A DNA stretch of 64,000 nucleotides from Deltaproteobacteria bacterium (GTDB lineage Bacteria; Desulfobacterota; Syntrophia; Syntrophales; UBA8958), in contig JAKPCH010000018.1 in assembly GCA_029553375.1 (NCBI GenBank), positions 60,616 through 124,615 on the forward strand, read 5' to 3'. Below, one piece after another: positions 1 to 64,000 of this stretch. The first letter of the stretch is position 1; each line of letters begins with the position of its first letter. The position numbers and the translations under genes are program-made. The notes under the pieces were generated by a model. That model saw only the letters and a program-made list of their open reading frames with translations, made no database searches and was not told where the DNA came from.

Positions 1-670
1 CCTGGCGGGTGATCAGGAAGCCGCCCCAGCCCAGGGTCTCGTCGATGAGGGCCAACAGGGCCAGGGGGTGGACCGTCCCGTCGCCGTCCAAGAAGAGGTA
101 AAAGCTCCGGCGGTCCGTCTCCTCCCCGCCCACCGGGGACAGGACCCAACCCGCCCCACCCGGCGACGGCAGATGATAGAAACGGCGCCACAGGCCGGGG
201 GCCCGCCGGCCCACGCCGCAGACGAAGCAGTTGCGGTAGTGGGGCAGGGGGGTGAGGTCCCCGGCGGGGAAAGGCGGGGCGTCCGCGTCGCCCGTCCCGC
301 CGGCGACGGGCACCCCGAAGGCCAAAGAGGCCCTGAGGTAGGGTGACGTCCCGCCGACGGGGACCACCTCCCCCCCGATCCCCTCACCGGCGGCACCGAC
401 GCGGACGGTGACCTCGTCGCCCGTCCTCAGGCGGGGTCCACCCCAGCGGAACTCCGCCGTGAAGGGGTAGGGGAGGGTCCCCCCCGCCGGGCCGGGCCTC
501 AGGACACCCGCCAGGGTCGCCACCATCCCCATGGCGACGCCGCCGTGGGGGATGCCCAGCCAGCCCTCCATGCGGTCGTCCATGACCACCCGCGCCCAGG
601 GGCCTCCCTCGTCCCTGCCCGTCTCCCCTTCCCGGAAGAGAAAGGACGTCACGAAACCGTCCCTGACCAT
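1..670 (-). CDS. Hotdog/thioesterase-like protein (C-terminus runs off window)
   Basis: Open minus frame from ATG at 670: MVRDGFVTSFLFREGETGRDEGGPWARVVMDDRMEGWLGIPHGGVAMGMVATLAG...NCFVCGVGRRAPGLW. The HGGVAMGMVA stretch resembles PaaI-like hotdog proteins. This frame is not in the ORF list because it is truncated. Confidence 0.6.
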   Translation of the reverse strand, partial: MVRDGFVTSFLFREGETGRDEGGPWARVVMDDRMEGWLGIPHGGVAMGMVATLAGVLRPGPAGGTLPYPFTAEFRWGGPRLRTGDEVTVRVGAAGEGIGGEVVPVGGTSPYLRASLAFGVPVAGGTGDADAPPFPAGDLTPLPHYRNCFVCGVGRRAPGLWRRFYHLPSPGGAGWVLSPVGGEETDRRSFYLFLDGDGTVHPLALLALIDETLGWGGFLITRQ

Positions 671-792
671 CCCCTTCCACCTCCTGCACCCCGTGATCAA
701 ACCCGGGCCTTTTATATACCTCCCCCCGGGACGTGTAAAGGGGGGAGGGGCGGGTGAATTCGCCCTTCCCAGGGACGCCCTGATGTGATATC

Positions 793-1527
793 ATGCCTGC
801 CCCTATGGAAACGCAGGCCCTGATAATACGCCCCCGGGAAAAGAAGGTCTACCGCTGCCTCTCCTGCGGCGAGGTGGAGAACATGGGCCGCCGCCGTTAC
901 TGTTCCCGCGACTGCCGGCAGAGGCTCCGCCTGAAGCTCGACGCCCGGGTCGGCCTCGTCCAGGCCCTCAACACCCGCTACGGGGCCTTCTACTTCTCCG
1001 ACGACATGATCATCATGGACATCCTCCCCTACGGTTCCCAGGAGATCTTCAGCTTCCTCTTCCCCCGCTCGGCGGGGGCCAAGCCGGCGGAGGACTTCGG
1101 CCGCATGGCGAACCTCCTGGGCGACATCTGGTGGGACGAGAAGAGGCGGACCAACAAGCGCCACCTCGCCTCGGAGCGGGTCCTCGCCCACGCCGTGCGC
1201 AACGGCACCCCCCTCGAGGCGGTTAAGCCCACCCTGATCCATGTCTACACGGTCAACCAGGAGTCCCTGACCCGCCTGCGGATCCACCGCTCCCACCTCT
1301 GGTCGGCGGATCTCAAGGGGATCATCAAGGCGGCCTACCGCCGCCAGGCGAAGCACCATCACCCCGACCTGGGGGGGGACGCCGAGACCTTCCGCAAGAT
1401 CCACAAGGCTTACGAAGAGTTGATGAGCTGGTCGGAGAGGCCGTCGATCCAGAGGCGCCGGGGCCTGCCGGACAAATGGTTCTACGACGGCGAGTCCAAC
1501 CGCTGGTTCCAGCCCCTGGCCCTCTGA
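793..1527 (+). CDS. DnaJ-domain protein with N-terminal Cys-rich zinc-ribbon-like segment
   Basis: C-terminal J domain with HPD motif (AYRRQAKHHHPDLGGDAETFRKIHKAYEEL); N-terminal YRCLSCGEVENMGRRRYCSRDCRQ. Confidence 0.8.
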   Translation: MPAPMETQALIIRPREKKVYRCLSCGEVENMGRRRYCSRDCRQRLRLKLDARVGLVQALNTRYGAFYFSDDMIIMDILPYGSQEIFSFLFPRSAGAKPAEDFGRMANLLGDIWWDEKRRTNKRHLASERVLAHAVRNGTPLEAVKPTLIHVYTVNQESLTRLRIHRSHLWSADLKGIIKAAYRRQAKHHHPDLGGDAETFRKIHKAYEELMSWSERPSIQRRRGLPDKWFYDGESNRWFQPLAL

Positions 1528-1566
1528 GGGTCCGTTTGCATCCCCGGTAGAGAGGAGAGAGGCGTC

Positions 1567-3573
1567 GTGCCCGGAGAGCTCCTGTCGGACATGATCATCA
1601 TCTTCGGTATCTCCGTGGCGGTGATCATCGTCTTTCAGAAACTGCGCCTCCCCTCCCTCGTGGGTTTCGTCTTCACGGGGATGCTGGCGGGGCCCTACGG
1701 CCTGGGGCTCATCAAGCTCAGGGAAAACGTGGACACCCTGGCGGAGCTGGGGGTGGTGGCCCTCCTGTTCACCATCGGCCTCGAGTTCTCCCTGAGGAAC
1801 CTCCTCCAGATCCGCCGCTGGGTCATCGCGGGCGGGACCGTCCAGGTGGGCCTGACGACCCTCCTGGGGGCCCTCGTGTCCCTCCTCTTCGGCCACCCCC
1901 CGGGCCGTTCCATTTTCTTCGGGTTCCTCCTGGCCCTCTCCAGCACGGCCATCGTCATGAAGATCTCCCAGGACCGGGGGGAGATCGAAAGCCCCCAGGG
2001 GAGGAGCGCCCTGGCCATCCTCATCTTCCAGGACCTGATCGTGGTCCCCATGATCCTCCTCACGCCCCTTCTGGGCGGTATGGCCCTCGAGTTGTCCCCC
2101 GCCCTCTTCGGGGGTCTCGTCAAGGGGGTGGCGGCCCTCCTACTCATCGTGGCGGGGGCCAAGTGGTTCGTCCCCTACCTCCTCCACCAGGCGGCGGCGG
2201 CGCGGAACCGGGAGGTCTTCCTGATGGCCGTGGTCATCATCGCCCTGAGCATCGCCTGGCTGACCCACGCCGCCGGTCTCTCCCTGGCCCTGGGGGCCTT
2301 CCTGGCGGGCCTCATCATCTCCGAGTCGGAGTACAGCCATCAGGCGGCGGGGCACGTCCTGCCCTTCCGGGACATCTTCACGAGCTTCTTCTTCGTCTCC
2401 ATCGGGATGCTCCTGGACACGGCCTTCCTCCTCGAACACCCCCTTTTGATCTGCGCCCTCGTCCTGGCCGTCCTGGCCGTCAAATCCCTCACGGGCACCC
2501 TGGCCGTGGCGTGGCAGGGCCTGCCCCTGAGGATGGCCGTCGCCGCCGGTCTCTCCCTCTCCCAGATCGGCGAGTTCTCCTTCATCCTCGCCAAGATCGG
2601 GGCGGGGTACGACCTCATCGGGGGGGAAACCTACGCCCTGTTCCTCGCCGTCTCCGCCGTCACCATGGCCCTGACGCCCTTCATCATCCCCGCCGCCCCC
2701 CGCGTCGGCCGTGCCGTCTCCCGGCTCCCCCTGCCCCCGGCCTGGACGGCGGGACGCCTCACCCGGCAGACCGTCCCCAAGGCCGCCCTCAAGGACCACC
2801 TCGTGATCGTCGGTTTCGGCCTCAACGGCCGCAACGTGGCCCGGGCCTCCCAGAAGGCGGGGATACCCTACCTGATCCTCGAGACGAATCCCGAAACGGT
2901 AAGGAGGGAGCGGGAGAAGGGGGAACCCGTCGTGTACGGCGACGCCACGAGCCAGACGGTCCTGGAACACGCCGGGATCGCCGCCGCCCGTTCCATCGTC
3001 ATCGTCATCAACGACGCCGCCGCCGCCCGGCGGATCACCGAGCTGGCCCGCCGCCTCAACCCCCGGATCCACATCATCGTCCGCACCCGCTTCCTCCAGG
3101 AGATGGAGGCCCTCTACCGTCTCGGGGCCGACGAGGTCATACCCGAGGAGTTCGAGACCTCCGTGGAGATCTTCTCCCGGGTCCTGAGAAAGTACCTCGT
3201 GCCCCGGCCGGAGATCGAGCGGTTCATCGCCGAGACGCGGGCGGACGGCTACGAGATGTTCCGCACCCTCTCCCCCGAGGCCGCCACCTGCTCGGAGATC
3301 TCCATCTGCCTCCCCGACACGGAGGTCGCCACCTTCCGCCTCGAAGCAGGGGCCCCCGCCGCCGACAGGACCATCGGTCAACTGGCCCTGCGGAAGGAAC
3401 ACGGCGTGACGGTCCTGGCCGTCCGCCGGGGAGGGGAACTGATCTACAACCCCTCCGCGGAGCTGACCCTGAGGGCCTCGGACGTCCTGGTCGTCTTCGG
3501 GGAGCCGGACCGGATCGCCCTCGTCGCCCCCCTCTTCACGGCCGGCCCGGCGGGAGGCAAAGAATCAGAATAG
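1567..3573 (+). CDS. CPA2-family cation:proton antiporter with TrkA-N and TrkA-C domains (KefB/YbaL-like)
   Basis: Multiple TM helices, then HLVIVGFGLNGRNVARASQKAGIPYLILETNPETV (Rossmann RCK domain) and a C-terminal RCK_C-like segment. Confidence 0.9.
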   Translation: MPGELLSDMIIIFGISVAVIIVFQKLRLPSLVGFVFTGMLAGPYGLGLIKLRENVDTLAELGVVALLFTIGLEFSLRNLLQIRRWVIAGGTVQVGLTTLLGALVSLLFGHPPGRSIFFGFLLALSSTAIVMKISQDRGEIESPQGRSALAILIFQDLIVVPMILLTPLLGGMALELSPALFGGLVKGVAALLLIVAGAKWFVPYLLHQAAAARNREVFLMAVVIIALSIAWLTHAAGLSLALGAFLAGLIISESEYSHQAAGHVLPFRDIFTSFFFVSIGMLLDTAFLLEHPLLICALVLAVLAVKSLTGTLAVAWQGLPLRMAVAAGLSLSQIGEFSFILAKIGAGYDLIGGETYALFLAVSAVTMALTPFIIPAAPRVGRAVSRLPLPPAWTAGRLTRQTVPKAALKDHLVIVGFGLNGRNVARASQKAGIPYLILETNPETVRREREKGEPVVYGDATSQTVLEHAGIAAARSIVIVINDAAAARRITELARRLNPRIHIIVRTRFLQEMEALYRLGADEVIPEEFETSVEIFSRVLRKYLVPRPEIERFIAETRADGYEMFRTLSPEAATCSEISICLPDTEVATFRLEAGAPAADRTIGQLALRKEHGVTVLAVRRGGELIYNPSAELTLRASDVLVVFGEPDRIALVAPLFTAGPAGGKESE

Positions 3574-4932
3574 GTGTCCCAGCAGTTCCTTGAGGTCGCC
3601 GACGGCCAGGCGCCTGATGCGGGCCTTTTCCCCGGCGGGGGCCTTGACGCGGGGCAGGAGGCAGGAGGAGAAGCCGAGGCGGGCCGCCTCCCTTACGCGG
3701 AGATCGGGATGGGCCACGGCCCGCACCTCCCCCGCCAGACCGACCTCCCCGAAGACGACGGTGTGGGGTTTCACGGGACGGTCGAGGAAGGCCGAGACGA
3801 GGGAGGCGACGACGGCGAGATCGGCGGCCGTCTCCGTGACCTTCACCCCCCCGGCGACGTTGAGGTAGATATCGTGACCGCCCAGCTGCAACCCCAGGAT
3901 CTTGTCCACGACGGCCACGAGGAGGGAGAGGCGGTTGGCGTCCAGGCCGATGGCCGTCCTGCGGGGCATCCCGAAGGTGGCGGGGACGACGAGGGACTGG
4001 ATCTCCACGAGGAGGGGGCGCGTACCCTCCACTAAGGCCGTCACGGCCATCCCGGGGACGGCCTCCTCCCGCTGGGAAAGGAAATAGGCCGAGGGGTTGG
4101 GGACCTCCGTGAGGCCCCCCTGTCCCATCTCGAAGACCCCGATCTCCCCCGCGGGCCCGAAGCGGTTCTTGACGCTGCGGACAATGCGGTAGGCGTGGCT
4201 GCCGTCCCCCTCGAAGTACAGGACGGCGTCCACCATGTGCTCCAGGACCCGGGGCCCGGCGATGGCACCGTCCTTCGTCACGTGGCCCACTAAAAAGACG
4301 GGGATGCCCGTCCTCTTGGCGAAGAGGATGAGGCGCTGGGCCGTCTCCCGCACCTGCCCCACCGTCCCCGGGGCCGACGAGAGGGACCCGAGGTAGAGGG
4401 TCTGGACGGAATCCACCACGGCCGCCGCCGGCCGCAATTCCTCCAGGCGGGCGATGATCTCCTCCACGTCGATCTCCACGAGGACGTAGAGGTCCGGCGA
4501 CCGGGCCTCGATCCTCTCGCCCCGCATCTTGATCTGCCCCGCCCCCTCCTCGCCGGAGACGTAGAGGACCTTCCGACCCCCCCGGGCGAGGCCGTTCAAG
4601 ACCTGGAGGAGGAGGGTGGACTTGCCGATCCCCGGTTCCCCGCCGACGAGGACCGCCGACCCCCTGACGATCCCCCCGCCCAGGACGCGGTCCATCTCCC
4701 CCATCCCCGTCGAGACCCGTTCCCCGTCCTCGGCTGCGATGAGGGCCAGGGGGCGGGGGGCCTCGCGGGTGAGGTTCAGGCGGCGGTCCCAGGGCGTCTC
4801 CCGGCGCGCCTCCTCCTCGGCGAAGGTGTTCCATTCACCGCAGGCGGGGCATTTCCCCAGCCACTTGGGCGATCGATGGCCGCAGAGGCGGCAGGAAAAA
4901 ACCGTCTTGACCTTTGTCTCGTCCCTGGCCAT
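3565..4932 (-). CDS. radA: DNA repair protein RadA
   Basis: CRLCGHRSPKWLGKCPACGEWNTF zinc finger, GGEPGIGKSTLLLQ Walker A, KNRFG motif, C-terminal Lon-like domain. Start ATG at 4932 (MARDETKVKTVFSC). Confidence 0.96.
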   Translation of the reverse strand: MARDETKVKTVFSCRLCGHRSPKWLGKCPACGEWNTFAEEEARRETPWDRRLNLTREAPRPLALIAAEDGERVSTGMGEMDRVLGGGIVRGSAVLVGGEPGIGKSTLLLQVLNGLARGGRKVLYVSGEEGAGQIKMRGERIEARSPDLYVLVEIDVEEIIARLEELRPAAAVVDSVQTLYLGSLSSAPGTVGQVRETAQRLILFAKRTGIPVFLVGHVTKDGAIAGPRVLEHMVDAVLYFEGDGSHAYRIVRSVKNRFGPAGEIGVFEMGQGGLTEVPNPSAYFLSQREEAVPGMAVTALVEGTRPLLVEIQSLVVPATFGMPRRTAIGLDANRLSLLVAVVDKILGLQLGGHDIYLNVAGGVKVTETAADLAVVASLVSAFLDRPVKPHTVVFGEVGLAGEVRAVAHPDLRVREAARLGFSSCLLPRVKAPAGEKARIRRLAVGDLKELLGHLF

Positions 4933-5067
4933 CCCCGACCCCTCCGAGGGGAGAGATAGCCCAAGGGAAGGGCCGTGGCAAGGGGATTTTGGGGAGAAAA
5001 TTTCTTGAATAATCCCGTGGATCCTGATAGGTGATTCTGCTTGCGATTTATGGAAGGAGAACAACCA

Positions 5068-6204
5068 ATGCACAACCCCAATTTCAGTTCCGGTCCCTGC
5101 AGCAAGAGACCCTCATGGAACCTCCAGGCCCTCGCCGACGCCGCCGTGGGTCGTTCCCACCGTTCCGCCCTGGGTAAGGAGAAGCTGGCGAAGGCCATCG
5201 AAGAAACGAAGCGGATCCTCGAGATCCCGGCGGGCTACCAGGTCGGTATCATGCCCGCCTCCGACACGGGGGCCTTCGAGGCGGCCCTGTGGTCCCTCCT
5301 CGGCCCCCGGCCGGTGACGGTCCTCGTCTGGGAGAGCTTCTCCGAGGGCTGGGCGACGGACGTGGCGAAACAGCTCAAACTCAACCCCACGATCCTGCGG
5401 GCCGATTACGGCAAGATCCCGGACCTTAAGGCCGTCGACTGGTCCGGCGACGTCGTCTTCGTGGCCAACGGCACGACGAGCGGCGTCAAGATCCCCGACT
5501 GGGAATGGATCCCCGCCGACCGCGAGGGCCTTTCCATCTGCGACGCCACGAGCGCCGTCTTCGCCATGGAGGTGGACTGGGCGAAGGTGGACGCCCTCAC
5601 CTTCTCGTGGCAGAAGTGCCTCGGCTCCGAGGCGGCCCACGGGATGCTCGTCCTGGGCCCGCGTGCCCAGGAGCGCATCGCCGCCTACGATCCCCCCTGG
5701 CCCCTCCCCAAGATCTTCCGGATGAAAAAGGCGGGGAAGCTGGACCTCGCCATCTTCCAGGGGGACACGATCAACACCCCCTCCATGCTCTGCGTCGAGG
5801 ACTACCTCGATGCCCTGGCCTGGGCGGCGGGTCTCGGCCTGAAGGGCCTCATCGCCCGCTCCGAGGCCAACCTCGGGGTCGTGGAGGAGTTCGTCGCCGC
5901 CAACGACTGGATCGCCTTCCTGGCGGAGGACAAGAAGATCCGTTCCAACACCTCCGTCTGCCTCACCGTCGTCGCCGAAGAGGTCCGGAGGCTGGCGCCG
6001 GCGGAGCGGGAGAAGTTCCTCAAGGGGATCTCGAGCGAGCTGGCGAAGCGGAAGATCGCCTACGACATCAACTCCTACCGGGACGCACCGGCGGGTTTCC
6101 GCTTCTGGTGCGGCCCGACGGTGGAACCCGGGGACCTGAGAACGGCCCTGGGGGCCCTCAAGGAGGTCTACGAAGAGAGGGTCAAGGCCCTCGGTCACAA
6201 CTGA
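5068..6204 (+). CDS. serC: Phosphoserine aminotransferase
   Basis: [23 protein letters not shown]-type region and [16 protein letters not shown]-lysine region; directly upstream of serA. Confidence 0.88.
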
Positions 6205-6232
6205 AGAGATACAGACAAGGAGCACTGAACCC

Positions 6233-7816
6233 ATGAAAAAGGTCCTCATCAGCGACAACCTGTCGGCGGAAGGGGTGGCCGTGTTCCGCAACACCCCGGG
6301 GATCGAGGTGGACGTCATGACCAACCTCACCCCCGACGAGCTTCGGGGTGTCATCAAGGAGTACGACGGTCTCGTGATCCGCAGCGCCACCAAGGTCACC
6401 AAGGAGATCATCGACGCGGCGGAAAACCTCAAGGTCATCGGCCGGGCCGGGAGCGGTCTGGACAACGTGGACATCGGCGCCGCCAGCAAGAGGGGGATCG
6501 TCGTCATGAACACCCCCGGCGGCAACACCATCACGACGGGGGAGCACGCCATCGCCCTCATGGTCTCCCTGGCCAGGAAGATCCCCCAGGCCACGGCCTC
6601 CATGAAGGCCGGCAAGTGGGAGAAGAACAAGTTCATCGGCAACGAGCTCTTCAACAAGGTCCTGGGGGTCATCGGCATCGGCCGCGTTGGCTCCATCGTC
6701 GCCGACCGGGCCCTGGGACTGAAGATGCGCGTCATCGCCTACGACCCCTTCATCTCCCGCGAGGCGGCGGAGAAACTGGGCATCACCCTCGTCTCCCTCG
6801 ACGAACTCCTGAAGGAGGCGGATTTCATCACCATCCACACCCCCATGACGAAGGAGACCCGGGGCCTCATCAACGCCAACGCCTTCGCCAAGATGAAAAA
6901 GGGGGTCTACATCATCAACTGCGCCCGGGGCGGGATCGTGAGCGAGAAGGATCTCTATGACGCCCTCGTGTCGGGCAAGGTGGCCGGGGCGGCCCTCGAC
7001 GTCTTCGAGGAGGAGCCCACGAAGAACATGGACCTCATCTCCCTGCCCAACGTCATCTGCACGCCCCACCTCGGGGCCTCGACGGACGAGGCGCAGATCA
7101 ATGTCGCCGTCGCCATCGCCAAGCAGATGGCGGCCTATCTCACGACGGGGGAGATCGTCAACGCCGTCAACTTCCCCTCCGTGAGCGCCGAGCTCCTGAA
7201 CGTCATCGAGCCCTACCTCGATCTCGCCGAAAAGCTGGGGAAATTCCACATCCAGCTCGTCACGGGGGGGATCCAGGAGGTGAAGGTGGAATACAGCGGC
7301 AAGATCCTGGACTACAACGTCGCGCCCCTGACCATCGCCCTCCTCAAGGGTCTTTTGACCCCCATCCTCAAGGAGAACGTCAACTACATCAACGCCCCCG
7401 TGGTGGCCAAGGAGCGGGGCATCCGGGTCGTGGAGGCGAAGAGCACGGAGATGAAGGACTACACCAGCCTCATCACCCTGAAGATCAAGACCTCCCAGGA
7501 GGAGAGCTGCACCGCCGGGGCCCTCTTCGGCCTCAAGGACCCCCGGATCGTCCGGGTGAATCAGTTCGTCATGGACGTGGTGCCCGAGGGGAACATGCTC
7601 GTCCTCTACAACTACGACCGCCCCGGCGTCATCGGCAACATCGGGACGACCCTGGGGAATCACAACGTCAACATCGCCCGGCTCCACCTGAGTCGGGAGC
7701 AGGTGGACCAGAAGGCCCTCGTCATCCTCAGCACGGACGGGGTCGTGCCCCCGGAGGTGATGGAAAAATTGAGGCGCCTGCCCAACGTCATCTCCGTGAC
7801 GGACCTCGAGATGTAA
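6233..7816 (+). CDS. serA: D-3-phosphoglycerate dehydrogenase (with ACT domain)
   Basis: KVLISDNLSAEGVAVF, GRAGSGLDNVDI, GVIGIGRVGSIVA, NCARGGIVSEKDL; C-terminal ACT (NYDRPGVIGNIGTTLGNHNVNIARL). Confidence 0.97.
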   Translation: MKKVLISDNLSAEGVAVFRNTPGIEVDVMTNLTPDELRGVIKEYDGLVIRSATKVTKEIIDAAENLKVIGRAGSGLDNVDIGAASKRGIVVMNTPGGNTITTGEHAIALMVSLARKIPQATASMKAGKWEKNKFIGNELFNKVLGVIGIGRVGSIVADRALGLKMRVIAYDPFISREAAEKLGITLVSLDELLKEADFITIHTPMTKETRGLINANAFAKMKKGVYIINCARGGIVSEKDLYDALVSGKVAGAALDVFEEEPTKNMDLISLPNVICTPHLGASTDEAQINVAVAIAKQMAAYLTTGEIVNAVNFPSVSAELLNVIEPYLDLAEKLGKFHIQLVTGGIQEVKVEYSGKILDYNVAPLTIALLKGLLTPILKENVNYINAPVVAKERGIRVVEAKSTEMKDYTSLITLKIKTSQEESCTAGALFGLKDPRIVRVNQFVMDVVPEGNMLVLYNYDRPGVIGNIGTTLGNHNVNIARLHLSREQVDQKALVILSTDGVVPPEVMEKLRRLPNVISVTDLEM

Positions 7817-9151
<1,335 letters not shown>

Positions 9152-9167
9152 GGGGGAAGTTTTGACC

Positions 9168-9196
9168 TTGACAGGGAGGGGCGTTGCTGTTAAGAG
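9168..9196 (+). promoter_or_regulatory. Candidate sigma70-type promoter for tRNA-Lys
   Basis: Perfect -35 TTGACA (9168-9173), 17-nt spacer, TAAGAG (-10-like, 9191-9196), about 25 nt before the tRNA. Confidence 0.45.
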
Positions 9197-9220
9197 ACGC
9201 CCCCTTCCCGGTATCCCGAA

Positions 9221-9296
9221 GGGACGTTAGCTCAGGCGGTAGAGCAGCGGACTTTTAATCCGTTGGTCGCGGGTTCGATTCCCGCACGTCCCACCA
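9221..9296 (+). tRNA. tRNA-Lys (anticodon TTT), CCA encoded
   Basis: GGGACGTTAGCTCAGGCGGTAGAGCAGCGGACTTTTAATCCGTTGGTCGCGGGTTCGATTCCCGCACGTCCCACCA folds as a canonical cloverleaf; acceptor GGGACGT/ACGTCCC. Confidence 0.97.
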
Positions 9297-9483
9297 TACC
9301 AAACTAACATTTTATCCCATTTTTCCGACTACGCAGCGGCCCTGGAAAGACAAATTATGCGCGTAGCATAAGGTTTAACTCCTTGATATCATTGAGCGAA
9401 AACCTACGCTTAGGCAGCGATTGAGGATTTTGCAAATTCTCGATATTATTGAACTTTATTGAAAAACGCCGTGTCGGCCCCCG

Positions 9484-10230
9484 ATGGGAAAAGTTTTTAG
9501 GTTTCACTCATATTTATCCTGCGGCCTCCTCCTGGCGGCCATGGCCCCCCTCTTCCTCCCGGGGGGCTGCCGGGGGGAGACGGACGTCGAGGGGCGCTAC
9601 CGGGCCCTGCGGGAGGCCATGGTGGCACGCCAGATCGCCGACCGGGGGGTCCGCCACGAGGGGGTCCTGGCGGCGATGCGCAAGGTCCCCCGCCACCTCT
9701 TCGTGCCCCCCCATCTGCGCCCCCTGGCCTACGGGGACCATCCCCTCCCCATCGGCGAGGGCCAGACCATCTCCCAGCCCTACATCGTCGCCCTCATGAC
9801 GGAGGCCCTCGCCCCCGACCGGTCCATGAAGGTCCTCGAGATCGGCACCGGTTCCGGTTACCAGGCCGCCGTCCTGGCGGAGCTCTGCCGCGAGGTCTTC
9901 ACCATCGAGATCATCCCTTCCCTCGCCAGGAAGGCCCAAGAGATCCTCGGCAGGACCTACCCCAACGTCCGGGTCCGCATCGGCGACGGCTACCGGGGCT
10001 GGCCCGAGGAGGCCCCCTTCGACGCCGTCATCGTCACCTGCTCCCCCCGGGCCGTCCCCGAGCCCCTCATCGCCCAGCTCCGCGAGGGCGGCAGGATGAT
10101 CATCCCCGTGGGGGAGGCGGGGGCCCAGGAGCTCGTCCTCCTGAAGAAGGAAAAGGGCCGTCTCCGCCGGCACTCCATCCTCCCCGTCCGTTTCGTCCCC
10201 ATGGTCGATCCTCGGGGCGGTATCTACTGA
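9484..10230 (+). CDS. pcm: Protein-L-isoaspartate O-methyltransferase, with predicted lipoprotein-type N-terminus
   Basis: VLEIGTGSGYQAAVLAEL SAM motif and DHPLPIGEGQTISQPYIVALM signature. N-terminus MGKVFRFHSYLSCGLLLAAMAPLFLPGGC. Confidence 0.92.
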   Translation: MGKVFRFHSYLSCGLLLAAMAPLFLPGGCRGETDVEGRYRALREAMVARQIADRGVRHEGVLAAMRKVPRHLFVPPHLRPLAYGDHPLPIGEGQTISQPYIVALMTEALAPDRSMKVLEIGTGSGYQAAVLAELCREVFTIEIIPSLARKAQEILGRTYPNVRVRIGDGYRGWPEEAPFDAVIVTCSPRAVPEPLIAQLREGGRMIIPVGEAGAQELVLLKKEKGRLRRHSILPVRFVPMVDPRGGIY

Positions 10231-10272
10231 TCCTCACCGGGATCGATCACCCGGCGCCGCCCCGAAAAGGCC

Positions 10273-10300
10273 TTGACAAAAAGGACGAAAGGGATATCTT
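10273..10300 (+). promoter_or_regulatory. Candidate promoter for the downstream lipoprotein gene
   Basis: TTGACA (10273-10278), N16, TATCTT (10295-10300), about 48 nt upstream of the start codon. Confidence 0.5.
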
Positions 10301-10347
10301 GGGGACGCTTCACAATCCCCAATAAATCCTTGAAGGAGGGAATAGGT

Positions 10348-10941
10348 ATGAGATTTTTTAGGTCCGTTTTCGCATTGACGTTGGTCCTGGCCCTGGTGGC
10401 GTTCCTGGGCGGATGCGCCAAACCCCCCGAGGCGGAAAAGGCGGCCGCCAAGGCGGCCATGGACGCCGCCGTCGGCGCCGGCGCGGACAAGTACGCCGCC
10501 CCTGACTTCGCCGCCGCCAAGAAGGCCTGGGAAGGCGCGGAGGCCCAGATGGGGGAAAAGAAATACGAAGAGGCCAAGCAGGGTTACCTGAACGCCAAGG
10601 CCGCCTTCGACAAGGCCGCCGCCGCGGCGGCGACGGGGAAGACGGCCGCCGTCTCCGAAGCGACGGCCGCCCTGGCCGTCCTCGAGGAAGGGTGGAAAGA
10701 GCTCTCCGCCACGGCCAAGAAGCTGGAGAAGAAACTGAAAGATCAGAAGGACGCCTGGGAGGCCGACATCAAGGCCTTTGAGGAGGGTCTGAAGGCCGCC
10801 AAGGACGCCGTCAACAAAGATCCCCTGGGGGCGAAGAAGAAGGCCGGGGAGCTGAAGGCCCTCCTGGACAAGTGGGACGCCGCCTTCAAGGAGCTGGCCG
10901 CCGTCCCGGAAAAACCCGCCAAGAAGGGTAAGAAGAAGTAG
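10348..10941 (+). CDS. Ala/Lys-rich lipoprotein, coiled-coil/TPR-like
   Basis: Signal MRFFRSVFALTLVLALVAFLGGC (lipobox LGGC); repeated AKKAWEGAEAQM / AKQGYLNAKAAFDKA; good RBS (aaggagg). Confidence 0.75.
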   Translation: MRFFRSVFALTLVLALVAFLGGCAKPPEAEKAAAKAAMDAAVGAGADKYAAPDFAAAKKAWEGAEAQMGEKKYEEAKQGYLNAKAAFDKAAAAAATGKTAAVSEATAALAVLEEGWKELSATAKKLEKKLKDQKDAWEADIKAFEEGLKAAKDAVNKDPLGAKKKAGELKALLDKWDAAFKELAAVPEKPAKKGKKK

Positions 10942-10969
10942 TAGACGCCCGGAAGGGAAACCCGACGAC

Positions 10970-11002
10970 AAGAGGCGTCCCCGGCAGGGGGCGCCTCTTT
11001 TT
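10970..11002 (+). terminator. Rho-independent terminator
   Basis: AAGAGGCGtCCCC-ggca-GGGGgCGCCTCTTttt: long near-perfect stem followed by a T tract, 28 bp after the lipoprotein stop. Confidence 0.9.
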
Positions 11003-11127
11003 GCGTCCCCTCCGTGGTCGCCCGGCGGGAGAGTTTTTGCAAAGCCCCGGGATTTCTGCTATCATGAAAACCCGTGAATCCCCGGGTCGCCGGGGACGGT
11101 AAAATCAGTAAGGGGGACTGTTCGGAG

Positions 11128-12435
11128 ATGATCTACAACGAAGATTTCGAGACCCTGCCCCGGGAGGCCCTGGAGGCCCTGCAGCTCAAGCGCCTGCGGC
11201 AGGTGACGGAACGGGTCTATCACACCGTCGCCTTTTACAGGAGGGCCTTCGACGAGGCCGGCGTCAAGCCCGACGACATCAGGAGCCTCACGGACCTGCG
11301 GAGGCTCCCCTTCACCACGAAGAAGGATCTCCAGGACAACTACCCCTTCGGACTCTTCGCCGTGCCCATGAGCAGCATCGTCCGCCTCCATGCCTCCTCG
11401 GGGACGACGGGGCGCGCCACCGTCGTGGGTTACACGAAGAGGGACATCGACACCTGGTCGGAGCTCATGGCCCGCTGTTTCGTCGCCGCCTCGGTGACGA
11501 AGAACGACATCATCCACAACGCCTACGGCTACGGCCTCTTCACGGGGGGTCTGGGGGTCCACTACGGGGCCGAGCGCCTCGGCGCCAGCGTCATCCCCAT
11601 CTCGGGGGGCAACACGAAGAGGCAGATCATGATCCTCCAGGACTTCGGCCCGACGGTCATCTGCTGCACCCCCTCCTACGCCCTGAACCTCGCCGAGCAG
11701 GGGCGGTCCATGGGGGTGGACATGGAGGCCCTCAAGCTCCGGGTGGGCGTCTTCGGGGCCGAGCCGTGGAGCGACACGATGCGCCAGCAGATCGAGGCCT
11801 CCTTGAACATCACGGCCCTCAACATCTACGGCCTGTCGGAGATCATGGGCCCGGGGGTCGCCATGGAATGCCTGGAGGGACGGGAAGGGATGCACATTTT
11901 CGAGGACCACTTCCTCGTCGAGACCATCGACCCCGTCTCGGGTGAGGTCCTCCCCCCGGGGGAACAGGGGGAACTGGTCTTCACCACCCTGACGAAGGAG
12001 GCCTTCCCCCTCATCCGCTACCGCACCCGCGACATCTCCCGTCTCTTCGCCGCCCCCTGCCGCTGCGGCCGGACCCTCTACCGCATGGACCGCGTCATGG
12101 GCAGGAGCGACGACATGCTCATCATCCGCGGCGTGAACGTCTTCCCCTCCCAGATCGAGGCCGTCCTCATGGGTATCGAGGGGCTGGAACCCCACTACCA
12201 GCTCATCGTGGACCGGGCGGGGACCCTGGACACCCTCGAGGTCCAGGTGGAGGTGACGGAGAGCCTCTTCGCCAACGCCGACGAGGTGAAGGTCCTCCAG
12301 AGGCTCGACCGGCGCATCACCAAGGATCTCAAGGACTATCTGGGGATCACGGCGAAGGTGAAACTCGTGGAGCCCAAGTCACTCCAGAGATCGGAGGGGA
12401 AGATCAGCCGCGTCATCGATCGCCGCAAAATCTAA
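11128..12435 (+). CDS. paaK: Phenylacetate-CoA ligase family (AMP-forming)
   Basis: [78 protein letters not shown]. Confidence 0.9.
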
Positions 12436-12451
12436 CGACGGAGGGAGAACC

Positions 12452-12883
12452 ATGAAAGTCGAGCAGATCTCCGTGTTCCTCGAGAACAAGCCCGGCGGCC
12501 TCGAGGAGGTCACCCGCATCATCAAAGACGCCGACATCAACATCCGCACCCTCTCTCTGGCCGATACGACGGACTTCGGCATCCTGCGCCTCATCGTCAA
12601 CGACGTGGACAAGGCCAGCCGGGTCCTGAGGGACAACGGCCTGAGGGTGAGCCGGACGACCGTCGTGGCCGTGGAGGTGCCGGACCGGCCCGGGGGTCTC
12701 CACGGGATCCTCGAGGTCCTGGCGAGGGAGAACATCAACGTCGAGTACCTCTACGCCTTCGTGGAGAAGAGCGGGGAGAACGCCGTCATCATCTTCCGCT
12801 TCGACGATTCCGACGCGGCCATCGAGGTGTTGAAAAAAAATAACTTCACCGTCCTTTCGGGGGACAAGCTCTACTCCCTCTGA
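12452..12883 (+). CDS. Tandem ACT-domain protein
   Basis: [39 protein letters not shown]...[30 protein letters not shown]: two ACT modules. Confidence 0.9.
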
Positions 12884-12945
12884 GGCGGTCCCGGTCCATA
12901 GCTCGTATTTTTACCTAAAATTCTTATCTTAACGGAGGAGGTATC

Positions 12946-13623
12946 ATGGCCATCAGGAAGAAAGAGGCGTGGCAGCTCGTGGAGGAACAGCTCACCAAGT
13001 GGAACGTCTCCACGAAGGAGAAGAAGAAGGAGGAGGGGGAAAAACCCAGACCTGTCATCACCATCTCCCGGGAGGCGGGCTGCGGGGGGACCAAGATCGC
13101 CAAGATGCTGGCCGAGAGGCTCGGGATGGATCTCATGGGGGGCAAGATCATCCAGATGGTCGCCGAGAGCGTGGAGATGAGCGAGAAGGTGGTCCAGTCC
13201 CTCGACGAGAAGGAGATCACCAAGAGGGACGACTGGTTGAACTCCCTCTTCGAGACCCGCCACCTCTGGCCCGACCAGTACCTCCATCACCTGACGAAGG
13301 TCATCGGCACCATCGGCCGACACGGCAACGCCATCATCCTCGGGCGGGGCGCCAATTTCATCCTCCCCGAGCAGGACACCTTCCGGGTGAGGATCATGGC
13401 CCCCTACGAGGTGAAGGTCAAGAACATCCTAAGGACCACCCGGGAGGAGGCGGAACGTTACCTCATCAAGACGGAGGCGGACCGCCGCGCCTTCATCCGC
13501 AAGTACTTCAACCAGGACGTCACCGACCCCGTCCACTACGACCTCACCATCAACATGAGGGCCATAACCGTCGAGGGGGCCGTGGAGGCCATCATCGCCG
13601 CCTTCAAGTCCTGGCGCCCCTGA
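12946..13623 (+). CDS. Cytidylate kinase-like family protein
   Basis: PVITISREAGCGGTKIAKMLAERLGMDL and HGNAIILGRGANFIL, typical of the cytidylate-kinase-like family. Confidence 0.75.
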   Translation: MAIRKKEAWQLVEEQLTKWNVSTKEKKKEEGEKPRPVITISREAGCGGTKIAKMLAERLGMDLMGGKIIQMVAESVEMSEKVVQSLDEKEITKRDDWLNSLFETRHLWPDQYLHHLTKVIGTIGRHGNAIILGRGANFILPEQDTFRVRIMAPYEVKVKNILRTTREEAERYLIKTEADRRAFIRKYFNQDVTDPVHYDLTINMRAITVEGAVEAIIAAFKSWRP

Positions 13624-13629
13624 GGGCCC

Positions 13630-15085
13630 TCAGCCCTTGATGCACCCCACCGTGCGGAGCCTGGCCACCTTCCTGGCCAGGCCGGCACGGTGGACCACCT
13701 CCACCACGTGATCCACCCTTTTGTAGGCCTCGGGGATCTCCTCCCGGAGGGTCCCCTTGCCGGAGGCCATGACGATCACCCCCCGCTCGGCCATCTCCCG
13801 ATGGATGGCCCTCCCCTTGCTCGCCTTCGTCGCCTGGGCGCGGCTCATCAAGCGCCCCGCCCCGTGGCAGGCGCTGCCGAAGGTCTCCCGGTAGGCCACC
13901 TCCGTCCCGGTGAGGATGTAGGACCCCGTGCCCATGTCGCCGGGGATCAAAACGGGCTGGCCCACGGGGCGGTAGCGGGCGGGCACGAGGGGGTGACCCG
14001 GCGGCAGGGCCCTCGTGGCCCCCTTGCGATGGACACAGAGGGTAATCTCCCCCCCCTCGACGGGGAAGCGTTCGATCTTGGCGATATTGTGACAGACGTC
14101 GTACAGGAGATTCATGGCGATCTTGACGGGCGACAGGCCGAGGGCCTTGGCGAAGGTCTCCCTCGTCCAGTGGGTCAGCATCTGGCGGTTCGCCCAGGCG
14201 TAGTTGGCGGCGCAGGCCATGGCGGCCAGGTAGTCCTTCCCCGCCGGAGAGGAGAGATAGGCGCAGGCGAGCTGACGATCCGGGAGGGGGAAGCCGAGGC
14301 GGGGGATCTCCTTGACCATCATGGCCAGGTAGTCGTCGCAGATCTGGTAGCCGAGGCCCCGGGAACCGCTGTGGAGAAAGACCGTCACCTGGCCGAGGAA
14401 CAAGCCGAAGAGGGCGGCCGCCTGCTCGTCGAAGATCTCCTCCACCACCTCGATCTCGAGGAAGTGGTTTCCCGACCCGAGGGTCCCCAGCTGTTCCCGC
14501 CCCCTCTCCAGGGCCCGGTCGCTGACCCTGTCCGGGTCGGCCCCCTCCATGCAGCCCCCGTCCTCCGTCGTCTCCAGGTCGCCCTCGGTGCCGTAGCCGT
14601 GGCGGACGGCCCAGCGGGCCCCCTCCTCCAGGACCTTCCGTTCCTCCTTGAGGGAGAGCTTCAGCTCCCCCTTCGAACCCACGCCGGACGGGATGGCCTC
14701 GAAAAGGGCGGCGACGAGGTCCGGGAGTCTTGCCTTGATCTCCTCGAACCGGAGGCGGGTGGTCAGGACGCGACAGCCGCAGTTGATGTCGTACCCCACG
14801 CCCCCGGGGGAAATGATGCCCTCCTCGAGGTCGAAGGCGGCCACGCCGCCGATGGGGAAACCGTAACCCCAATGGACGTCGGGCATGGCGAGGGAACGAC
14901 CCACGATCCCGGGGAGGTGGGCCACGTTCTCCACCTGTTTCGGGCTCTCGTCCCCCTTCATCTCCCCCAGGAGGCGGGCGTCGGCATAGATGAGACCCGG
15001 GACCCTCATCCCGCCCCTCTTGGGTATCTCCCAGCGGTAATCGTCGATCTTCTTGAGTTCCTGACGGCTCTCCATAACCATCCCT
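13630..15085 (-). CDS. rtcB: RtcB family tRNA-splicing/RNA repair ligase
   Basis: MPDVHWGYGFPIGGVAAFD, GGVGYDINCGCRVL, LGSGNHFLEIE, HSGSRGLGYQI, CHGAGRLMSR. Confidence 0.96.
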
Positions 15086-15088
15086 TCT

Positions 15089-15517
15089 TCAGATATCGAG
15101 GATGAAACGGGCACGCCATCCCCGGGCGGTTTTGCTCACCTCCGCCTTATGGTACGTCACGGCCTTCACCTCCGTGCCCGCCTCGTGCCGGGCGGGGTCG
15201 AAGGTCTCGCCCCTCAAGACGGCCTCGAGGGAGTGCTCATAAAGACCGAGGATCTCGATCCCGGCGGCGGTGAAACCGCCTACGTTGTAGAGACCGAGGA
15301 GCTCCCGCAGATAGTTGATCAACAGATCCGTCCGGTCCAGGCCGGAGACGGCGATCCTCCTCTCCTCCTCCTCTTTAAGGGGCGACGGCGTAAGGACCCT
15401 GCAGAGGGCCCTCCCCGCCCCGGCGAAGACCTCCTCAAGGGTGGGCGCCGTCACCTCCACCCCCAGGTCCGCCGTGTGATCAAAGAGGCGGTAAGACGCC
15501 GTTTCCTTCTTCGTCAT
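15089..15517 (-). CDS. Archease
   Basis: YRLFDHTADLGVEVTAPTLEEVFAGAGRAL...VKAVTYHKAEV; directly upstream of rtcB. Confidence 0.93.
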   Translation of the reverse strand: MTKKETASYRLFDHTADLGVEVTAPTLEEVFAGAGRALCRVLTPSPLKEEEERRIAVSGLDRTDLLINYLRELLGLYNVGGFTAAGIEILGLYEHSLEAVLRGETFDPARHEAGTEVKAVTYHKAEVSKTARGWRARFILDI

Positions 15518-17966
15518 CTTCCTCGCCGTCCGCCGCTCCCTGTTCCCGCTCCACCCGGGCCAGGCCCACGAGGCGCTCCCCTTCCTCCAGGTCGAGGAGC
15601 CTGACCCCCTGGGTGGCCCGGTGGATCAGGGGGATCTCCTCCACGCCCAGACGCAGGAGCTTGCCGGCGTCGCTGATGAGGATCAGGTCCTCGTCGCCCG
15701 CCACCTGGCAGATCCCCGAGACCAATCCGACCTTGGGGACCGTCCTGATGTTGATCGTCCCCTTGCCGCCCCGGCTCTGGAGGCGGTATTCCTCCGTCAG
15801 GGTCCTCTTTCCGTAACCCCTTTCCGTCACGGTGACCACGGAGGTCCCCTCCGCCGGTATCTCGACGCCGACGACCGTGTCGTCATCCTCCATGGTGATG
15901 CCCCTGACACCGCGGGCCTGGCGCCCCATGTCGCGGACCTCCGTCTCGGAGAAGCGGATGGCCTTGCCCCGGCGCGTGGCGAGGAAGATGTCCTGGTCGC
16001 CCGTCGTGAGGCGGCAGTCGATGAGTTCGTCGCCCTCGTCGACGGAGACGGCGATGATGCCCGTGCTGCGGGGGTTGGCGTAGGCCGACAGGGGGGTTTT
16101 CTTGATCACCCCCCGCTTCGTCACCATGACGACGAAACGGTCATCGGAGAACTCCTTGACGGGTACCGTGGCCGCCGGCCTCTCACCGGGGGAGAGGTTC
16201 ACGAGGTTGACGATGGCCTTGCCCTTCGCCGCACGGCCGGCCTGGGGTATCTGGTAGACCTTCAGCCAGTACACCCGCCCGACGTTGGTGAAGATCAGGA
16301 CGTAGGCGTGGGTCGAGGCGGTGAAGACCTTCGCGACGAAATCCTCCTCCTTCGTCCCCATGGCCGTCTTGCCCCGGCCGCCCCGGCGCTGGCTCCGGTA
16401 GAGGCTGACGGGGTTGCGCTTGATGTAGCCCGAGTGGGTGATGGTCACCACCATCTCCTCCTCGACGATCATGTCCTCGACGTCGATGTCCTCGGGGTGG
16501 AGGACGATCTCCGTCCGTCGTTCGTCGCCGTAACGTTCCCTGATCTCCGTCAGCTCCTGGACGATGACGTCGAGGACCTTTTGCGGGTCGTCGAGGATCG
16601 CCTGGAGGTCCCTGATGAGGGCCGTCTGCTCTTCATAGTCCTTGGCGATCTTCTCCCTCTCCAGGGAGGTGAGGCGCTGGAGACGCATCTCGAGGATGGC
16701 CCTGGCCTGTTCCTCCGAGAGGTCGAAACCCTCCCGGAGGGCCAAAGAGGCCTCTCTGGGGCCCGCCGAAGCCTTGATGACGGCGATGATCTCGTCGATA
16801 CGGGCGAGGGCCTTCATGAGACCTTCGAGGATATGGGCCCGCTCCTTCGCCGCCTTGAGGTCGTGGCGCGTCCTGCGGACCACGATCTGTTTCCGGTACT
16901 CCACGAAGGAGGAGATCATCTCCTTGAGGTTGAAGACCTTGGGCTGGTTCCCCTCGATGGCCAGCATGATCACCCCGAAGGAAGACTCCATCTGGGTGTG
17001 TTTGTACAACTGATTGAGGATCGCGTTGGCGGCCTCGTCCCTCTTCAGGTCGAGGACGATGCGGATCCCCTCGCGGTCCGACTCGTCCCTCAGGTCGGAG
17101 ACGCCCTCGATCCGCTTCTCCTTGATCAACTCGGAGATCTTCTCGATGAGGTTCGCCTTGTTCACCTGATAGGGGAGCTCGGTGACGACGATGCTCTCCC
17201 GATCGGTCCGGGCGTTGCGTTCGATCATGGCCCGGGCGCGGATCTTGATGATCCCCCGGCCCGTCTCGTAGGCCGAGACGATGCCGTCGATGCCGTTGAT
17301 GAAGCCGGCCGTGGGGAAGTCCGGCCCCGGGATGTACCTCATCAGCTCCCTCACGGTGATCCCGGGGTTCCTGATCAGGGCGACGGTCCCGTCGATGACC
17401 TCCCTGAGGTTGTGGGGCGGGATGTTCGTGGCGACACCGACGGCGATGCCCGAGGTGCCGTTGAGGAGCAACAGGGGGATCCGGGTGGGGAGGAGGGAGG
17501 GTTCCCTGAGGGATTCGTCGTAGTTGGGCACGAAGTCCACCGTGTCCTTCTCCAGGTCCGCCATGATCTCCTCGGCGATGCGGGCCATGCGGATCTCCGT
17601 GTAGCGCATCGCCGCGGGGGGATCGCCGTCGAGGGACCCGAAGTTGCCCTGCCCGTCGATGAGGGGGTAGCGCATGTTGAAGTCCTGGGCCATGCGGACG
17701 ATGGTGTCGTAGGCCGCCGCGTCCCCGTGGGGGTGGTACTTGCCGATGATGTCGCCGACGATGCGGGCGGATTTCCGATAAGGCCGGTTCCACCGGTTGC
17801 CCATCTCGTACATGGCGAAGAGGACGCGGCGGTGGACGGGCTTCAGTCCGTCCCGGACGTCGGGTATGGCCCGGCCGATGATGACGCTCATGGCGTAGTC
17901 CATGTAGGACCTTCTCATCTCGTCCTCGATGTTCACCGGGACGGACCGTTGTAACACTGGCTCCAT
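15480..17966 (-). CDS. gyrA: DNA gyrase subunit A
   Basis: MDYAMSVIIGRAIPDVRDGLKPVHRRVLFAM, YHPHGDAAAYDTIVRMAQDF, GyrA box QRRGGRG. Confidence 0.98.
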   Translation of the reverse strand: MEPVLQRSVPVNIEDEMRRSYMDYAMSVIIGRAIPDVRDGLKPVHRRVLFAMYEMGNRWNRPYRKSARIVGDIIGKYHPHGDAAAYDTIVRMAQDFNMRYPLIDGQGNFGSLDGDPPAAMRYTEIRMARIAEEIMADLEKDTVDFVPNYDESLREPSLLPTRIPLLLLNGTSGIAVGVATNIPPHNLREVIDGTVALIRNPGITVRELMRYIPGPDFPTAGFINGIDGIVSAYETGRGIIKIRARAMIERNARTDRESIVVTELPYQVNKANLIEKISELIKEKRIEGVSDLRDESDREGIRIVLDLKRDEAANAILNQLYKHTQMESSFGVIMLAIEGNQPKVFNLKEMISSFVEYRKQIVVRRTRHDLKAAKERAHILEGLMKALARIDEIIAVIKASAGPREASLALREGFDLSEEQARAILEMRLQRLTSLEREKIAKDYEEQTALIRDLQAILDDPQKVLDVIVQELTEIRERYGDERRTEIVLHPEDIDVEDMIVEEEMVVTITHSGYIKRNPVSLYRSQRRGGRGKTAMGTKEEDFVAKVFTASTHAYVLIFTNVGRVYWLKVYQIPQAGRAAKGKAIVNLVNLSPGERPAATVPVKEFSDDRFVVMVTKRGVIKKTPLSAYANPRSTGIIAVSVDEGDELIDCRLTTGDQDIFLATRRGKAIRFSETEVRDMGRQARGVRGITMEDDDTVVGVEIPAEGTSVVTVTERGYGKRTLTEEYRLQSRGGKGTINIRTVPKVGLVSGICQVAGDEDLILISDAGKLLRLGVEEIPLIHRATQGVRLLDLEEGERLVGLARVEREQGAADGEEDDEEGNGVLPPL

Positions 17967-18000
17967 GGTCAACTCCCCTTTTTCTCCCTACGGCGCCCCG

Positions 18001-21569
<3,569 letters not shown>

Positions 21570-21727
21570 CTCGCGTCCGGTTTATGTCCTATGTCTTTAA
21601 AAAATCTTCAATAGAAAGATAAGTTTCAATAGGAACGCCTGTGGAAAAGGGGATAACGTTTCCAAAAGCCTTTAATATCAAACTTCAAGGCAGGAAAAGA
21701 CCCGTGGTGATCTTTGTTGATGGCCTG
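21570..21727. other. Candidate oriC-associated AT-rich intergenic region (dnaN/dnaA)
   Basis: 158 bp AT-rich spacer in a GC-rich genome, containing TGTGGAAAA (21640-21648, one mismatch to the DnaA box TGTGGATAA), flanked by dnaA and dnaN. Confidence 0.4.
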
Positions 21728-23083
21728 TCAATACCTGCTCCTCAATAGGTCCTCGATCTCGTCCATGAGTCTCTTTACCCCGGGGTCCGTCTCCCTCACC
21801 TTCTCCATCTTGTGACAGGCATGGATGACCGTCGAGTGATCGCGGCCCCCGATCTTCTCTCCGATATCGGGGAAGGAGGCCTCGGTGATCTTTCTGGCCA
21901 GATACATGGCTATCTGCCGAGATAAGGCTATCTGTTTGTTCTTTTTTGGTGATTTTATGTCGGAAACCTTCACGCCCGTCTTGGCGGCCACGGCCTTGAC
22001 GATCTCGTCGATGGACAGATCGTTGCGGGAGGTACGACGGATCATGTTCTTGAGGACCTCCCGGACGAGGTCCGTGTCGATGGGCCGTTCCTTGAGGGAG
22101 GCGTAGGCCACGATCCTCAGGAGAAAACCCTCGATCTCGCGGATGTTGGACTCCGAATGGGAGGCGATGTAATATGCGACGCTGTCCGGCAGATCGATAT
22201 TGTTCTCCTGGGTTTTCTTCTTGATGATGGCCACCTTCGTCTCCGTTTCGGGGGGCTGGATGTCGGCGATGAGACCCCACTCGAAGCGGGAACGGAGCCT
22301 GTCTTCGAGATTAGGTATTTCCTTGGGGAATTTGTCGCTCGTGACGACGATCTGTTTTCCCGTGTCGTGGAGGGAATTGAAGGTGTGGAAGAACTCCTCC
22401 TGGGTCCTTTCCTTACCCGCTATGAACTGGATGTCGTCCATCAACAGACAGTCGATGTTGCGGTATTTGTCGCGGAAGGACTGCATCTTGTCGTAGCGGA
22501 TGCAGTTGATCATCTCGTTCATGAAGGCCTCGGCGGAGATGTAAAGGACGTTCATGTGGGGATAGAGGTTGATCGTGTGGAGGCCGATGGCGTTGAGGAG
22601 GTGGGTTTTACCCAGGCCGACCCCCCCGTAGATGAAGAGGGGGTTATAGTTCTTGGCCGGTTTTTCCGCCACGGCGACGGATGTGGCGTGGGCGAACTGA
22701 TTAGACGGCCCGACGACGAATCTCTCGAAACTGTAGTTGGGGTTGAGGCTGGGGTTGACCTGTTTCAGGCGCCTCTCGTTCTCCGGGACCCTCTTCCCCT
22801 CGGCCGGAGACGCCGCCTGCGGGGGCTTGTCGCCTTTCATCTTCCCGTGGTGGATGGAGATCTCGACGACCAGCTCCTTACCCTGCACGGTCTTGACGGA
22901 GTTGCGGATGAGATCCAGGTAGTGGTCCGTGATCCAGTCCTTGAAGAAGCGGTTCGGGACGCCCAGACGGAAGACGTCCTCTTCGATACCAAGAAAGCGC
23001 AGGGGCCTTATCCACGTATCGAAATTTTGTTTACTCAAACTTTTTTCAATTAAATCAATTACTTGATTCCAAATATCGTTCAT
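21728..23083 (-). CDS. dnaA: Chromosomal replication initiator DnaA
   Basis: NPLFIYGGVGLGKTHLLNAIG Walker A, LLMDDIQFIAGKERTQEEFFHTFN, GGRDHSTVIHACHK DnaA-box binding signature. Confidence 0.98.
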   Translation of the reverse strand: MNDIWNQVIDLIEKSLSKQNFDTWIRPLRFLGIEEDVFRLGVPNRFFKDWITDHYLDLIRNSVKTVQGKELVVEISIHHGKMKGDKPPQAASPAEGKRVPENERRLKQVNPSLNPNYSFERFVVGPSNQFAHATSVAVAEKPAKNYNPLFIYGGVGLGKTHLLNAIGLHTINLYPHMNVLYISAEAFMNEMINCIRYDKMQSFRDKYRNIDCLLMDDIQFIAGKERTQEEFFHTFNSLHDTGKQIVVTSDKFPKEIPNLEDRLRSRFEWGLIADIQPPETETKVAIIKKKTQENNIDLPDSVAYYIASHSESNIREIEGFLLRIVAYASLKERPIDTDLVREVLKNMIRRTSRNDLSIDEIVKAVAAKTGVKVSDIKSPKKNKQIALSRQIAMYLARKITEASFPDIGEKIGGRDHSTVIHACHKMEKVRETDPGVKRLMDEIEDLLRSRY

Positions 23084-23099
23084 TTTCCGTCATTTCTCA

Positions 23100-23125
23100 A
23101 CAGGTTTGTCAACACCTGTGAATAA
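23100..23125. promoter_or_regulatory. Inverted repeat plus DnaA-box-like site upstream of dnaA
   Basis: ACAGGT-ttgtcaac-ACCTGT (23100-23119) overlapping TGTGAATAA (23117-23125, one mismatch to TGTGGATAA). Another near-match, TTATCCACG, lies at 23008-23016 in the dnaA 5' coding region. Confidence 0.45.
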
Positions 23126-23139
23126 GTTTCTCTGGGACC

Positions 23140-23994
23140 TCACAGTTTCAGGAGGAGCCCCAGGAGGCGGTCGAGCTCCTCGACGGAAGAGAAGAGGATC
23201 TCTATTCTCCCCGAGCCATCCCGTCCCCTGAGACGGACGGGGGCGAGGAACCGCTCCGTCAGCCTCTTTTCGAGGTCTTGAAAGTACGGCTCCCTTTTTC
23301 TCTCCCCCCCTTTTTCCCTCTTGGCCTCGGACATGAGACGGACAAGACGTTCCGTGCCCCTGACGGTGAGGGAGCGGTTTTGGACGACCCTGAGGGCCCG
23401 CAGTTGGTCGGACGGTTCGGGGAGGGCGAGGAGGGCCCGGGCGTGGCCGGTGCTGATCTTCTTCTCCACCAGGGCCTTCTTCACCTCCTGGGGCAGTTTC
23501 AGGAGCCTCAGGGTGTTGGCGACGGTGGAACGATCCTTCCCTACCCGGGCGGCGATCTCCTCCTGGGTGAGGCCGAACCGACCCATCAGGGTCGCGTAGG
23601 CCTCCCCCTCCTCGATGGGGTTCAGGTCTTCCCGCTGGAGGTTCTCGATGAGGGAGATCTCGGCCAGGTCTCGATCCTCCGCTTCCCGGATGACGACGGG
23701 TACCTCTTTTATCCCCGCCTCCTGAGCCGCCCGCCAGCGTCTCTCGCCGGCGATGATCTCGTAGCCCCCCTCGGTCAGCCTCCTGACCACGAGGGGCTGG
23801 ATGATGCCGTTTTTCTTCACCGAAGCGACGAGCCCCTCCTGTTGCTCCGCCTTGAAGTCCCTGCGGGGCTGGAAGCGGTTCGGCCTGAGTTCCTCGATCC
23901 CGACGGTCAGGTAGTCGAGACGTTTGTCGAGGTTCTTGGCCAGATCGGGGAAGAGGGCGCCGAGACCCTTCCCGAGGGTGGGCTTGGGGGACAT
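23140..23994 (-). CDS. parB: Chromosome partitioning protein ParB
   Basis: GLGALFPD, LRPNRFQPRRDF, IIAGERRWRAAQEAG, LIENLQREDLNPIEEGEAY, HTH RVGKDRSTVANTLRLL. Confidence 0.96.
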   Translation of the reverse strand: MSPKPTLGKGLGALFPDLAKNLDKRLDYLTVGIEELRPNRFQPRRDFKAEQQEGLVASVKKNGIIQPLVVRRLTEGGYEIIAGERRWRAAQEAGIKEVPVVIREAEDRDLAEISLIENLQREDLNPIEEGEAYATLMGRFGLTQEEIAARVGKDRSTVANTLRLLKLPQEVKKALVEKKISTGHARALLALPEPSDQLRALRVVQNRSLTVRGTERLVRLMSEAKREKGGERKREPYFQDLEKRLTERFLAPVRLRGRDGSGRIEILFSSVEELDRLLGLLLKL

Positions 23995-24765
23995 CTATAC
24001 CCTCCCGTTTCTCATGATTTCACCGGCCAGTTCCATGTAGGCCGCCGCCCCCCGGGACCTGATGTCGTAAAGGAGGACGGGGAGACCGTGACTCGGACTC
24101 TCGGAGAGACGCACGTTACGGGGGATGACGGTGTTGAAGACCTTGGCCCCGAAGTGACGCCTTACCTCTTCGCTTACCCGATGGGAGAGGAGATTGCGGG
24201 TGTCGAACATCGTCAGGAGGATCCCCGCCATGGTCAGGGAGGGGTTGAAGGCAAAGCGGATGAGACGGACGGTGTTCAGGAGATTGGCGAGTCCCTCCAT
24301 GGCAAAGTACTCGCACTGGAGGGGGACGATATAGTGATCCGCCGCCACGAGGGCGCTGACGGTGAGGATCCCCAGGGAAGGGGGACAATCCAGGAGGATG
24401 TAGTGGAAGGAGCCCTTCATTCCCGCCAGGAGGTCCTTCAGCTTACGTTCCCGCTGATCGAGATGGACGAACTCGACCTCGACGCCGATGAGGTTCTGAT
24501 CCGACGGCAGGACGTGGAGATGGGGCAGACGGGTGGGACGGATGACCTCCTCCACGGGCAGCTGTCCGATGAGGGCGTGGTAGAGGTTCCTACCCCCGAC
24601 GGCGCCGCGGTCGATCCCCACACCCGTCGTGGCGTTCCCCTGGGGATCGCAATCGACGAGGAGGACCTCCTGCTCCGCCGTGGCCAGGGAGGCGGCGAGG
24701 TTGATGGCCGTCGTCGTCTTGCCTACGCCACCCTTTTGATTGGCAATGGCTATTATTTTACCCAT
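23995..24765 (-). CDS. parA: Chromosome partitioning ATPase ParA/Soj
   Basis: MGKIIAIANQKGGVGKTTTAINLAASLA (deviant Walker A), DCDPQGNATTGVG, LLDCPPSLGILTV. Confidence 0.97.
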   Translation of the reverse strand: MGKIIAIANQKGGVGKTTTAINLAASLATAEQEVLLVDCDPQGNATTGVGIDRGAVGGRNLYHALIGQLPVEEVIRPTRLPHLHVLPSDQNLIGVEVEFVHLDQRERKLKDLLAGMKGSFHYILLDCPPSLGILTVSALVAADHYIVPLQCEYFAMEGLANLLNTVRLIRFAFNPSLTMAGILLTMFDTRNLLSHRVSEEVRRHFGAKVFNTVIPRNVRLSESPSHGLPVLLYDIRSRGAAAYMELAGEIMRNGRV

Positions 24766-24871
24766 TTTATTTTCTTGATGACAACCAACCGAGAGCGAGA
24801 GAGAGACTACCACAAAAGCAAGGTCTTGGGAAGAGTTTTCCCGTCCCGTCAATACAGTTTATGTATAAGAT

Positions 24872-25537
24872 TTAATTTGGTTTTTTGAAAAGAAACAAAT
24901 TCCTGGGGCGGGGTGAGAAGGGGTGTTTCACCTCCAGGGGCGGTTGGGTAATAAGGCCAATCTTATCAATAACTTTCTCTGTTTCTGACCGCTCTTCGGG
25001 ACCGAGGACGCCCTTCATCGCCAGGAGCCAGCCGCCGGGACGGACGAAGACGGAGGCGAGGGTCAAAAAGGCGGGGAGGCGAAAGGCGGCCCGGGAGAGG
25101 GCCCCATCGTAGGTCCCTCGATGTTCCTCCCGTGCCGCCAGTTCTTCCCCCCGGACGCGATACACCGCCACGTCGGGCAGAGACAGGACCCTGACCGTTT
25201 CCCTCAGGAACGAGGCCTTTTTTCGGAACGGTTCGACGAGGGCAAAGCTCAAGTCCCGCCGCACGATCTTGAGGGGCACGGCGGGGAGGCCCTGGCCCGA
25301 GCCGAGATCCACGATCCGTTGCGGGCCTCCGGCCAGGAGGGCCAGGGGGGTGAGGGAGTCCACGAAGTGAACCATCACCACCTCCTCGGGTGACCGAGAG
25401 GAGATGAGGTTGATCTTTCTGTTCCAGAAGGTGATGAGCTCGAGATAACGCCCGAAGGCCCGGAGCTGTTCTTCGTCGAGGCCGATGCCTAAGGATGATG
25501 CGGCGCCGGCGAACCTCTCCCAAAGGCCCTCGCCCAT
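24872..25537 (-). CDS. rsmG: 16S rRNA (guanine527-N7)-methyltransferase RsmG
   Basis: FWNRKINLISSRSPEEVVMVHFVDSL, IVDLGSGQGLPAVPLKI; adjacent to parA. Confidence 0.95.
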   Translation of the reverse strand: MGEGLWERFAGAASSLGIGLDEEQLRAFGRYLELITFWNRKINLISSRSPEEVVMVHFVDSLTPLALLAGGPQRIVDLGSGQGLPAVPLKIVRRDLSFALVEPFRKKASFLRETVRVLSLPDVAVYRVRGEELAAREEHRGTYDGALSRAAFRLPAFLTLASVFVRPGGWLLAMKGVLGPEERSETEKVIDKIGLITQPPLEVKHPFSPRPRNLFLFKKPN

Positions 25538-26289
25538 CAGGGGTCGTCTTGGCGGCCGTTGATCATGATCTCCTCCACCCTCCGGAGGTCCTCCTCCGTG
25601 TCCACCTCCACGGAGTCATGGTCCGTCTCCACCACCTTGATCCGGTACCCGTGCTCGAGGGCCCGGAGCTGTTCGAGGGCCTCGAGTCGTTCGAGTCGTC
25701 CCGTGGGGAGGGACGCGAAGAGTCGAAGGAAGCTCCGCCGGTAGGCGTAGATGCCGTGGTGCTTGTAGTAGACGGCCTTCTGCCCCCCGTCCCTGACGAA
25801 GGGGATGGTCGACCGGGAAAAGTAAAGGGCGAAACCGTCCTGGGTGCAGACGGTCTTCACGGCGTTGGGATGGTGGATCTCTTCGGGGCGGACGATCCGG
25901 TAGATCAGGGTGGACATGGGTAGATCCGGATCCTCCAACAGGGGGGTCGTCACCTCCTCGATGTGACGGGGATGGAAGAGGGGCTGATCGCCCTGGATGT
26001 TGATGACGATCGTGTCGTTACTCAGACCGAGGATCTCCGCCGCCTCGTGTAGACGGTCCGTGCCGGAGCGGTGGCGGGAGGCCGTCATCACGGCCCGGCC
26101 GCCGAAGGCCGCCACGGCCTCCCTGATCCGGTCGTCGTCCGTGGCGACGGCCACGAGGTCCACGAGGGGGGAGGAACGAACCCTCTCGTAGACGTGTTGG
26201 ATCATGGGTTTACCCATCAGGGGCGCCAGGGGCTTCCCGGGGAAGCGGGAGGACTCGTAGCGGGAGGGTATGATGCCGACGACCTTCAT
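25537..26289 (-). CDS. kdsB: 3-deoxy-manno-octulosonate cytidylyltransferase (Kdo or 8-amino-Kdo)
   Basis: MKVVGIIPSRYESSRFPGKPLAPLMGKPMIQHVYERV, INIQGDQPL, KHHGIYAYRRSFL. Confidence 0.96.
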   Translation of the reverse strand: MKVVGIIPSRYESSRFPGKPLAPLMGKPMIQHVYERVRSSPLVDLVAVATDDDRIREAVAAFGGRAVMTASRHRSGTDRLHEAAEILGLSNDTIVINIQGDQPLFHPRHIEEVTTPLLEDPDLPMSTLIYRIVRPEEIHHPNAVKTVCTQDGFALYFSRSTIPFVRDGGQKAVYYKHHGIYAYRRSFLRLFASLPTGRLERLEALEQLRALEHGYRIKVVETDHDSVEVDTEEDLRRVEEIMINGRQDDP

Positions 26290-26299
26290 GACAGGCCCT

Positions 26300-27271
26300 C
26301 TACAGGTAGGGATCGTCTTTCAGGAGGTGGTTCTTGATGTAATCGGCGACGCCTTCCTCCAGGGTGCGGAAGGTGACGGGGCAACCCGCCTCCTTGAGCT
26401 TGTCCATCTTTGCCTCGGTGAAGTATTGATACTGGGCCTCGAGGCCGGGCGGCATGTCGATGTACTCGATGACGGGAGGGAGTCCCATGGCCGCGAAGGT
26501 GGCCGCCATGAGGTCGTTCCAGGACCGGGCGCGCCCCGTACCCAGGTTGAAGATGCCGTTGACGGTAGGGTTTTCCAGGAGCCAGAACATGACCTCGACA
26601 CAGTCCTTCACGTACACGAAATCGCGCATCTGTCCCCCGTCGGGATAGGCGGGCCGATAAGACTTGAAGAGGCCGACCTTGCCCGTCTCCCTGATCTGAC
26701 CGAAGGCCTTGTGGACGACGCTGCGCATCTCCCCCTTGTGGTACTCGTTGGGACCGAAGACGTTGAAGAATTTCAGTCCCGCCACGTTCCGCTCCCACCC
26801 CCTCTTCAGGAGCCACAGGTCGAAGACCTGCTTGGAATAACCGTACATATTGATCGGTTTCAAGGTCTTGGTGACCTCGTCGTCGTCGCTGAATCCTTGC
26901 TCGCCCTTTCCGTAGGTGGCGGCGGAGCTGGCGTAGATGAAGCGGATGCCGTTGCGGACGGCCCAGTCGCAGAGCCGGCAGGAGTAGAGGTAATTGTTCA
27001 TCCACAGGTAATCGGCGTCGCGTTCCGTCGTGGAGGAACAGGCCCCCATGTGGATCAGGGCCCGGCAGGTGAAGTGGACCTGGTCGGCGTAGATCATCTT
27101 CAGAAAGTCGTCCTTGTGGATGTACTCTATGAAGCGCCGGTTGACGAGATTTTTCCACTTCTGCGAGGTGCCGAGGCGATCGACGACGACGATATCCTCC
27201 ACCCCCGCCTCGTTGAGTCTCCAGACGAAGGCGCTGCCGATGAAGCCGGCACCGCCGGTGACCACGATCAT
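26300..27271 (-). CDS. hldD: ADP-L-glycero-D-manno-heptose 6-epimerase
   Basis: MIVVTGGAGFIGSAFVWRLNEAGVEDIVVVD, HMGACSSTTERDADYLWMNNY, RDFVYVKDCVEVMFWL, PPGLEAQYQYFTEAKMDKL. Confidence 0.96.
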   Translation of the reverse strand: MIVVTGGAGFIGSAFVWRLNEAGVEDIVVVDRLGTSQKWKNLVNRRFIEYIHKDDFLKMIYADQVHFTCRALIHMGACSSTTERDADYLWMNNYLYSCRLCDWAVRNGIRFIYASSAATYGKGEQGFSDDDEVTKTLKPINMYGYSKQVFDLWLLKRGWERNVAGLKFFNVFGPNEYHKGEMRSVVHKAFGQIRETGKVGLFKSYRPAYPDGGQMRDFVYVKDCVEVMFWLLENPTVNGIFNLGTGRARSWNDLMAATFAAMGLPPVIEYIDMPPGLEAQYQYFTEAKMDKLKEAGCPVTFRTLEEGVADYIKNHLLKDDPYL

Positions 27272-27302
27272 CTTGGGCCGCCCTCCTTGATCTGGGATGT
27301 TT

Positions 27303-28505
27303 TCATATCTCCTTCCTCGCCCGGGCGACGGCCGAGGCAATACGGTCGAGCCTTTCCTGGTCCATCTTCACGGGGATCGCCATGAAGAGGGTACGACCCA
27401 GGAGGTCCTCCGCCTTCGGGATGTGACGGATACTGTAGTCCACCTTCCCCCGGTAGGAAGGGTCGGTGAAGGGGTATTTCTTGGAATTCGCCGTGGCCCA
27501 CGAGATCAGGTGGTGCCAGTTGGGGACGTAGTGCCAGTTGTTCTTCTTGAAATTGACCGTATCGACCCCTTCTTTGGCCAGGGCGTCCTGGAAACGGGCC
27601 GCCGTCACCTCGTCGGGGAAATTGAAGGCCAAAAAGGTCGCCGTGTCGCCGTCGGGGTCGGGGATGGCCCTGAACCCGATGCCGGGTACCTCGGAGAGGA
27701 CGGCCTTGACGGCGGCCTTGTTGCGTCGCTGGGCGGCGATGATATCGTCCAGCTTCCTGAGCTGGGCCAGGCCCAGGGCCCCCTGGAGTTCGTTCATCCG
27801 GAAGTTGAAGCCCAAGATGGGGTGCCTCTCCTGGGCGCGGCTGACCCGGGGGTCGTGGTCATGGCCGTGATCGTGGTACCAGTCCGCCCGCTCGTACAGG
27901 TCCTTGCGGTCCGTCACCACCATACCGCCCTCGCCGGTGGTCATGGTCTTGTAGTAGTCGAAGCTGAAGATGCCCATGTCGCCGAAGGTCCCGAGTTTCT
28001 TCCCCCGGAAGCTCCCGCCCGCCGCCTGGGCGTTGTCCTCGAGGACGAGGAGAAAGGACCGGCGGGCCGCCTCCACGATACGGTCGATATTGGCCGGGGC
28101 GCCGCACATGTGAACGGGTATCACCGCCTTGGTATAGGGGGTCATCTTGCGGATGATGTCGTCGGGGTCGAGGCAGAGGCTCTCGTCTATATCCGCCATC
28201 ACGGGTACGGCGCCGACCTCCAGGACGGCCTCGTAGGTGGCGATGAAGGTGAAGGCGGGACAGATGACCTCGTCGCCCGGCCCCACGTCGAGGGCCGTCA
28301 GGGCGACCTTGAGGGCCGCCGAGCCCGAGGTCACGCCCAGGGCGTAGGAAGTGCCGCAGTAACGGGCAAAGGCCTCCTCGAAGAGGCGGACCTTGAACAC
28401 GCCCCGCCGTTCCTTATCGAAACCGTAGCGCATCAGGACGCCCGTCTCCATGACGTCCATCACCTCTTTAAGCTCTTCTTGACCGATCACTTCCATACCG
28501 GGCAT
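27303..28505 (-). CDS. kdnA: DegT/DnrJ/EryC1 family PLP aminotransferase, probable 8-amino-3,8-dideoxy-manno-octulosonate transaminase (KdnA)
   Basis: MPGMEVIGQEELKEVMDVMETGVLMRYGFDKERRGVFKVRLFEEAFARY, FDYYKTMTTGEGGMVVT (PLP Lys), DHGHDHDPRVSRAQERHPILGFNFRMNELQGALGLAQL, NNWHYVPNWHHL. Recalled KdnA features; next to kdsB and an Fe-ADH. Confidence 0.75.
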   Translation of the reverse strand: MPGMEVIGQEELKEVMDVMETGVLMRYGFDKERRGVFKVRLFEEAFARYCGTSYALGVTSGSAALKVALTALDVGPGDEVICPAFTFIATYEAVLEVGAVPVMADIDESLCLDPDDIIRKMTPYTKAVIPVHMCGAPANIDRIVEAARRSFLLVLEDNAQAAGGSFRGKKLGTFGDMGIFSFDYYKTMTTGEGGMVVTDRKDLYERADWYHDHGHDHDPRVSRAQERHPILGFNFRMNELQGALGLAQLRKLDDIIAAQRRNKAAVKAVLSEVPGIGFRAIPDPDGDTATFLAFNFPDEVTAARFQDALAKEGVDTVNFKKNNWHYVPNWHHLISWATANSKKYPFTDPSYRGKVDYSIRHIPKAEDLLGRTLFMAIPVKMDQERLDRIASAVARARKEI

Positions 28506-28537
28506 ATTGAGATCCTCCCGATTTTATTGTTTTTGTT

Positions 28538-29695
28538 TCACCATGCGGCCCGATAGATCTCGAGGGCCGCCTCACGATCAATCTTCCGGGGATTGTTCTC
28601 CAGGGGCCTGGTGACCGTCAGGGCCTGTTCGGCCAGGTCGGCGAAGTCCTCCTCGGGGATATCGAGGTCCTCCAGGGACATGGCGACGCCGCAGTCCTCG
28701 ATGAGGGCCTCCACGGCCTCCACGGCCCGTCCCGCCGCCTCGCGGACGGACAGGCCTTCCGTTTCCTCCCCGAGGGCCTCGGCGAGGTCCGCGAATTTAT
28801 CCAGGCACCCGGGGAGGTTGAAATTCATCACGGCGGGCAGCAGGACGGTGTTCGCCAAGCCGTGGGGGATCCCGTAGCGGCCCCCCAGGGGGTAGGAGAG
28901 GGAATGGACGGCCGTCACCCCGGCGTTGGCGAGTCCCAGGCCGGCATAGAGGCTGGCCAGAAGCATGTTCGACCGGGCCTCGGCGTTGCGGCCGTCGTGA
29001 ACGGCGACGCGGATATAGCCGCCGATGAGGGCCACCGCCTCGAGGGAAAAGAGCTCGCTCATGGGAGAGGAATTGCGGGAGGTGTAAGACTCGATGGCAT
29101 GGCACAGGGCGTCGATGCCCGTCGTAGCCGTGGGAAAGGGGGGCAGGGTGAGGGTCAGTTCCGGGTCCAAGAGGGCCACCGTGGGATAGAGGAAGGGGCT
29201 GTTCATCCCCTCCTTCTTGTTCAGGTCCTTCCTGACGAAGACGGCCGTGAAGGTGACCTCGCTACCCGTCCCGGCGGTCGTGGGTACCATGACGGTCTTG
29301 AGCCCCGGTCCCGGCACCTTGTTGAGACCGAGGAACTCCGCCGCCTTTGCCCGGTGGGCCGCCACGACGGCGATGGCCTTGGCCGTGTCCATGGCGCTCC
29401 CCCCCCCGATACCGACGACGGCGTCGCATTTTCCTCTCAGGGCCGCCTTGGCCCCCTCGTCGGCCGTCTCGAGGGGCGGTTCCGGTTCCACGCCGTCGAA
29501 AAAGATCGTCTTGAGGCCCCGGCGTGCAAGGATGTCGGCGATCCGCTCTTTCAGCCCCTGGGCCGCCAGGGCGCCGTCCATGACCACGAGGGGGCGGCGG
29601 CAGGACAGCTCGGCGAGGCAATCCCCGAGGCCCTCGCAGATCCCCCAGCCGAAGAGGATCTTGCCGGCGCCGGTAAAGGTGAAATTCTTGATCAT
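28538..29695 (-). CDS. kdnB: Iron-containing alcohol dehydrogenase, probable Kdo 8-oxidase (KdnB)
   Basis: VVGIGGGSAMDTAKAIAVV, VPTTAGTGSEVTFTAVF, GIDALCHAIESYTS, HSLSYPLGGRYGIPHGLANTVLLP (Fe-ADH family). KdnB assignment rests on the kdnA/kdsB neighbourhood. Confidence 0.68.
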   Translation of the reverse strand: MIKNFTFTGAGKILFGWGICEGLGDCLAELSCRRPLVVMDGALAAQGLKERIADILARRGLKTIFFDGVEPEPPLETADEGAKAALRGKCDAVVGIGGGSAMDTAKAIAVVAAHRAKAAEFLGLNKVPGPGLKTVMVPTTAGTGSEVTFTAVFVRKDLNKKEGMNSPFLYPTVALLDPELTLTLPPFPTATTGIDALCHAIESYTSRNSSPMSELFSLEAVALIGGYIRVAVHDGRNAEARSNMLLASLYAGLGLANAGVTAVHSLSYPLGGRYGIPHGLANTVLLPAVMNFNLPGCLDKFADLAEALGEETEGLSVREAAGRAVEAVEALIEDCGVAMSLEDLDIPEEDFADLAEQALTVTRPLENNPRKIDREAALEIYRAAW

Positions 29696-29778
29696 TGCGG
29701 TCTCCTCTCAGAGATTTCGCGGCATCATACATGATGAGCCCCAAACGTAAAAGGGGAAAATGCCTTATCCGCCGACGG

Positions 29779-30723
29779 CTATACGAAAGCGGCCCTCACG
29801 AAGACGCCGGCGATGAAGAAGAGGACGGTGGTGACCCACATCAGGGCGTTGGCCCGGCGGATGTCGTCGATCTCGAGGGGCCTGGTGTCGTCGCCGATGA
29901 ACGGTCTCAGAGAGGTTTTGCCCCCATAGGTGTTAAGGCCGCCCAACCGTACACCCAAGGCGCCCGCCACCGCCCCTTCGGGAAAACCGGCATTGGGACT
30001 CGGATGCCTTTTGCCGTCTCTCCTCATGACCTTGAAGGCCCCCGCGGCATCGAGGCGGACGAGGGCGGCGGCGAGGACGATAAAGACCCCCGTGAGCCGG
30101 GCGGGGATGTAGTTGAAGACATCGTCCAAGCGGGCCGCCGCCCAGCCGAAACGGCCGTAGCGTTCATCGCGGTGACCGAAGAGGGAGTCCATGGTGTTGA
30201 CGGCCTTGTAGAGGACCGCGCCGAGGGGACCGCCGATGAGGGCCCAGAAGAGGGGTGCCGTGACACCGTCGCTGGTGTTCTCCGCCGTGCTCTCCACGGC
30301 GGCCCGAACGACCTCGGTGGTGTCCATGTTCCCGGTGTCCCGTCCCACCATGAAACCGACGCGACGCCGCGCCTCCTCCAGGTCGCCCGCCGCCAGACTG
30401 TCGTGGACGTCCAGGGCATGGCGGGAGAGATCCCGGGCGGCGATGGTCGTGTAGAGAAGGAAGATGGAGAGAGCGTCGGCGAGGACGGGGGAGGCGAGGG
30501 CCGCCAGGTGGAGGGCCATGGTCACGACGGCCCCCGTCAGGGTCAGGACGGTGATCACGACCAGGGCCCCGGCGAAGTACTCGTTTCTGTATATGTTTCT
30601 GAAAGGCCCCTCCAAGGCGGCGGCCAGGCCGCCGATGATCTTCACGGGATGGGGGAAGCGGCGCGGGTCGCCGAGGACGAGATCGAGGACGAAGGCGATG
30701 AGGAGCTGGTACTCCAGATTCAT
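29779..30723 (-). CDS. cbiB: Adenosylcobinamide-phosphate synthase
   Basis: FVLDLVLGDPRRFPHPVKIIG, STAENTSDGVTAPLFWALIGGPLGAVLYKAVNTMDSL. Confidence 0.95.
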   Translation of the reverse strand: MNLEYQLLIAFVLDLVLGDPRRFPHPVKIIGGLAAALEGPFRNIYRNEYFAGALVVITVLTLTGAVVTMALHLAALASPVLADALSIFLLYTTIAARDLSRHALDVHDSLAAGDLEEARRRVGFMVGRDTGNMDTTEVVRAAVESTAENTSDGVTAPLFWALIGGPLGAVLYKAVNTMDSLFGHRDERYGRFGWAAARLDDVFNYIPARLTGVFIVLAAALVRLDAAGAFKVMRRDGKRHPSPNAGFPEGAVAGALGVRLGGLNTYGGKTSLRPFIGDDTRPLEIDDIRRANALMWVTTVLFFIAGVFVRAAFV

Positions 30724-30732
30724 CAGCCTACC

Positions 30733-31488
30733 TCAAGGCCGGGCAAGATAAGGCAACATGGCGGCGGCGGCGACGAGAAAGGCCGTCTCCGCCAGCTCCG
30801 AGGCGGCCCCCAGTGTATCCCCCGTGAAGCCGCCCAGGCGGCGCCGGACCATGACGTTTACCCCGGCGGAGACGAGGAGGGCGCAAGCGGCCACGGCCAT
30901 CCCCGGCCCCCCACCGGCCAGGAGACATGCCCCCCCCAGGACGAGAAAGGAGAGGACGGCGACCCACAGGGTTCGACGTCTTGTGAATTCCGTGGCCAGA
31001 CCGCCCTCGGGACGGGCGTAGGGGAGGGTGTTGAGCATGAGGATCATGGCGCCGCGCCCCGCCGGGGGGGCCAGGATCAGGGCGAGGCCGCGCCAGGGAC
31101 CCGTGAGGGACAGGAGGGAGGAGATCTTCAGAAGGAGGACGAAGATCAAGGCCAGCACCCCCATGACCCCCGTGCGGCTGTCTCTCATGATCTCGAGGAT
31201 CCGGTCCCGGTCGCGGACGCTGAACAGACCGTCCGCCGTATCCGCCAATCCGTCCAGGTGGAGGCCCCCCGTGAGGATCGCCAGGGTCATGATCGTCAGG
31301 ACCGCCGCCATGGGGGTGGGGAAGACGGTCGTGTAGAGGAGGTCGGCGAAGAATGTCAGGCCCCCGATGATGAGACCAACGATGGGAAAGAAGGGCAGGC
31401 TGTCCTTGATCGCTGGGGGGGGCGTTTTGAGGGCGCGCGGCAGGGGGATGGCGGTGAGGAACTGGAGGGCGGCCAGGAAGGCCTTCAT
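30733..31488 (-). CDS. cobS: Adenosylcobinamide-GDP ribazoletransferase (cobalamin synthase)
   Basis: ALQFLTAIPLPRA, GGLHLDGLADTADGLFSVRDRDRILEIMRDSRTGVMG. Confidence 0.95.
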   Translation of the reverse strand: MKAFLAALQFLTAIPLPRALKTPPPAIKDSLPFFPIVGLIIGGLTFFADLLYTTVFPTPMAAVLTIMTLAILTGGLHLDGLADTADGLFSVRDRDRILEIMRDSRTGVMGVLALIFVLLLKISSLLSLTGPWRGLALILAPPAGRGAMILMLNTLPYARPEGGLATEFTRRRTLWVAVLSFLVLGGACLLAGGGPGMAVAACALLVSAGVNVMVRRRLGGFTGDTLGAASELAETAFLVAAAAMLPYLARP

Positions 31489-32549
31489 GGTTTGGCTTGG
31501 GATACGTTGGCCTCTTCGAAGGTGGCCACCTCCGAGAGGATGGCGACGGCGGCGTCCACGAGGGGCATGGCCAGGGCGGCCCCCGTCCCTTCCCCCAGGC
31601 GCAGGTCCAGATCGAGGAGGGGCTTAAGTCCCAGGGCATTGAGGGCGATGCGGTGCCCCTTTTCCATGCTCCGGTGCGAGGCGATCATGTAGTCCCGGCT
31701 CCGGGGGGCGAGCGCGGCGGCAATCAGGGCGCCCGCCGTGGAGATGAAGCCGTCGACGAGCACGGGTTTCCTGAGGGAGGCGGCACCCAGGATCAAGCCG
31801 GCGATACCCCCGATCTCGAACCCCCCCACGCCGGAAAGGACACCTATGGGATCGTCCGGCGCAGGGGCGTTCACCGCCAGGGCCTTTTCGATCATCTTGA
31901 TTTTATGGAGGAGCCGGTCGTCCGAGACGCCCGTTCCCCGGCCCGTGACGTCGGCGACTTCCGCCCGGGCATACAGGGCGACGATGGCGCTGCTGGGGGC
32001 CGTATTGCCGATACCCATCTCGCCCGTGGCGAAGACGTCCGTGGTCTGAGCCAGGTCGCGGGCGATCCTGATCCCCGTCTCAATGCTTTTTACCGCCTCT
32101 TCCCGGGTCATGGCGGGGCCCTCCGTCATATCCCGCGTCCCGGGGGCGACCTTGCCGTCCCTGATCTTCCCCGTCCGGACGAGGGCCCCCAGGTCCCCCG
32201 CGACGCCCATGTCCACCACCACGACCCTTGCCCCCGCCAAGCGGGCCAGGACGTTGATACCGGCGCCTCCCCGGACGAAGTTGTGGACCATCTGCATGGT
32301 GACATCCCGGGGGTAAAGACTCACCCCCCGGGCGGCGATACCGTGATCGGCCGCCATGACCGCCACCGTCTTCCGGGTGGCGGGAGGGGGCGTCCGGCCC
32401 GTCATGCCCGCCAGGTCCTCCGCGAGGTCCATGAGGCGCCCGAGGGCCCAATAGGGCATCGTCAACCTCTCCAGGCGGTCCCGGGCCCGCCGACGTGCCC
32501 CTTCGTCGCAGGTGGGGATCGTGTTTATCGTCTCTGTAAGCAGTTTCAC
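31485..32549 (-). CDS. cobT: Nicotinate-nucleotide:dimethylbenzimidazole phosphoribosyltransferase
   Basis: VMAADHGIAARGVSLYPRDVTMQMVHNFVRGGAGINVLAR, FATGEMGIGNTAPSSAI. GTG start at 32549 preferred (VKLLTETINTI). Confidence 0.94.
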   Translation of the reverse strand: MKLLTETINTIPTCDEGARRRARDRLERLTMPYWALGRLMDLAEDLAGMTGRTPPPATRKTVAVMAADHGIAARGVSLYPRDVTMQMVHNFVRGGAGINVLARLAGARVVVVDMGVAGDLGALVRTGKIRDGKVAPGTRDMTEGPAMTREEAVKSIETGIRIARDLAQTTDVFATGEMGIGNTAPSSAIVALYARAEVADVTGRGTGVSDDRLLHKIKMIEKALAVNAPAPDDPIGVLSGVGGFEIGGIAGLILGAASLRKPVLVDGFISTAGALIAAALAPRSRDYMIASHRSMEKGHRIALNALGLKPLLDLDLRLGEGTGAALAMPLVDAAVAILSEVATFEEANVSQAKP

Positions 32550-32652
32550 GGGACAGCCTTCACCTGCGGGCGTTTCTGCCTCATAAGGCACACCCTGTCA
32601 AGGGGGGATTTACGGGCGAAACCTCGACAGGACGACGCGAAAAAATGGGATT

Positions 32653-33156
32653 TCAAGAAAAGAGATCCTCCAGCTCCGTGATGATCCTTTCCGGAGGCGT
32701 CCGGCGCAGTTTTTCGAGGATGCGGACGTATTTTACCCCGTCGAAGGAAGCTCCCTCCGCGAGGCCCTGGAGGATAACGTGGACCAGAACGGTCATGATC
32801 AGGTGCAGGGCCTCATGGCGGGTATGACCGATTCTTTCCAGATACTCGCACAATAGGGCCGCCTCGATGGGATTTTCGCCGGCCACCTGCTCCTCCACCA
32901 TCTGGTGGATGGCGACGTGGAGGAAGGGATTGACCTTTTCCGTCGTCCCTATGCCTTCGCCTTCCAGGTAACTTTCATCTTCGAAATAACTCGCGAATTC
33001 CTGGTGGTCCATCAGGATGCCGTAGAGGATCTCCGCCTCCCTCTCCACGGGGGCCGGTTCCCCCGTCTTGACCTTTTGCCAGATGGTGTTGATCATCCGG
33101 CGCTGCCGCTGCCTTTCGAGTTTGAAAAGGGTTGATTGCCAGTCGTTATCCTTCAT
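32653..33156 (-). CDS. DUF1841 family protein
   Basis: NPFLHVAIHQMVEEQVAGENP...EYLERIGHTRHEALHLIMTVLVHVI resembles DUF1841 proteins. Confidence 0.75.
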   Translation of the reverse strand: MKDNDWQSTLFKLERQRQRRMINTIWQKVKTGEPAPVEREAEILYGILMDHQEFASYFEDESYLEGEGIGTTEKVNPFLHVAIHQMVEEQVAGENPIEAALLCEYLERIGHTRHEALHLIMTVLVHVILQGLAEGASFDGVKYVRILEKLRRTPPERIITELEDLFS

Positions 33157-33277
33157 TTTTTCCTCCTTTTATCCCCGTGGTGTGGTGGCGATCGCCCTGG
33201 CCCTTGACAGGGGTCCAAAAACGTCTAAGAGGAAGGCAGTCGTTGGGGAGTTGAAGTCTGTTGCGGGGTGTGTGGTC

Positions 33278-34069
33278 ATGCCTCTCCCGGTGGTGCAAAT
33301 CTACGAGGTCCAAGATCCCCTCCAGGCGGAGGCCCTGGCGGCCATGGGGGTGGATCGCATCGGCAGCGTCATCCTCCATCGCCGCCGGTGGCGGCTTACG
33401 GGAATCGAGGAAACCATCCGGATATGCCGCCGGAGAGGTGCCTCGGCGAGCCTGATCCCCCTCTTCCGCGATCGGGAAGGCGTCCTGGCCGTCCTCGACC
33501 ATTACCGCCCCCATATCGTCCATTTCTGCGAGGCCCTCTCCCCCTTCCCCGACGGCCGTGATGAGGCCCTGCGTCTCTGTGATGACCTTCTGGAACTCCA
33601 AATGGCCGTCCGGACCTTTTTCCCTGATATCCGCATCTGCCGCTCCCTCTCCCTCCCCCGGCCGGGGTCGGGAAGGGAGGAGGAGGTCTTAGGGCAGATC
33701 CTCGAGTATCTGCGTCTCTTCGCCCCTTTGAGCGACGAGTTTCTCCTCGACACCTATCTGGGCGGATTTACGGACGGGGATAGTCAACCCGTGACCGGTT
33801 TCGTAGGGATCACGGGTGAGACCCTCGATTGGGAGATCGCCGCCCGCCTCGTCGCTGCCAGTCCCCGCCCCGTTATCCTGGCCGGCGGTCTCTCGGCGGA
33901 CAACGTCTTCGCGGCGGTGATGAAGGTGCGTCCTTACGGCGTGGACAGTTGCACGAGAACCAACGCCGTCGATGAGGGGGGCACGCCCATCCGTTTCCGT
34001 AAGGACCTGGAAAAGGTGAGGCGTTTTCTCGCCGCCGCCCGCCGGGCCGGTGAGGCCCTGGGCCTATGA
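33278..34069 (+). CDS. TrpF/phosphoribosylanthranilate isomerase-like TIM-barrel protein
   Basis: VVQIYEVQDPLQAEALAAMGVDRIGSVI, DEFLLDTYLGGF, RPVILAGGLSADNVFAAVMKVRPYGVDSCTRTNA: N'-PRAI-like layout, but the catalytic KICG-type Cys is absent. Confidence 0.65.
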   Translation: MPLPVVQIYEVQDPLQAEALAAMGVDRIGSVILHRRRWRLTGIEETIRICRRRGASASLIPLFRDREGVLAVLDHYRPHIVHFCEALSPFPDGRDEALRLCDDLLELQMAVRTFFPDIRICRSLSLPRPGSGREEEVLGQILEYLRLFAPLSDEFLLDTYLGGFTDGDSQPVTGFVGITGETLDWEIAARLVAASPRPVILAGGLSADNVFAAVMKVRPYGVDSCTRTNAVDEGGTPIRFRKDLEKVRRFLAAARRAGEALGL

Positions 34070-34366
34070 ACCCTTCGGCACGAAGGGGGCGAATACGTAC
34101 TCCTTGTCCTTGACGAGAAAAGAGACCCGCTCGGGGGAGTTGTCCTTGAGGATGCCCTCGATGATCCGCTTGCAGCCGAAGTCATAGAAGGTGACCTGGT
34201 GGGTCGGCCGCTTCTCCCCGGGAAGGTCGGAGTAGGACCGCTCCCGCTCCTCCGGGGACAATTGTCGGATGGTGAGCTTCTGGCACCTCTCCCTGTCCTC
34301 GCCGCCGCCGCTTCTGATGGCGACGACGTAGTTTCCGTGAAATTTTATCGGCATCAGGATATCCAT
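34064..34366 (-). CDS. Hypothetical protein, 100 aa, 3' end of the transporter cluster
   Basis: ATG at 34366: MDILMPIKFHGNYVVAIRSGGGEDRERCQKLTIRQLSPEERERSYSDLPGEKRPTHQVTFYDFGCKRIIEGIL. Confidence 0.6.
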   Translation of the reverse strand: MDILMPIKFHGNYVVAIRSGGGEDRERCQKLTIRQLSPEERERSYSDLPGEKRPTHQVTFYDFGCKRIIEGILKDNSPERVSFLVKDKEYVFAPFVPKGS

Positions 34367-34440
34367 GACACACCTCCGCCCTGTCCCATAACACATTGTC
34401 TTTGGCCTGCCAAGGCTGCCCCTCACCCCGTGCGGAGGGG

Positions 34441-35391
34441 TCAGGCCTTCCTCTGCGCCGTCGCCCACCGGCGGAAGTAGGCGATGATGCCGTCGGGCAT
34501 GAAGATGGTGACGATGATGAAAAGGGCCCCGTAGATGATACGGGCGATCTCCGCCTGGGCGAAGGTGGAGAGACCTTCGTTGACCACCGTCAGGATCACG
34601 GCCCCGACGATCGGCCCCAGCCACGTACCCCCCCCGCCGAACATGGCCATGAGGACGATGAGGATGGAGATGTTGATACTGAAGACGGCGTCGGGGTGGA
34701 TGTAAGACAGGTAATAGGCGAAAAGACCGCCCGCGACGCCGGGGAAGAAGGCGGAGACGACGAAGGCCTGGATCTTGAGTTTCGCCGTGGGGATGGCCAT
34801 GGTCTCGGCCACCTCCTCGTCCGTCCTGACGGCCGTCAGGCCCCTTCCGAAACGGGATCTCCCCAGGAGGTAGACGGTGGCGAGGGTGACGACCATCAAG
34901 AGTAACATGACCTCGTACATGATGGCCCGGGATGTCTCCTCGGGGAGATCCATGAAGGTCATCCAGAGGCCTTCGGCGCCGCCCAGTTCCTCGATGTTCT
35001 TCACCGCCAGATCCACCACGAAGGCGAAGCAGATGGTCACGACGGAAAAGTAGGGACCCCGGATCCTCAGGCAGGGATAGCCGACGATGAGGGCCACCAG
35101 GGCCGCCAAGAGACCGGCGGGAATAGAGGAGAGGATGGTCAAGAGGGGGGAGAGGGAAAACGCGGTGGCCATCTTGGCCGTTGCGAAGGCCCCGATGCCG
35201 AAGAAGGCGGCGTGACCGAAGGACAGGTAGCCGGCGTAACCGCCGATGACGTTCCACGAAGAGGACAGGACGACGTACATGAAGAGGGTAAAGAGGAAGG
35301 AGAGGTAATAGACCTCCGGTCGGAGGAGGGGAAAGAGGGCCAGGACGGCGACGGTCAGAACAGCCATGATCAGGGGGACTTTCTTCATCAT
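34441..35391 (-). CDS. Branched-chain amino-acid-type ABC transporter permease (LivM)
   Basis: SWNVIGGYAGYLSFGHAAFFGIGAF, IRGPYFSVVTICFA, FGGGGTWLGPIVGA. Confidence 0.93.
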   Translation of the reverse strand: MMKKVPLIMAVLTVAVLALFPLLRPEVYYLSFLFTLFMYVVLSSSWNVIGGYAGYLSFGHAAFFGIGAFATAKMATAFSLSPLLTILSSIPAGLLAALVALIVGYPCLRIRGPYFSVVTICFAFVVDLAVKNIEELGGAEGLWMTFMDLPEETSRAIMYEVMLLLMVVTLATVYLLGRSRFGRGLTAVRTDEEVAETMAIPTAKLKIQAFVVSAFFPGVAGGLFAYYLSYIHPDAVFSINISILIVLMAMFGGGGTWLGPIVGAVILTVVNEGLSTFAQAEIARIIYGALFIIVTIFMPDGIIAYFRRWATAQRKA

Positions 35392-36263
35392 CCCACCTCG
35401 CCGAAGAGACCGTGGGGCCGGAAGATGAGAAAGACCATCAACAGGCCGAAGGTGATCAAATTGACCCACTGATAGGGTAGGAAGGCCATGGAGAGACCGG
35501 TGATCACGCCGATGATCAATCCCGCCAGGGCCGTACCGATGACGTTTCCCACCCCCCCCACGATCACCACCAAAAAGAGGTAGATAAGCCACAGGTTGTG
35601 GGAGTGGGGCTCAAAGGAATACAACAGGGCCAGGGAGATACCTCCCGCCCCCGCCGTGGAAACGGCGAGGGCGAAGGTGATCATACTGATGCGGAAGAGA
35701 TTGACCCCGTAGAGCCGTGCCGCCTCCTGGTTTTGCCAGGCCGCGCGTACGGCCATCCCCGTGGTGGTCTTCTTCAGGAAGACGTACAGGGAGGAGATGC
35801 CAACGAGGGAGAGGGCGAAGCCGATGAGGTGGGGGTACTGGAGGTAAAAGGGGCCGATGATCCAGGACTCGCTGGCGTAGCTGGGCGTGAGGAGGCGGGG
35901 GTCGGCCTTCCAGACCAGGACGAGGAGGTTCTCCAGGATGATGGCCAGACCGAAGGTGAGGATCATGGATGCCACCACCATCTCCCTGGCCTTCGTCAGG
36001 GGTCTGATGAGGACCTGGTAGACCGCGCAGGCGACGATGAAGAGAAGGGGCGTGGAAACCATGGCGGAGACCACGGGATCCACGCCGTAGAGGGTAAGGA
36101 GGGTGTAGGCGAAATAGGCCCCCAGCAGTCCGAAAACGGCATGGGAGATGTGGATCACGTGCATGACCCCCCAGGTGAGGGAGAACCCCACACCCAAGAG
36201 GGCGTAGACCATGCCCATCATGACCCCGCTGATGAGGGACTGGATGACTAAGACGGGATCCAC
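35388..36263 (-). CDS. Branched-chain amino-acid-type ABC transporter permease (LivH)
   Basis: SGVMMGMVYALLGVGFSLTWGVMHVIHISHAVFGLLGAYFAY, FLVVIVGGVGNVIGTALAG. Confidence 0.93.
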   Translation of the reverse strand: MDPVLVIQSLISGVMMGMVYALLGVGFSLTWGVMHVIHISHAVFGLLGAYFAYTLLTLYGVDPVVSAMVSTPLLFIVACAVYQVLIRPLTKAREMVVASMILTFGLAIILENLLVLVWKADPRLLTPSYASESWIIGPFYLQYPHLIGFALSLVGISSLYVFLKKTTTGMAVRAAWQNQEAARLYGVNLFRISMITFALAVSTAGAGGISLALLYSFEPHSHNLWLIYLFLVVIVGGVGNVIGTALAGLIIGVITGLSMAFLPYQWVNLITFGLLMVFLIFRPHGLFGEVG

Positions 36264-36267
36264 GTCG

Positions 36268-37470
36268 TTACTTCCAGGCCGGTTTGGGGTACACGGGCTC
36301 CCTGGTGCGGATGTTCTTCGGCCAGATCAGCTCCACCTTGCCGTCGATGATCTGGGTGCAGAAGTTGATGGGCGGCGGCAGGCCGTTCTTGTCGAAGGTC
36401 ATGGGGCCGGCGATGGTATGGACCTTGTGGGTCTTGAGCCAGTCCCTGATCTTCGTCTGGTTCAGGCTGTTGGCACCCCGCACGCCCTGCTCCAGGGTCT
36501 GCATCCAGGCGTAGCCGAAACCGAAGTAGAGGGGATAACCGTCGAGACCGTACTTTTTCTTCACGTAGGCGTTGAGCTTGTCGTTGCCGGGGTAGTTGAG
36601 CTTGTTGTAGAGGGAGGTCCCGGAGAACACATAGTCGCCGTCCCGTCCCAGCTCCTTTACCCAGGCGGGGATCACGGAACCGATGCCCTGGACTATGGCC
36701 TTGGGATTGTAGTTCAGGGCCTTGGCCGCCTTGATGGTCGTCACGCCGTCGGGGAAGAAACCGTTGGAGAACAAAAGATCGCAGTTCAACTGTTTGGCCT
36801 TGACGATGAGGGGGGTGGCGTCGGCCAGGGGGGCGTTGTATTTCTCATTTATGACCACCTGGATTCCGAGCTTTTTCGTCCAGCGGTTTATCGAGTCCAT
36901 GAGGGACAGACCCACGGGGTTGTTGATCGTGTACACGGCCGCCCGTTTCGGTCTCTGATTGGCCGGCAGGGTGGCGAGCCACTGGAAGAAACCCTCGTAC
37001 CACCATTCCCCCATCAGGGGCGGGGCGCCGAAGGAATAGGTATATCCCTGCTGGAAGCTCTTCATATGGCCCCCCATGGAGACGTATACGTACTTGTGCT
37101 TCTCCGCCACGGCCATGACGGCCCGGGCCGCCGTGCCCGGATAGCCGCCGAAGAGGAGGTCCACCTTGTCCACGGTGATGGCCTTCTCGGCAAAGGTCAC
37201 CGCCTTGCTCACCTCCGATTGGTCATCGTAGATCTTGAACTCCACGGGGCGCCCGAGGAGTCCGCCCTTGGCGTTCACCTCTTCGGCCCAGTACCGCATG
37301 CCCCTCTCGATCCATTGCCCCGTTTCGGCGTACTGGCCCGTCAAGGGCAGGGAGCCGCCGATGACGATGGGTTTGGCGGCACCGAGGACCGAGGCGGGCA
37401 AACCGGCCGTGAGGCAGACGCCGATCAGGAAGAAAAGCAAAAAGGCGTGTTTGGATTTTTTCTTTCCCAT
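36268..37470 (-). CDS. ABC transporter substrate-binding protein (LivJ/K-type, peripla_BP_6)
   Basis: Signal peptide, then PIVIGGSLPLTGQYAETGQWIERGMRYWAEEVNAKGGLLGRPVEFKIYDDQSE. Confidence 0.93.
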   Translation of the reverse strand: MGKKKSKHAFLLFFLIGVCLTAGLPASVLGAAKPIVIGGSLPLTGQYAETGQWIERGMRYWAEEVNAKGGLLGRPVEFKIYDDQSEVSKAVTFAEKAITVDKVDLLFGGYPGTAARAVMAVAEKHKYVYVSMGGHMKSFQQGYTYSFGAPPLMGEWWYEGFFQWLATLPANQRPKRAAVYTINNPVGLSLMDSINRWTKKLGIQVVINEKYNAPLADATPLIVKAKQLNCDLLFSNGFFPDGVTTIKAAKALNYNPKAIVQGIGSVIPAWVKELGRDGDYVFSGTSLYNKLNYPGNDKLNAYVKKKYGLDGYPLYFGFGYAWMQTLEQGVRGANSLNQTKIRDWLKTHKVHTIAGPMTFDKNGLPPPINFCTQIIDGKVELIWPKNIRTREPVYPKPAWK

Positions 37471-37494
37471 GGTGAAACCTCCTTTCTTTTGGCT

Positions 37495-38199
37495 TCAGAG
37501 TCCCAGGTAGGACTTCTTGATCTCCGGGTCTTCCCTCAGGGCCGCCGAGGGGCCGTGGAGGGCGATGCCGCCGTTTTCCATCACATAGGCGTAAGAGGTG
37601 ATGGACAGGGTCTCCTGTACCTCCTGGGAGACGATGATCGTCGTCATCCCCTCCCGGTTGAGGTTGCTGACGATGGCGAAGACCTCCGCCGAGGCCCTCG
37701 GCGAGAGGCCGAGAGACGGTTCGTCGAGCATCAGGAGGCGCGGCCTGGCCATGAGGGCCCTGCCGATGGCTACCATCTGCTGCTCTCCCCCCGACAGGCT
37801 ACCGGCCCGCTGGCGTCGCCGCTGGGCGAGATGAGGCATGTGGGAGTAAACCCAGTCGAGGGACTGTCTTCTCACCTTACGCGCCGCGGGCAGATAGGCC
37901 CCCATCAGTAAGTTCTCCTCGACCGTCATGGCCGGGAAGAGCTTCCTGCCCTCCGGGACCTGAATGATCCCCAGGGAGCAGATGATATCCGGCCCGAGCC
38001 CGCGGAGGGACTGCCCCTGCCACCGTATTTCCCCCTTTTCGGGTTGGACGAGGCCCGAGATGGTATTGAGGAGGGTGCTTTTACCGGCCCCGTTGCCCCC
38101 CAGGAGGGCCACCATGTCATCGGCCCGGATCGCCATCGACACGTCCCGCAGGGCCGTCATCTTGCCGTAGGCGACCGTCAGCCCGTCAATTTCCAGCAT
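37495..38199 (-). CDS. ABC transporter ATP-binding protein (LivF)
   Basis: ALLGGNGAGKSTLLNTISGL, LSGGEQQMVAIGRALMARPRLLMLDEPSLGLSP. Confidence 0.94.
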   Translation of the reverse strand: MLEIDGLTVAYGKMTALRDVSMAIRADDMVALLGGNGAGKSTLLNTISGLVQPEKGEIRWQGQSLRGLGPDIICSLGIIQVPEGRKLFPAMTVEENLLMGAYLPAARKVRRQSLDWVYSHMPHLAQRRRQRAGSLSGGEQQMVAIGRALMARPRLLMLDEPSLGLSPRASAEVFAIVSNLNREGMTTIIVSQEVQETLSITSYAYVMENGGIALHGPSAALREDPEIKKSYLGL

Positions 38200-38935
38200 A
38201 GGCGGCTCCTAAGTAGGCGGAGATGACCTCGGGATGACTCGCCACCTCCCGGGGGCTCCCCTCGGCGATCTTCGTGCCGAAGTTGAGGACGATGATCCGG
38301 CTGCAGGTCCCCATGACGGCCTTCATCACGTGTTCGATCATGAAGATGGTCGCCCCGAAGGCTTCCTTGATCCTGAAGGTGAGGTCAATGGCCTGCGAGA
38401 TCTCCGCGGGATTCAGACCGGCGAAGACCTCGTCGAGGAGGATGATCTCGGGATGGAGGGCAAGGGCCCGGGCGATCTCCAGTCTCTTGCGCTCCCCCAA
38501 ACCCAACTCGGAGGGGAGCCGATCGGCCTTCTCCGACAGACCGGTGAAGGACAGGATGTAATGGGCCCTCTCCTCCGCCTCCCGGAAGCCGGCGATTCCC
38601 TCCCGGCCGTAGAGGACGGCGGTGGCCACGTTCTGGGCCACCGTCATGGTCGCCAGGGGACGAACGATCTGAAAGGTCCGTCCGATCCCTAAGCGGGCCC
38701 TCTTGTGGGGGGCGAGGTTGGTGATGTCGCGGCCGTGGAAGGACAATCGACCCTCCTCCGGCCGCAGGAGGCCGGAGATGACGTTGAACAGGGTGGTCTT
38801 GCCCGAACCGTTGGGGCCGATGAGCCCCAAGATCTCACCCCGCTCGACATGGAAATCGACACCGGAGAGGGCCGTCAACCCCCCGAAGCGTTTGGTGATC
38901 CCCTTTCCTTGAAGCAAGGGCCTTGAGGCGTCCAT
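38186..38935 (-). CDS. ABC transporter ATP-binding protein (LivG)
   Basis: GLIGPNGSGKTTLFNVISGLLRPEEG, LGLGERKRLEIARALALHPEIILLDEVFAGLNP, IFMIEHVMKAVM. Confidence 0.94.
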   Translation of the reverse strand: MDASRPLLQGKGITKRFGGLTALSGVDFHVERGEILGLIGPNGSGKTTLFNVISGLLRPEEGRLSFHGRDITNLAPHKRARLGIGRTFQIVRPLATMTVAQNVATAVLYGREGIAGFREAEERAHYILSFTGLSEKADRLPSELGLGERKRLEIARALALHPEIILLDEVFAGLNPAEISQAIDLTFRIKEAFGATIFMIEHVMKAVMGTCSRIIVLNFGTKIAEGSPREVASHPEVISAYLGAAYAGN

Positions 38936-38937
38936 GA

Positions 38938-39717
38938 TCATTCTTCGATGATGGCCACGGGACGGCACCAACCGGCCGATGCCCCTTTGATCTTCACGGG
39001 GAAACAGCAGACGGTGAATCCGTGGGGGCGTCCGATCTTGTCGAGATTGGCCATCTTCTCCATGTGACAGTACGACCTCTCGATACCTGCAAAATGGGCC
39101 TCCCAAACCACGCGGGGGTCCCCGGTGTCCCTGAATTCCCTCGCCAAAAATGGCAGCGGCCGGTCCCAGCTCCAGGCGTCGATACCCACGACCTTCACCC
39201 CCCGGCTCGTCAGGTAGAGGGTGCTTTCCCTGGTCATGCCGGGTCCCTTGACGAGATACTCCGCCTTACCCCACGCCGCGTCGGCCCCCGTCTGGACGAG
39301 GACGATGTCGAAGGGTTTCAGGACATAGCCGATCCTTTGCAGCTCCTTTTCCACGTCCGCGGCGGTGATGGGTTCGCCGTCGCCCTTGTGGCGGAAGTCC
39401 AAGAGCACCCCGTCCCCCATGCACCATTCCAGGGGGATCTCGTCGATGGTCATGGCCTTCGCCCCGCCGTCCGCCGTGGGATGGTAATGGTAGGGGGCGT
39501 CGAGATGGGTGCCGCTGTGGGTGGTCAGGGTCAAGAACTCGATCGCCCAACCCAGACCGCCCGGTAGTTGGTCCTTCCTGATCCCCGGGAAGAAGTCCAG
39601 CATCTGCTCCGCCCCTTGGCGGTGATCCACGTAATCCACCTTCGGGATCATCATGGGGGGGTCGCAGGGAAGGGACGCCTCGATGGCGATGCTCAGATCG
39701 ACAAAACGTCTGCCCAT
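38938..39717 (-). CDS. Cyclase family protein (kynurenine-formamidase-like metal hydrolase)
   Basis: FVDLSIAIEASLPCDPP, LTLTTHSGTHLDAPYHYHPTADGG (HxGTHxDxPxH signature). Confidence 0.9.
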   Translation of the reverse strand: MGRRFVDLSIAIEASLPCDPPMMIPKVDYVDHRQGAEQMLDFFPGIRKDQLPGGLGWAIEFLTLTTHSGTHLDAPYHYHPTADGGAKAMTIDEIPLEWCMGDGVLLDFRHKGDGEPITAADVEKELQRIGYVLKPFDIVLVQTGADAAWGKAEYLVKGPGMTRESTLYLTSRGVKVVGIDAWSWDRPLPFLAREFRDTGDPRVVWEAHFAGIERSYCHMEKMANLDKIGRPHGFTVCCFPVKIKGASAGWCRPVAIIEE

Positions 39718-39737
39718 GGCAAAACCTCCTTTCCCTT

Positions 39738-40553
39738 CTAATCGTCCGTCTCCAAGTTGATGAGACCTTCCAGCTCTTCCCCGAACTCCGCCTTGACGAT
39801 GCCCTCGAAACGGTGAATAAGTTTATTGGAATAGATGTCGTGGCGGATGTAGTTCGTCATGAGCCTAACCACACCCGGATTGTTCGTCCACAGGCCGTTC
39901 CACTCGCCGCCCTTGGGTCGGCCCATGAACAACCCCGTCCTCTGGTCCACCACCATGGTCAGTTCGCCGCTGTGGCGTTCGTGGATGGTCTTGGACTGGA
40001 GATGGGGAAAGACTTTCCCGACGGTGATCATTTGCGGTCCGTACTGGAGGGAGATGACGGAAACGCCCCGGCGATCGGCGGCGGCCAGGTGATCCTCGAG
40101 GGCCCAGCCCTCCTCGGGCCACATGCTGATCAGCACCGTCTCGGCGGCATCGTCCAGGAGATCCCTCGCCTTGGCAAGGAGGGCCTCGTAATCCGTCAAC
40201 TGCCACAGGGCCGTGTCGGGGGGGCTCAGGGCCACCTTTCTTAGGTTTACCTCCAGGATGGCCGCGGCACTTTCGAATTCCCTTTTTTTCAGCTTCAGGA
40301 ATTCCAGATAGGGCAGGGGGGTATACAACTGGGGGTCCGTGTTGAGGGTTGACACCAGGCCTTTGACGGTCATCCTGTTGAGGGTCTCGTAGATCTTGGG
40401 GCCGGGGACGCCTGATCGGCGACTGATGTCGTTGCCATGGGAAGGACTCTTCTGCAGAAGGGCCAGGTAGGCCCTCGCCTCGTAGAGGGTCAATCCCATT
40501 CCCCTGAGGGTCTCGATGGTGGTCTGGATCAGATCACCCTGTCCCTGCGCCAC
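39738..40553 (-). CDS. TrmB-family transcriptional regulator
   Basis: MGLTLYEARAYLALLQKSPSHGNDISRRSGVPGPKIYETLNRMTVKGLVSTL; C-terminal TrmB-like effector domain. Confidence 0.88.
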   Translation of the reverse strand: MAQGQGDLIQTTIETLRGMGLTLYEARAYLALLQKSPSHGNDISRRSGVPGPKIYETLNRMTVKGLVSTLNTDPQLYTPLPYLEFLKLKKREFESAAAILEVNLRKVALSPPDTALWQLTDYEALLAKARDLLDDAAETVLISMWPEEGWALEDHLAAADRRGVSVISLQYGPQMITVGKVFPHLQSKTIHERHSGELTMVVDQRTGLFMGRPKGGEWNGLWTNNPGVVRLMTNYIRHDIYSNKLIHRFEGIVKAEFGEELEGLINLETDD

Positions 40554-40638
40554 AACCCCACCCCGCAGCTTGGTTTAGGGGTATCACCCCCCGGGGAAGG
40601 CTTTATCTCACGCCCCGACCCAGGAGGGACGTTTTGTA

Positions 40639-40652
40639 ACTACACAAGTAGT
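40639..40652. promoter_or_regulatory. Palindromic operator candidate
   Basis: ACTAC-acaa-GTAGT, perfect 5-bp arms overlapping the -10 of the adjacent promoter, upstream of the TrmB-like gene. Confidence 0.6.
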
Positions 40653-40678
40653 ATAAGAAGCCCTTTCCCATGAGTCAA
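40650..40678 (-). promoter_or_regulatory. Strong sigma70-type promoter driving the TrmB-cyclase-transporter operon
   Basis: On the minus strand: TTGACT (40678-40673), N17, TATACT (40655-40650). Confidence 0.7.
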
Positions 40679-40717
40679 GCCCTTTTTATCCGGTCACCAG
40701 GAGAGGGAGGCGACTGT

Positions 40718-41023
40718 TCAACCCTTCCGGAGGACCATGCGGATAGCGAGAGAGGGGAAGAGAAAGAACATCAAGGCGCTCACCTTGGCGTAGGCCAGGG
40801 AGCCGTAAACCGTGAGGGCGATGTCGTTTCCGGAGAGTCCGAACACCGAGCCGTGGATGTTGTTGATCGAGTCTTGGATCGCCAGGTAGGCCGCGGCGGA
40901 GATCACGATCAACGCCAGGGAGAACCAGAAACACCACAGAAGCACCTCTGCCGCTTTTCCAAAGAATTCCTTAACCTCCATATCCCCCACCTCCCTGTTC
41001 ATCTGTCCCGGTCGATCACTCAT
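40718..41023 (-). CDS. Small membrane protein
   Basis: MSDRPGQMNREVGDMEVKEFFGKAAEVLLWCFWFSLALIVISAAAYLAIQDSI...AYAKVSALMFFLFPSLAIRMVLRKG; two hydrophobic segments. Confidence 0.6.
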   Translation of the reverse strand: MSDRPGQMNREVGDMEVKEFFGKAAEVLLWCFWFSLALIVISAAAYLAIQDSINNIHGSVFGLSGNDIALTVYGSLAYAKVSALMFFLFPSLAIRMVLRKG

Positions 41024-41103
41024 AACACAACCCCCGTGGGACGCCAATATATACCTCGTTTGCCCCTTGACAGGTAAGGGCCTATTGCCTACCCTGGCCC
41101 CAA

Positions 41104-41577
41104 ATGGGAGGTGAGGCCTTGAGATTGAAAACCGGCGACGAGGCCCCGGAGTTTTCCTTGGCGGCCCATGACGGCTCCAGTGTGACCTTGACGGATTACC
41201 GGGGGAGAAAGGTCCTTTTGTATTTTTACCCCCGCGCCGGGACCTCCGGGTGCACCCGCCAGGCCGAGGCGGTACGGGAGGCACGGGCGGAACTGGCAAG
41301 GAAGGGTATCGAACCCCTGGGGATCAGTCCGGACAAGCCACAGACCTTGAGGGGTTTCCACGAGCGTCTCGGCCTGAACTTTACCCTCCTGTCCGATTCT
41401 GATCGGTCCGTGGCGGCGGCCTATGGGGTCTTGGGTGAGAAGAGCCTTTACGGCAAGAAGGTCGTGGGCGTCATCAGGTCCGTCATGGTCATAGATGAAA
41501 GAGGCAGGGTCCTGGGGGCCCGTTACGGGATCAAACCGGAGGAAACCGTCCCCCTGGCCCTATCCTTCCTACCGTAG
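41104..41577 (+). CDS. bcp: Bcp-type peroxiredoxin
   Basis: KTGDEAPEFSLAAHDGSSVTLTDYRGRKVLLYFYPRAGTSGCTRQAEAVRE; peroxidatic Cys in TSGCT. Confidence 0.9.
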   Translation: MGGEALRLKTGDEAPEFSLAAHDGSSVTLTDYRGRKVLLYFYPRAGTSGCTRQAEAVREARAELARKGIEPLGISPDKPQTLRGFHERLGLNFTLLSDSDRSVAAAYGVLGEKSLYGKKVVGVIRSVMVIDERGRVLGARYGIKPEETVPLALSFLP

Positions 41578-41605
41578 GAGAGCTTCTGAGGCGAGTTTCC
41601 CGAGG

Positions 41606-41737
41606 TCATTTCGTTTTCTGCGGTGCCTTGAGTCCTTCGGCCCTCATGGCCCGGGCCCTCTCCTTCAGACGCTTCTTGCGGCGTCTCCTTCTCCGATCCA
41701 GTTCCTTGCGCCTTTCGATCTTCTTGTGCTTGGACAT
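41606..41737 (-). CDS. 43-aa highly basic small protein
   Basis: ATG at 41737: MSKHKKIERRKELDRRRRRRKKRLKERARAMRAEGLKAPQKTK, preceded by aggagg-like sequence (reverse of cctccc). Not in the supplied ORF list (too short). Confidence 0.55.
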   Translation of the reverse strand: MSKHKKIERRKELDRRRRRRKKRLKERARAMRAEGLKAPQKTK

Positions 41738-41790
41738 CAAAAAACCTCCCCATGGGAAAACGGTCGCTTTGGGACGCCCTATCTACCCCT

Positions 41791-42738
41791 TCAGGCCTCG
41801 ATAGTCAAGCCGTCATAAGCCAGGTCGATGACGAGGGGACAATGGGGGGCGAAGATCTTGAGATACTCCCGGGCGTCGGCGAGGATCTTGTCGAGCTCCT
41901 CGTCGTCGAAGGTATGTTCCGAGTGGAAGAGGCACAGGCGCTTGATCCCGGAATGCACCGCCATCTCCACTCCCGTGATGTTGTTCGAGTGTCCCCAGTT
42001 TTCCTTGGGTCCCACGGCGTCCACGTAGGTGTATTGGGCGTCGAAGACGAGCAGATCGGCCTTGCTTACGAATTCGAGATAGGCCGCCGAAAAGGCCCTG
42101 TCTTCGTCTTTATGTTCCGCGTCGGTGGAATAGACGACCTTTTTCCCCCCATGGACGAAGGAATAGCCGTACGAGTCGCCCGGGTGGACCTGTTTCAGGG
42201 TCGTCACGGTCAGGGGTCCGATCTCGTATGTCCGCCCCGCCTCGAGGGTGATGAAGGAGATCTCCGCCGCCATCGCCTTCAGGGGGACGGGGAAGAAGGG
42301 GGTACGCTGCTGGGTTTCGAAGATCGCGCCCAGGTCGGGGTGGAGGCCGTAGATCAGAATCTTGTTGCCTTTGCCATAGGCGGGGGTGAAGAAGGGGAAA
42401 CCCTGGATGTGGTCCCAATGGGGATGGGAGAGGAAGATGTGGAAGGTCGCCGGTCCTTTGGATGCCGCCCGGTGGCCGAAATCGCGCAGCCCCGTCCCGG
42501 CGTCGCACAGGAAGTAATCTTGCCCCACCCCTCGGATCTCCACGCAGGACGTGTTGCCGCCGTATGTGCCCCGGGCGGCGAAGGGGAGGGCGCCGTCGAG
42601 GAAACGCTCTATGTCCGTCTCCGATCGGAGTTCCCGATCTCGGGCGGCCCGGACGGCAGCGGCGATCTTCTTGCGGACCTTCTCCGCCGTTAAGGGAGCG
42701 GGCAGGGACCCCCGGGATCCCCAAAAATGTAGCTCCAT
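41791..42738 (-). CDS. MBL-fold metallohydrolase
   Basis: MELHFWGSRGSLPAP, YGGNTSCVEIRG, LCDAGTGLRDFGH, FLSHPHWDHIQGFPFFTPAY. Confidence 0.9.
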   Translation of the reverse strand: MELHFWGSRGSLPAPLTAEKVRKKIAAAVRAARDRELRSETDIERFLDGALPFAARGTYGGNTSCVEIRGVGQDYFLCDAGTGLRDFGHRAASKGPATFHIFLSHPHWDHIQGFPFFTPAYGKGNKILIYGLHPDLGAIFETQQRTPFFPVPLKAMAAEISFITLEAGRTYEIGPLTVTTLKQVHPGDSYGYSFVHGGKKVVYSTDAEHKDEDRAFSAAYLEFVSKADLLVFDAQYTYVDAVGPKENWGHSNNITGVEMAVHSGIKRLCLFHSEHTFDDEELDKILADAREYLKIFAPHCPLVIDLAYDGLTIEA

Positions 42739-42870
42739 TTTACACTTCCTTCCGGGGAAACGGTAGCTTTTGTAAGCCCTGAAGTCAATTGCTTTGTTTT
42801 TTTCCTCGAGGGTCTTTACAGGGGGACAAGAGTAGTTTAAAGAGAGGCCTTCGGTGGTGGGTGACTTTAG

Positions 42871-43815
42871 ATGACCGAGAGGATTCGCATCGTCTTTATG
42901 GGGACGCCGGAGTTCGCCGTGCCTCCCCTGAGGGCCCTTGTCAAGGCGGGGTTCCATGTAGCGGCGGTCGTGACCCAGCCCGACCGTCCCGGTGGCCGGG
43001 GCCGCCGCCTCCTCGAGCCCCCCGTCAAGGCGACGGCGCGGCTGTACGAGCTGCCCGTGATTCAGCCCGAAAGGGTCAGGGACGAAAGCTTCCTGTCCCT
43101 TTTCAAGGATCTTGCCCCCCACCTGGTGGTGGTGGCCGCCTTCGGTCAGATCCTCCCGCGGGTGATCCTCGACACCCCACCTTTGGGCTGCCTCAATGTC
43201 CACCCTTCCCTCTTGCCCCGATACCGGGGTGCCGCTCCCATAAACTGGACCCTCATCAGGGGTGAAACCGTGACGGGGGTTACGATCATGCTCATGGACG
43301 AAGGGGTGGACACGGGGGATATCCTCCTCCAGAAGGAGACGCCCATCGCGGCGGGGGAGAACTACGATTCCCTCCATGAGCGTCTCTCCTTGATGGGAGC
43401 GGAGCTCCTCGTCGAGGCGATCCCGGCCTGGGAGCGGGGGCAACTCTCCCGCCGCCCTCAGGATCACGAGGGGGCGACCTACGCCCCGCGCTTGAAGAGG
43501 GAGGACGGTTTGATTCGTTGGGAGCGGGGAGGACGGGAGGTCGTCAATCTCATCCGGGGCCTTTCCTCCGTCCCCGGGGCCTATACCTATCTCGAGGGGA
43601 GGATCTTGAAGGTCTTCGCGGCCCGGTTTACGACCGGGGATACGGGTGTCCCCCCCGGTACCGTCGGCAAGGGCGACGGCAGGGAGATCCCCGTGTCTGT
43701 GAGCGACGGTTGGGTCTCCCTCCAGGAGGTCCAACTGGAAGGGAAGAAAAAGATGGCGGCGGCCGATTTCCTCCGTGGTTTCCCCCTCTCCCCGGGACGG
43801 CGCCTTGGTCAGTAA
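42871..43815 (+). CDS. fmt: Methionyl-tRNA formyltransferase
   Basis: RIVFMGTPEFAVPPLRALVKAG, QPDRPGGRGRRL, LNVHPSLLPRYRGAAPINWTLIRGETVTGVTIMLMDEGVDTGDIL. Confidence 0.97.
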   Translation: MTERIRIVFMGTPEFAVPPLRALVKAGFHVAAVVTQPDRPGGRGRRLLEPPVKATARLYELPVIQPERVRDESFLSLFKDLAPHLVVVAAFGQILPRVILDTPPLGCLNVHPSLLPRYRGAAPINWTLIRGETVTGVTIMLMDEGVDTGDILLQKETPIAAGENYDSLHERLSLMGAELLVEAIPAWERGQLSRRPQDHEGATYAPRLKREDGLIRWERGGREVVNLIRGLSSVPGAYTYLEGRILKVFAARFTTGDTGVPPGTVGKGDGREIPVSVSDGWVSLQEVQLEGKKKMAAADFLRGFPLSPGRRLGQ

Positions 43816-43819
43816 CGCC

Positions 43820-45178
43820 ATGGCGCATCGGCCGACAGCCGCCAATGCGGCACGTTATTGGGCCGTCCATATCCTCAATTGCCTGGAGAAAGGCCGTTCC
43901 TTCGCCGAGAGCCTCCTGGATCGGTGCCTGAGGAAGAACATCCCCGATCCCAGAGACCGGCGGCTGCTGACGGAGCTGGTCTACGGCACCCTCCGGATGA
44001 GGGGTTACTGCGATTGGCTCATCGGCCGTTATCTGAAAAGACCCCTCGCCTCCCTCAACCCCCCCGTTTTGAACATCCTCCGTACGGGTCTCTACCAGCA
44101 CTTCCACATGGACAGGATACCCCCCTTCGCCATCGTCCACGAGGCGGTGAAACTCACGAGGGAGTTTCGAGGGGGCAGCGAGGACTTGGTGAATGCCGTC
44201 CTCAGGAGGGTATTCCGTTGTCATTCCGAGCCGCCGCTCCCGCGCCTGGAACGGGAGAGTCCCTTGTATCTCTCCATCGTCCATTCCCATCCCCTATGGC
44301 TTGTGGAGAAGTGGCTGGACCTCTTCGGCCCCCAGGAGACGGAGGCCCTCTGCCGCGCCGACAACGCCGTGCCGCCCGTCGTGGTGAGGGTTAATACCTT
44401 GCGTGCCGACCGGGAATCGGTTAGGGAAGGCCTGACGGCGGAGGGGATGAGGGCGGAAGAGACGCCGTACTCCCCCGACGGTCTTATTGTCAAGGATGCC
44501 CGGCAGCCCCTCTGGGAAACGGCCGCCTACAAGCGGGGGGAGATCCAGGTCCAGGACGAGGCCTCCCAGCTCGTTTCCTATTGCCTGGCGCCGCGAAGGG
44601 GTGAGGTGATCCTCGACCTCTGCGCCGGTGTGGGGGGGAAGACGAGCCACATGGCCGCCCTGATGGGAAACGAGGGCCGGATCGTCGCCGTGGATGCCAG
44701 TGTCGGGAGACTGCAGGCCCAGCGGCGCCTCCTCGAGCGACTGGGGGTCCGGATCGTAACTCCCTTGAGGGCGGACGCGACGCAGGATTTGGGACCCGAG
44801 TTCTTGGCGGCCTTCGACCGGGTCCTCGTCGACGCCCCCTGTTCCGGTTTGGGGACCCTGAGGCGCGCCCCGGAGATAAGATGGCGGAGGGACACGTCCC
44901 GTCTGGACAAGATGACCTCCCTCCAGCGTCTGCTCCTCCGGCGGGCCGCCGCCTATGTGCGGCCGGGGGGGGTGGTAGTATACGCCACCTGTAGTGTCTT
45001 GCCCGAGGAGAATGAAGAGATCGTAGGGGACTTCTTAGATGAGAACGGGGGGTTCGAGGTGGCCGGGCCGGAAGGCCTGGATCCCTCGCTCACGGACGGG
45101 GACGGCTTCTTCCGCACCTATCCCCACCGGCACGACACGGACGGCTTTTTCGGGGCCGTCTTGATCCGCAGGAGTTAG
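43820..45178 (+). CDS. rsmB: 16S rRNA (cytosine967-C5)-methyltransferase
   Basis: N-terminal NusB-like domain; VDAPCSGLGTLRRAPEIRW and ATCSVLPEENEEIV motifs. Confidence 0.95.
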   Translation: MAHRPTAANAARYWAVHILNCLEKGRSFAESLLDRCLRKNIPDPRDRRLLTELVYGTLRMRGYCDWLIGRYLKRPLASLNPPVLNILRTGLYQHFHMDRIPPFAIVHEAVKLTREFRGGSEDLVNAVLRRVFRCHSEPPLPRLERESPLYLSIVHSHPLWLVEKWLDLFGPQETEALCRADNAVPPVVVRVNTLRADRESVREGLTAEGMRAEETPYSPDGLIVKDARQPLWETAAYKRGEIQVQDEASQLVSYCLAPRRGEVILDLCAGVGGKTSHMAALMGNEGRIVAVDASVGRLQAQRRLLERLGVRIVTPLRADATQDLGPEFLAAFDRVLVDAPCSGLGTLRRAPEIRWRRDTSRLDKMTSLQRLLLRRAAAYVRPGGVVVYATCSVLPEENEEIVGDFLDENGGFEVAGPEGLDPSLTDGDGFFRTYPHRHDTDGFFGAVLIRRS

Positions 45179-45184
45179 AAAGCC

Positions 45185-45589
45185 ATGAGAAAGTTTTTGC
45201 TGGTCTTGTCCCTGGGCTTTGTCTTCGCCTGTGCCACTCCGGGGCCGGTTTTGTATCCCAACGCCCATCTCAAGAAGGTGGGGGAGGAGCAGGCCCGGAG
45301 GGACATCGCCGCCTGTGAACAGTTGGCCCAGGCATACGTGGAGTCGGATGAGGGCAAGAAGGTGGCCATGAGCACCGCCGCCGGCGCCGCCGGGGGCGCC
45401 GTGGTCGGCGGGGCCGTCGGGGCCGTGACGGGGCACCTTGGCCGGGGACTGGGGGTCGGGGCCGCGGGTGGGGCGGCCGCCGGCCTGGTGCGCGGGGTTG
45501 CCAAGGCCTCGGAACCCTCCCCCCTCTACAAGCGGTTTGTGGAGAGATGTCTCAGGGAGCGGGGTTATGAACCCCTGGGCTGGCGATAG
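45185..45589 (+). CDS. Glycine-zipper lipoprotein
   Basis: MRKFLLVLSLGFVFAC lipobox; STAAGAAGGAVVGGAVGAVTGHLGRGLGVGAAGGAAAGLVRG. Confidence 0.8.
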   Translation: MRKFLLVLSLGFVFACATPGPVLYPNAHLKKVGEEQARRDIAACEQLAQAYVESDEGKKVAMSTAAGAAGGAVVGGAVGAVTGHLGRGLGVGAAGGAAAGLVRGVAKASEPSPLYKRFVERCLRERGYEPLGWR

Positions 45590-45643
45590 AGGACCCGGGA
45601 TCCCTGGTGAGGAAAGGATAAATTATCTCAGAAAGGAAAGATC

Positions 45644-47722
45644 ATGAGCGAAGAGATTATCTGGAAGAAGACCCATTGCGCCCGCATGGACCACGGGGGG
45701 TGCGCCCTCCTGGTGGGTGTCAAGGACAACCGTATCGTCTCGATCAAGGGGGACCCCGACGGTTTCTTGAATCAGGGCTACATCTGTCCCAAGGGCGCCC
45801 TTTCCGGGGAGCGCCTCAACCATCCGTCGCGTCTCCGCCGCCCCCTGAGGCGCGCGGGGGCCCGGGGGGAGGGGAAATGGCAGCCCATCTCGTGGGAGGA
45901 GGCCCTGGGGACCATCGCGGAAAACCTCAGGGCGATCCGGGAAAAACACGGTGCCCGGGCCGTGGCCTTCGGCGTGGGCATGCCCAAGGGCCTCGACCAC
46001 TTTTTCCAGATCCGCCTGGCTAATCTTTTCGGTTCCCCCAACGTCGTGGCCTCCCAGGACGTCTGCCACGCCCCGCGGGAGATCACGGGGATCCACACCT
46101 GCGGGTTCTACCCCGTCGTTGATCTCCACCACAAGAGCGCCCTCGTCGTCCTCTGGGGCAGCAACATCACCTCCACCAACGAAGAGGGGGAGATCAACAG
46201 CCTCTTGATGAGGCAGCTCAAAGAGGGGACGGACCTCATCGTCATCGACCCGCGGCGGATTGATCTCGTGTCGAAGGCCAAGATGTGGCTTCGCCTCCGG
46301 CCCGGGACGGACGCCGCCCTGGCCCTGGCGTTTCTCAACGTCATCATCGAGGAAGGGCTCTACGACCGGGAGTTCGTCGAGAAATGGACCCATGGGTTCC
46401 CGGACCTCGCCCGCCACGTGCGGGACTACACCCCCGAGAAGATGGCCGGTGTGACCTGGGTCCCCGCCGACGACATCCGCCGGGCCGCCCGGGCCTACGC
46501 CGCCGCCAAGCCGGCCGCCCTCCAGTGGGGAAACCCCATCGAGCACAACATCCACACCTTCGATGCCACCCGAGCCCTCATCTGCCTCATGGCCGTCACG
46601 GGCAACCTGGACGTCCCCGGGGGGAACGTGGAGGCCCGGGACCCGAAAATCATGGGCCTCGGCCCCTTCGTGCGGGCAGACCTCATCCCCGAGAAGCGCA
46701 AAGAGATGATCAGCGCCTACCACGGGATCATCCCACGCCTCATGACCGTCTCCCCCGCCTATTTCCGCAAGGCCGTTCTGGAAGGAGTCCCTTATCCCGT
46801 CCGCGGTTTCTACGCCATGTGCTCCAACCCCATGCTCTCCTACGCCGACAGCGAACTCACGTACAAAGCATTGACGTCTTTGGATTTCTTCGCGATCTCG
46901 GACGTTTTCATGACCCCCTCGGCGGCTTTGGCCGACATCGTCCTGCCCGCGGCGACCTCCTTCGAATACGACGACATCGGCCATTACGGCATCGGTCACG
47001 GTTATATCCTCGCCCGGCCCCAGGTGGTGGAGCCCCCCGAGGAATGCTGGCCGGACCCGAAGATCATCAACGAGCTGGGGAAGCTCATGACCCCGCCGGA
47101 GCTCTGGCATGACGACTGGCGGAGGTTTCTCGACGATCTCCTCGCCCCCGCCGGCCTGACCTATGGGGAGTTCTGCCAGAGGGGTTATCTCAAGGGTCCC
47201 GATATCCCGCGGGGATACGAGGCCAAGGGTTTCAAGACGCCGACGACGAAGGTGGAGTTGGTCCTCTCCGTGGCCGAGAAATTCCGCCTCAAGCCCCTGC
47301 CCTCTTTCGACGGCTTCCCCGAGGCGGAGGACGACTCCTATCCCCTCCTCCTCACCAGCGCCAAGAGCCGCTATTATCTCCACTCCTCCTACCGCTGGAT
47401 CGAAAGACTAAGAAAGCTCCGCCCGGAACCGTTGGTGGAGATCCATCCCGAAACGGCCAAAGGTCTCGGCATCTCCGAGGGCGACGAGGTCCTCATCGAG
47501 ACCCCCAGGGGCGGTATCATACAGAAGGCCCGCCTCTGCGAGGGCATCGATCCCCGCGTCGTATGCGCCGCCCATGGATGGTGGTTCCCCGAGGGGGATC
47601 CGGCGACCCAGTACGAATGGCGGCGTTCGAACTTCAACATGCTGACCTCCGTGGAGAGATTGGGGAAGGAATACGCCACGCCGAACCTCAAGGCCCTCCC
47701 CTGCCGCATCCGCAAGCTCTGA
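45644..47722 (+). CDS. Molybdopterin-dependent oxidoreductase (DMSO reductase superfamily), catalytic subunit
   Basis: HCARMDHGGCALLVGVKDNRIVSIKGDPDGFLNQGYICPKG; C-terminal MopB binding region (PLLLTSAKSRYYLHSSYRWIERLRKLRPEPLVEIHPETAKGLGISEGDEVLIETPRG). Confidence 0.92.
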   Translation: MSEEIIWKKTHCARMDHGGCALLVGVKDNRIVSIKGDPDGFLNQGYICPKGALSGERLNHPSRLRRPLRRAGARGEGKWQPISWEEALGTIAENLRAIREKHGARAVAFGVGMPKGLDHFFQIRLANLFGSPNVVASQDVCHAPREITGIHTCGFYPVVDLHHKSALVVLWGSNITSTNEEGEINSLLMRQLKEGTDLIVIDPRRIDLVSKAKMWLRLRPGTDAALALAFLNVIIEEGLYDREFVEKWTHGFPDLARHVRDYTPEKMAGVTWVPADDIRRAARAYAAAKPAALQWGNPIEHNIHTFDATRALICLMAVTGNLDVPGGNVEARDPKIMGLGPFVRADLIPEKRKEMISAYHGIIPRLMTVSPAYFRKAVLEGVPYPVRGFYAMCSNPMLSYADSELTYKALTSLDFFAISDVFMTPSAALADIVLPAATSFEYDDIGHYGIGHGYILARPQVVEPPEECWPDPKIINELGKLMTPPELWHDDWRRFLDDLLAPAGLTYGEFCQRGYLKGPDIPRGYEAKGFKTPTTKVELVLSVAEKFRLKPLPSFDGFPEAEDDSYPLLLTSAKSRYYLHSSYRWIERLRKLRPEPLVEIHPETAKGLGISEGDEVLIETPRGGIIQKARLCEGIDPRVVCAAHGWWFPEGDPATQYEWRRSNFNMLTSVERLGKEYATPNLKALPCRIRKL

Positions 47723-47738
47723 CGGCGCGACGGGGATA

Positions 47739-50018
47739 TCAGGGCCAGATGAGGAGGCCGACGCGGTAGGCCGCGGCGCCCGCCGCGAGGGAGACGACGA
47801 GCATGAGGAGAAAGGAGGCGGCGAACCAGCGCCGGTCTTCCATCTCCCTCGCCATGACGGCGGCGGTGGCGGCGCAGGGGAGAAAGAGCATCAAGACGGT
47901 GAGAAAGGCCAGGGCGGAGGCGGGGCCGACGGCGGCGGGCATGGTCGCGGCGAGACCCTCCTTGCCCACTCCGTAGAGGATCCCGAGGGTGGCCACGGCG
48001 TTCTCCTTCGCGATCAGGCCCGTCAGGAGGGCGGTGATCATCTTCCAATCCAGACCCACGAAGGCTCCGAGAGGTTCGAGAGACCGGCCGATGACGGCCA
48101 GGAGACTCTCCTCCACGCGCCCGGAGGGCAGATAGGAGAGAAACCACACCCCGATGGAGACGGCCAGGATGACCGTCCCCGCCTTCTTCACGAAGGCCAG
48201 GGTCCGGATCCAGACGGCCGTGCCGATGGTCCGTGGGTCGGGCTTGTGGTAGAGGGGGAGTTCCATGATGAAGGGCATGGGTTCCTCCTTCTTCAGGAGG
48301 AGTTTCACCGCCATCCCTGCCAGGCCCAGGACGAGGAAATTGACGGCCACGAGGGACCAGCTGACCACGGCCGCCGCGGCGGGGAACATGAATCCGCTGA
48401 CGAGGGTCAATACCGCCAGGCGGGCCGAGCAGGGCACAAAGGGCGAAAGGAGGATGGTGAGGAGTTTTTCCCTCCGGGACTCGACGATCCGCGCCCCCAG
48501 GACGGCGGGGACGTTACAGCCCAGGCCGAGGCACAGGGGGATGACGCTCTTGCCGTGGAGCCCGATGAGGTGCATGAAGCGGTCCATCACAAAGGCCGCC
48601 CGCGCCATATAGCCCACGTCCTCCAGGACGGCCATGACGACGAAGAAGATGACCAGAACGGGCAAGAGGGTGAGGACCGAGCCCACGCCGCCGATGACGC
48701 CGTCCGTAAGGAGGCCCCTCACCCAGCCCGGCATGGTCGACAGGAGGGGTTGAGCCCAGTCCAAAAAGCGTCCCATGAGATCCTCGATCAGCCTCTGGAC
48801 GGGATAGCCGATCCGGTACGTGACGAAGAAGACGAAGGCGAAGACGGCCAGGAGGAAGGGGATGCCGAAGACAGGCCGGGTCAGGATATGATCGATCCGG
48901 TCCGTAAAGACGACCTGCCCCATCTGGAACCGTGAGACGGCGGCCCTCGTGACGGCTTCGATCCAGTCGTAGCGTCCCCCCACGACGGCATGGAGGGCGT
49001 CTTCGTGGAGGAGGAAGATGTTTCTTATGCGGCCCCACACGTCCGGCGGGAGATGCGCCTCCACCCTCGCCGCGATCTCCGGGTCCCCCTCCATCAATTT
49101 CGTCGTCAGCCATTTGGTGGGGGGGAGGTCCTTTCCCTGCCGGACCCCCAGGTGCCTCTGGAGAAGTCCCTCCACCTCCTCGAAGACGTCCCGGTGGTCC
49201 GGGGCGACGAGGGGGATCGTCGGTCGATAGGCCTCACCGCCTTCGAGGAAGGAGAGGACCCGATCGACGAGTTCCCGGATGCCCTCGTTCCTCGTCGCCG
49301 TCATGGCGACGACGGGGATGCCCAAGGCCTCGTGGAGGGAGCGGATGTTGATCCTGATGCCCCGCTTCTGGGCCACGTCGATCATGTTCACCGCGAGGAT
49401 CACGGGTTTTTGCAGGAGAAGGAGCTCCGCCAGGAGGTAGAGGCCCCGCTCCAGGGCGGCGGCACTGACGATGAGGACGATGATGTCGGGGTCCTCCGTG
49501 AGGATGAAATCCCGCGCCACCCGTTCCTCCTCGGAGAAGGCGGTCAGGCTGTAGGTCCCGGGGAGGTCCACGATGCGCAGCGTCACGGCACCGCACTCGT
49601 GGAGGCCCTCCTTCTTCTCCACCGTCTTGCCCGGCCAGTTCCCTACGTGCTGGGAGAGGCCCGTGAGGATGTTGAAGACCGTCGACTTCCCCACGTTGGG
49701 CTGACCGGCGAGGGCGACGAGAAAACGGCGCCGTTCCCTCTCTTCCGGTGGCGGCGCACAGACCGCCGCGTCTTGGGGGATGACGAGGATCTTCTCGATC
49801 TCCCCGTGCCCCAAGGCGACGCGTGTGTCCCCCACCTCGATCATGCATAGGCCCCCGGGGCTCTGGAGGACCGTGACGCGGACCCCCGGGACGATGCCAA
49901 GGGCCGCGAGACGAGCGGAGAGGTTACGACCGCCCCCGATGGAGCGGATAACACCCTCCTGTCCCTCCTTGAGCTCCGAGAGGGGTAGACCGGGAGAGGC
50001 ACTGAGGCCGTTTTCCAT
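47739..50018 (-). CDS. feoB: FeoA-FeoB fusion ferrous iron transporter
   Basis: N-terminal FeoA-like SH3 segment (LSELKEGQEGVIRSIGGGRNLSARLAALGIVPGVRVTVLQ), then LAGQPNVGKSTVFNILTG, FeoB gating and TM domains. Confidence 0.96.
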   Translation of the reverse strand: MENGLSASPGLPLSELKEGQEGVIRSIGGGRNLSARLAALGIVPGVRVTVLQSPGGLCMIEVGDTRVALGHGEIEKILVIPQDAAVCAPPPEERERRRFLVALAGQPNVGKSTVFNILTGLSQHVGNWPGKTVEKKEGLHECGAVTLRIVDLPGTYSLTAFSEEERVARDFILTEDPDIIVLIVSAAALERGLYLLAELLLLQKPVILAVNMIDVAQKRGIRINIRSLHEALGIPVVAMTATRNEGIRELVDRVLSFLEGGEAYRPTIPLVAPDHRDVFEEVEGLLQRHLGVRQGKDLPPTKWLTTKLMEGDPEIAARVEAHLPPDVWGRIRNIFLLHEDALHAVVGGRYDWIEAVTRAAVSRFQMGQVVFTDRIDHILTRPVFGIPFLLAVFAFVFFVTYRIGYPVQRLIEDLMGRFLDWAQPLLSTMPGWVRGLLTDGVIGGVGSVLTLLPVLVIFFVVMAVLEDVGYMARAAFVMDRFMHLIGLHGKSVIPLCLGLGCNVPAVLGARIVESRREKLLTILLSPFVPCSARLAVLTLVSGFMFPAAAAVVSWSLVAVNFLVLGLAGMAVKLLLKKEEPMPFIMELPLYHKPDPRTIGTAVWIRTLAFVKKAGTVILAVSIGVWFLSYLPSGRVEESLLAVIGRSLEPLGAFVGLDWKMITALLTGLIAKENAVATLGILYGVGKEGLAATMPAAVGPASALAFLTVLMLFLPCAATAAVMAREMEDRRWFAASFLLMLVVSLAAGAAAYRVGLLIWP

Positions 50019-50073
50019 CATAACTTGCCCTCATACCATGAAGGCGCCTTGATAAGTAGAGAAAAATCTGGTC

Positions 50074-50727
50074 CTATGGGAAGGGGAGGAAGGGCCCGTG
50101 GCGCCTGAGCCATTGGCGTCGCCGACGGTAATCGGGGAGGATACGGGAGACGGTGTCCCAAAACCGTCGGGAGTGATCCTTGACGGCGATATGGGCGAGT
50201 TCGTGGACGACGATGTAATCGATCACCTCGGGCGGGACCATCATGAGACGCCAAGGGAAGGCAAGACAATTCCGGGGGGAACAGGATCCCCAACGCCTGC
50301 GGGCGTCGGTGATCCTCAGGCCCTTAGGTTTCAAGCCGCTGGCGCCGCCGTAGAAGGACACGCGGCCGGGAAGGTATTCGGCCGCCCGGCGGCCGTACCA
50401 AGCGGCGGCCAGGGGCTCCAGGCGGTCCTTCATCCCGTCGGGGATGACAAAACGCCCCTCCTGGAGGGAGAAGGTGTTCCAGGGCCCTTCCGCGACGACC
50501 AGGGGATGGGGAACGCCGAGATAGGGGAGGGAGTCGGGATCACGCCCTCGCCTCAACACCCTTACCCGGTCCTCGATCCAGGATCGTCTTTCCCGAAGGA
50601 GGTCCTCGATGTGGTCGTCGGTTGCCGCCAGGGGTGCCCGAATCTCCACGGTGCCGTCGGCCAGGACCTTCAAGGCGATGGTGCGGCGCCTCAAGCGGCT
50701 CCGGACGATGTGGTAGGTGAGATCCAT
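50074..50727 (-). CDS. YgjP-like metallopeptidase (M48/DUF45)
   Basis: RWGSCSPRNCLAFPWRLMMVPPEVIDYIVVHELAHIAVKDHSRRFWDTV. Confidence 0.92.
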   Translation of the reverse strand: MDLTYHIVRSRLRRRTIALKVLADGTVEIRAPLAATDDHIEDLLRERRSWIEDRVRVLRRGRDPDSLPYLGVPHPLVVAEGPWNTFSLQEGRFVIPDGMKDRLEPLAAAWYGRRAAEYLPGRVSFYGGASGLKPKGLRITDARRRWGSCSPRNCLAFPWRLMMVPPEVIDYIVVHELAHIAVKDHSRRFWDTVSRILPDYRRRRQWLRRHGPFLPFP

Positions 50728-50809
50728 GGGCGCCTCTCTAACCGAGAAGGTGAAAAAAGGAAAAGGAATTTTCTCTCCGGCGGCGGTCCGCGAGGAAAGG
50801 AGTTTTGAG

Positions 50810-51151
50810 ATGGAAAGGGGAGATCGTCCTTGGGGTTACTACGTAGTCCTGGCGGACGAGGAGGACCACAAGGTCAAGCGCATCGTCGTGAGACCGAACC
50901 GTCGCCTGAGCCTCCAGAGGCATCGGCGGCGGGATGAGCACTGGTTTGTCCTGGCGGGCGAGGGTGTCATTACGTTGGGGGACCGGGAGATCACCGTCGG
51001 TCCCGGCGACAGCGTGGACATCCCCCGGGGGACGGCCCACCGTATCGCCGCGGTGGGGAAGGAAGACCTCCGCTACATAGAGGTTCAGAGGGGTGATTAC
51101 TTCGGTGAAGACGACATCGAGCGCCTCGAGGACGATTACGGTCGCCTCTGA
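50810..51151 (+). CDS. Cupin protein, mannose-6-phosphate isomerase type II-like
   Basis: RPWGYYVVLADEEDHKVKRIVVRPNRRLSLQRHRRRDEHWFVLAGEGVITLGDREITVGPGDSVDIPRGTAHRI. Confidence 0.88.
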   Translation: MERGDRPWGYYVVLADEEDHKVKRIVVRPNRRLSLQRHRRRDEHWFVLAGEGVITLGDREITVGPGDSVDIPRGTAHRIAAVGKEDLRYIEVQRGDYFGEDDIERLEDDYGRL

Positions 51152-51191
51152 GGGTTTTGCGGGCTCCGGAAAGGGGAGGGAGGCCCGGGAT

Positions 51192-52025
51192 CTAAAGCTC
51201 GAAGGAGAAACTGTTACTGACGCCGACGCATTGCAGGGAGGAACCCCTCTGGCTGGCTATCTCGCGGCACCGCTGTAGGATCTCCTCCACCCCCTGATCC
51301 GTTCTTTCCTGGTTGTGGTGGAAGAGGCCGAGGGTCTTCACCCCCGCCTCCAGGGAGAGACGGAGGGCGTCGGTGAAGGTGGAGTGCCCCCAGGTCTTTT
51401 TGTAGTCCTCGTCGGTGAACTCCGTGTCGTGGATAAGGAGGTCGGCCCCACGGGCGAAATCGCGGTAGGCCGCGAAATCCATGCCGCCGGGGTGGATGTA
51501 GGAGAGCTCGTTGTCCGTGAGAAAGACGAAGCTCTTGCCGTCTTCCTCGAACCGGTAACCCACCCCCTGATTGGGGTGGCTAAGGGGTATGGACGAGACC
51601 TTGAGGGATTTCAAGGTAAAATCTTCACTACAGGCCTGGTGGTAATCGATGTTGCAGTGGATCTCCTCGTAGGCCACGGGGAAGTGGGGGGGGGCCATGA
51701 CGTTGGAGATCATCTCCTTGACGGTGGCCTGGGCGTAGGAACAGCCGTACATGTTGATGTTGACCGAACTGAGGTAGATAGGTTTGAAGAAGGGAAAACC
51801 GATGAGATGATCCCAGTGGCCGTGGGTGAAAAACATGGTGAAGTCGCGCCTTCCTTCCTTCAGGAGGGCGTTGCCAAGGCGGCGTATCCCCGATCCGGCG
51901 TCGATGATGATGATGTCGTCGTCCTTGGTCCGGACCTCGACACAAGTCGTGTCCCCGCCGTATTTCAGGTATTCATCCCCTGAGACGGGTATGGAACCGC
52001 GGGCGCCCCAGCATCGTATGATCAT
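51192..52025 (-). CDS. MBL-fold metallohydrolase (second member of the same subfamily)
   Basis: MIIRCWGARGSIPVSGDEYLKYGGDTTCVEVR, IIDAGSGIRRLGN, MFFTHGHWDHLIGFPFFKP. Confidence 0.9.
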   Translation of the reverse strand: MIIRCWGARGSIPVSGDEYLKYGGDTTCVEVRTKDDDIIIIDAGSGIRRLGNALLKEGRRDFTMFFTHGHWDHLIGFPFFKPIYLSSVNINMYGCSYAQATVKEMISNVMAPPHFPVAYEEIHCNIDYHQACSEDFTLKSLKVSSIPLSHPNQGVGYRFEEDGKSFVFLTDNELSYIHPGGMDFAAYRDFARGADLLIHDTEFTDEDYKKTWGHSTFTDALRLSLEAGVKTLGLFHHNQERTDQGVEEILQRCREIASQRGSSLQCVGVSNSFSFEL

Positions 52026-52214
52026 GAGCGGACCTTCTGAGTTATGAACTATTTTTTAGCAACTTACAGATGGATCGAGATGTTTGTCAAGAAATAAGAT
52101 GGGCAGATGTATTCTGGACGGCAGATATCCCTTTACCCCCGACGCGGGCCCTGTTACATAGGCAGACGCCGGAGACGGAGACCATCATATCCTTAAATTG
52201 AGGAGGAGAGTGTC

Positions 52215-53039
52215 ATGGACTGGGGGATGAAAAATCGCATGTCTCACCTTATTCAAGCCGATGGGCGCTGTTTCTTCCTGCCCATCGATCACGGCTACTT
52301 CCAGGGGCCGACGTCCTGTCTGGAGAAACCTGGCGAGACCATCCGCCCCCTTCTCCCGTACTGCGACGCCCTGTTCGTCACCCGGGGGGTCTTGAGGGCG
52401 GCTGTCCCTCCGGAGAACACGAAACCCATCATCCTCCGTGTCTCGGGGGGGACGAGCGTCGTCGGGGGCGACTTGGCAAACGAGGGCTTGACGACCTCCA
52501 TAGAGGAGATCGTCCGTCTCAACGCCGCCGCCGTGGGGGTGTCCATCTTCGTCGGCAGCGACTACGAGCGGCAGAGCCTCCTCAACCTCGCCGAGATGGT
52601 CAACATGTGCGAGGATTTCGGGATCCCCGTCATGGCCGTCACCGCCGTGGGCAAGGAGCTGGAGAAGAGGGACGCCCGTTACCTGGCCCTGGCCTCGCGC
52701 ATCGCCGCCGAGTTGGGGGCCCGGGTCGTGAAGACCTATTGGTGCCCCGATTTCGGGAAGGTCGTGGAAGGCTGCCCCGTGCCCGTGGTGATGGCGGGGG
52801 GGCCGAAATGCGAGACGGAGCGGGAGGTGATGGAATTCGTCTATGACGGCATGATGAACGGGGCGGCGGGGCTGAACCTCGGCCGGAACGTCTGGCAGAA
52901 CCCTCATCCCGTGGCCATGATGAGGGCCCTGCGGGCGATCATCCACGAAAACGCCACGGTTGGGACGGCCATGGAGATCTTCAAGGAGGTGCGGGAGGCG
53001 GAGCAAAAGGGGCGGAAGGTCAGGAAGAGAAAGGGGTAA
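52215..53039 (+). CDS. LsrF-like class I aldolase/thiolase (DhnA/FbaB superfamily)
   Basis: DWGMKNRMSHL, PIDHGYFQGPTSCLEKP, TRGVLRAAVPPENTKPIILRVSGG, RIAAELGARVVKTYW, NPHPVAMMRALRAIIHENAT: closely resembles LsrF. Confidence 0.82.
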   Translation: MDWGMKNRMSHLIQADGRCFFLPIDHGYFQGPTSCLEKPGETIRPLLPYCDALFVTRGVLRAAVPPENTKPIILRVSGGTSVVGGDLANEGLTTSIEEIVRLNAAAVGVSIFVGSDYERQSLLNLAEMVNMCEDFGIPVMAVTAVGKELEKRDARYLALASRIAAELGARVVKTYWCPDFGKVVEGCPVPVVMAGGPKCETEREVMEFVYDGMMNGAAGLNLGRNVWQNPHPVAMMRALRAIIHENATVGTAMEIFKEVREAEQKGRKVRKRKG

Positions 53040-53043
53040 GGGC

Positions 53044-54081
53044 GTGCGCGTCGCCGTCTACTACCATAACGAGGATGTCCGGGTCGAGGAGCGGCCGGTG
53101 CCCGCCATCGGCCCCGGGGAGATGCTCGTCCGGGTCATGGCCAGCGGCATCTGCGGCAGCGACGTCATGGAATGGTACCGCCGCCGGAAGGCCCCCGTCG
53201 TCCTGGGTCACGAGATCGCCGGCGACGTCGTCGAGGTCGGCGCAGGCGTTGAGGCGTACAGGGAGGGACAGCGGGTCTTCGTCTCCCACCACATCCCCTG
53301 CAACACCTGCCGCCTCTGTCTTCGGGGATGCCATACGGCCTGCGAGACTCTCCATACGACCAACTACGACCCGGGAGGATTTGCCGAGTATCTCCGGGTT
53401 CCGGCCCTGAACGTGGACCGTGGGGTCTTCCCCCTGCCGGAGGGGATGTCCTACGAGGAGGGGGTCTTCATCGAGCCCCTCGCCTGTGTGGTCCGGGGAC
53501 AGCGTCTGGCCGGATTCCAACCCGGATGGTCCGTCCTCGTCCTGGGCAGCGGTATCTCGGGCATGCTCCACATCCTCCTGGCCCGCGCCCAGGGGGCGGG
53601 GCTGATCATGGCGACGGACGTCAACCCCTTTCGCCTCTCCCTCGCCGAGGGCCTGGGGGGGGCCGTGGTCAGGGCCGCCGGGGGAGATACGGCCGCCTGG
53701 GTCCGGGAGGTGAACGGGGGGCGCCTGGCCGATCTGGTCGTCGTCTGTGCCGGGGTCCTATCGGCCTTCGAGGAGGCCCTCCGCTGTGTGGAAAGGGGGG
53801 GCGTGGTCCTGTGTTTCGCCACTACGGGGCCCGATGAGAAACTCTCGGTGCCGTTGAACGAGTTTTGGCGCAACGAGATCAAGCTCATGCCGTCTTACGG
53901 CAACGCCCCCCTCGACGCCGTGGTGGCCATGGATCTCATCCGCCACCGCCGTGTCGATGTCCTGCCCCTCATCACCCACCGCCTGCCCCTGGAAAGGATC
54001 CAGGAAGGGTTCCGCCTCGTCGCCGGGGGCGGTCCCTCCCTCAAGGTGGTCATCGAGCCTCACGGCAGACCGGATTCGTGA
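53044..54081 (+). CDS. Zinc-dependent alcohol/polyol dehydrogenase (MDR family)
   Basis: ASGICGSDVMEWYRRRKAPVVLGHEIAGDVVEVGAGV, CNTCRLCLRGCHTAC structural zinc, VLVLGSGISGMLHILLAR. GTG start. Confidence 0.9.
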   Translation: MRVAVYYHNEDVRVEERPVPAIGPGEMLVRVMASGICGSDVMEWYRRRKAPVVLGHEIAGDVVEVGAGVEAYREGQRVFVSHHIPCNTCRLCLRGCHTACETLHTTNYDPGGFAEYLRVPALNVDRGVFPLPEGMSYEEGVFIEPLACVVRGQRLAGFQPGWSVLVLGSGISGMLHILLARAQGAGLIMATDVNPFRLSLAEGLGGAVVRAAGGDTAAWVREVNGGRLADLVVVCAGVLSAFEEALRCVERGGVVLCFATTGPDEKLSVPLNEFWRNEIKLMPSYGNAPLDAVVAMDLIRHRRVDVLPLITHRLPLERIQEGFRLVAGGGPSLKVVIEPHGRPDS

Positions 54082-55274
54082 CGGACCAGCGGGAAAAGAT
54101 CGCGGCGGACTTCCACAGATGGGAGGAAAAGCTCCTCCACCGCCCCCGCCCCGAGGCCAGGGCCCTGACCATGGCCGTCCGGACGGCCGAGGGGGCCCTG
54201 GTGTGGAACGACGACGATCCCGGTCCGAGGGAGTTGTTGGCGCCCCTTTTGGAACGCTTAGGGAGACGGACCGTCCTCTTCGCCCGGGGGGCGGAACCTT
54301 ACGGGTCCGTCATGGGGGCCCTGACGGCGGGGGGGGAGGCGGAGATCCATCCGCGGGATTTCGAGACCCGCATCTTCCTGATGGACCTGCCCGTCGTCAG
54401 GGAGCTTTCCGTCGCTTCCCTCGTGGGCGCCCTCCGTAGGCGCAGGGCGGTCCTCGTCCCCCCGGCGGGCGTCGTCGTCGCCGTGAAGGGGGACGTCACC
54501 CTGGCCTCCGTCCTTTACAGCGCCGTCTGTTTCGCCTGTTACGTGAAGTTCCTCGGTGATCTCCTCGCGGGCGGACCCTGGGGCCCCCTGTGGGAGAGGG
54601 CCCTGGGGGAGGTCTTGTCCTTTCTGGAGCGACGGAGTGATGACGATTCCGGTCCCTTGGCCATGGGGCCCTTCACGAAGGCCGACACGGCCGTGGGGGC
54701 GGTCATCGAGGCGGGACGCCGGGTGGTGGAGGAAGGGCTCGTCAACGCCAGTTTCGGCAACGTCTCCTACCGTCTGGGCGGGAGGATCTACATCAGCGGG
54801 AGGGCCGCGCCCTTGGACGAGCTGGAAGGGAGGGTCGTGGCCGTGGACATCGCCCAAACGGAAGAAGAGGCGCCAGGGGCCTCGACGGAGTACCCCACCC
54901 ATCGGGGGATCGTCTCGTCCGGCCCCTACCGGGCCGTCCTCCACGGGCACCCGCCTTTTGCCGTGACCCTGTCCATGGAGTGCCCCGAACGCCCGGGGTG
55001 CCCCGCCCGGGATGACTGCGGCCGCTTCTGCCCCGTCCGCCGGGAGGTCGTGGGGTTTCCCGTCGTGTCAGGGGATGCGGGCGGGGGCCCGACGGGCCTG
55101 TCCCGCACCGTCCCGCCGGCGATGGACGAACGGGGAGGGGTGATCGTTTACGGCCACGGCGTCTTCACGGCGGGACGCGACGATTTCCGCGGGGCCCTGG
55201 AGATCTTAAGGAGGATCGAGGACAGGAGTCGGGAGACCCTCTTCGGGACCCTGAGGAGGAGGGGAATCCTTTAG
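54078..55274 (+). CDS. Class II aldolase/adducin family protein with degenerate N-terminal repeat domain
   Basis: C-terminal half: NASFGNVSYRLGGRIYISGRAAPLDELEG, TEYPTHRGIVSSGPYRAVLHGHPPFAVTLSM, GVIVYGHGVFTAGRDDFRGALEIL. GTG start at 54078 overlaps the upstream TGA. Confidence 0.78.
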   Translation: MTDQREKIAADFHRWEEKLLHRPRPEARALTMAVRTAEGALVWNDDDPGPRELLAPLLERLGRRTVLFARGAEPYGSVMGALTAGGEAEIHPRDFETRIFLMDLPVVRELSVASLVGALRRRRAVLVPPAGVVVAVKGDVTLASVLYSAVCFACYVKFLGDLLAGGPWGPLWERALGEVLSFLERRSDDDSGPLAMGPFTKADTAVGAVIEAGRRVVEEGLVNASFGNVSYRLGGRIYISGRAAPLDELEGRVVAVDIAQTEEEAPGASTEYPTHRGIVSSGPYRAVLHGHPPFAVTLSMECPERPGCPARDDCGRFCPVRREVVGFPVVSGDAGGGPTGLSRTVPPAMDERGGVIVYGHGVFTAGRDDFRGALEILRRIEDRSRETLFGTLRRRGIL

Positions 55275-55283
55275 TGGTCCTCG

Positions 55284-55739
55284 TCAGAAGATACCGGCGG
55301 CCAGGCCGCCCGCCAGGACGCCCCCCATCTCCCGGCAACGGGCCAGGATCTCTTCCGTGAGGCGGCCCTTGGCGATGATGGGGGGATGGACGGTCTTGAA
55401 CTTGTAGCCCAAGGCGATGCGTTCGATGGCCTTCAGGGCTCCTGTGCCGTCGTTCCCGGCGCTGATGAAGACGGCGAAGGGTTTTCTGAAGACCTTGCCC
55501 TGGGCGCCGTAGAAGGTCCGGTCGAAGAAGTCCTTCACCAGACCCGCCATGTACCCGAAATTCTCCGGGCTGCCGACGGCGAGACCATCCGCCGTCAGCA
55601 GGTCGTCCAGGGTGGCCTCCTGGGCCTTCTTGACGACGACGACGGTATCCTCGATGGCCGCGGCGCCGGCGGCGACCTCTTTGGCCATCCTTTCCGTGTT
55701 ACCCGTCTGCGAGGAATAGACGATCAGGATCTTCGCCAT
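55284..55739 (-). CDS. Flavodoxin-like / NAD(P)H-dependent oxidoreductase family protein
   Basis: MAKILIVYSSQTGNTERMAKEVAAGA (FMN P-loop), GSPENFGYMAGLVKDFFDRTF. Confidence 0.9.
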   Translation of the reverse strand: MAKILIVYSSQTGNTERMAKEVAAGAAAIEDTVVVVKKAQEATLDDLLTADGLAVGSPENFGYMAGLVKDFFDRTFYGAQGKVFRKPFAVFISAGNDGTGALKAIERIALGYKFKTVHPPIIAKGRLTEEILARCREMGGVLAGGLAAGIF

Positions 55740-55850
55740 CGCGCTCCCCTTCCCCATAAAATGGTTGTGATGAGAGGGATTGTCTTCTACAATAACAATA
55801 CGGACTCGTCAACCCGCCGTCGCACGAGGGGGGGCGAGAGGGGGTGTAGC

Positions 55851-56312
55851 GTGAAGAGGGTCTTGATCTTACTGTGTCTGCTTCTCCTGCCTCTAACGGG
55901 CCGGGCCGAGGGGGACGAGAAATCGTGGCGCTTTGTCGGTTTCACCCGTTACCGAGACGCCATGTACGTCGACATGACCAGGGTGACGGAGGGAAAGGAC
56001 CGGACGCTCACGGTCTGGACGAGGGTCAAACCGGCCCCCAAGAGTATCTTGAGAAACCGTCTGCAGGGAGAGTTCAAGAAGGCCCGCCGCTCCGTAAAGG
56101 AGCTCGCCTCCGTGGAGCAGCAGAAGGAGCTCGACTGTCGACGTGAGCGTATCCGCCACCTGAGGACCGTCTATCGCGACCGAGAGGGTCGGGTCCTCAT
56201 CGACAGGAAGAGCCCCGCGTCCCTATGGCAGCTCGTCGGCCCCGCGGGTCTGTGGCGTTCCCTGAGCGACAACGTCTGTCCCGCGGCGGCTGGTAAGGCG
56301 GGTCCTACTTGA
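55851..56312 (+). CDS. Secreted protein, surface-adhesin-E-like
   Basis: GTG start; signal VKRVLILLCLLLLPLTGRAEG; WRFVGFTRYRDAMYVDMTRVTEGKDRTLTVWTRV. Confidence 0.55.
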   Translation: MKRVLILLCLLLLPLTGRAEGDEKSWRFVGFTRYRDAMYVDMTRVTEGKDRTLTVWTRVKPAPKSILRNRLQGEFKKARRSVKELASVEQQKELDCRRERIRHLRTVYRDREGRVLIDRKSPASLWQLVGPAGLWRSLSDNVCPAAAGKAGPT

Positions 56313-56679
56313 GGATGATCCTGCCTTCGGACAGGGGCGCGTTGGGCACCACGATCCGGGACTGCTCCTGGCGTTGCATCGCCTCGGCCTCGGCGACCAT
56401 CCGGGCGATGAACTCGTTCATCGTCTCGGGGAATTTGTCCGCCGCCTGCTGAAGATTGCGGGCCTCGATGGGGAACTGTATCGGCAACGCACCGTGGGGG
56501 GTCATGATCCTCGTCTGACCGAAAAAGAGGATCTTGCGGCCCTTGTCGATCTCCCCGTTGGCCTTGACGGGGGTAAGCTGGCGGATGCTCGCCACCTTCA
56601 GGTCCGTGAACACCTCTTCCCGGTAGAGGTTCTGCAGATCGATCCGGACCTGAAGCTGGGGGGTTTCTTCTGTCGGCAT
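56305..56679 (-). CDS. Hypothetical cytoplasmic protein (124 aa)
   Basis: MPTEETPQLQVRIDLQNLYREEVFTDLKVASIRQLTPVKANGEIDKGRKILFFGQTRIMTPHGALPIQFPIEARNLQQAADKF; codon usage consistent with coding. Confidence 0.65.
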   Translation of the reverse strand: MPTEETPQLQVRIDLQNLYREEVFTDLKVASIRQLTPVKANGEIDKGRKILFFGQTRIMTPHGALPIQFPIEARNLQQAADKFPETMNEFIARMVAEAEAMQRQEQSRIVVPNAPLSEGRIILK

Positions 56680-56798
56680 GGAGGCCCTCCTGATAGAGAA
56701 TGGTTTGCCCTATCACACCCCGCGGGTAAAATCATCCCCTTTCGGCGGGTGATGGTTTTTGGTCCGGGACATTTGGATAAAGGGAGAAAAAGGGAACC

Positions 56799-58421
56799 AT
56801 GAACATCTTCAAGCAGGCGGCGTTGCGGATCTACGATGAGGCCAGGCATCAGGGGCGTCTGGTGACCGGCGGGGGTCTCGCGGAACTAAAGGAACTGGCC
56901 CTCAGTCAGGAGGGGGTGATCCAGACGCAGCTCGGTTCCGTGGCCGCCGATTCGGAACCCATGTCCCGTTCCGCTCCCCATACGAAAAACAGCGTGGACA
57001 GTCCCTTCGGACCCGAGGAGGAGGCGTTGGCCCACCAGGCGGTGGAGGTCTTGGGTAGGGAGCGTATCATCGCCCTGGACACCATCATCGGCGACGGGAC
57101 GGAGGGCGTCACGGCCCGTTTCCTCATCCCGGAACAGTACGCCCAGCTCGCCTACGGTCTGAAGCTCCTCTTCGACCACCCCGCGCCGCGGCAGGTCGAG
57201 GACCCCACCTACACCATCATCTACTTCACGGACCAGGCCTTCGAGTACAACAAATCACGGAAGCTTCTGGACAAGGATATCACCGTCCGTCTCATGATGG
57301 GCCACAAGCGGGGCGATCAGGTCAAGATCTGCCGCAACACCATCTACCTGGGGGAGGGGAAGAAGGGGGTCTTCCAGTTCGAGGATTGGCGGGTCAAGGC
57401 CATCGACAAAACGGGCATCTTCCTCCACGCCGGCGCCAGGTGCGACCGCCTTTGGATCTACGATCCCAAGACGGAGCGACCGGAACTCGAGGAGGTCGTC
57501 ACGGCCGTGTCGGGTCTCACGGCGACGGGCAAGACCACCACCCTGTGCCGCCGCCTGGCGAAGATGCCCCGTGAGACCTCGGAGATGATCGGTGACGACG
57601 GTGGGACCTTCGGTTACGACGGGAGCTACAGCGCCTTCGAGATCGGGGGGCTCTACGTGAAGACGGAGGGGCTCGATGAAAGCCAGCCCGAGATCCTCAG
57701 GGCGGCCGAGTCCCGGGAGGCCTTCCTGGAGAACGTCGCCATCACTAAGTATCCCTATATGCCCGATTTCCGGGACATTTCCAAGACGGGTAACGGCAGG
57801 GCCGTGGTGAGGAGGGAAAACCTGGAGATCGCCTCCCCCTCCCTCCGGGCCCGGCGGGTCCACTACATCATCATCCTGACGAGGAACCCCCTGATCAACG
57901 TCATCAGCATGCTGACGCCCGAGCAGGCCACGATGCAGTTCATCTACGGCGAGTCCATAGAGAGCACGGGGGGCAACCCGGAAGAGGCCGGCGCCTTCAA
58001 GCGGGTCTTTTTCCTCGACCCCTTCATCGCCGGGGATCGCCTGGAACACGCCATGATCTTCTACGATATCGTCAGGAAAAACGGCATCCGCTGTTTCTTG
58101 GCCAACACGGGGACCATCGGGCCCCGTGAGGAGAAGGTCAGCCTCCGTCAATCCCTTTCGGCCTACAACGATCTCGTCCGGCGACAGCTCCGCTTCAGTT
58201 ACGAGCCCGATTACCTCGGCTACCGTTACCCCATCCAGTGCGACCGGGCGAATCTCGACCTCATGAACGCCCAGCGGCTGTTCGCGGACCGTGACCAGGC
58301 CAAGAGATGGGTGGAAGAGTTCCTCAGGGGGAGGCGGCGCTTCCTCGAGGCCTTCGAGGGCACCTACGGTCCCATACCGGGGAACATCCGGGAGTCCCTG
58401 CCCTATGCCTCAAGAGGTTGA
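56799..58421 (+). CDS. ATP-dependent phosphoenolpyruvate carboxykinase-like protein (divergent)
   Basis: YLGEGKKGVFQFEDW, VSGLTATGKTTTLCRRL (kinase-1a), MIGDDGGTFGYDGSYSAFEIGGLYVKTEGLDESQPEI (kinase-2 region). Confidence 0.78.
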   Translation: MNIFKQAALRIYDEARHQGRLVTGGGLAELKELALSQEGVIQTQLGSVAADSEPMSRSAPHTKNSVDSPFGPEEEALAHQAVEVLGRERIIALDTIIGDGTEGVTARFLIPEQYAQLAYGLKLLFDHPAPRQVEDPTYTIIYFTDQAFEYNKSRKLLDKDITVRLMMGHKRGDQVKICRNTIYLGEGKKGVFQFEDWRVKAIDKTGIFLHAGARCDRLWIYDPKTERPELEEVVTAVSGLTATGKTTTLCRRLAKMPRETSEMIGDDGGTFGYDGSYSAFEIGGLYVKTEGLDESQPEILRAAESREAFLENVAITKYPYMPDFRDISKTGNGRAVVRRENLEIASPSLRARRVHYIIILTRNPLINVISMLTPEQATMQFIYGESIESTGGNPEEAGAFKRVFFLDPFIAGDRLEHAMIFYDIVRKNGIRCFLANTGTIGPREEKVSLRQSLSAYNDLVRRQLRFSYEPDYLGYRYPIQCDRANLDLMNAQRLFADRDQAKRWVEEFLRGRRRFLEAFEGTYGPIPGNIRESLPYASRG

Positions 58422-58646
58422 AGGCCCCTTGTCGGATGGGCCGTCCTTCTCCTTCATCGCCCAGAAGACGGCGTTGGGGTTGACCAGGGGGTTGGAGACG
58501 CAGGCGGGGCAAAAGTACGTGGGGATGACGGTGCCGCAGCCCTCGGCGAGGAGCTCGAAGCGGGCGCACCGCTCGCAGAGGGGACGACGGCAGTCGGCGC
58601 AGAGGGCGAAGACCTTGGGGCTGCCGCAACAGGCGCAGACCGTCAT
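58410..58646 (-). CDS. Small Cys-rich (zinc-binding) protein A
   Basis: MTVCACCGSPKVFALCADCRRPLCERCARFELLAEGCGTVIPTYFCPACVSNPLVNPNAVFWAMKEKDG. Confidence 0.7.
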   Translation of the reverse strand: MTVCACCGSPKVFALCADCRRPLCERCARFELLAEGCGTVIPTYFCPACVSNPLVNPNAVFWAMKEKDGPSDKGPSTS

Positions 58647-58650
58647 CACC

Positions 58651-58869
58651 CTAACCCCCGCCGTGCCAGGCCCCGTAGGGGTTGGTGCGGACGTCCCTGA
58701 GACAGGTGGGGCAGAAAACCTTGGTGTCCACGTGGCCGCAACCGTAACCCCACAGGTCGAAGTCACGGCACCGGACGCACAGGGGTATTTCGCACCCGTC
58801 GCAGTAGATCACGGCGGGGACGGCCCCGCAGACGCCGCACGCGATACCTTCGCCTTGGACGATCCTCAT
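58651..58869 (-). CDS. Small Cys-rich (zinc-binding) protein B, tandem paralogue of A
   Basis: MRIVQGEGIACGVCGAVPAVIYCDGCEIPLCVRCRDFDLWGYGCGHVDTKVFCPTCLRDVRTNPYGAWHGGG; same Cys spacing as A. Confidence 0.7.
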   Translation of the reverse strand: MRIVQGEGIACGVCGAVPAVIYCDGCEIPLCVRCRDFDLWGYGCGHVDTKVFCPTCLRDVRTNPYGAWHGGG

Positions 58870-59743
58870 GGGCGGGACGCTATCAGATAATCTCGCGGCG
58901 CGCAAGGCGCGAGTGAGAAAAAAGGGGCCGCGGGGGACGGGTGTCGCTGTCGCCCTGTTGGCGGTGATCATCGCCGCCTTTCCGTCTTTCGCCGTCGATG
59001 CCCCCCCCTTGGGTTACAGGGTCGTCCGTTCCTATCCCCACGACCCGGCGGCCTTCACCCAGGGCCTCGCCTATGAAGGGGGATTCCTGTACGAGGGAAC
59101 GGGTCTCGAGGGCCGTTCCTCCCTGAGGAAGGTGGACCTCAGGACGGGGAGAGTCTTGATGAGGCGGGATCTGGAGGGACCCCTGTTCGGGGAGGGCATC
59201 ACCATCATCGGCGACCGGATCGTCCAGCTGACGTGGCGTCATCACCTGGCCTTCGTCTACGACAAGGGTACCTTCCGCACCGTCCGTACCTTCTCTTTCC
59301 CCTGCGAGGCCTGGGGGATCGCCGGCGACGGGAAGAGGCTCTACATCAGTGACGGGACGGACCGCCTCCACGTCCTCGACGGGGAGACCTACGAGGAGGG
59401 GGGTGTCATCAGGGTCCGGGACGGGCGGGGGCCCCTTGCACGTTTGAACGAGTTGGAGTATGTGAGGGGCTGGATCTTTGCCAATGTCTGGGGGGAAGAC
59501 GTGATCGCCGTCATCGACCCGAAAGACGGGACGGTCAAGGCCCGCCTCGACCTCGGCGGTCTCTACGTCTCCCCGCGGGGCAGGGGCGGAGAGGATTGCC
59601 TCAACGGCATCGCCTACGACCGGGAGGGGGACCGGTTGTTCGTCACGGGCAAGCTCTGGCCCCGGGTCTTCGAGCTCAAGATCCGTTGGCGTGATCTCAG
59701 GGGGAAAGAGAAGAAAAGGGGGGCATTATGGAAAGAAAATTGA
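58868..59743 (+). CDS. Glutaminyl-peptide cyclotransferase (plant/bacterial QC type)
   Basis: RVVRSYPHDPAAFTQGLAYEGGFLYEGTGLEGRSSLRKVDLRTG, LNELEYVRGWIFANVWGEDVIAVIDP, LNGIAYDREGDRLFVTGKLWPRVFEL; N-terminal signal/TM. Confidence 0.92.
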   Translation: MGGTLSDNLAARKARVRKKGPRGTGVAVALLAVIIAAFPSFAVDAPPLGYRVVRSYPHDPAAFTQGLAYEGGFLYEGTGLEGRSSLRKVDLRTGRVLMRRDLEGPLFGEGITIIGDRIVQLTWRHHLAFVYDKGTFRTVRTFSFPCEAWGIAGDGKRLYISDGTDRLHVLDGETYEEGGVIRVRDGRGPLARLNELEYVRGWIFANVWGEDVIAVIDPKDGTVKARLDLGGLYVSPRGRGGEDCLNGIAYDREGDRLFVTGKLWPRVFELKIRWRDLRGKEKKRGALWKEN

Positions 59744-60192
59744 ATCCCGCCCACGTGGAGGCCGTTTGCCGGTATGTGAGCAACAGTCCCTATTTCAAGC
59801 TCCTGTCCATGGAGCTGAGGGATATGGGTTTCGGCTGGGCCGTCGTCACCCTCAACGTCCTCGAGAAGCACCTCCAGGCCTTCGGTTTCGTCCACGGCGG
59901 CCTCTGCGCCTCCGTCATCGACACGGCCGCCTTCTGGTCCGCCTACTGCGAACTGGATGAGGACGTGGGGATCACCACGACGGACCTGAAGGTCAATTAC
60001 CTCTCACCCTTCAAATCGGGGGTCCTCACGGTCCGCGGTCACTGCATCAAGATGGGCAAGACCCTGGGCCTGACGGAAGCGACGATCAACGACGAGCGGG
60101 GGAGGATCATCTCCCACGGCACCTCGACCCTCGTCGTCCTGCCCGGTCACGGCCTCGCCGGTTCCCCCGATCTGCCGCCCAAGTTTCTGTAG
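59728..60192 (+). CDS. PaaI family thioesterase
   Basis: AFGFVHGGLCASVIDTAAFWSAYCELDEDVGITTTDLKVNYLSPFKSG. Confidence 0.9.
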   Translation: MERKLNPAHVEAVCRYVSNSPYFKLLSMELRDMGFGWAVVTLNVLEKHLQAFGFVHGGLCASVIDTAAFWSAYCELDEDVGITTTDLKVNYLSPFKSGVLTVRGHCIKMGKTLGLTEATINDERGRIISHGTSTLVVLPGHGLAGSPDLPPKFL

Positions 60193-60218
60193 GGGCCGCC
60201 GGAGGGGTTATTCGGTCC

Positions 60219-61115
60219 TCAGGCCATGTTCTTGGCCAGGAACTTCAGCATCTGCTTGAATACCCCCTCCAGGATGTCCGCCGCGAGGAAATAGGAAGGC
60301 ATCTTCTCGTAGAACTCGGCCGTCACGGCCCGGGCGGCGGCGTCCAGGTCCCCCGTCCGGCGCAGGACGTCCTCCATGTAGGCCCGCCATTTCTTCGTCT
60401 CCTCGAGGGTGAGGGCGATGAAGGTCCCCGCCTCTTCCCCCGTCAGGTAGCCGTAGTGGTCGGCGCAGAGGTAATCTACGGGCAGGGGGAGGAGGCGTTC
60501 GAGGCTCTCGGCGTACTGGGTGAAGTTGGTGTTCGCCGAAGGGAAAGAGGTGTCCCCGAAGGGGATCCCGCCCCCGTCGGAGGCGAAGAGGGCCTTCCGC
60601 TCCGGTTCGTAGGCCGTGATGGAACAGTTGGTGTGACCGGGGGTGTGCATGATCTGGAGGGAGACCCCCCCCAGCTCGATCTTGTCCCCCTCGCCCACGG
60701 AGACACCCGTCATATCGTCGCGCCAGGCGTGATCGTAGGCGGAGAGGGCCTCCTCGACGCCGAACTGCCTCGCCACGATGAGGCTGAAGGAATTCATGAT
60801 GTCGATGGCCTTCGGCATGGCGAAGATGGACCAGGCCTGGGGCGATGCGTAGATCTCCAGGTCGGGGTTGGTCCTCTTTAGGTAGGGGACGATCCCCACG
60901 TGATCGAAATGGGAATGGAGGATCAGGACCTTGCCGATCTTTTCCCTGGCGATACCGAAATCTTCCATCTGGCGCAGGACCTCGGGCAGGATGAAACTGA
61001 TGCCGCCGTTGATGAGGATCGAGGTGTCCCGCCCTTCGAGGAGATAGACACCCGCCTCTTCCCTGCCCAGGTACCAAAGGTTGTCCGTGACCTTTCCCGC
61101 TCGGCGATGTCTCAT
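60219..61115 (-). CDS. MBL-fold metallohydrolase (glyoxalase II-like)
   Basis: LILHSHFDHVGIVPYLKR (HxHxDH), IMHTPGHTNCSITAYEPERKALFASDGGG. Confidence 0.9.
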   Translation of the reverse strand: MRHRRAGKVTDNLWYLGREEAGVYLLEGRDTSILINGGISFILPEVLRQMEDFGIAREKIGKVLILHSHFDHVGIVPYLKRTNPDLEIYASPQAWSIFAMPKAIDIMNSFSLIVARQFGVEEALSAYDHAWRDDMTGVSVGEGDKIELGGVSLQIMHTPGHTNCSITAYEPERKALFASDGGGIPFGDTSFPSANTNFTQYAESLERLLPLPVDYLCADHYGYLTGEEAGTFIALTLEETKKWRAYMEDVLRRTGDLDAAARAVTAEFYEKMPSYFLAADILEGVFKQMLKFLAKNMA

Positions 61116-61179
61116 GGTCTTCCCTCCTTCGCCTTTGATCTTCCCTGGGAGTTAGAGATAGGGGAAATCCCCCTTCGTG

Positions 61180-62436
61180 TCAACCCAAAGGACCCTCCGA
61201 TATCCCCTCCCAGCGGTCGTAACGCCTCAGGAGGATAAGGGCCGGGACGGCCGCCGCCGTGCAGGTGACGAAGAAGGTTATCCAGCCCGCCGTGTGGACG
61301 AGATAACCCGTGGGGGCCCCCGTGACGTAACGGCTCACGGCCATGAGGCTGCTCAGGAGGGCGTACTGGGTCGCCGTGAAGCGCCGGTCGCAGAGGGCCA
61401 TGAGGAAGGCGATGTAGGCCGCAGTCCCCATGCCGCCCGTGAAGTTCTCCACGGCGATGACCAAGGAGAGGGCCCAGACCTGTCGTCCCGTGAGTTCCAA
61501 GAGGAGGAAGGAGATCGTCGAGATCCCCTGGAGGACGCCGAAGACGAAGAGGGCCCGTTTCAGCGACCAGCGGGACATGAGACCCCCGCCGAACACGGTC
61601 CCGGCGACGGTGGCCACCATGCCGAAACCCTTGAAGATCGTCCCCAGCTCCGTCCGGGAGAAGCCGATGTGCTGGAGGATGTAAGGGGTGGTCATCTGGG
61701 CGGCGGCGACGTCGCCGATCTTGTAGAGGATGATGAAGGCCAGGATCTCCCTGGCCCCCCGGCGGTTCAGGAAAGTGGCGAAGGGCTGGACGACGGCCTC
61801 TCTCAAGGTCCTGGGGACGCCCGGGACGCCCTCCCCGTCCGGCTCGGGACCCGCCAGGGTGGCAATGCAGCCCGCCGTCATGAGAAGCCCCATGAGGACA
61901 TAGACGGCCGACCAGGGGAGATAGTCGGAGAGGATGAGGGCCGCCGCCCCGCTCACGAGGATGGCGATGCGGTAACCCATGATCCAGACGCCCGCCCCGG
62001 CCCCCCGCTCGGGGGGGCGCAGGTACTCCGTCCGGTAGGCGTCCAGGACGATGTCCTGGCTGGCGCTCAGGAAGGCGACGGTCAGGGCGGCCAGGGCGAC
62101 GAGACCCGGCTGCTGCGAGGGATGGAGGAACCCCGTCAGGGCGATGGCGATGAGGAGGGAGACCTGGGCGGTCATCATCCAGCCGCGCCGGCGGCCCAAA
62201 AAGGGGGGAACGTAGCGGTCCATGACGGGCGACCAGAGGAACTTCAGGGCGTAGGGGATCCCCACGAGGGAGAAGAGGCCGATGGTCCTTATGTCCACCC
62301 CCTCGGCCACCAGCCAGGCCGAGAGGGTGGAACCCGTCAGGGCGAGGGGCAGGCCCGAGGAGAAACCCAGGACGGACATGAGGAGCATCCGCCCGTTGAG
62401 GTAGACCCGGAAGGACGACGCCGGGCGGCCGGTCAT
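61180..62436 (-). CDS. AmpG-like MFS transporter
   Basis: LLMSVLGFSSGLPLALTGSTLSAWLVAEGVDIRTIGLFSLVGIPYALKFLWSPVMDRYVPPFLGRRRGWM, SASQDIVLDAYRTEYL. Confidence 0.93.
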   Translation of the reverse strand: MTGRPASSFRVYLNGRMLLMSVLGFSSGLPLALTGSTLSAWLVAEGVDIRTIGLFSLVGIPYALKFLWSPVMDRYVPPFLGRRRGWMMTAQVSLLIAIALTGFLHPSQQPGLVALAALTVAFLSASQDIVLDAYRTEYLRPPERGAGAGVWIMGYRIAILVSGAAALILSDYLPWSAVYVLMGLLMTAGCIATLAGPEPDGEGVPGVPRTLREAVVQPFATFLNRRGAREILAFIILYKIGDVAAAQMTTPYILQHIGFSRTELGTIFKGFGMVATVAGTVFGGGLMSRWSLKRALFVFGVLQGISTISFLLLELTGRQVWALSLVIAVENFTGGMGTAAYIAFLMALCDRRFTATQYALLSSLMAVSRYVTGAPTGYLVHTAGWITFFVTCTAAAVPALILLRRYDRWEGISEGPLG

Positions 62437-63209
62437 GCCGTGGGCCTGCGCCGCCGGGCGGCCGCGGCGAAGCTGCGAAAGAGGCTCCTCTGGAGAGGTT
62501 CGTCCCTCATCCGCTCCGGGTGCCACTGGACGCCCAGGATGAAACGCCCCCCCGCGGCGGCGTCCTCGGCCTCGATGGCCTCTATGATCCCGTCGGCCGA
62601 CCAGGCCGAGGGTATGAGCCCTCTGCCCAGGCCGTCGGGGTGAACGGCCTGGTGGTGGAAGGAATTGACGGGGACCACCGGATCCGCCGCCTCGAGGACG
62701 GCGGCAAGGAGGCTGCGGGGAGCGATCCGCACGGGATGGCGGTAGAGGTAGGCCTCCCTATCCGGCCGCTGCGCCCGGGCGTGAGGGAGGGGACGGCCCT
62801 CCGCCGCCTTGACGTCGGTGGCGATGTCCTGGATCAGGGTGCCGCCGCGAGCGATATTGATGAGTTGGCAGCCCCCGCAGACGCCCAGGACGGGGAGATC
62901 CGTCTCGTCGAGGATCATCCGGGCCAGGGCGAGGTCGAAACGGTCCCGGCGGACGTCCATGAGCTCGTCTTCAGACTGGGGCCGGCCCCCGTAGTGTTCC
63001 GGACGGTAGTCGAGACCCCCGGTGAAGAGGAAGCCGTCCAGGAGGGCGATGACCTCCCGGACGCCTTCCTCCCCTGTGGAGGGTGGTACGCAGACCGCCA
63101 GGGCCCCCGCCTCCTCCAGGGCCCGGCCGTAGTCCCAGGGCAGGTACAGCTCGTCGGAACCGTCCGCCGCCGACCTGAGGGACATGTTCAGGCCGATGAG
63201 GGGGGGCAA
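62433..63209 (-). CDS. Gamma-glutamyl-GABA hydrolase family class I glutamine amidotransferase (PuuD-like)
   Basis: GFLFTGGLDYRPEHYGG, LPVLGVCGGCQLINIARGGTLIQDI, LGVQWHPERM. Confidence 0.93.
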   Translation of the reverse strand: MPPLIGLNMSLRSAADGSDELYLPWDYGRALEEAGALAVCVPPSTGEEGVREVIALLDGFLFTGGLDYRPEHYGGRPQSEDELMDVRRDRFDLALARMILDETDLPVLGVCGGCQLINIARGGTLIQDIATDVKAAEGRPLPHARAQRPDREAYLYRHPVRIAPRSLLAAVLEAADPVVPVNSFHHQAVHPDGLGRGLIPSAWSADGIIEAIEAEDAAAGGRFILGVQWHPERMRDEPLQRSLFRSFAAAARRRRPTA

Positions 63210-63216
63210 AGGGGGA

Positions 63217-63828
63217 TTACCTCAGTCTCCAGAGCTGGTTGTCCCCCCCGTGGCAGTCCCACTGGTAGACGTTGGCCCCGTCGCCCGTGGAGACCCCGGA
63301 GACGTCGAGGCACTTGCCGCTGTGCTTGGCCGTGATCAGGTGATAGCCGCCACCCTGGGGGATGACCATCCAGAGCTGGTTGTCTCCCCCGTGACAGGTC
63401 CACTGCTGGGCGTTGGCCCCCGTCGCCGTGCTCACGGCGGCGATGTCGAGGCATTTGCCGCTGTGGCGGGCCCTGATCTCATAGTAGCCACCGCCCTTGT
63501 CCGTGAGGAGCCACTTCTGGTTGTCTCCCCCGTGACATTGCCACTGCTGGACGTTGGCCCCGTCGCCCGTGGAGACCCCGGCGACATCGAGGCACTTGTT
63601 GCTGTGTTTGGCCACGATCTCCACGGTCCTCCCCGAGAGGCCGAAGGAGGCCGTCCCTCCCCCCGTGCCGGAAAACTCTATTTGTTTGACTTCCTCCAGG
63701 TTCACCGTCTCCGTCCGGCCGTTCTTGAAGTGGATGACCATCTTTTCCGCCGCCGCGGCGGTGAGGGCCGAGACCGAAAGGAAGACGACCGCGAGGACCC
63801 AGGAGACAAAGACCTTCTTCATTTTCAT
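63217..63828 (-). CDS. Secreted RICIN (beta-trefoil) lectin-domain protein
   Basis: Signal peptide; three repeats of HSxKCLDxxxVSTxxGANxxQWxCHGGDNQxW. Confidence 0.92.
   Translation of the reverse strand: MKMKKVFVSWVLAVVFLSVSALTAAAAEKMVIHFKNGRTETVNLEEVKQIEFSGTGGGTASFGLSGRTVEIVAKHSNKCLDVAGVSTGDGANVQQWQCHGGDNQKWLLTDKGGGYYEIRARHSGKCLDIAAVSTATGANAQQWTCHGGDNQLWMVIPQGGGYHLITAKHSGKCLDVSGVSTGDGANVYQWDCHGGDNQLWRLR
63237..63615 (-). repeat. Three tandem 141-bp coding repeats of the ricin-B module
   Basis: GGTTGTC(T/C)CCCCCGTG... recurs at 63237, 63378 and 63519, exactly 141 bp (47 codons) apart. Confidence 0.9.
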
Positions 63829-63853
63829 TGGTCTCCTCCTCGATGGTTGGGGA

Positions 63854-64000
63854 TCACAGCATCTCGATGGCCGTGGCGAGGGAGACGCCGCCGCCGCCGC
63901 AGAGGGTGGCCAGGCCCAGGGTCTTGCCCCGTTTCTTCATGGCGTGGATGAGGGTGACCATGATGCGGCAGCCCGTGGCGCCGACGGGGTGGCCCAGGCC
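63854..64000 (-). CDS. Acetyl-CoA acetyltransferase (thiolase), C-terminal fragment; continues beyond window
   Basis: [48 protein letters not shown]: thiolase signature 3. Confidence 0.92.

Follow-up and report, generated by a model that had tools for sequence, protein, structure and literature searches.

Kdo is the sugar that anchors outer-membrane lipopolysaccharide (LPS); the primary account of the biosynthesis of its 8-amino form, Kdo8N, is said to be that of Gattis in 2013, and the KdsB of Shewanella reportedly prefers Kdo8N. A gene cluster in a Syntrophales genome, which a first-pass annotation had read as kdsB-hldD-kdnA-kdnB and assigned to Kdo8N synthesis, raises the question whether this modification is tied to one particular oxidase, KdnB, or can proceed with another iron-type alcohol dehydrogenase (Fe-ADH) in its place. 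We consider it highly probable that the cluster is an operon for inner-core Kdo8N whose Kdo 8-oxidase belongs to a second Fe-ADH subfamily that has no name so far and is here called type 2.

Kdo8N has been called a hallmark of the genus Shewanella (PMC6357163), and the literature found describes it from Shewanella only and knows its oxidase as one Fe-ADH subfamily, FeADH3/cd08184 (PMC5125639). A literature search on the LPS of Syntrophus returned nothing relevant.

The locus and its surroundings

The window, by which we mean the whole 64,000-nucleotide stretch of DNA analysed here, carries four intact, co-directional open reading frames in the order Fe-ADH > kdnA > hldD > kdsB, separated by gaps of 10-32 bp (Table 1). 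The run and the peptides quoted for it by the first-pass annotation are present as described. The assembly comprises 2.40 Mb and is 100% complete by a computed estimate, and the close relatives that bear names are Syntrophales MAGs. Its only kdsB is the copy in the cluster, kdsA is present and waaA occurs once, so that both genes whose presence elsewhere in the genome was to be checked are accounted for. No NCBIfam model names kdnA or the Fe-ADH above its cut-off, as had been predicted in the expectation of generic pipeline names for both, and none names a true KdnB either.

Table 1. Features of the putative Kdo8N cluster (positions within the window)
Feature	Position	Strand	Remarks
Fe-ADH ('type 2'), putative Kdo 8-oxidase, not orthologous to KdnB	28538..29695	-	
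kdnA, predicted PLP-dependent 8-amino-3,8-dideoxy-Kdo transaminase	27303..28505	-	46% identity to 5k8b, 362 bits
hldD, ADP-glyceromanno-heptose 6-epimerase	26300..27271	-	TIGR02197, 404 bits (cut-off 275)
kdsB, CMP-Kdo/CMP-Kdo8N synthetase	25537..26289	-	TIGR00466, 233 bits (cut-off 155)
Weak sigma-70-like promoter match, 9/12	29724..29751	-	consensus match only; within the 83 bp upstream of the Fe-ADH

Downstream, the cluster continues directly into an origin-like rsmG-parA-parB-dnaA-dnaN-gyrB region (18001-25537), and in many Syntrophales it likewise adjoins rsmG-parAB, in either orientation. Directly upstream of the Fe-ADH, across the 83-bp gap and on the same strand, lie the late cobalamin synthesis genes cobT-cobS-cbiB (29779-32591); CbiB also precedes the cluster at three other loci (L047-L049). 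Further along, a 333-aa ORF on the forward strand (33068-34069) matches phosphoribosylanthranilate isomerase in its last third only and far below the equivalog cut-off, and a PADLOC match at 43775-45178 proved to be RsmB and hence no defence gene.

The gene order recurs. Fe-ADH > KdnA > (HldD) > KdsB is found in dozens of Syntrophales loci and Fe-ADH > KdnA > KdsB across the phylum; the cluster is hence not a product of chance. Among the loci examined the hldD insertion is confined to Syntrophales, and at most loci elsewhere in the phylum hldD is missing and KdnA adjoins KdsB or lies close to it. The type-2 Fe-ADH adjoins KdnA in Syntrophales, Omnitrophota, TA06 and Vermiphilus.

The aminotransferase

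In a search of solved structures, the aminotransferase finds its best match in S. oneidensis KdnA (5k8b) with 362 bits over residues 1-389, far ahead of perosamine synthase (189 bits) and ArnB (157 bits). The two proteins have the DHGHDH and NNWHY motifs in common along with full-length homology. Phylogenetic analysis places the aminotransferase inside the KdnA clade (support 100), from which perosamine synthase and five further DegT proteins encoded by this genome are excluded. This tree left out ArnB, PseC and WecE, of which ArnB falls far below 5k8b in the structure search, while the PseC and WecE models score far below cut-off on the aminotransferase. By homology, then, the aminotransferase is a true KdnA, as the first-pass annotation had proposed, and its reaction would be the transamination of 8-oxo-Kdo. 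It differs from the S. oneidensis enzyme in falling within the branch of the KdnA tree whose members are partnered by type 2. Plasmid and viral-contig searches for KdnA returned one weak plasmid match and no viral match, and thus give no sign of a mobile cassette.

The dehydrogenase is not a KdnB ortholog

The Fe-ADH tells a different story from the kdnB label that it had been given. Among solved structures it comes closest to methanol dehydrogenase (260 bits), followed by propanediol oxidoreductase (236 bits) and lactaldehyde reductase (223 bits), whereas KdnB (5k8c) scores 79 bits; its identity to 5k8c is 28%, compared with 35-38% to FucO (1rrm), 1,3-propanediol dehydrogenase (3bfj) and the methanol dehydrogenase of Bacillus methanolicus (8zrl). 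An AlphaFold model (pLDDT 92.7) has the methanol, lactaldehyde and propanediol dehydrogenases as its nearest folds (TM-score 0.94-0.95), and 5k8c is absent among the best 50 fold matches. A Bacteroidota gene adjoining KdnA and KdsB reaches 418 bits to 5k8c, which shows true KdnB to be a distinct family that can be recognised as such, and a genome-wide search found no true KdnB in the genome of the window.

The Fe-ADH tree resolves into three blocks. FucO and the propanediol and methanol dehydrogenases fall together with the other Fe-ADHs in one clade (100/99) that holds no type-2 sequence; KdnB forms its own clade (100/100); and type 2 makes up the third, its status as a single clade not being rejected (AU p 0.42). 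By identity and bit score the window protein does lie close to the 1,3-propanediol dehydrogenases, a grouping that the first-pass annotation had named as telling against its proposal, yet the clade of those enzymes excludes type 2. KdnB joins the tree by a long branch, either next to type 2 or within it, and the two oxidases may therefore share an origin. Seven type-2 sequences first labelled as unlinked all come from KdnA-bearing genomes or contigs, in one case with KdnA cut by the contig end. Only the higher-scoring Fe-ADHs from KdnA-negative genomes entered the tree, and rare orphan type-2 genes could thus be missed. Rooting with L012, a distant Fe-ADH of the same genome, was dropped on account of its divergence.

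The Fe-ADH is therefore extremely unlikely to be an ordinary ortholog of KdnB. The same neighbours, the same superfamily and common Thr, Asn and Glu positions might suggest it; the scores set out above and the separate KdnB clade speak against it, and on this evidence the protein is related to KdnB at the level of the Fe-ADH superfamily and no closer. What it has in common with S. oneidensis KdnB, apart from superfamily membership, is a KdnA partner, four metal ligands and the NAD-type Asp. The arrangement of kdnA-linked genes differs as well, with true KdnB lying downstream of kdnA and type 2 upstream.

One Fe-ADH type or the other

KdnA is present in 71 of 297 sampled genomes of the phylum and absent from the other 226. 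Exactly one Fe-ADH type accompanies it in 68 of the 71: type 2 in 47, true KdnB in 21, and both in none. In two of the remaining three, KdnA sits at the edge of a contig; in the third (G202), whose KdnA groups with the KdnB-partnered KdnAs, neither oxidase was detected. True KdnB (the 5k8c clade) occurs in none of the 226 KdnA-negative genomes, and the sole one with a type-2 gene (G170) has an incomplete KdnA at the end of the same contig. The association of either oxidase with KdnA has a Fisher p of ~3e-62, a value uncorrected for relatedness, which makes p-values from such genomes overstate independence; type 2 is spread over 15 families and KdnB over 11. Throughout the phylum, the gene flanking KdnA is either type 2 (usually ADH > KdnA > KdsB) or KdnB (KdnA > KdnB, sometimes then KdsB), and the two never flank it together. 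In one genome (G064) the Fe-ADH sits beside KdsB, the association being kept despite gene movement.

The strongest argument for the interchangeability of the two dehydrogenases is a partner swap. In one family of six genomes (f35), one of them a single contig, KdnA is nested among the type-2-partnered KdnAs, true KdnB lies elsewhere in the genome, and a type-2 ADH was detected in none of the six. The relocated KdnB of this family (L253, 4555-5439; relatives L254-L258) comes after a conserved PfkB/ribokinase-family gene, a possible link to sugar handling.

Two further observations concern the limits of these families. Some KdnA loci, the Bacteroidota and Lentisphaerota loci L101, L102, L105 and L106 among them, have neither oxidase nearby, and a third partner type was considered; for the loci of the phylum sample it was rejected, genome-wide searches having found true KdnB or type 2 elsewhere in most of these genomes. 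A divergent KdnB-like Fe-ADH (L230, L231, L232) scores 290-304 bits against KdnB; of the seven genomes that carry it six lack KdnA, and it may act on another substrate.

The substrate pocket

In FucO, substrate size depends on residues 151 and 259, and Phe254 is part of the pocket lining (PMC10324492). Comparison of 48 type-2 sequences, 22 KdnBs and 36 other Fe-ADHs, in FucO numbering, finds Thr at position 151 in every type-2 and KdnB sequence (48/48 and 22/22), with mostly Ile, Asn or Phe in the others. Asn stands at position 166 in 47/48 type-2 and 20/22 KdnB sequences, where 31/36 others have Val, and position 254 is Leu in all 48 type-2 sequences and Ile, Val or Ala in all 22 KdnBs, compared with Phe in 32/36 others. 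Judged from these alignments, type 2 and KdnB have substrate-pocket residues in common that most other Fe-ADHs are without. S. oneidensis KdnB itself has Thr150 and Asn165 in common with type 2, and the pocket Phe is missing in both; these pocket positions, together with the clade of KdnA-unlinked Fe-ADHs, set the FucO, propanediol and methanol dehydrogenases apart. The metal ligands D195, H199, H264 and H278 and the NAD-type Asp D40 are invariant, and since an Asp at this coenzyme position predicts NAD+ (PMC5125639), the Fe-ADH is predicted to use NAD+.

The role of Kdo 8-oxidase that the first-pass annotation had given to the Fe-ADH is thus upheld by co-occurrence, mutual exclusion with KdnB, the partner swap and the common pocket residues, while the identification with KdnB by sequence falls away. 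Very probably, type 2 does the job of KdnB.

Weighing other functions

Two other readings accept the KdnA assignment or the gene pair and dispute the rest. KdnA might make Kdo8N beside an Fe-ADH that is a mere neighbour with another job, such as lactaldehyde or methanol oxidation, and small-alcohol dehydrogenases are indeed its best matches in both sequence and fold. We regard this as unlikely, given its near-perfect co-occurrence with KdnA, its mutual exclusion with true KdnB, an association that survives gene movement and the loss of Phe254 from the pocket. It is very unlikely that the two enzymes produce some amino sugar other than Kdo8N, be it a nucleotide sugar or a further ulosonic acid: kdsB linkage recurs, the genome has no second kdsB, type 2 and true KdnB take each other's place, and among solved DegT proteins 5k8b leads every other match to the window KdnA by more than 170 bits. 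What speaks for such a product is the versatility of the DegT family and an identity of no more than 46% between the window KdnA and the enzyme that has been tested. The Kdo8N pathway that the first-pass annotation had proposed, in contrast, fits a true KdnA, a linked KdsB, and a genome that also has kdsA and waaA outside the cluster.

A proposed pathway with two alternative oxidases

In the proposed pathway, the type-2 Fe-ADH would oxidise the C8 hydroxyl of Kdo to the aldehyde with NAD+, and KdnA, in keeping with its close homology to the S. oneidensis enzyme, would convert the aldehyde to the amine by PLP-dependent transamination, probably from glutamate. KdsB, by homology, would activate the product as a CMP sugar, and the single WaaA would transfer it to lipid A. 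The cluster thus very probably swaps one Kdo hydroxyl for an amino group, and LPS carrying Kdo8N would be the product. If this KdsB prefers Kdo8N, then as the sole kdsB product it would render all CMP-Kdo-type flux amino-modified. In most KdnA-bearing genomes of the phylum, type 2 would stand in for KdnB.

Gene sets of this KdnA/oxidase kind are frequent in the phylum sampled here, and Bacteroidota and Omnitrophota have them as well. We put forward, tentatively and with some doubt, that two Fe-ADH subfamilies were independently recruited as Kdo 8-oxidase, converging on Thr151, Asn166 and the loss of Phe254 (FucO numbering) and replacing each other while KdnA was kept; on this view Kdo8N would be common in the inner core across the phylum and would extend to Bacteroidota and Omnitrophota.

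Should the proposed reading be right, about one quarter of the sampled genomes of the phylum would encode amino modification of the Kdo anchor of their LPS, in most cases by way of an oxidase that no family model names, and the predicted outer-membrane charge of those bacteria would change. A genomic marker for Kdo8N would be gained, and the exchange of the two dehydrogenases in nature would serve as an experiment in the adaptation of an Fe-ADH pocket to an acidic sugar of eight carbons.
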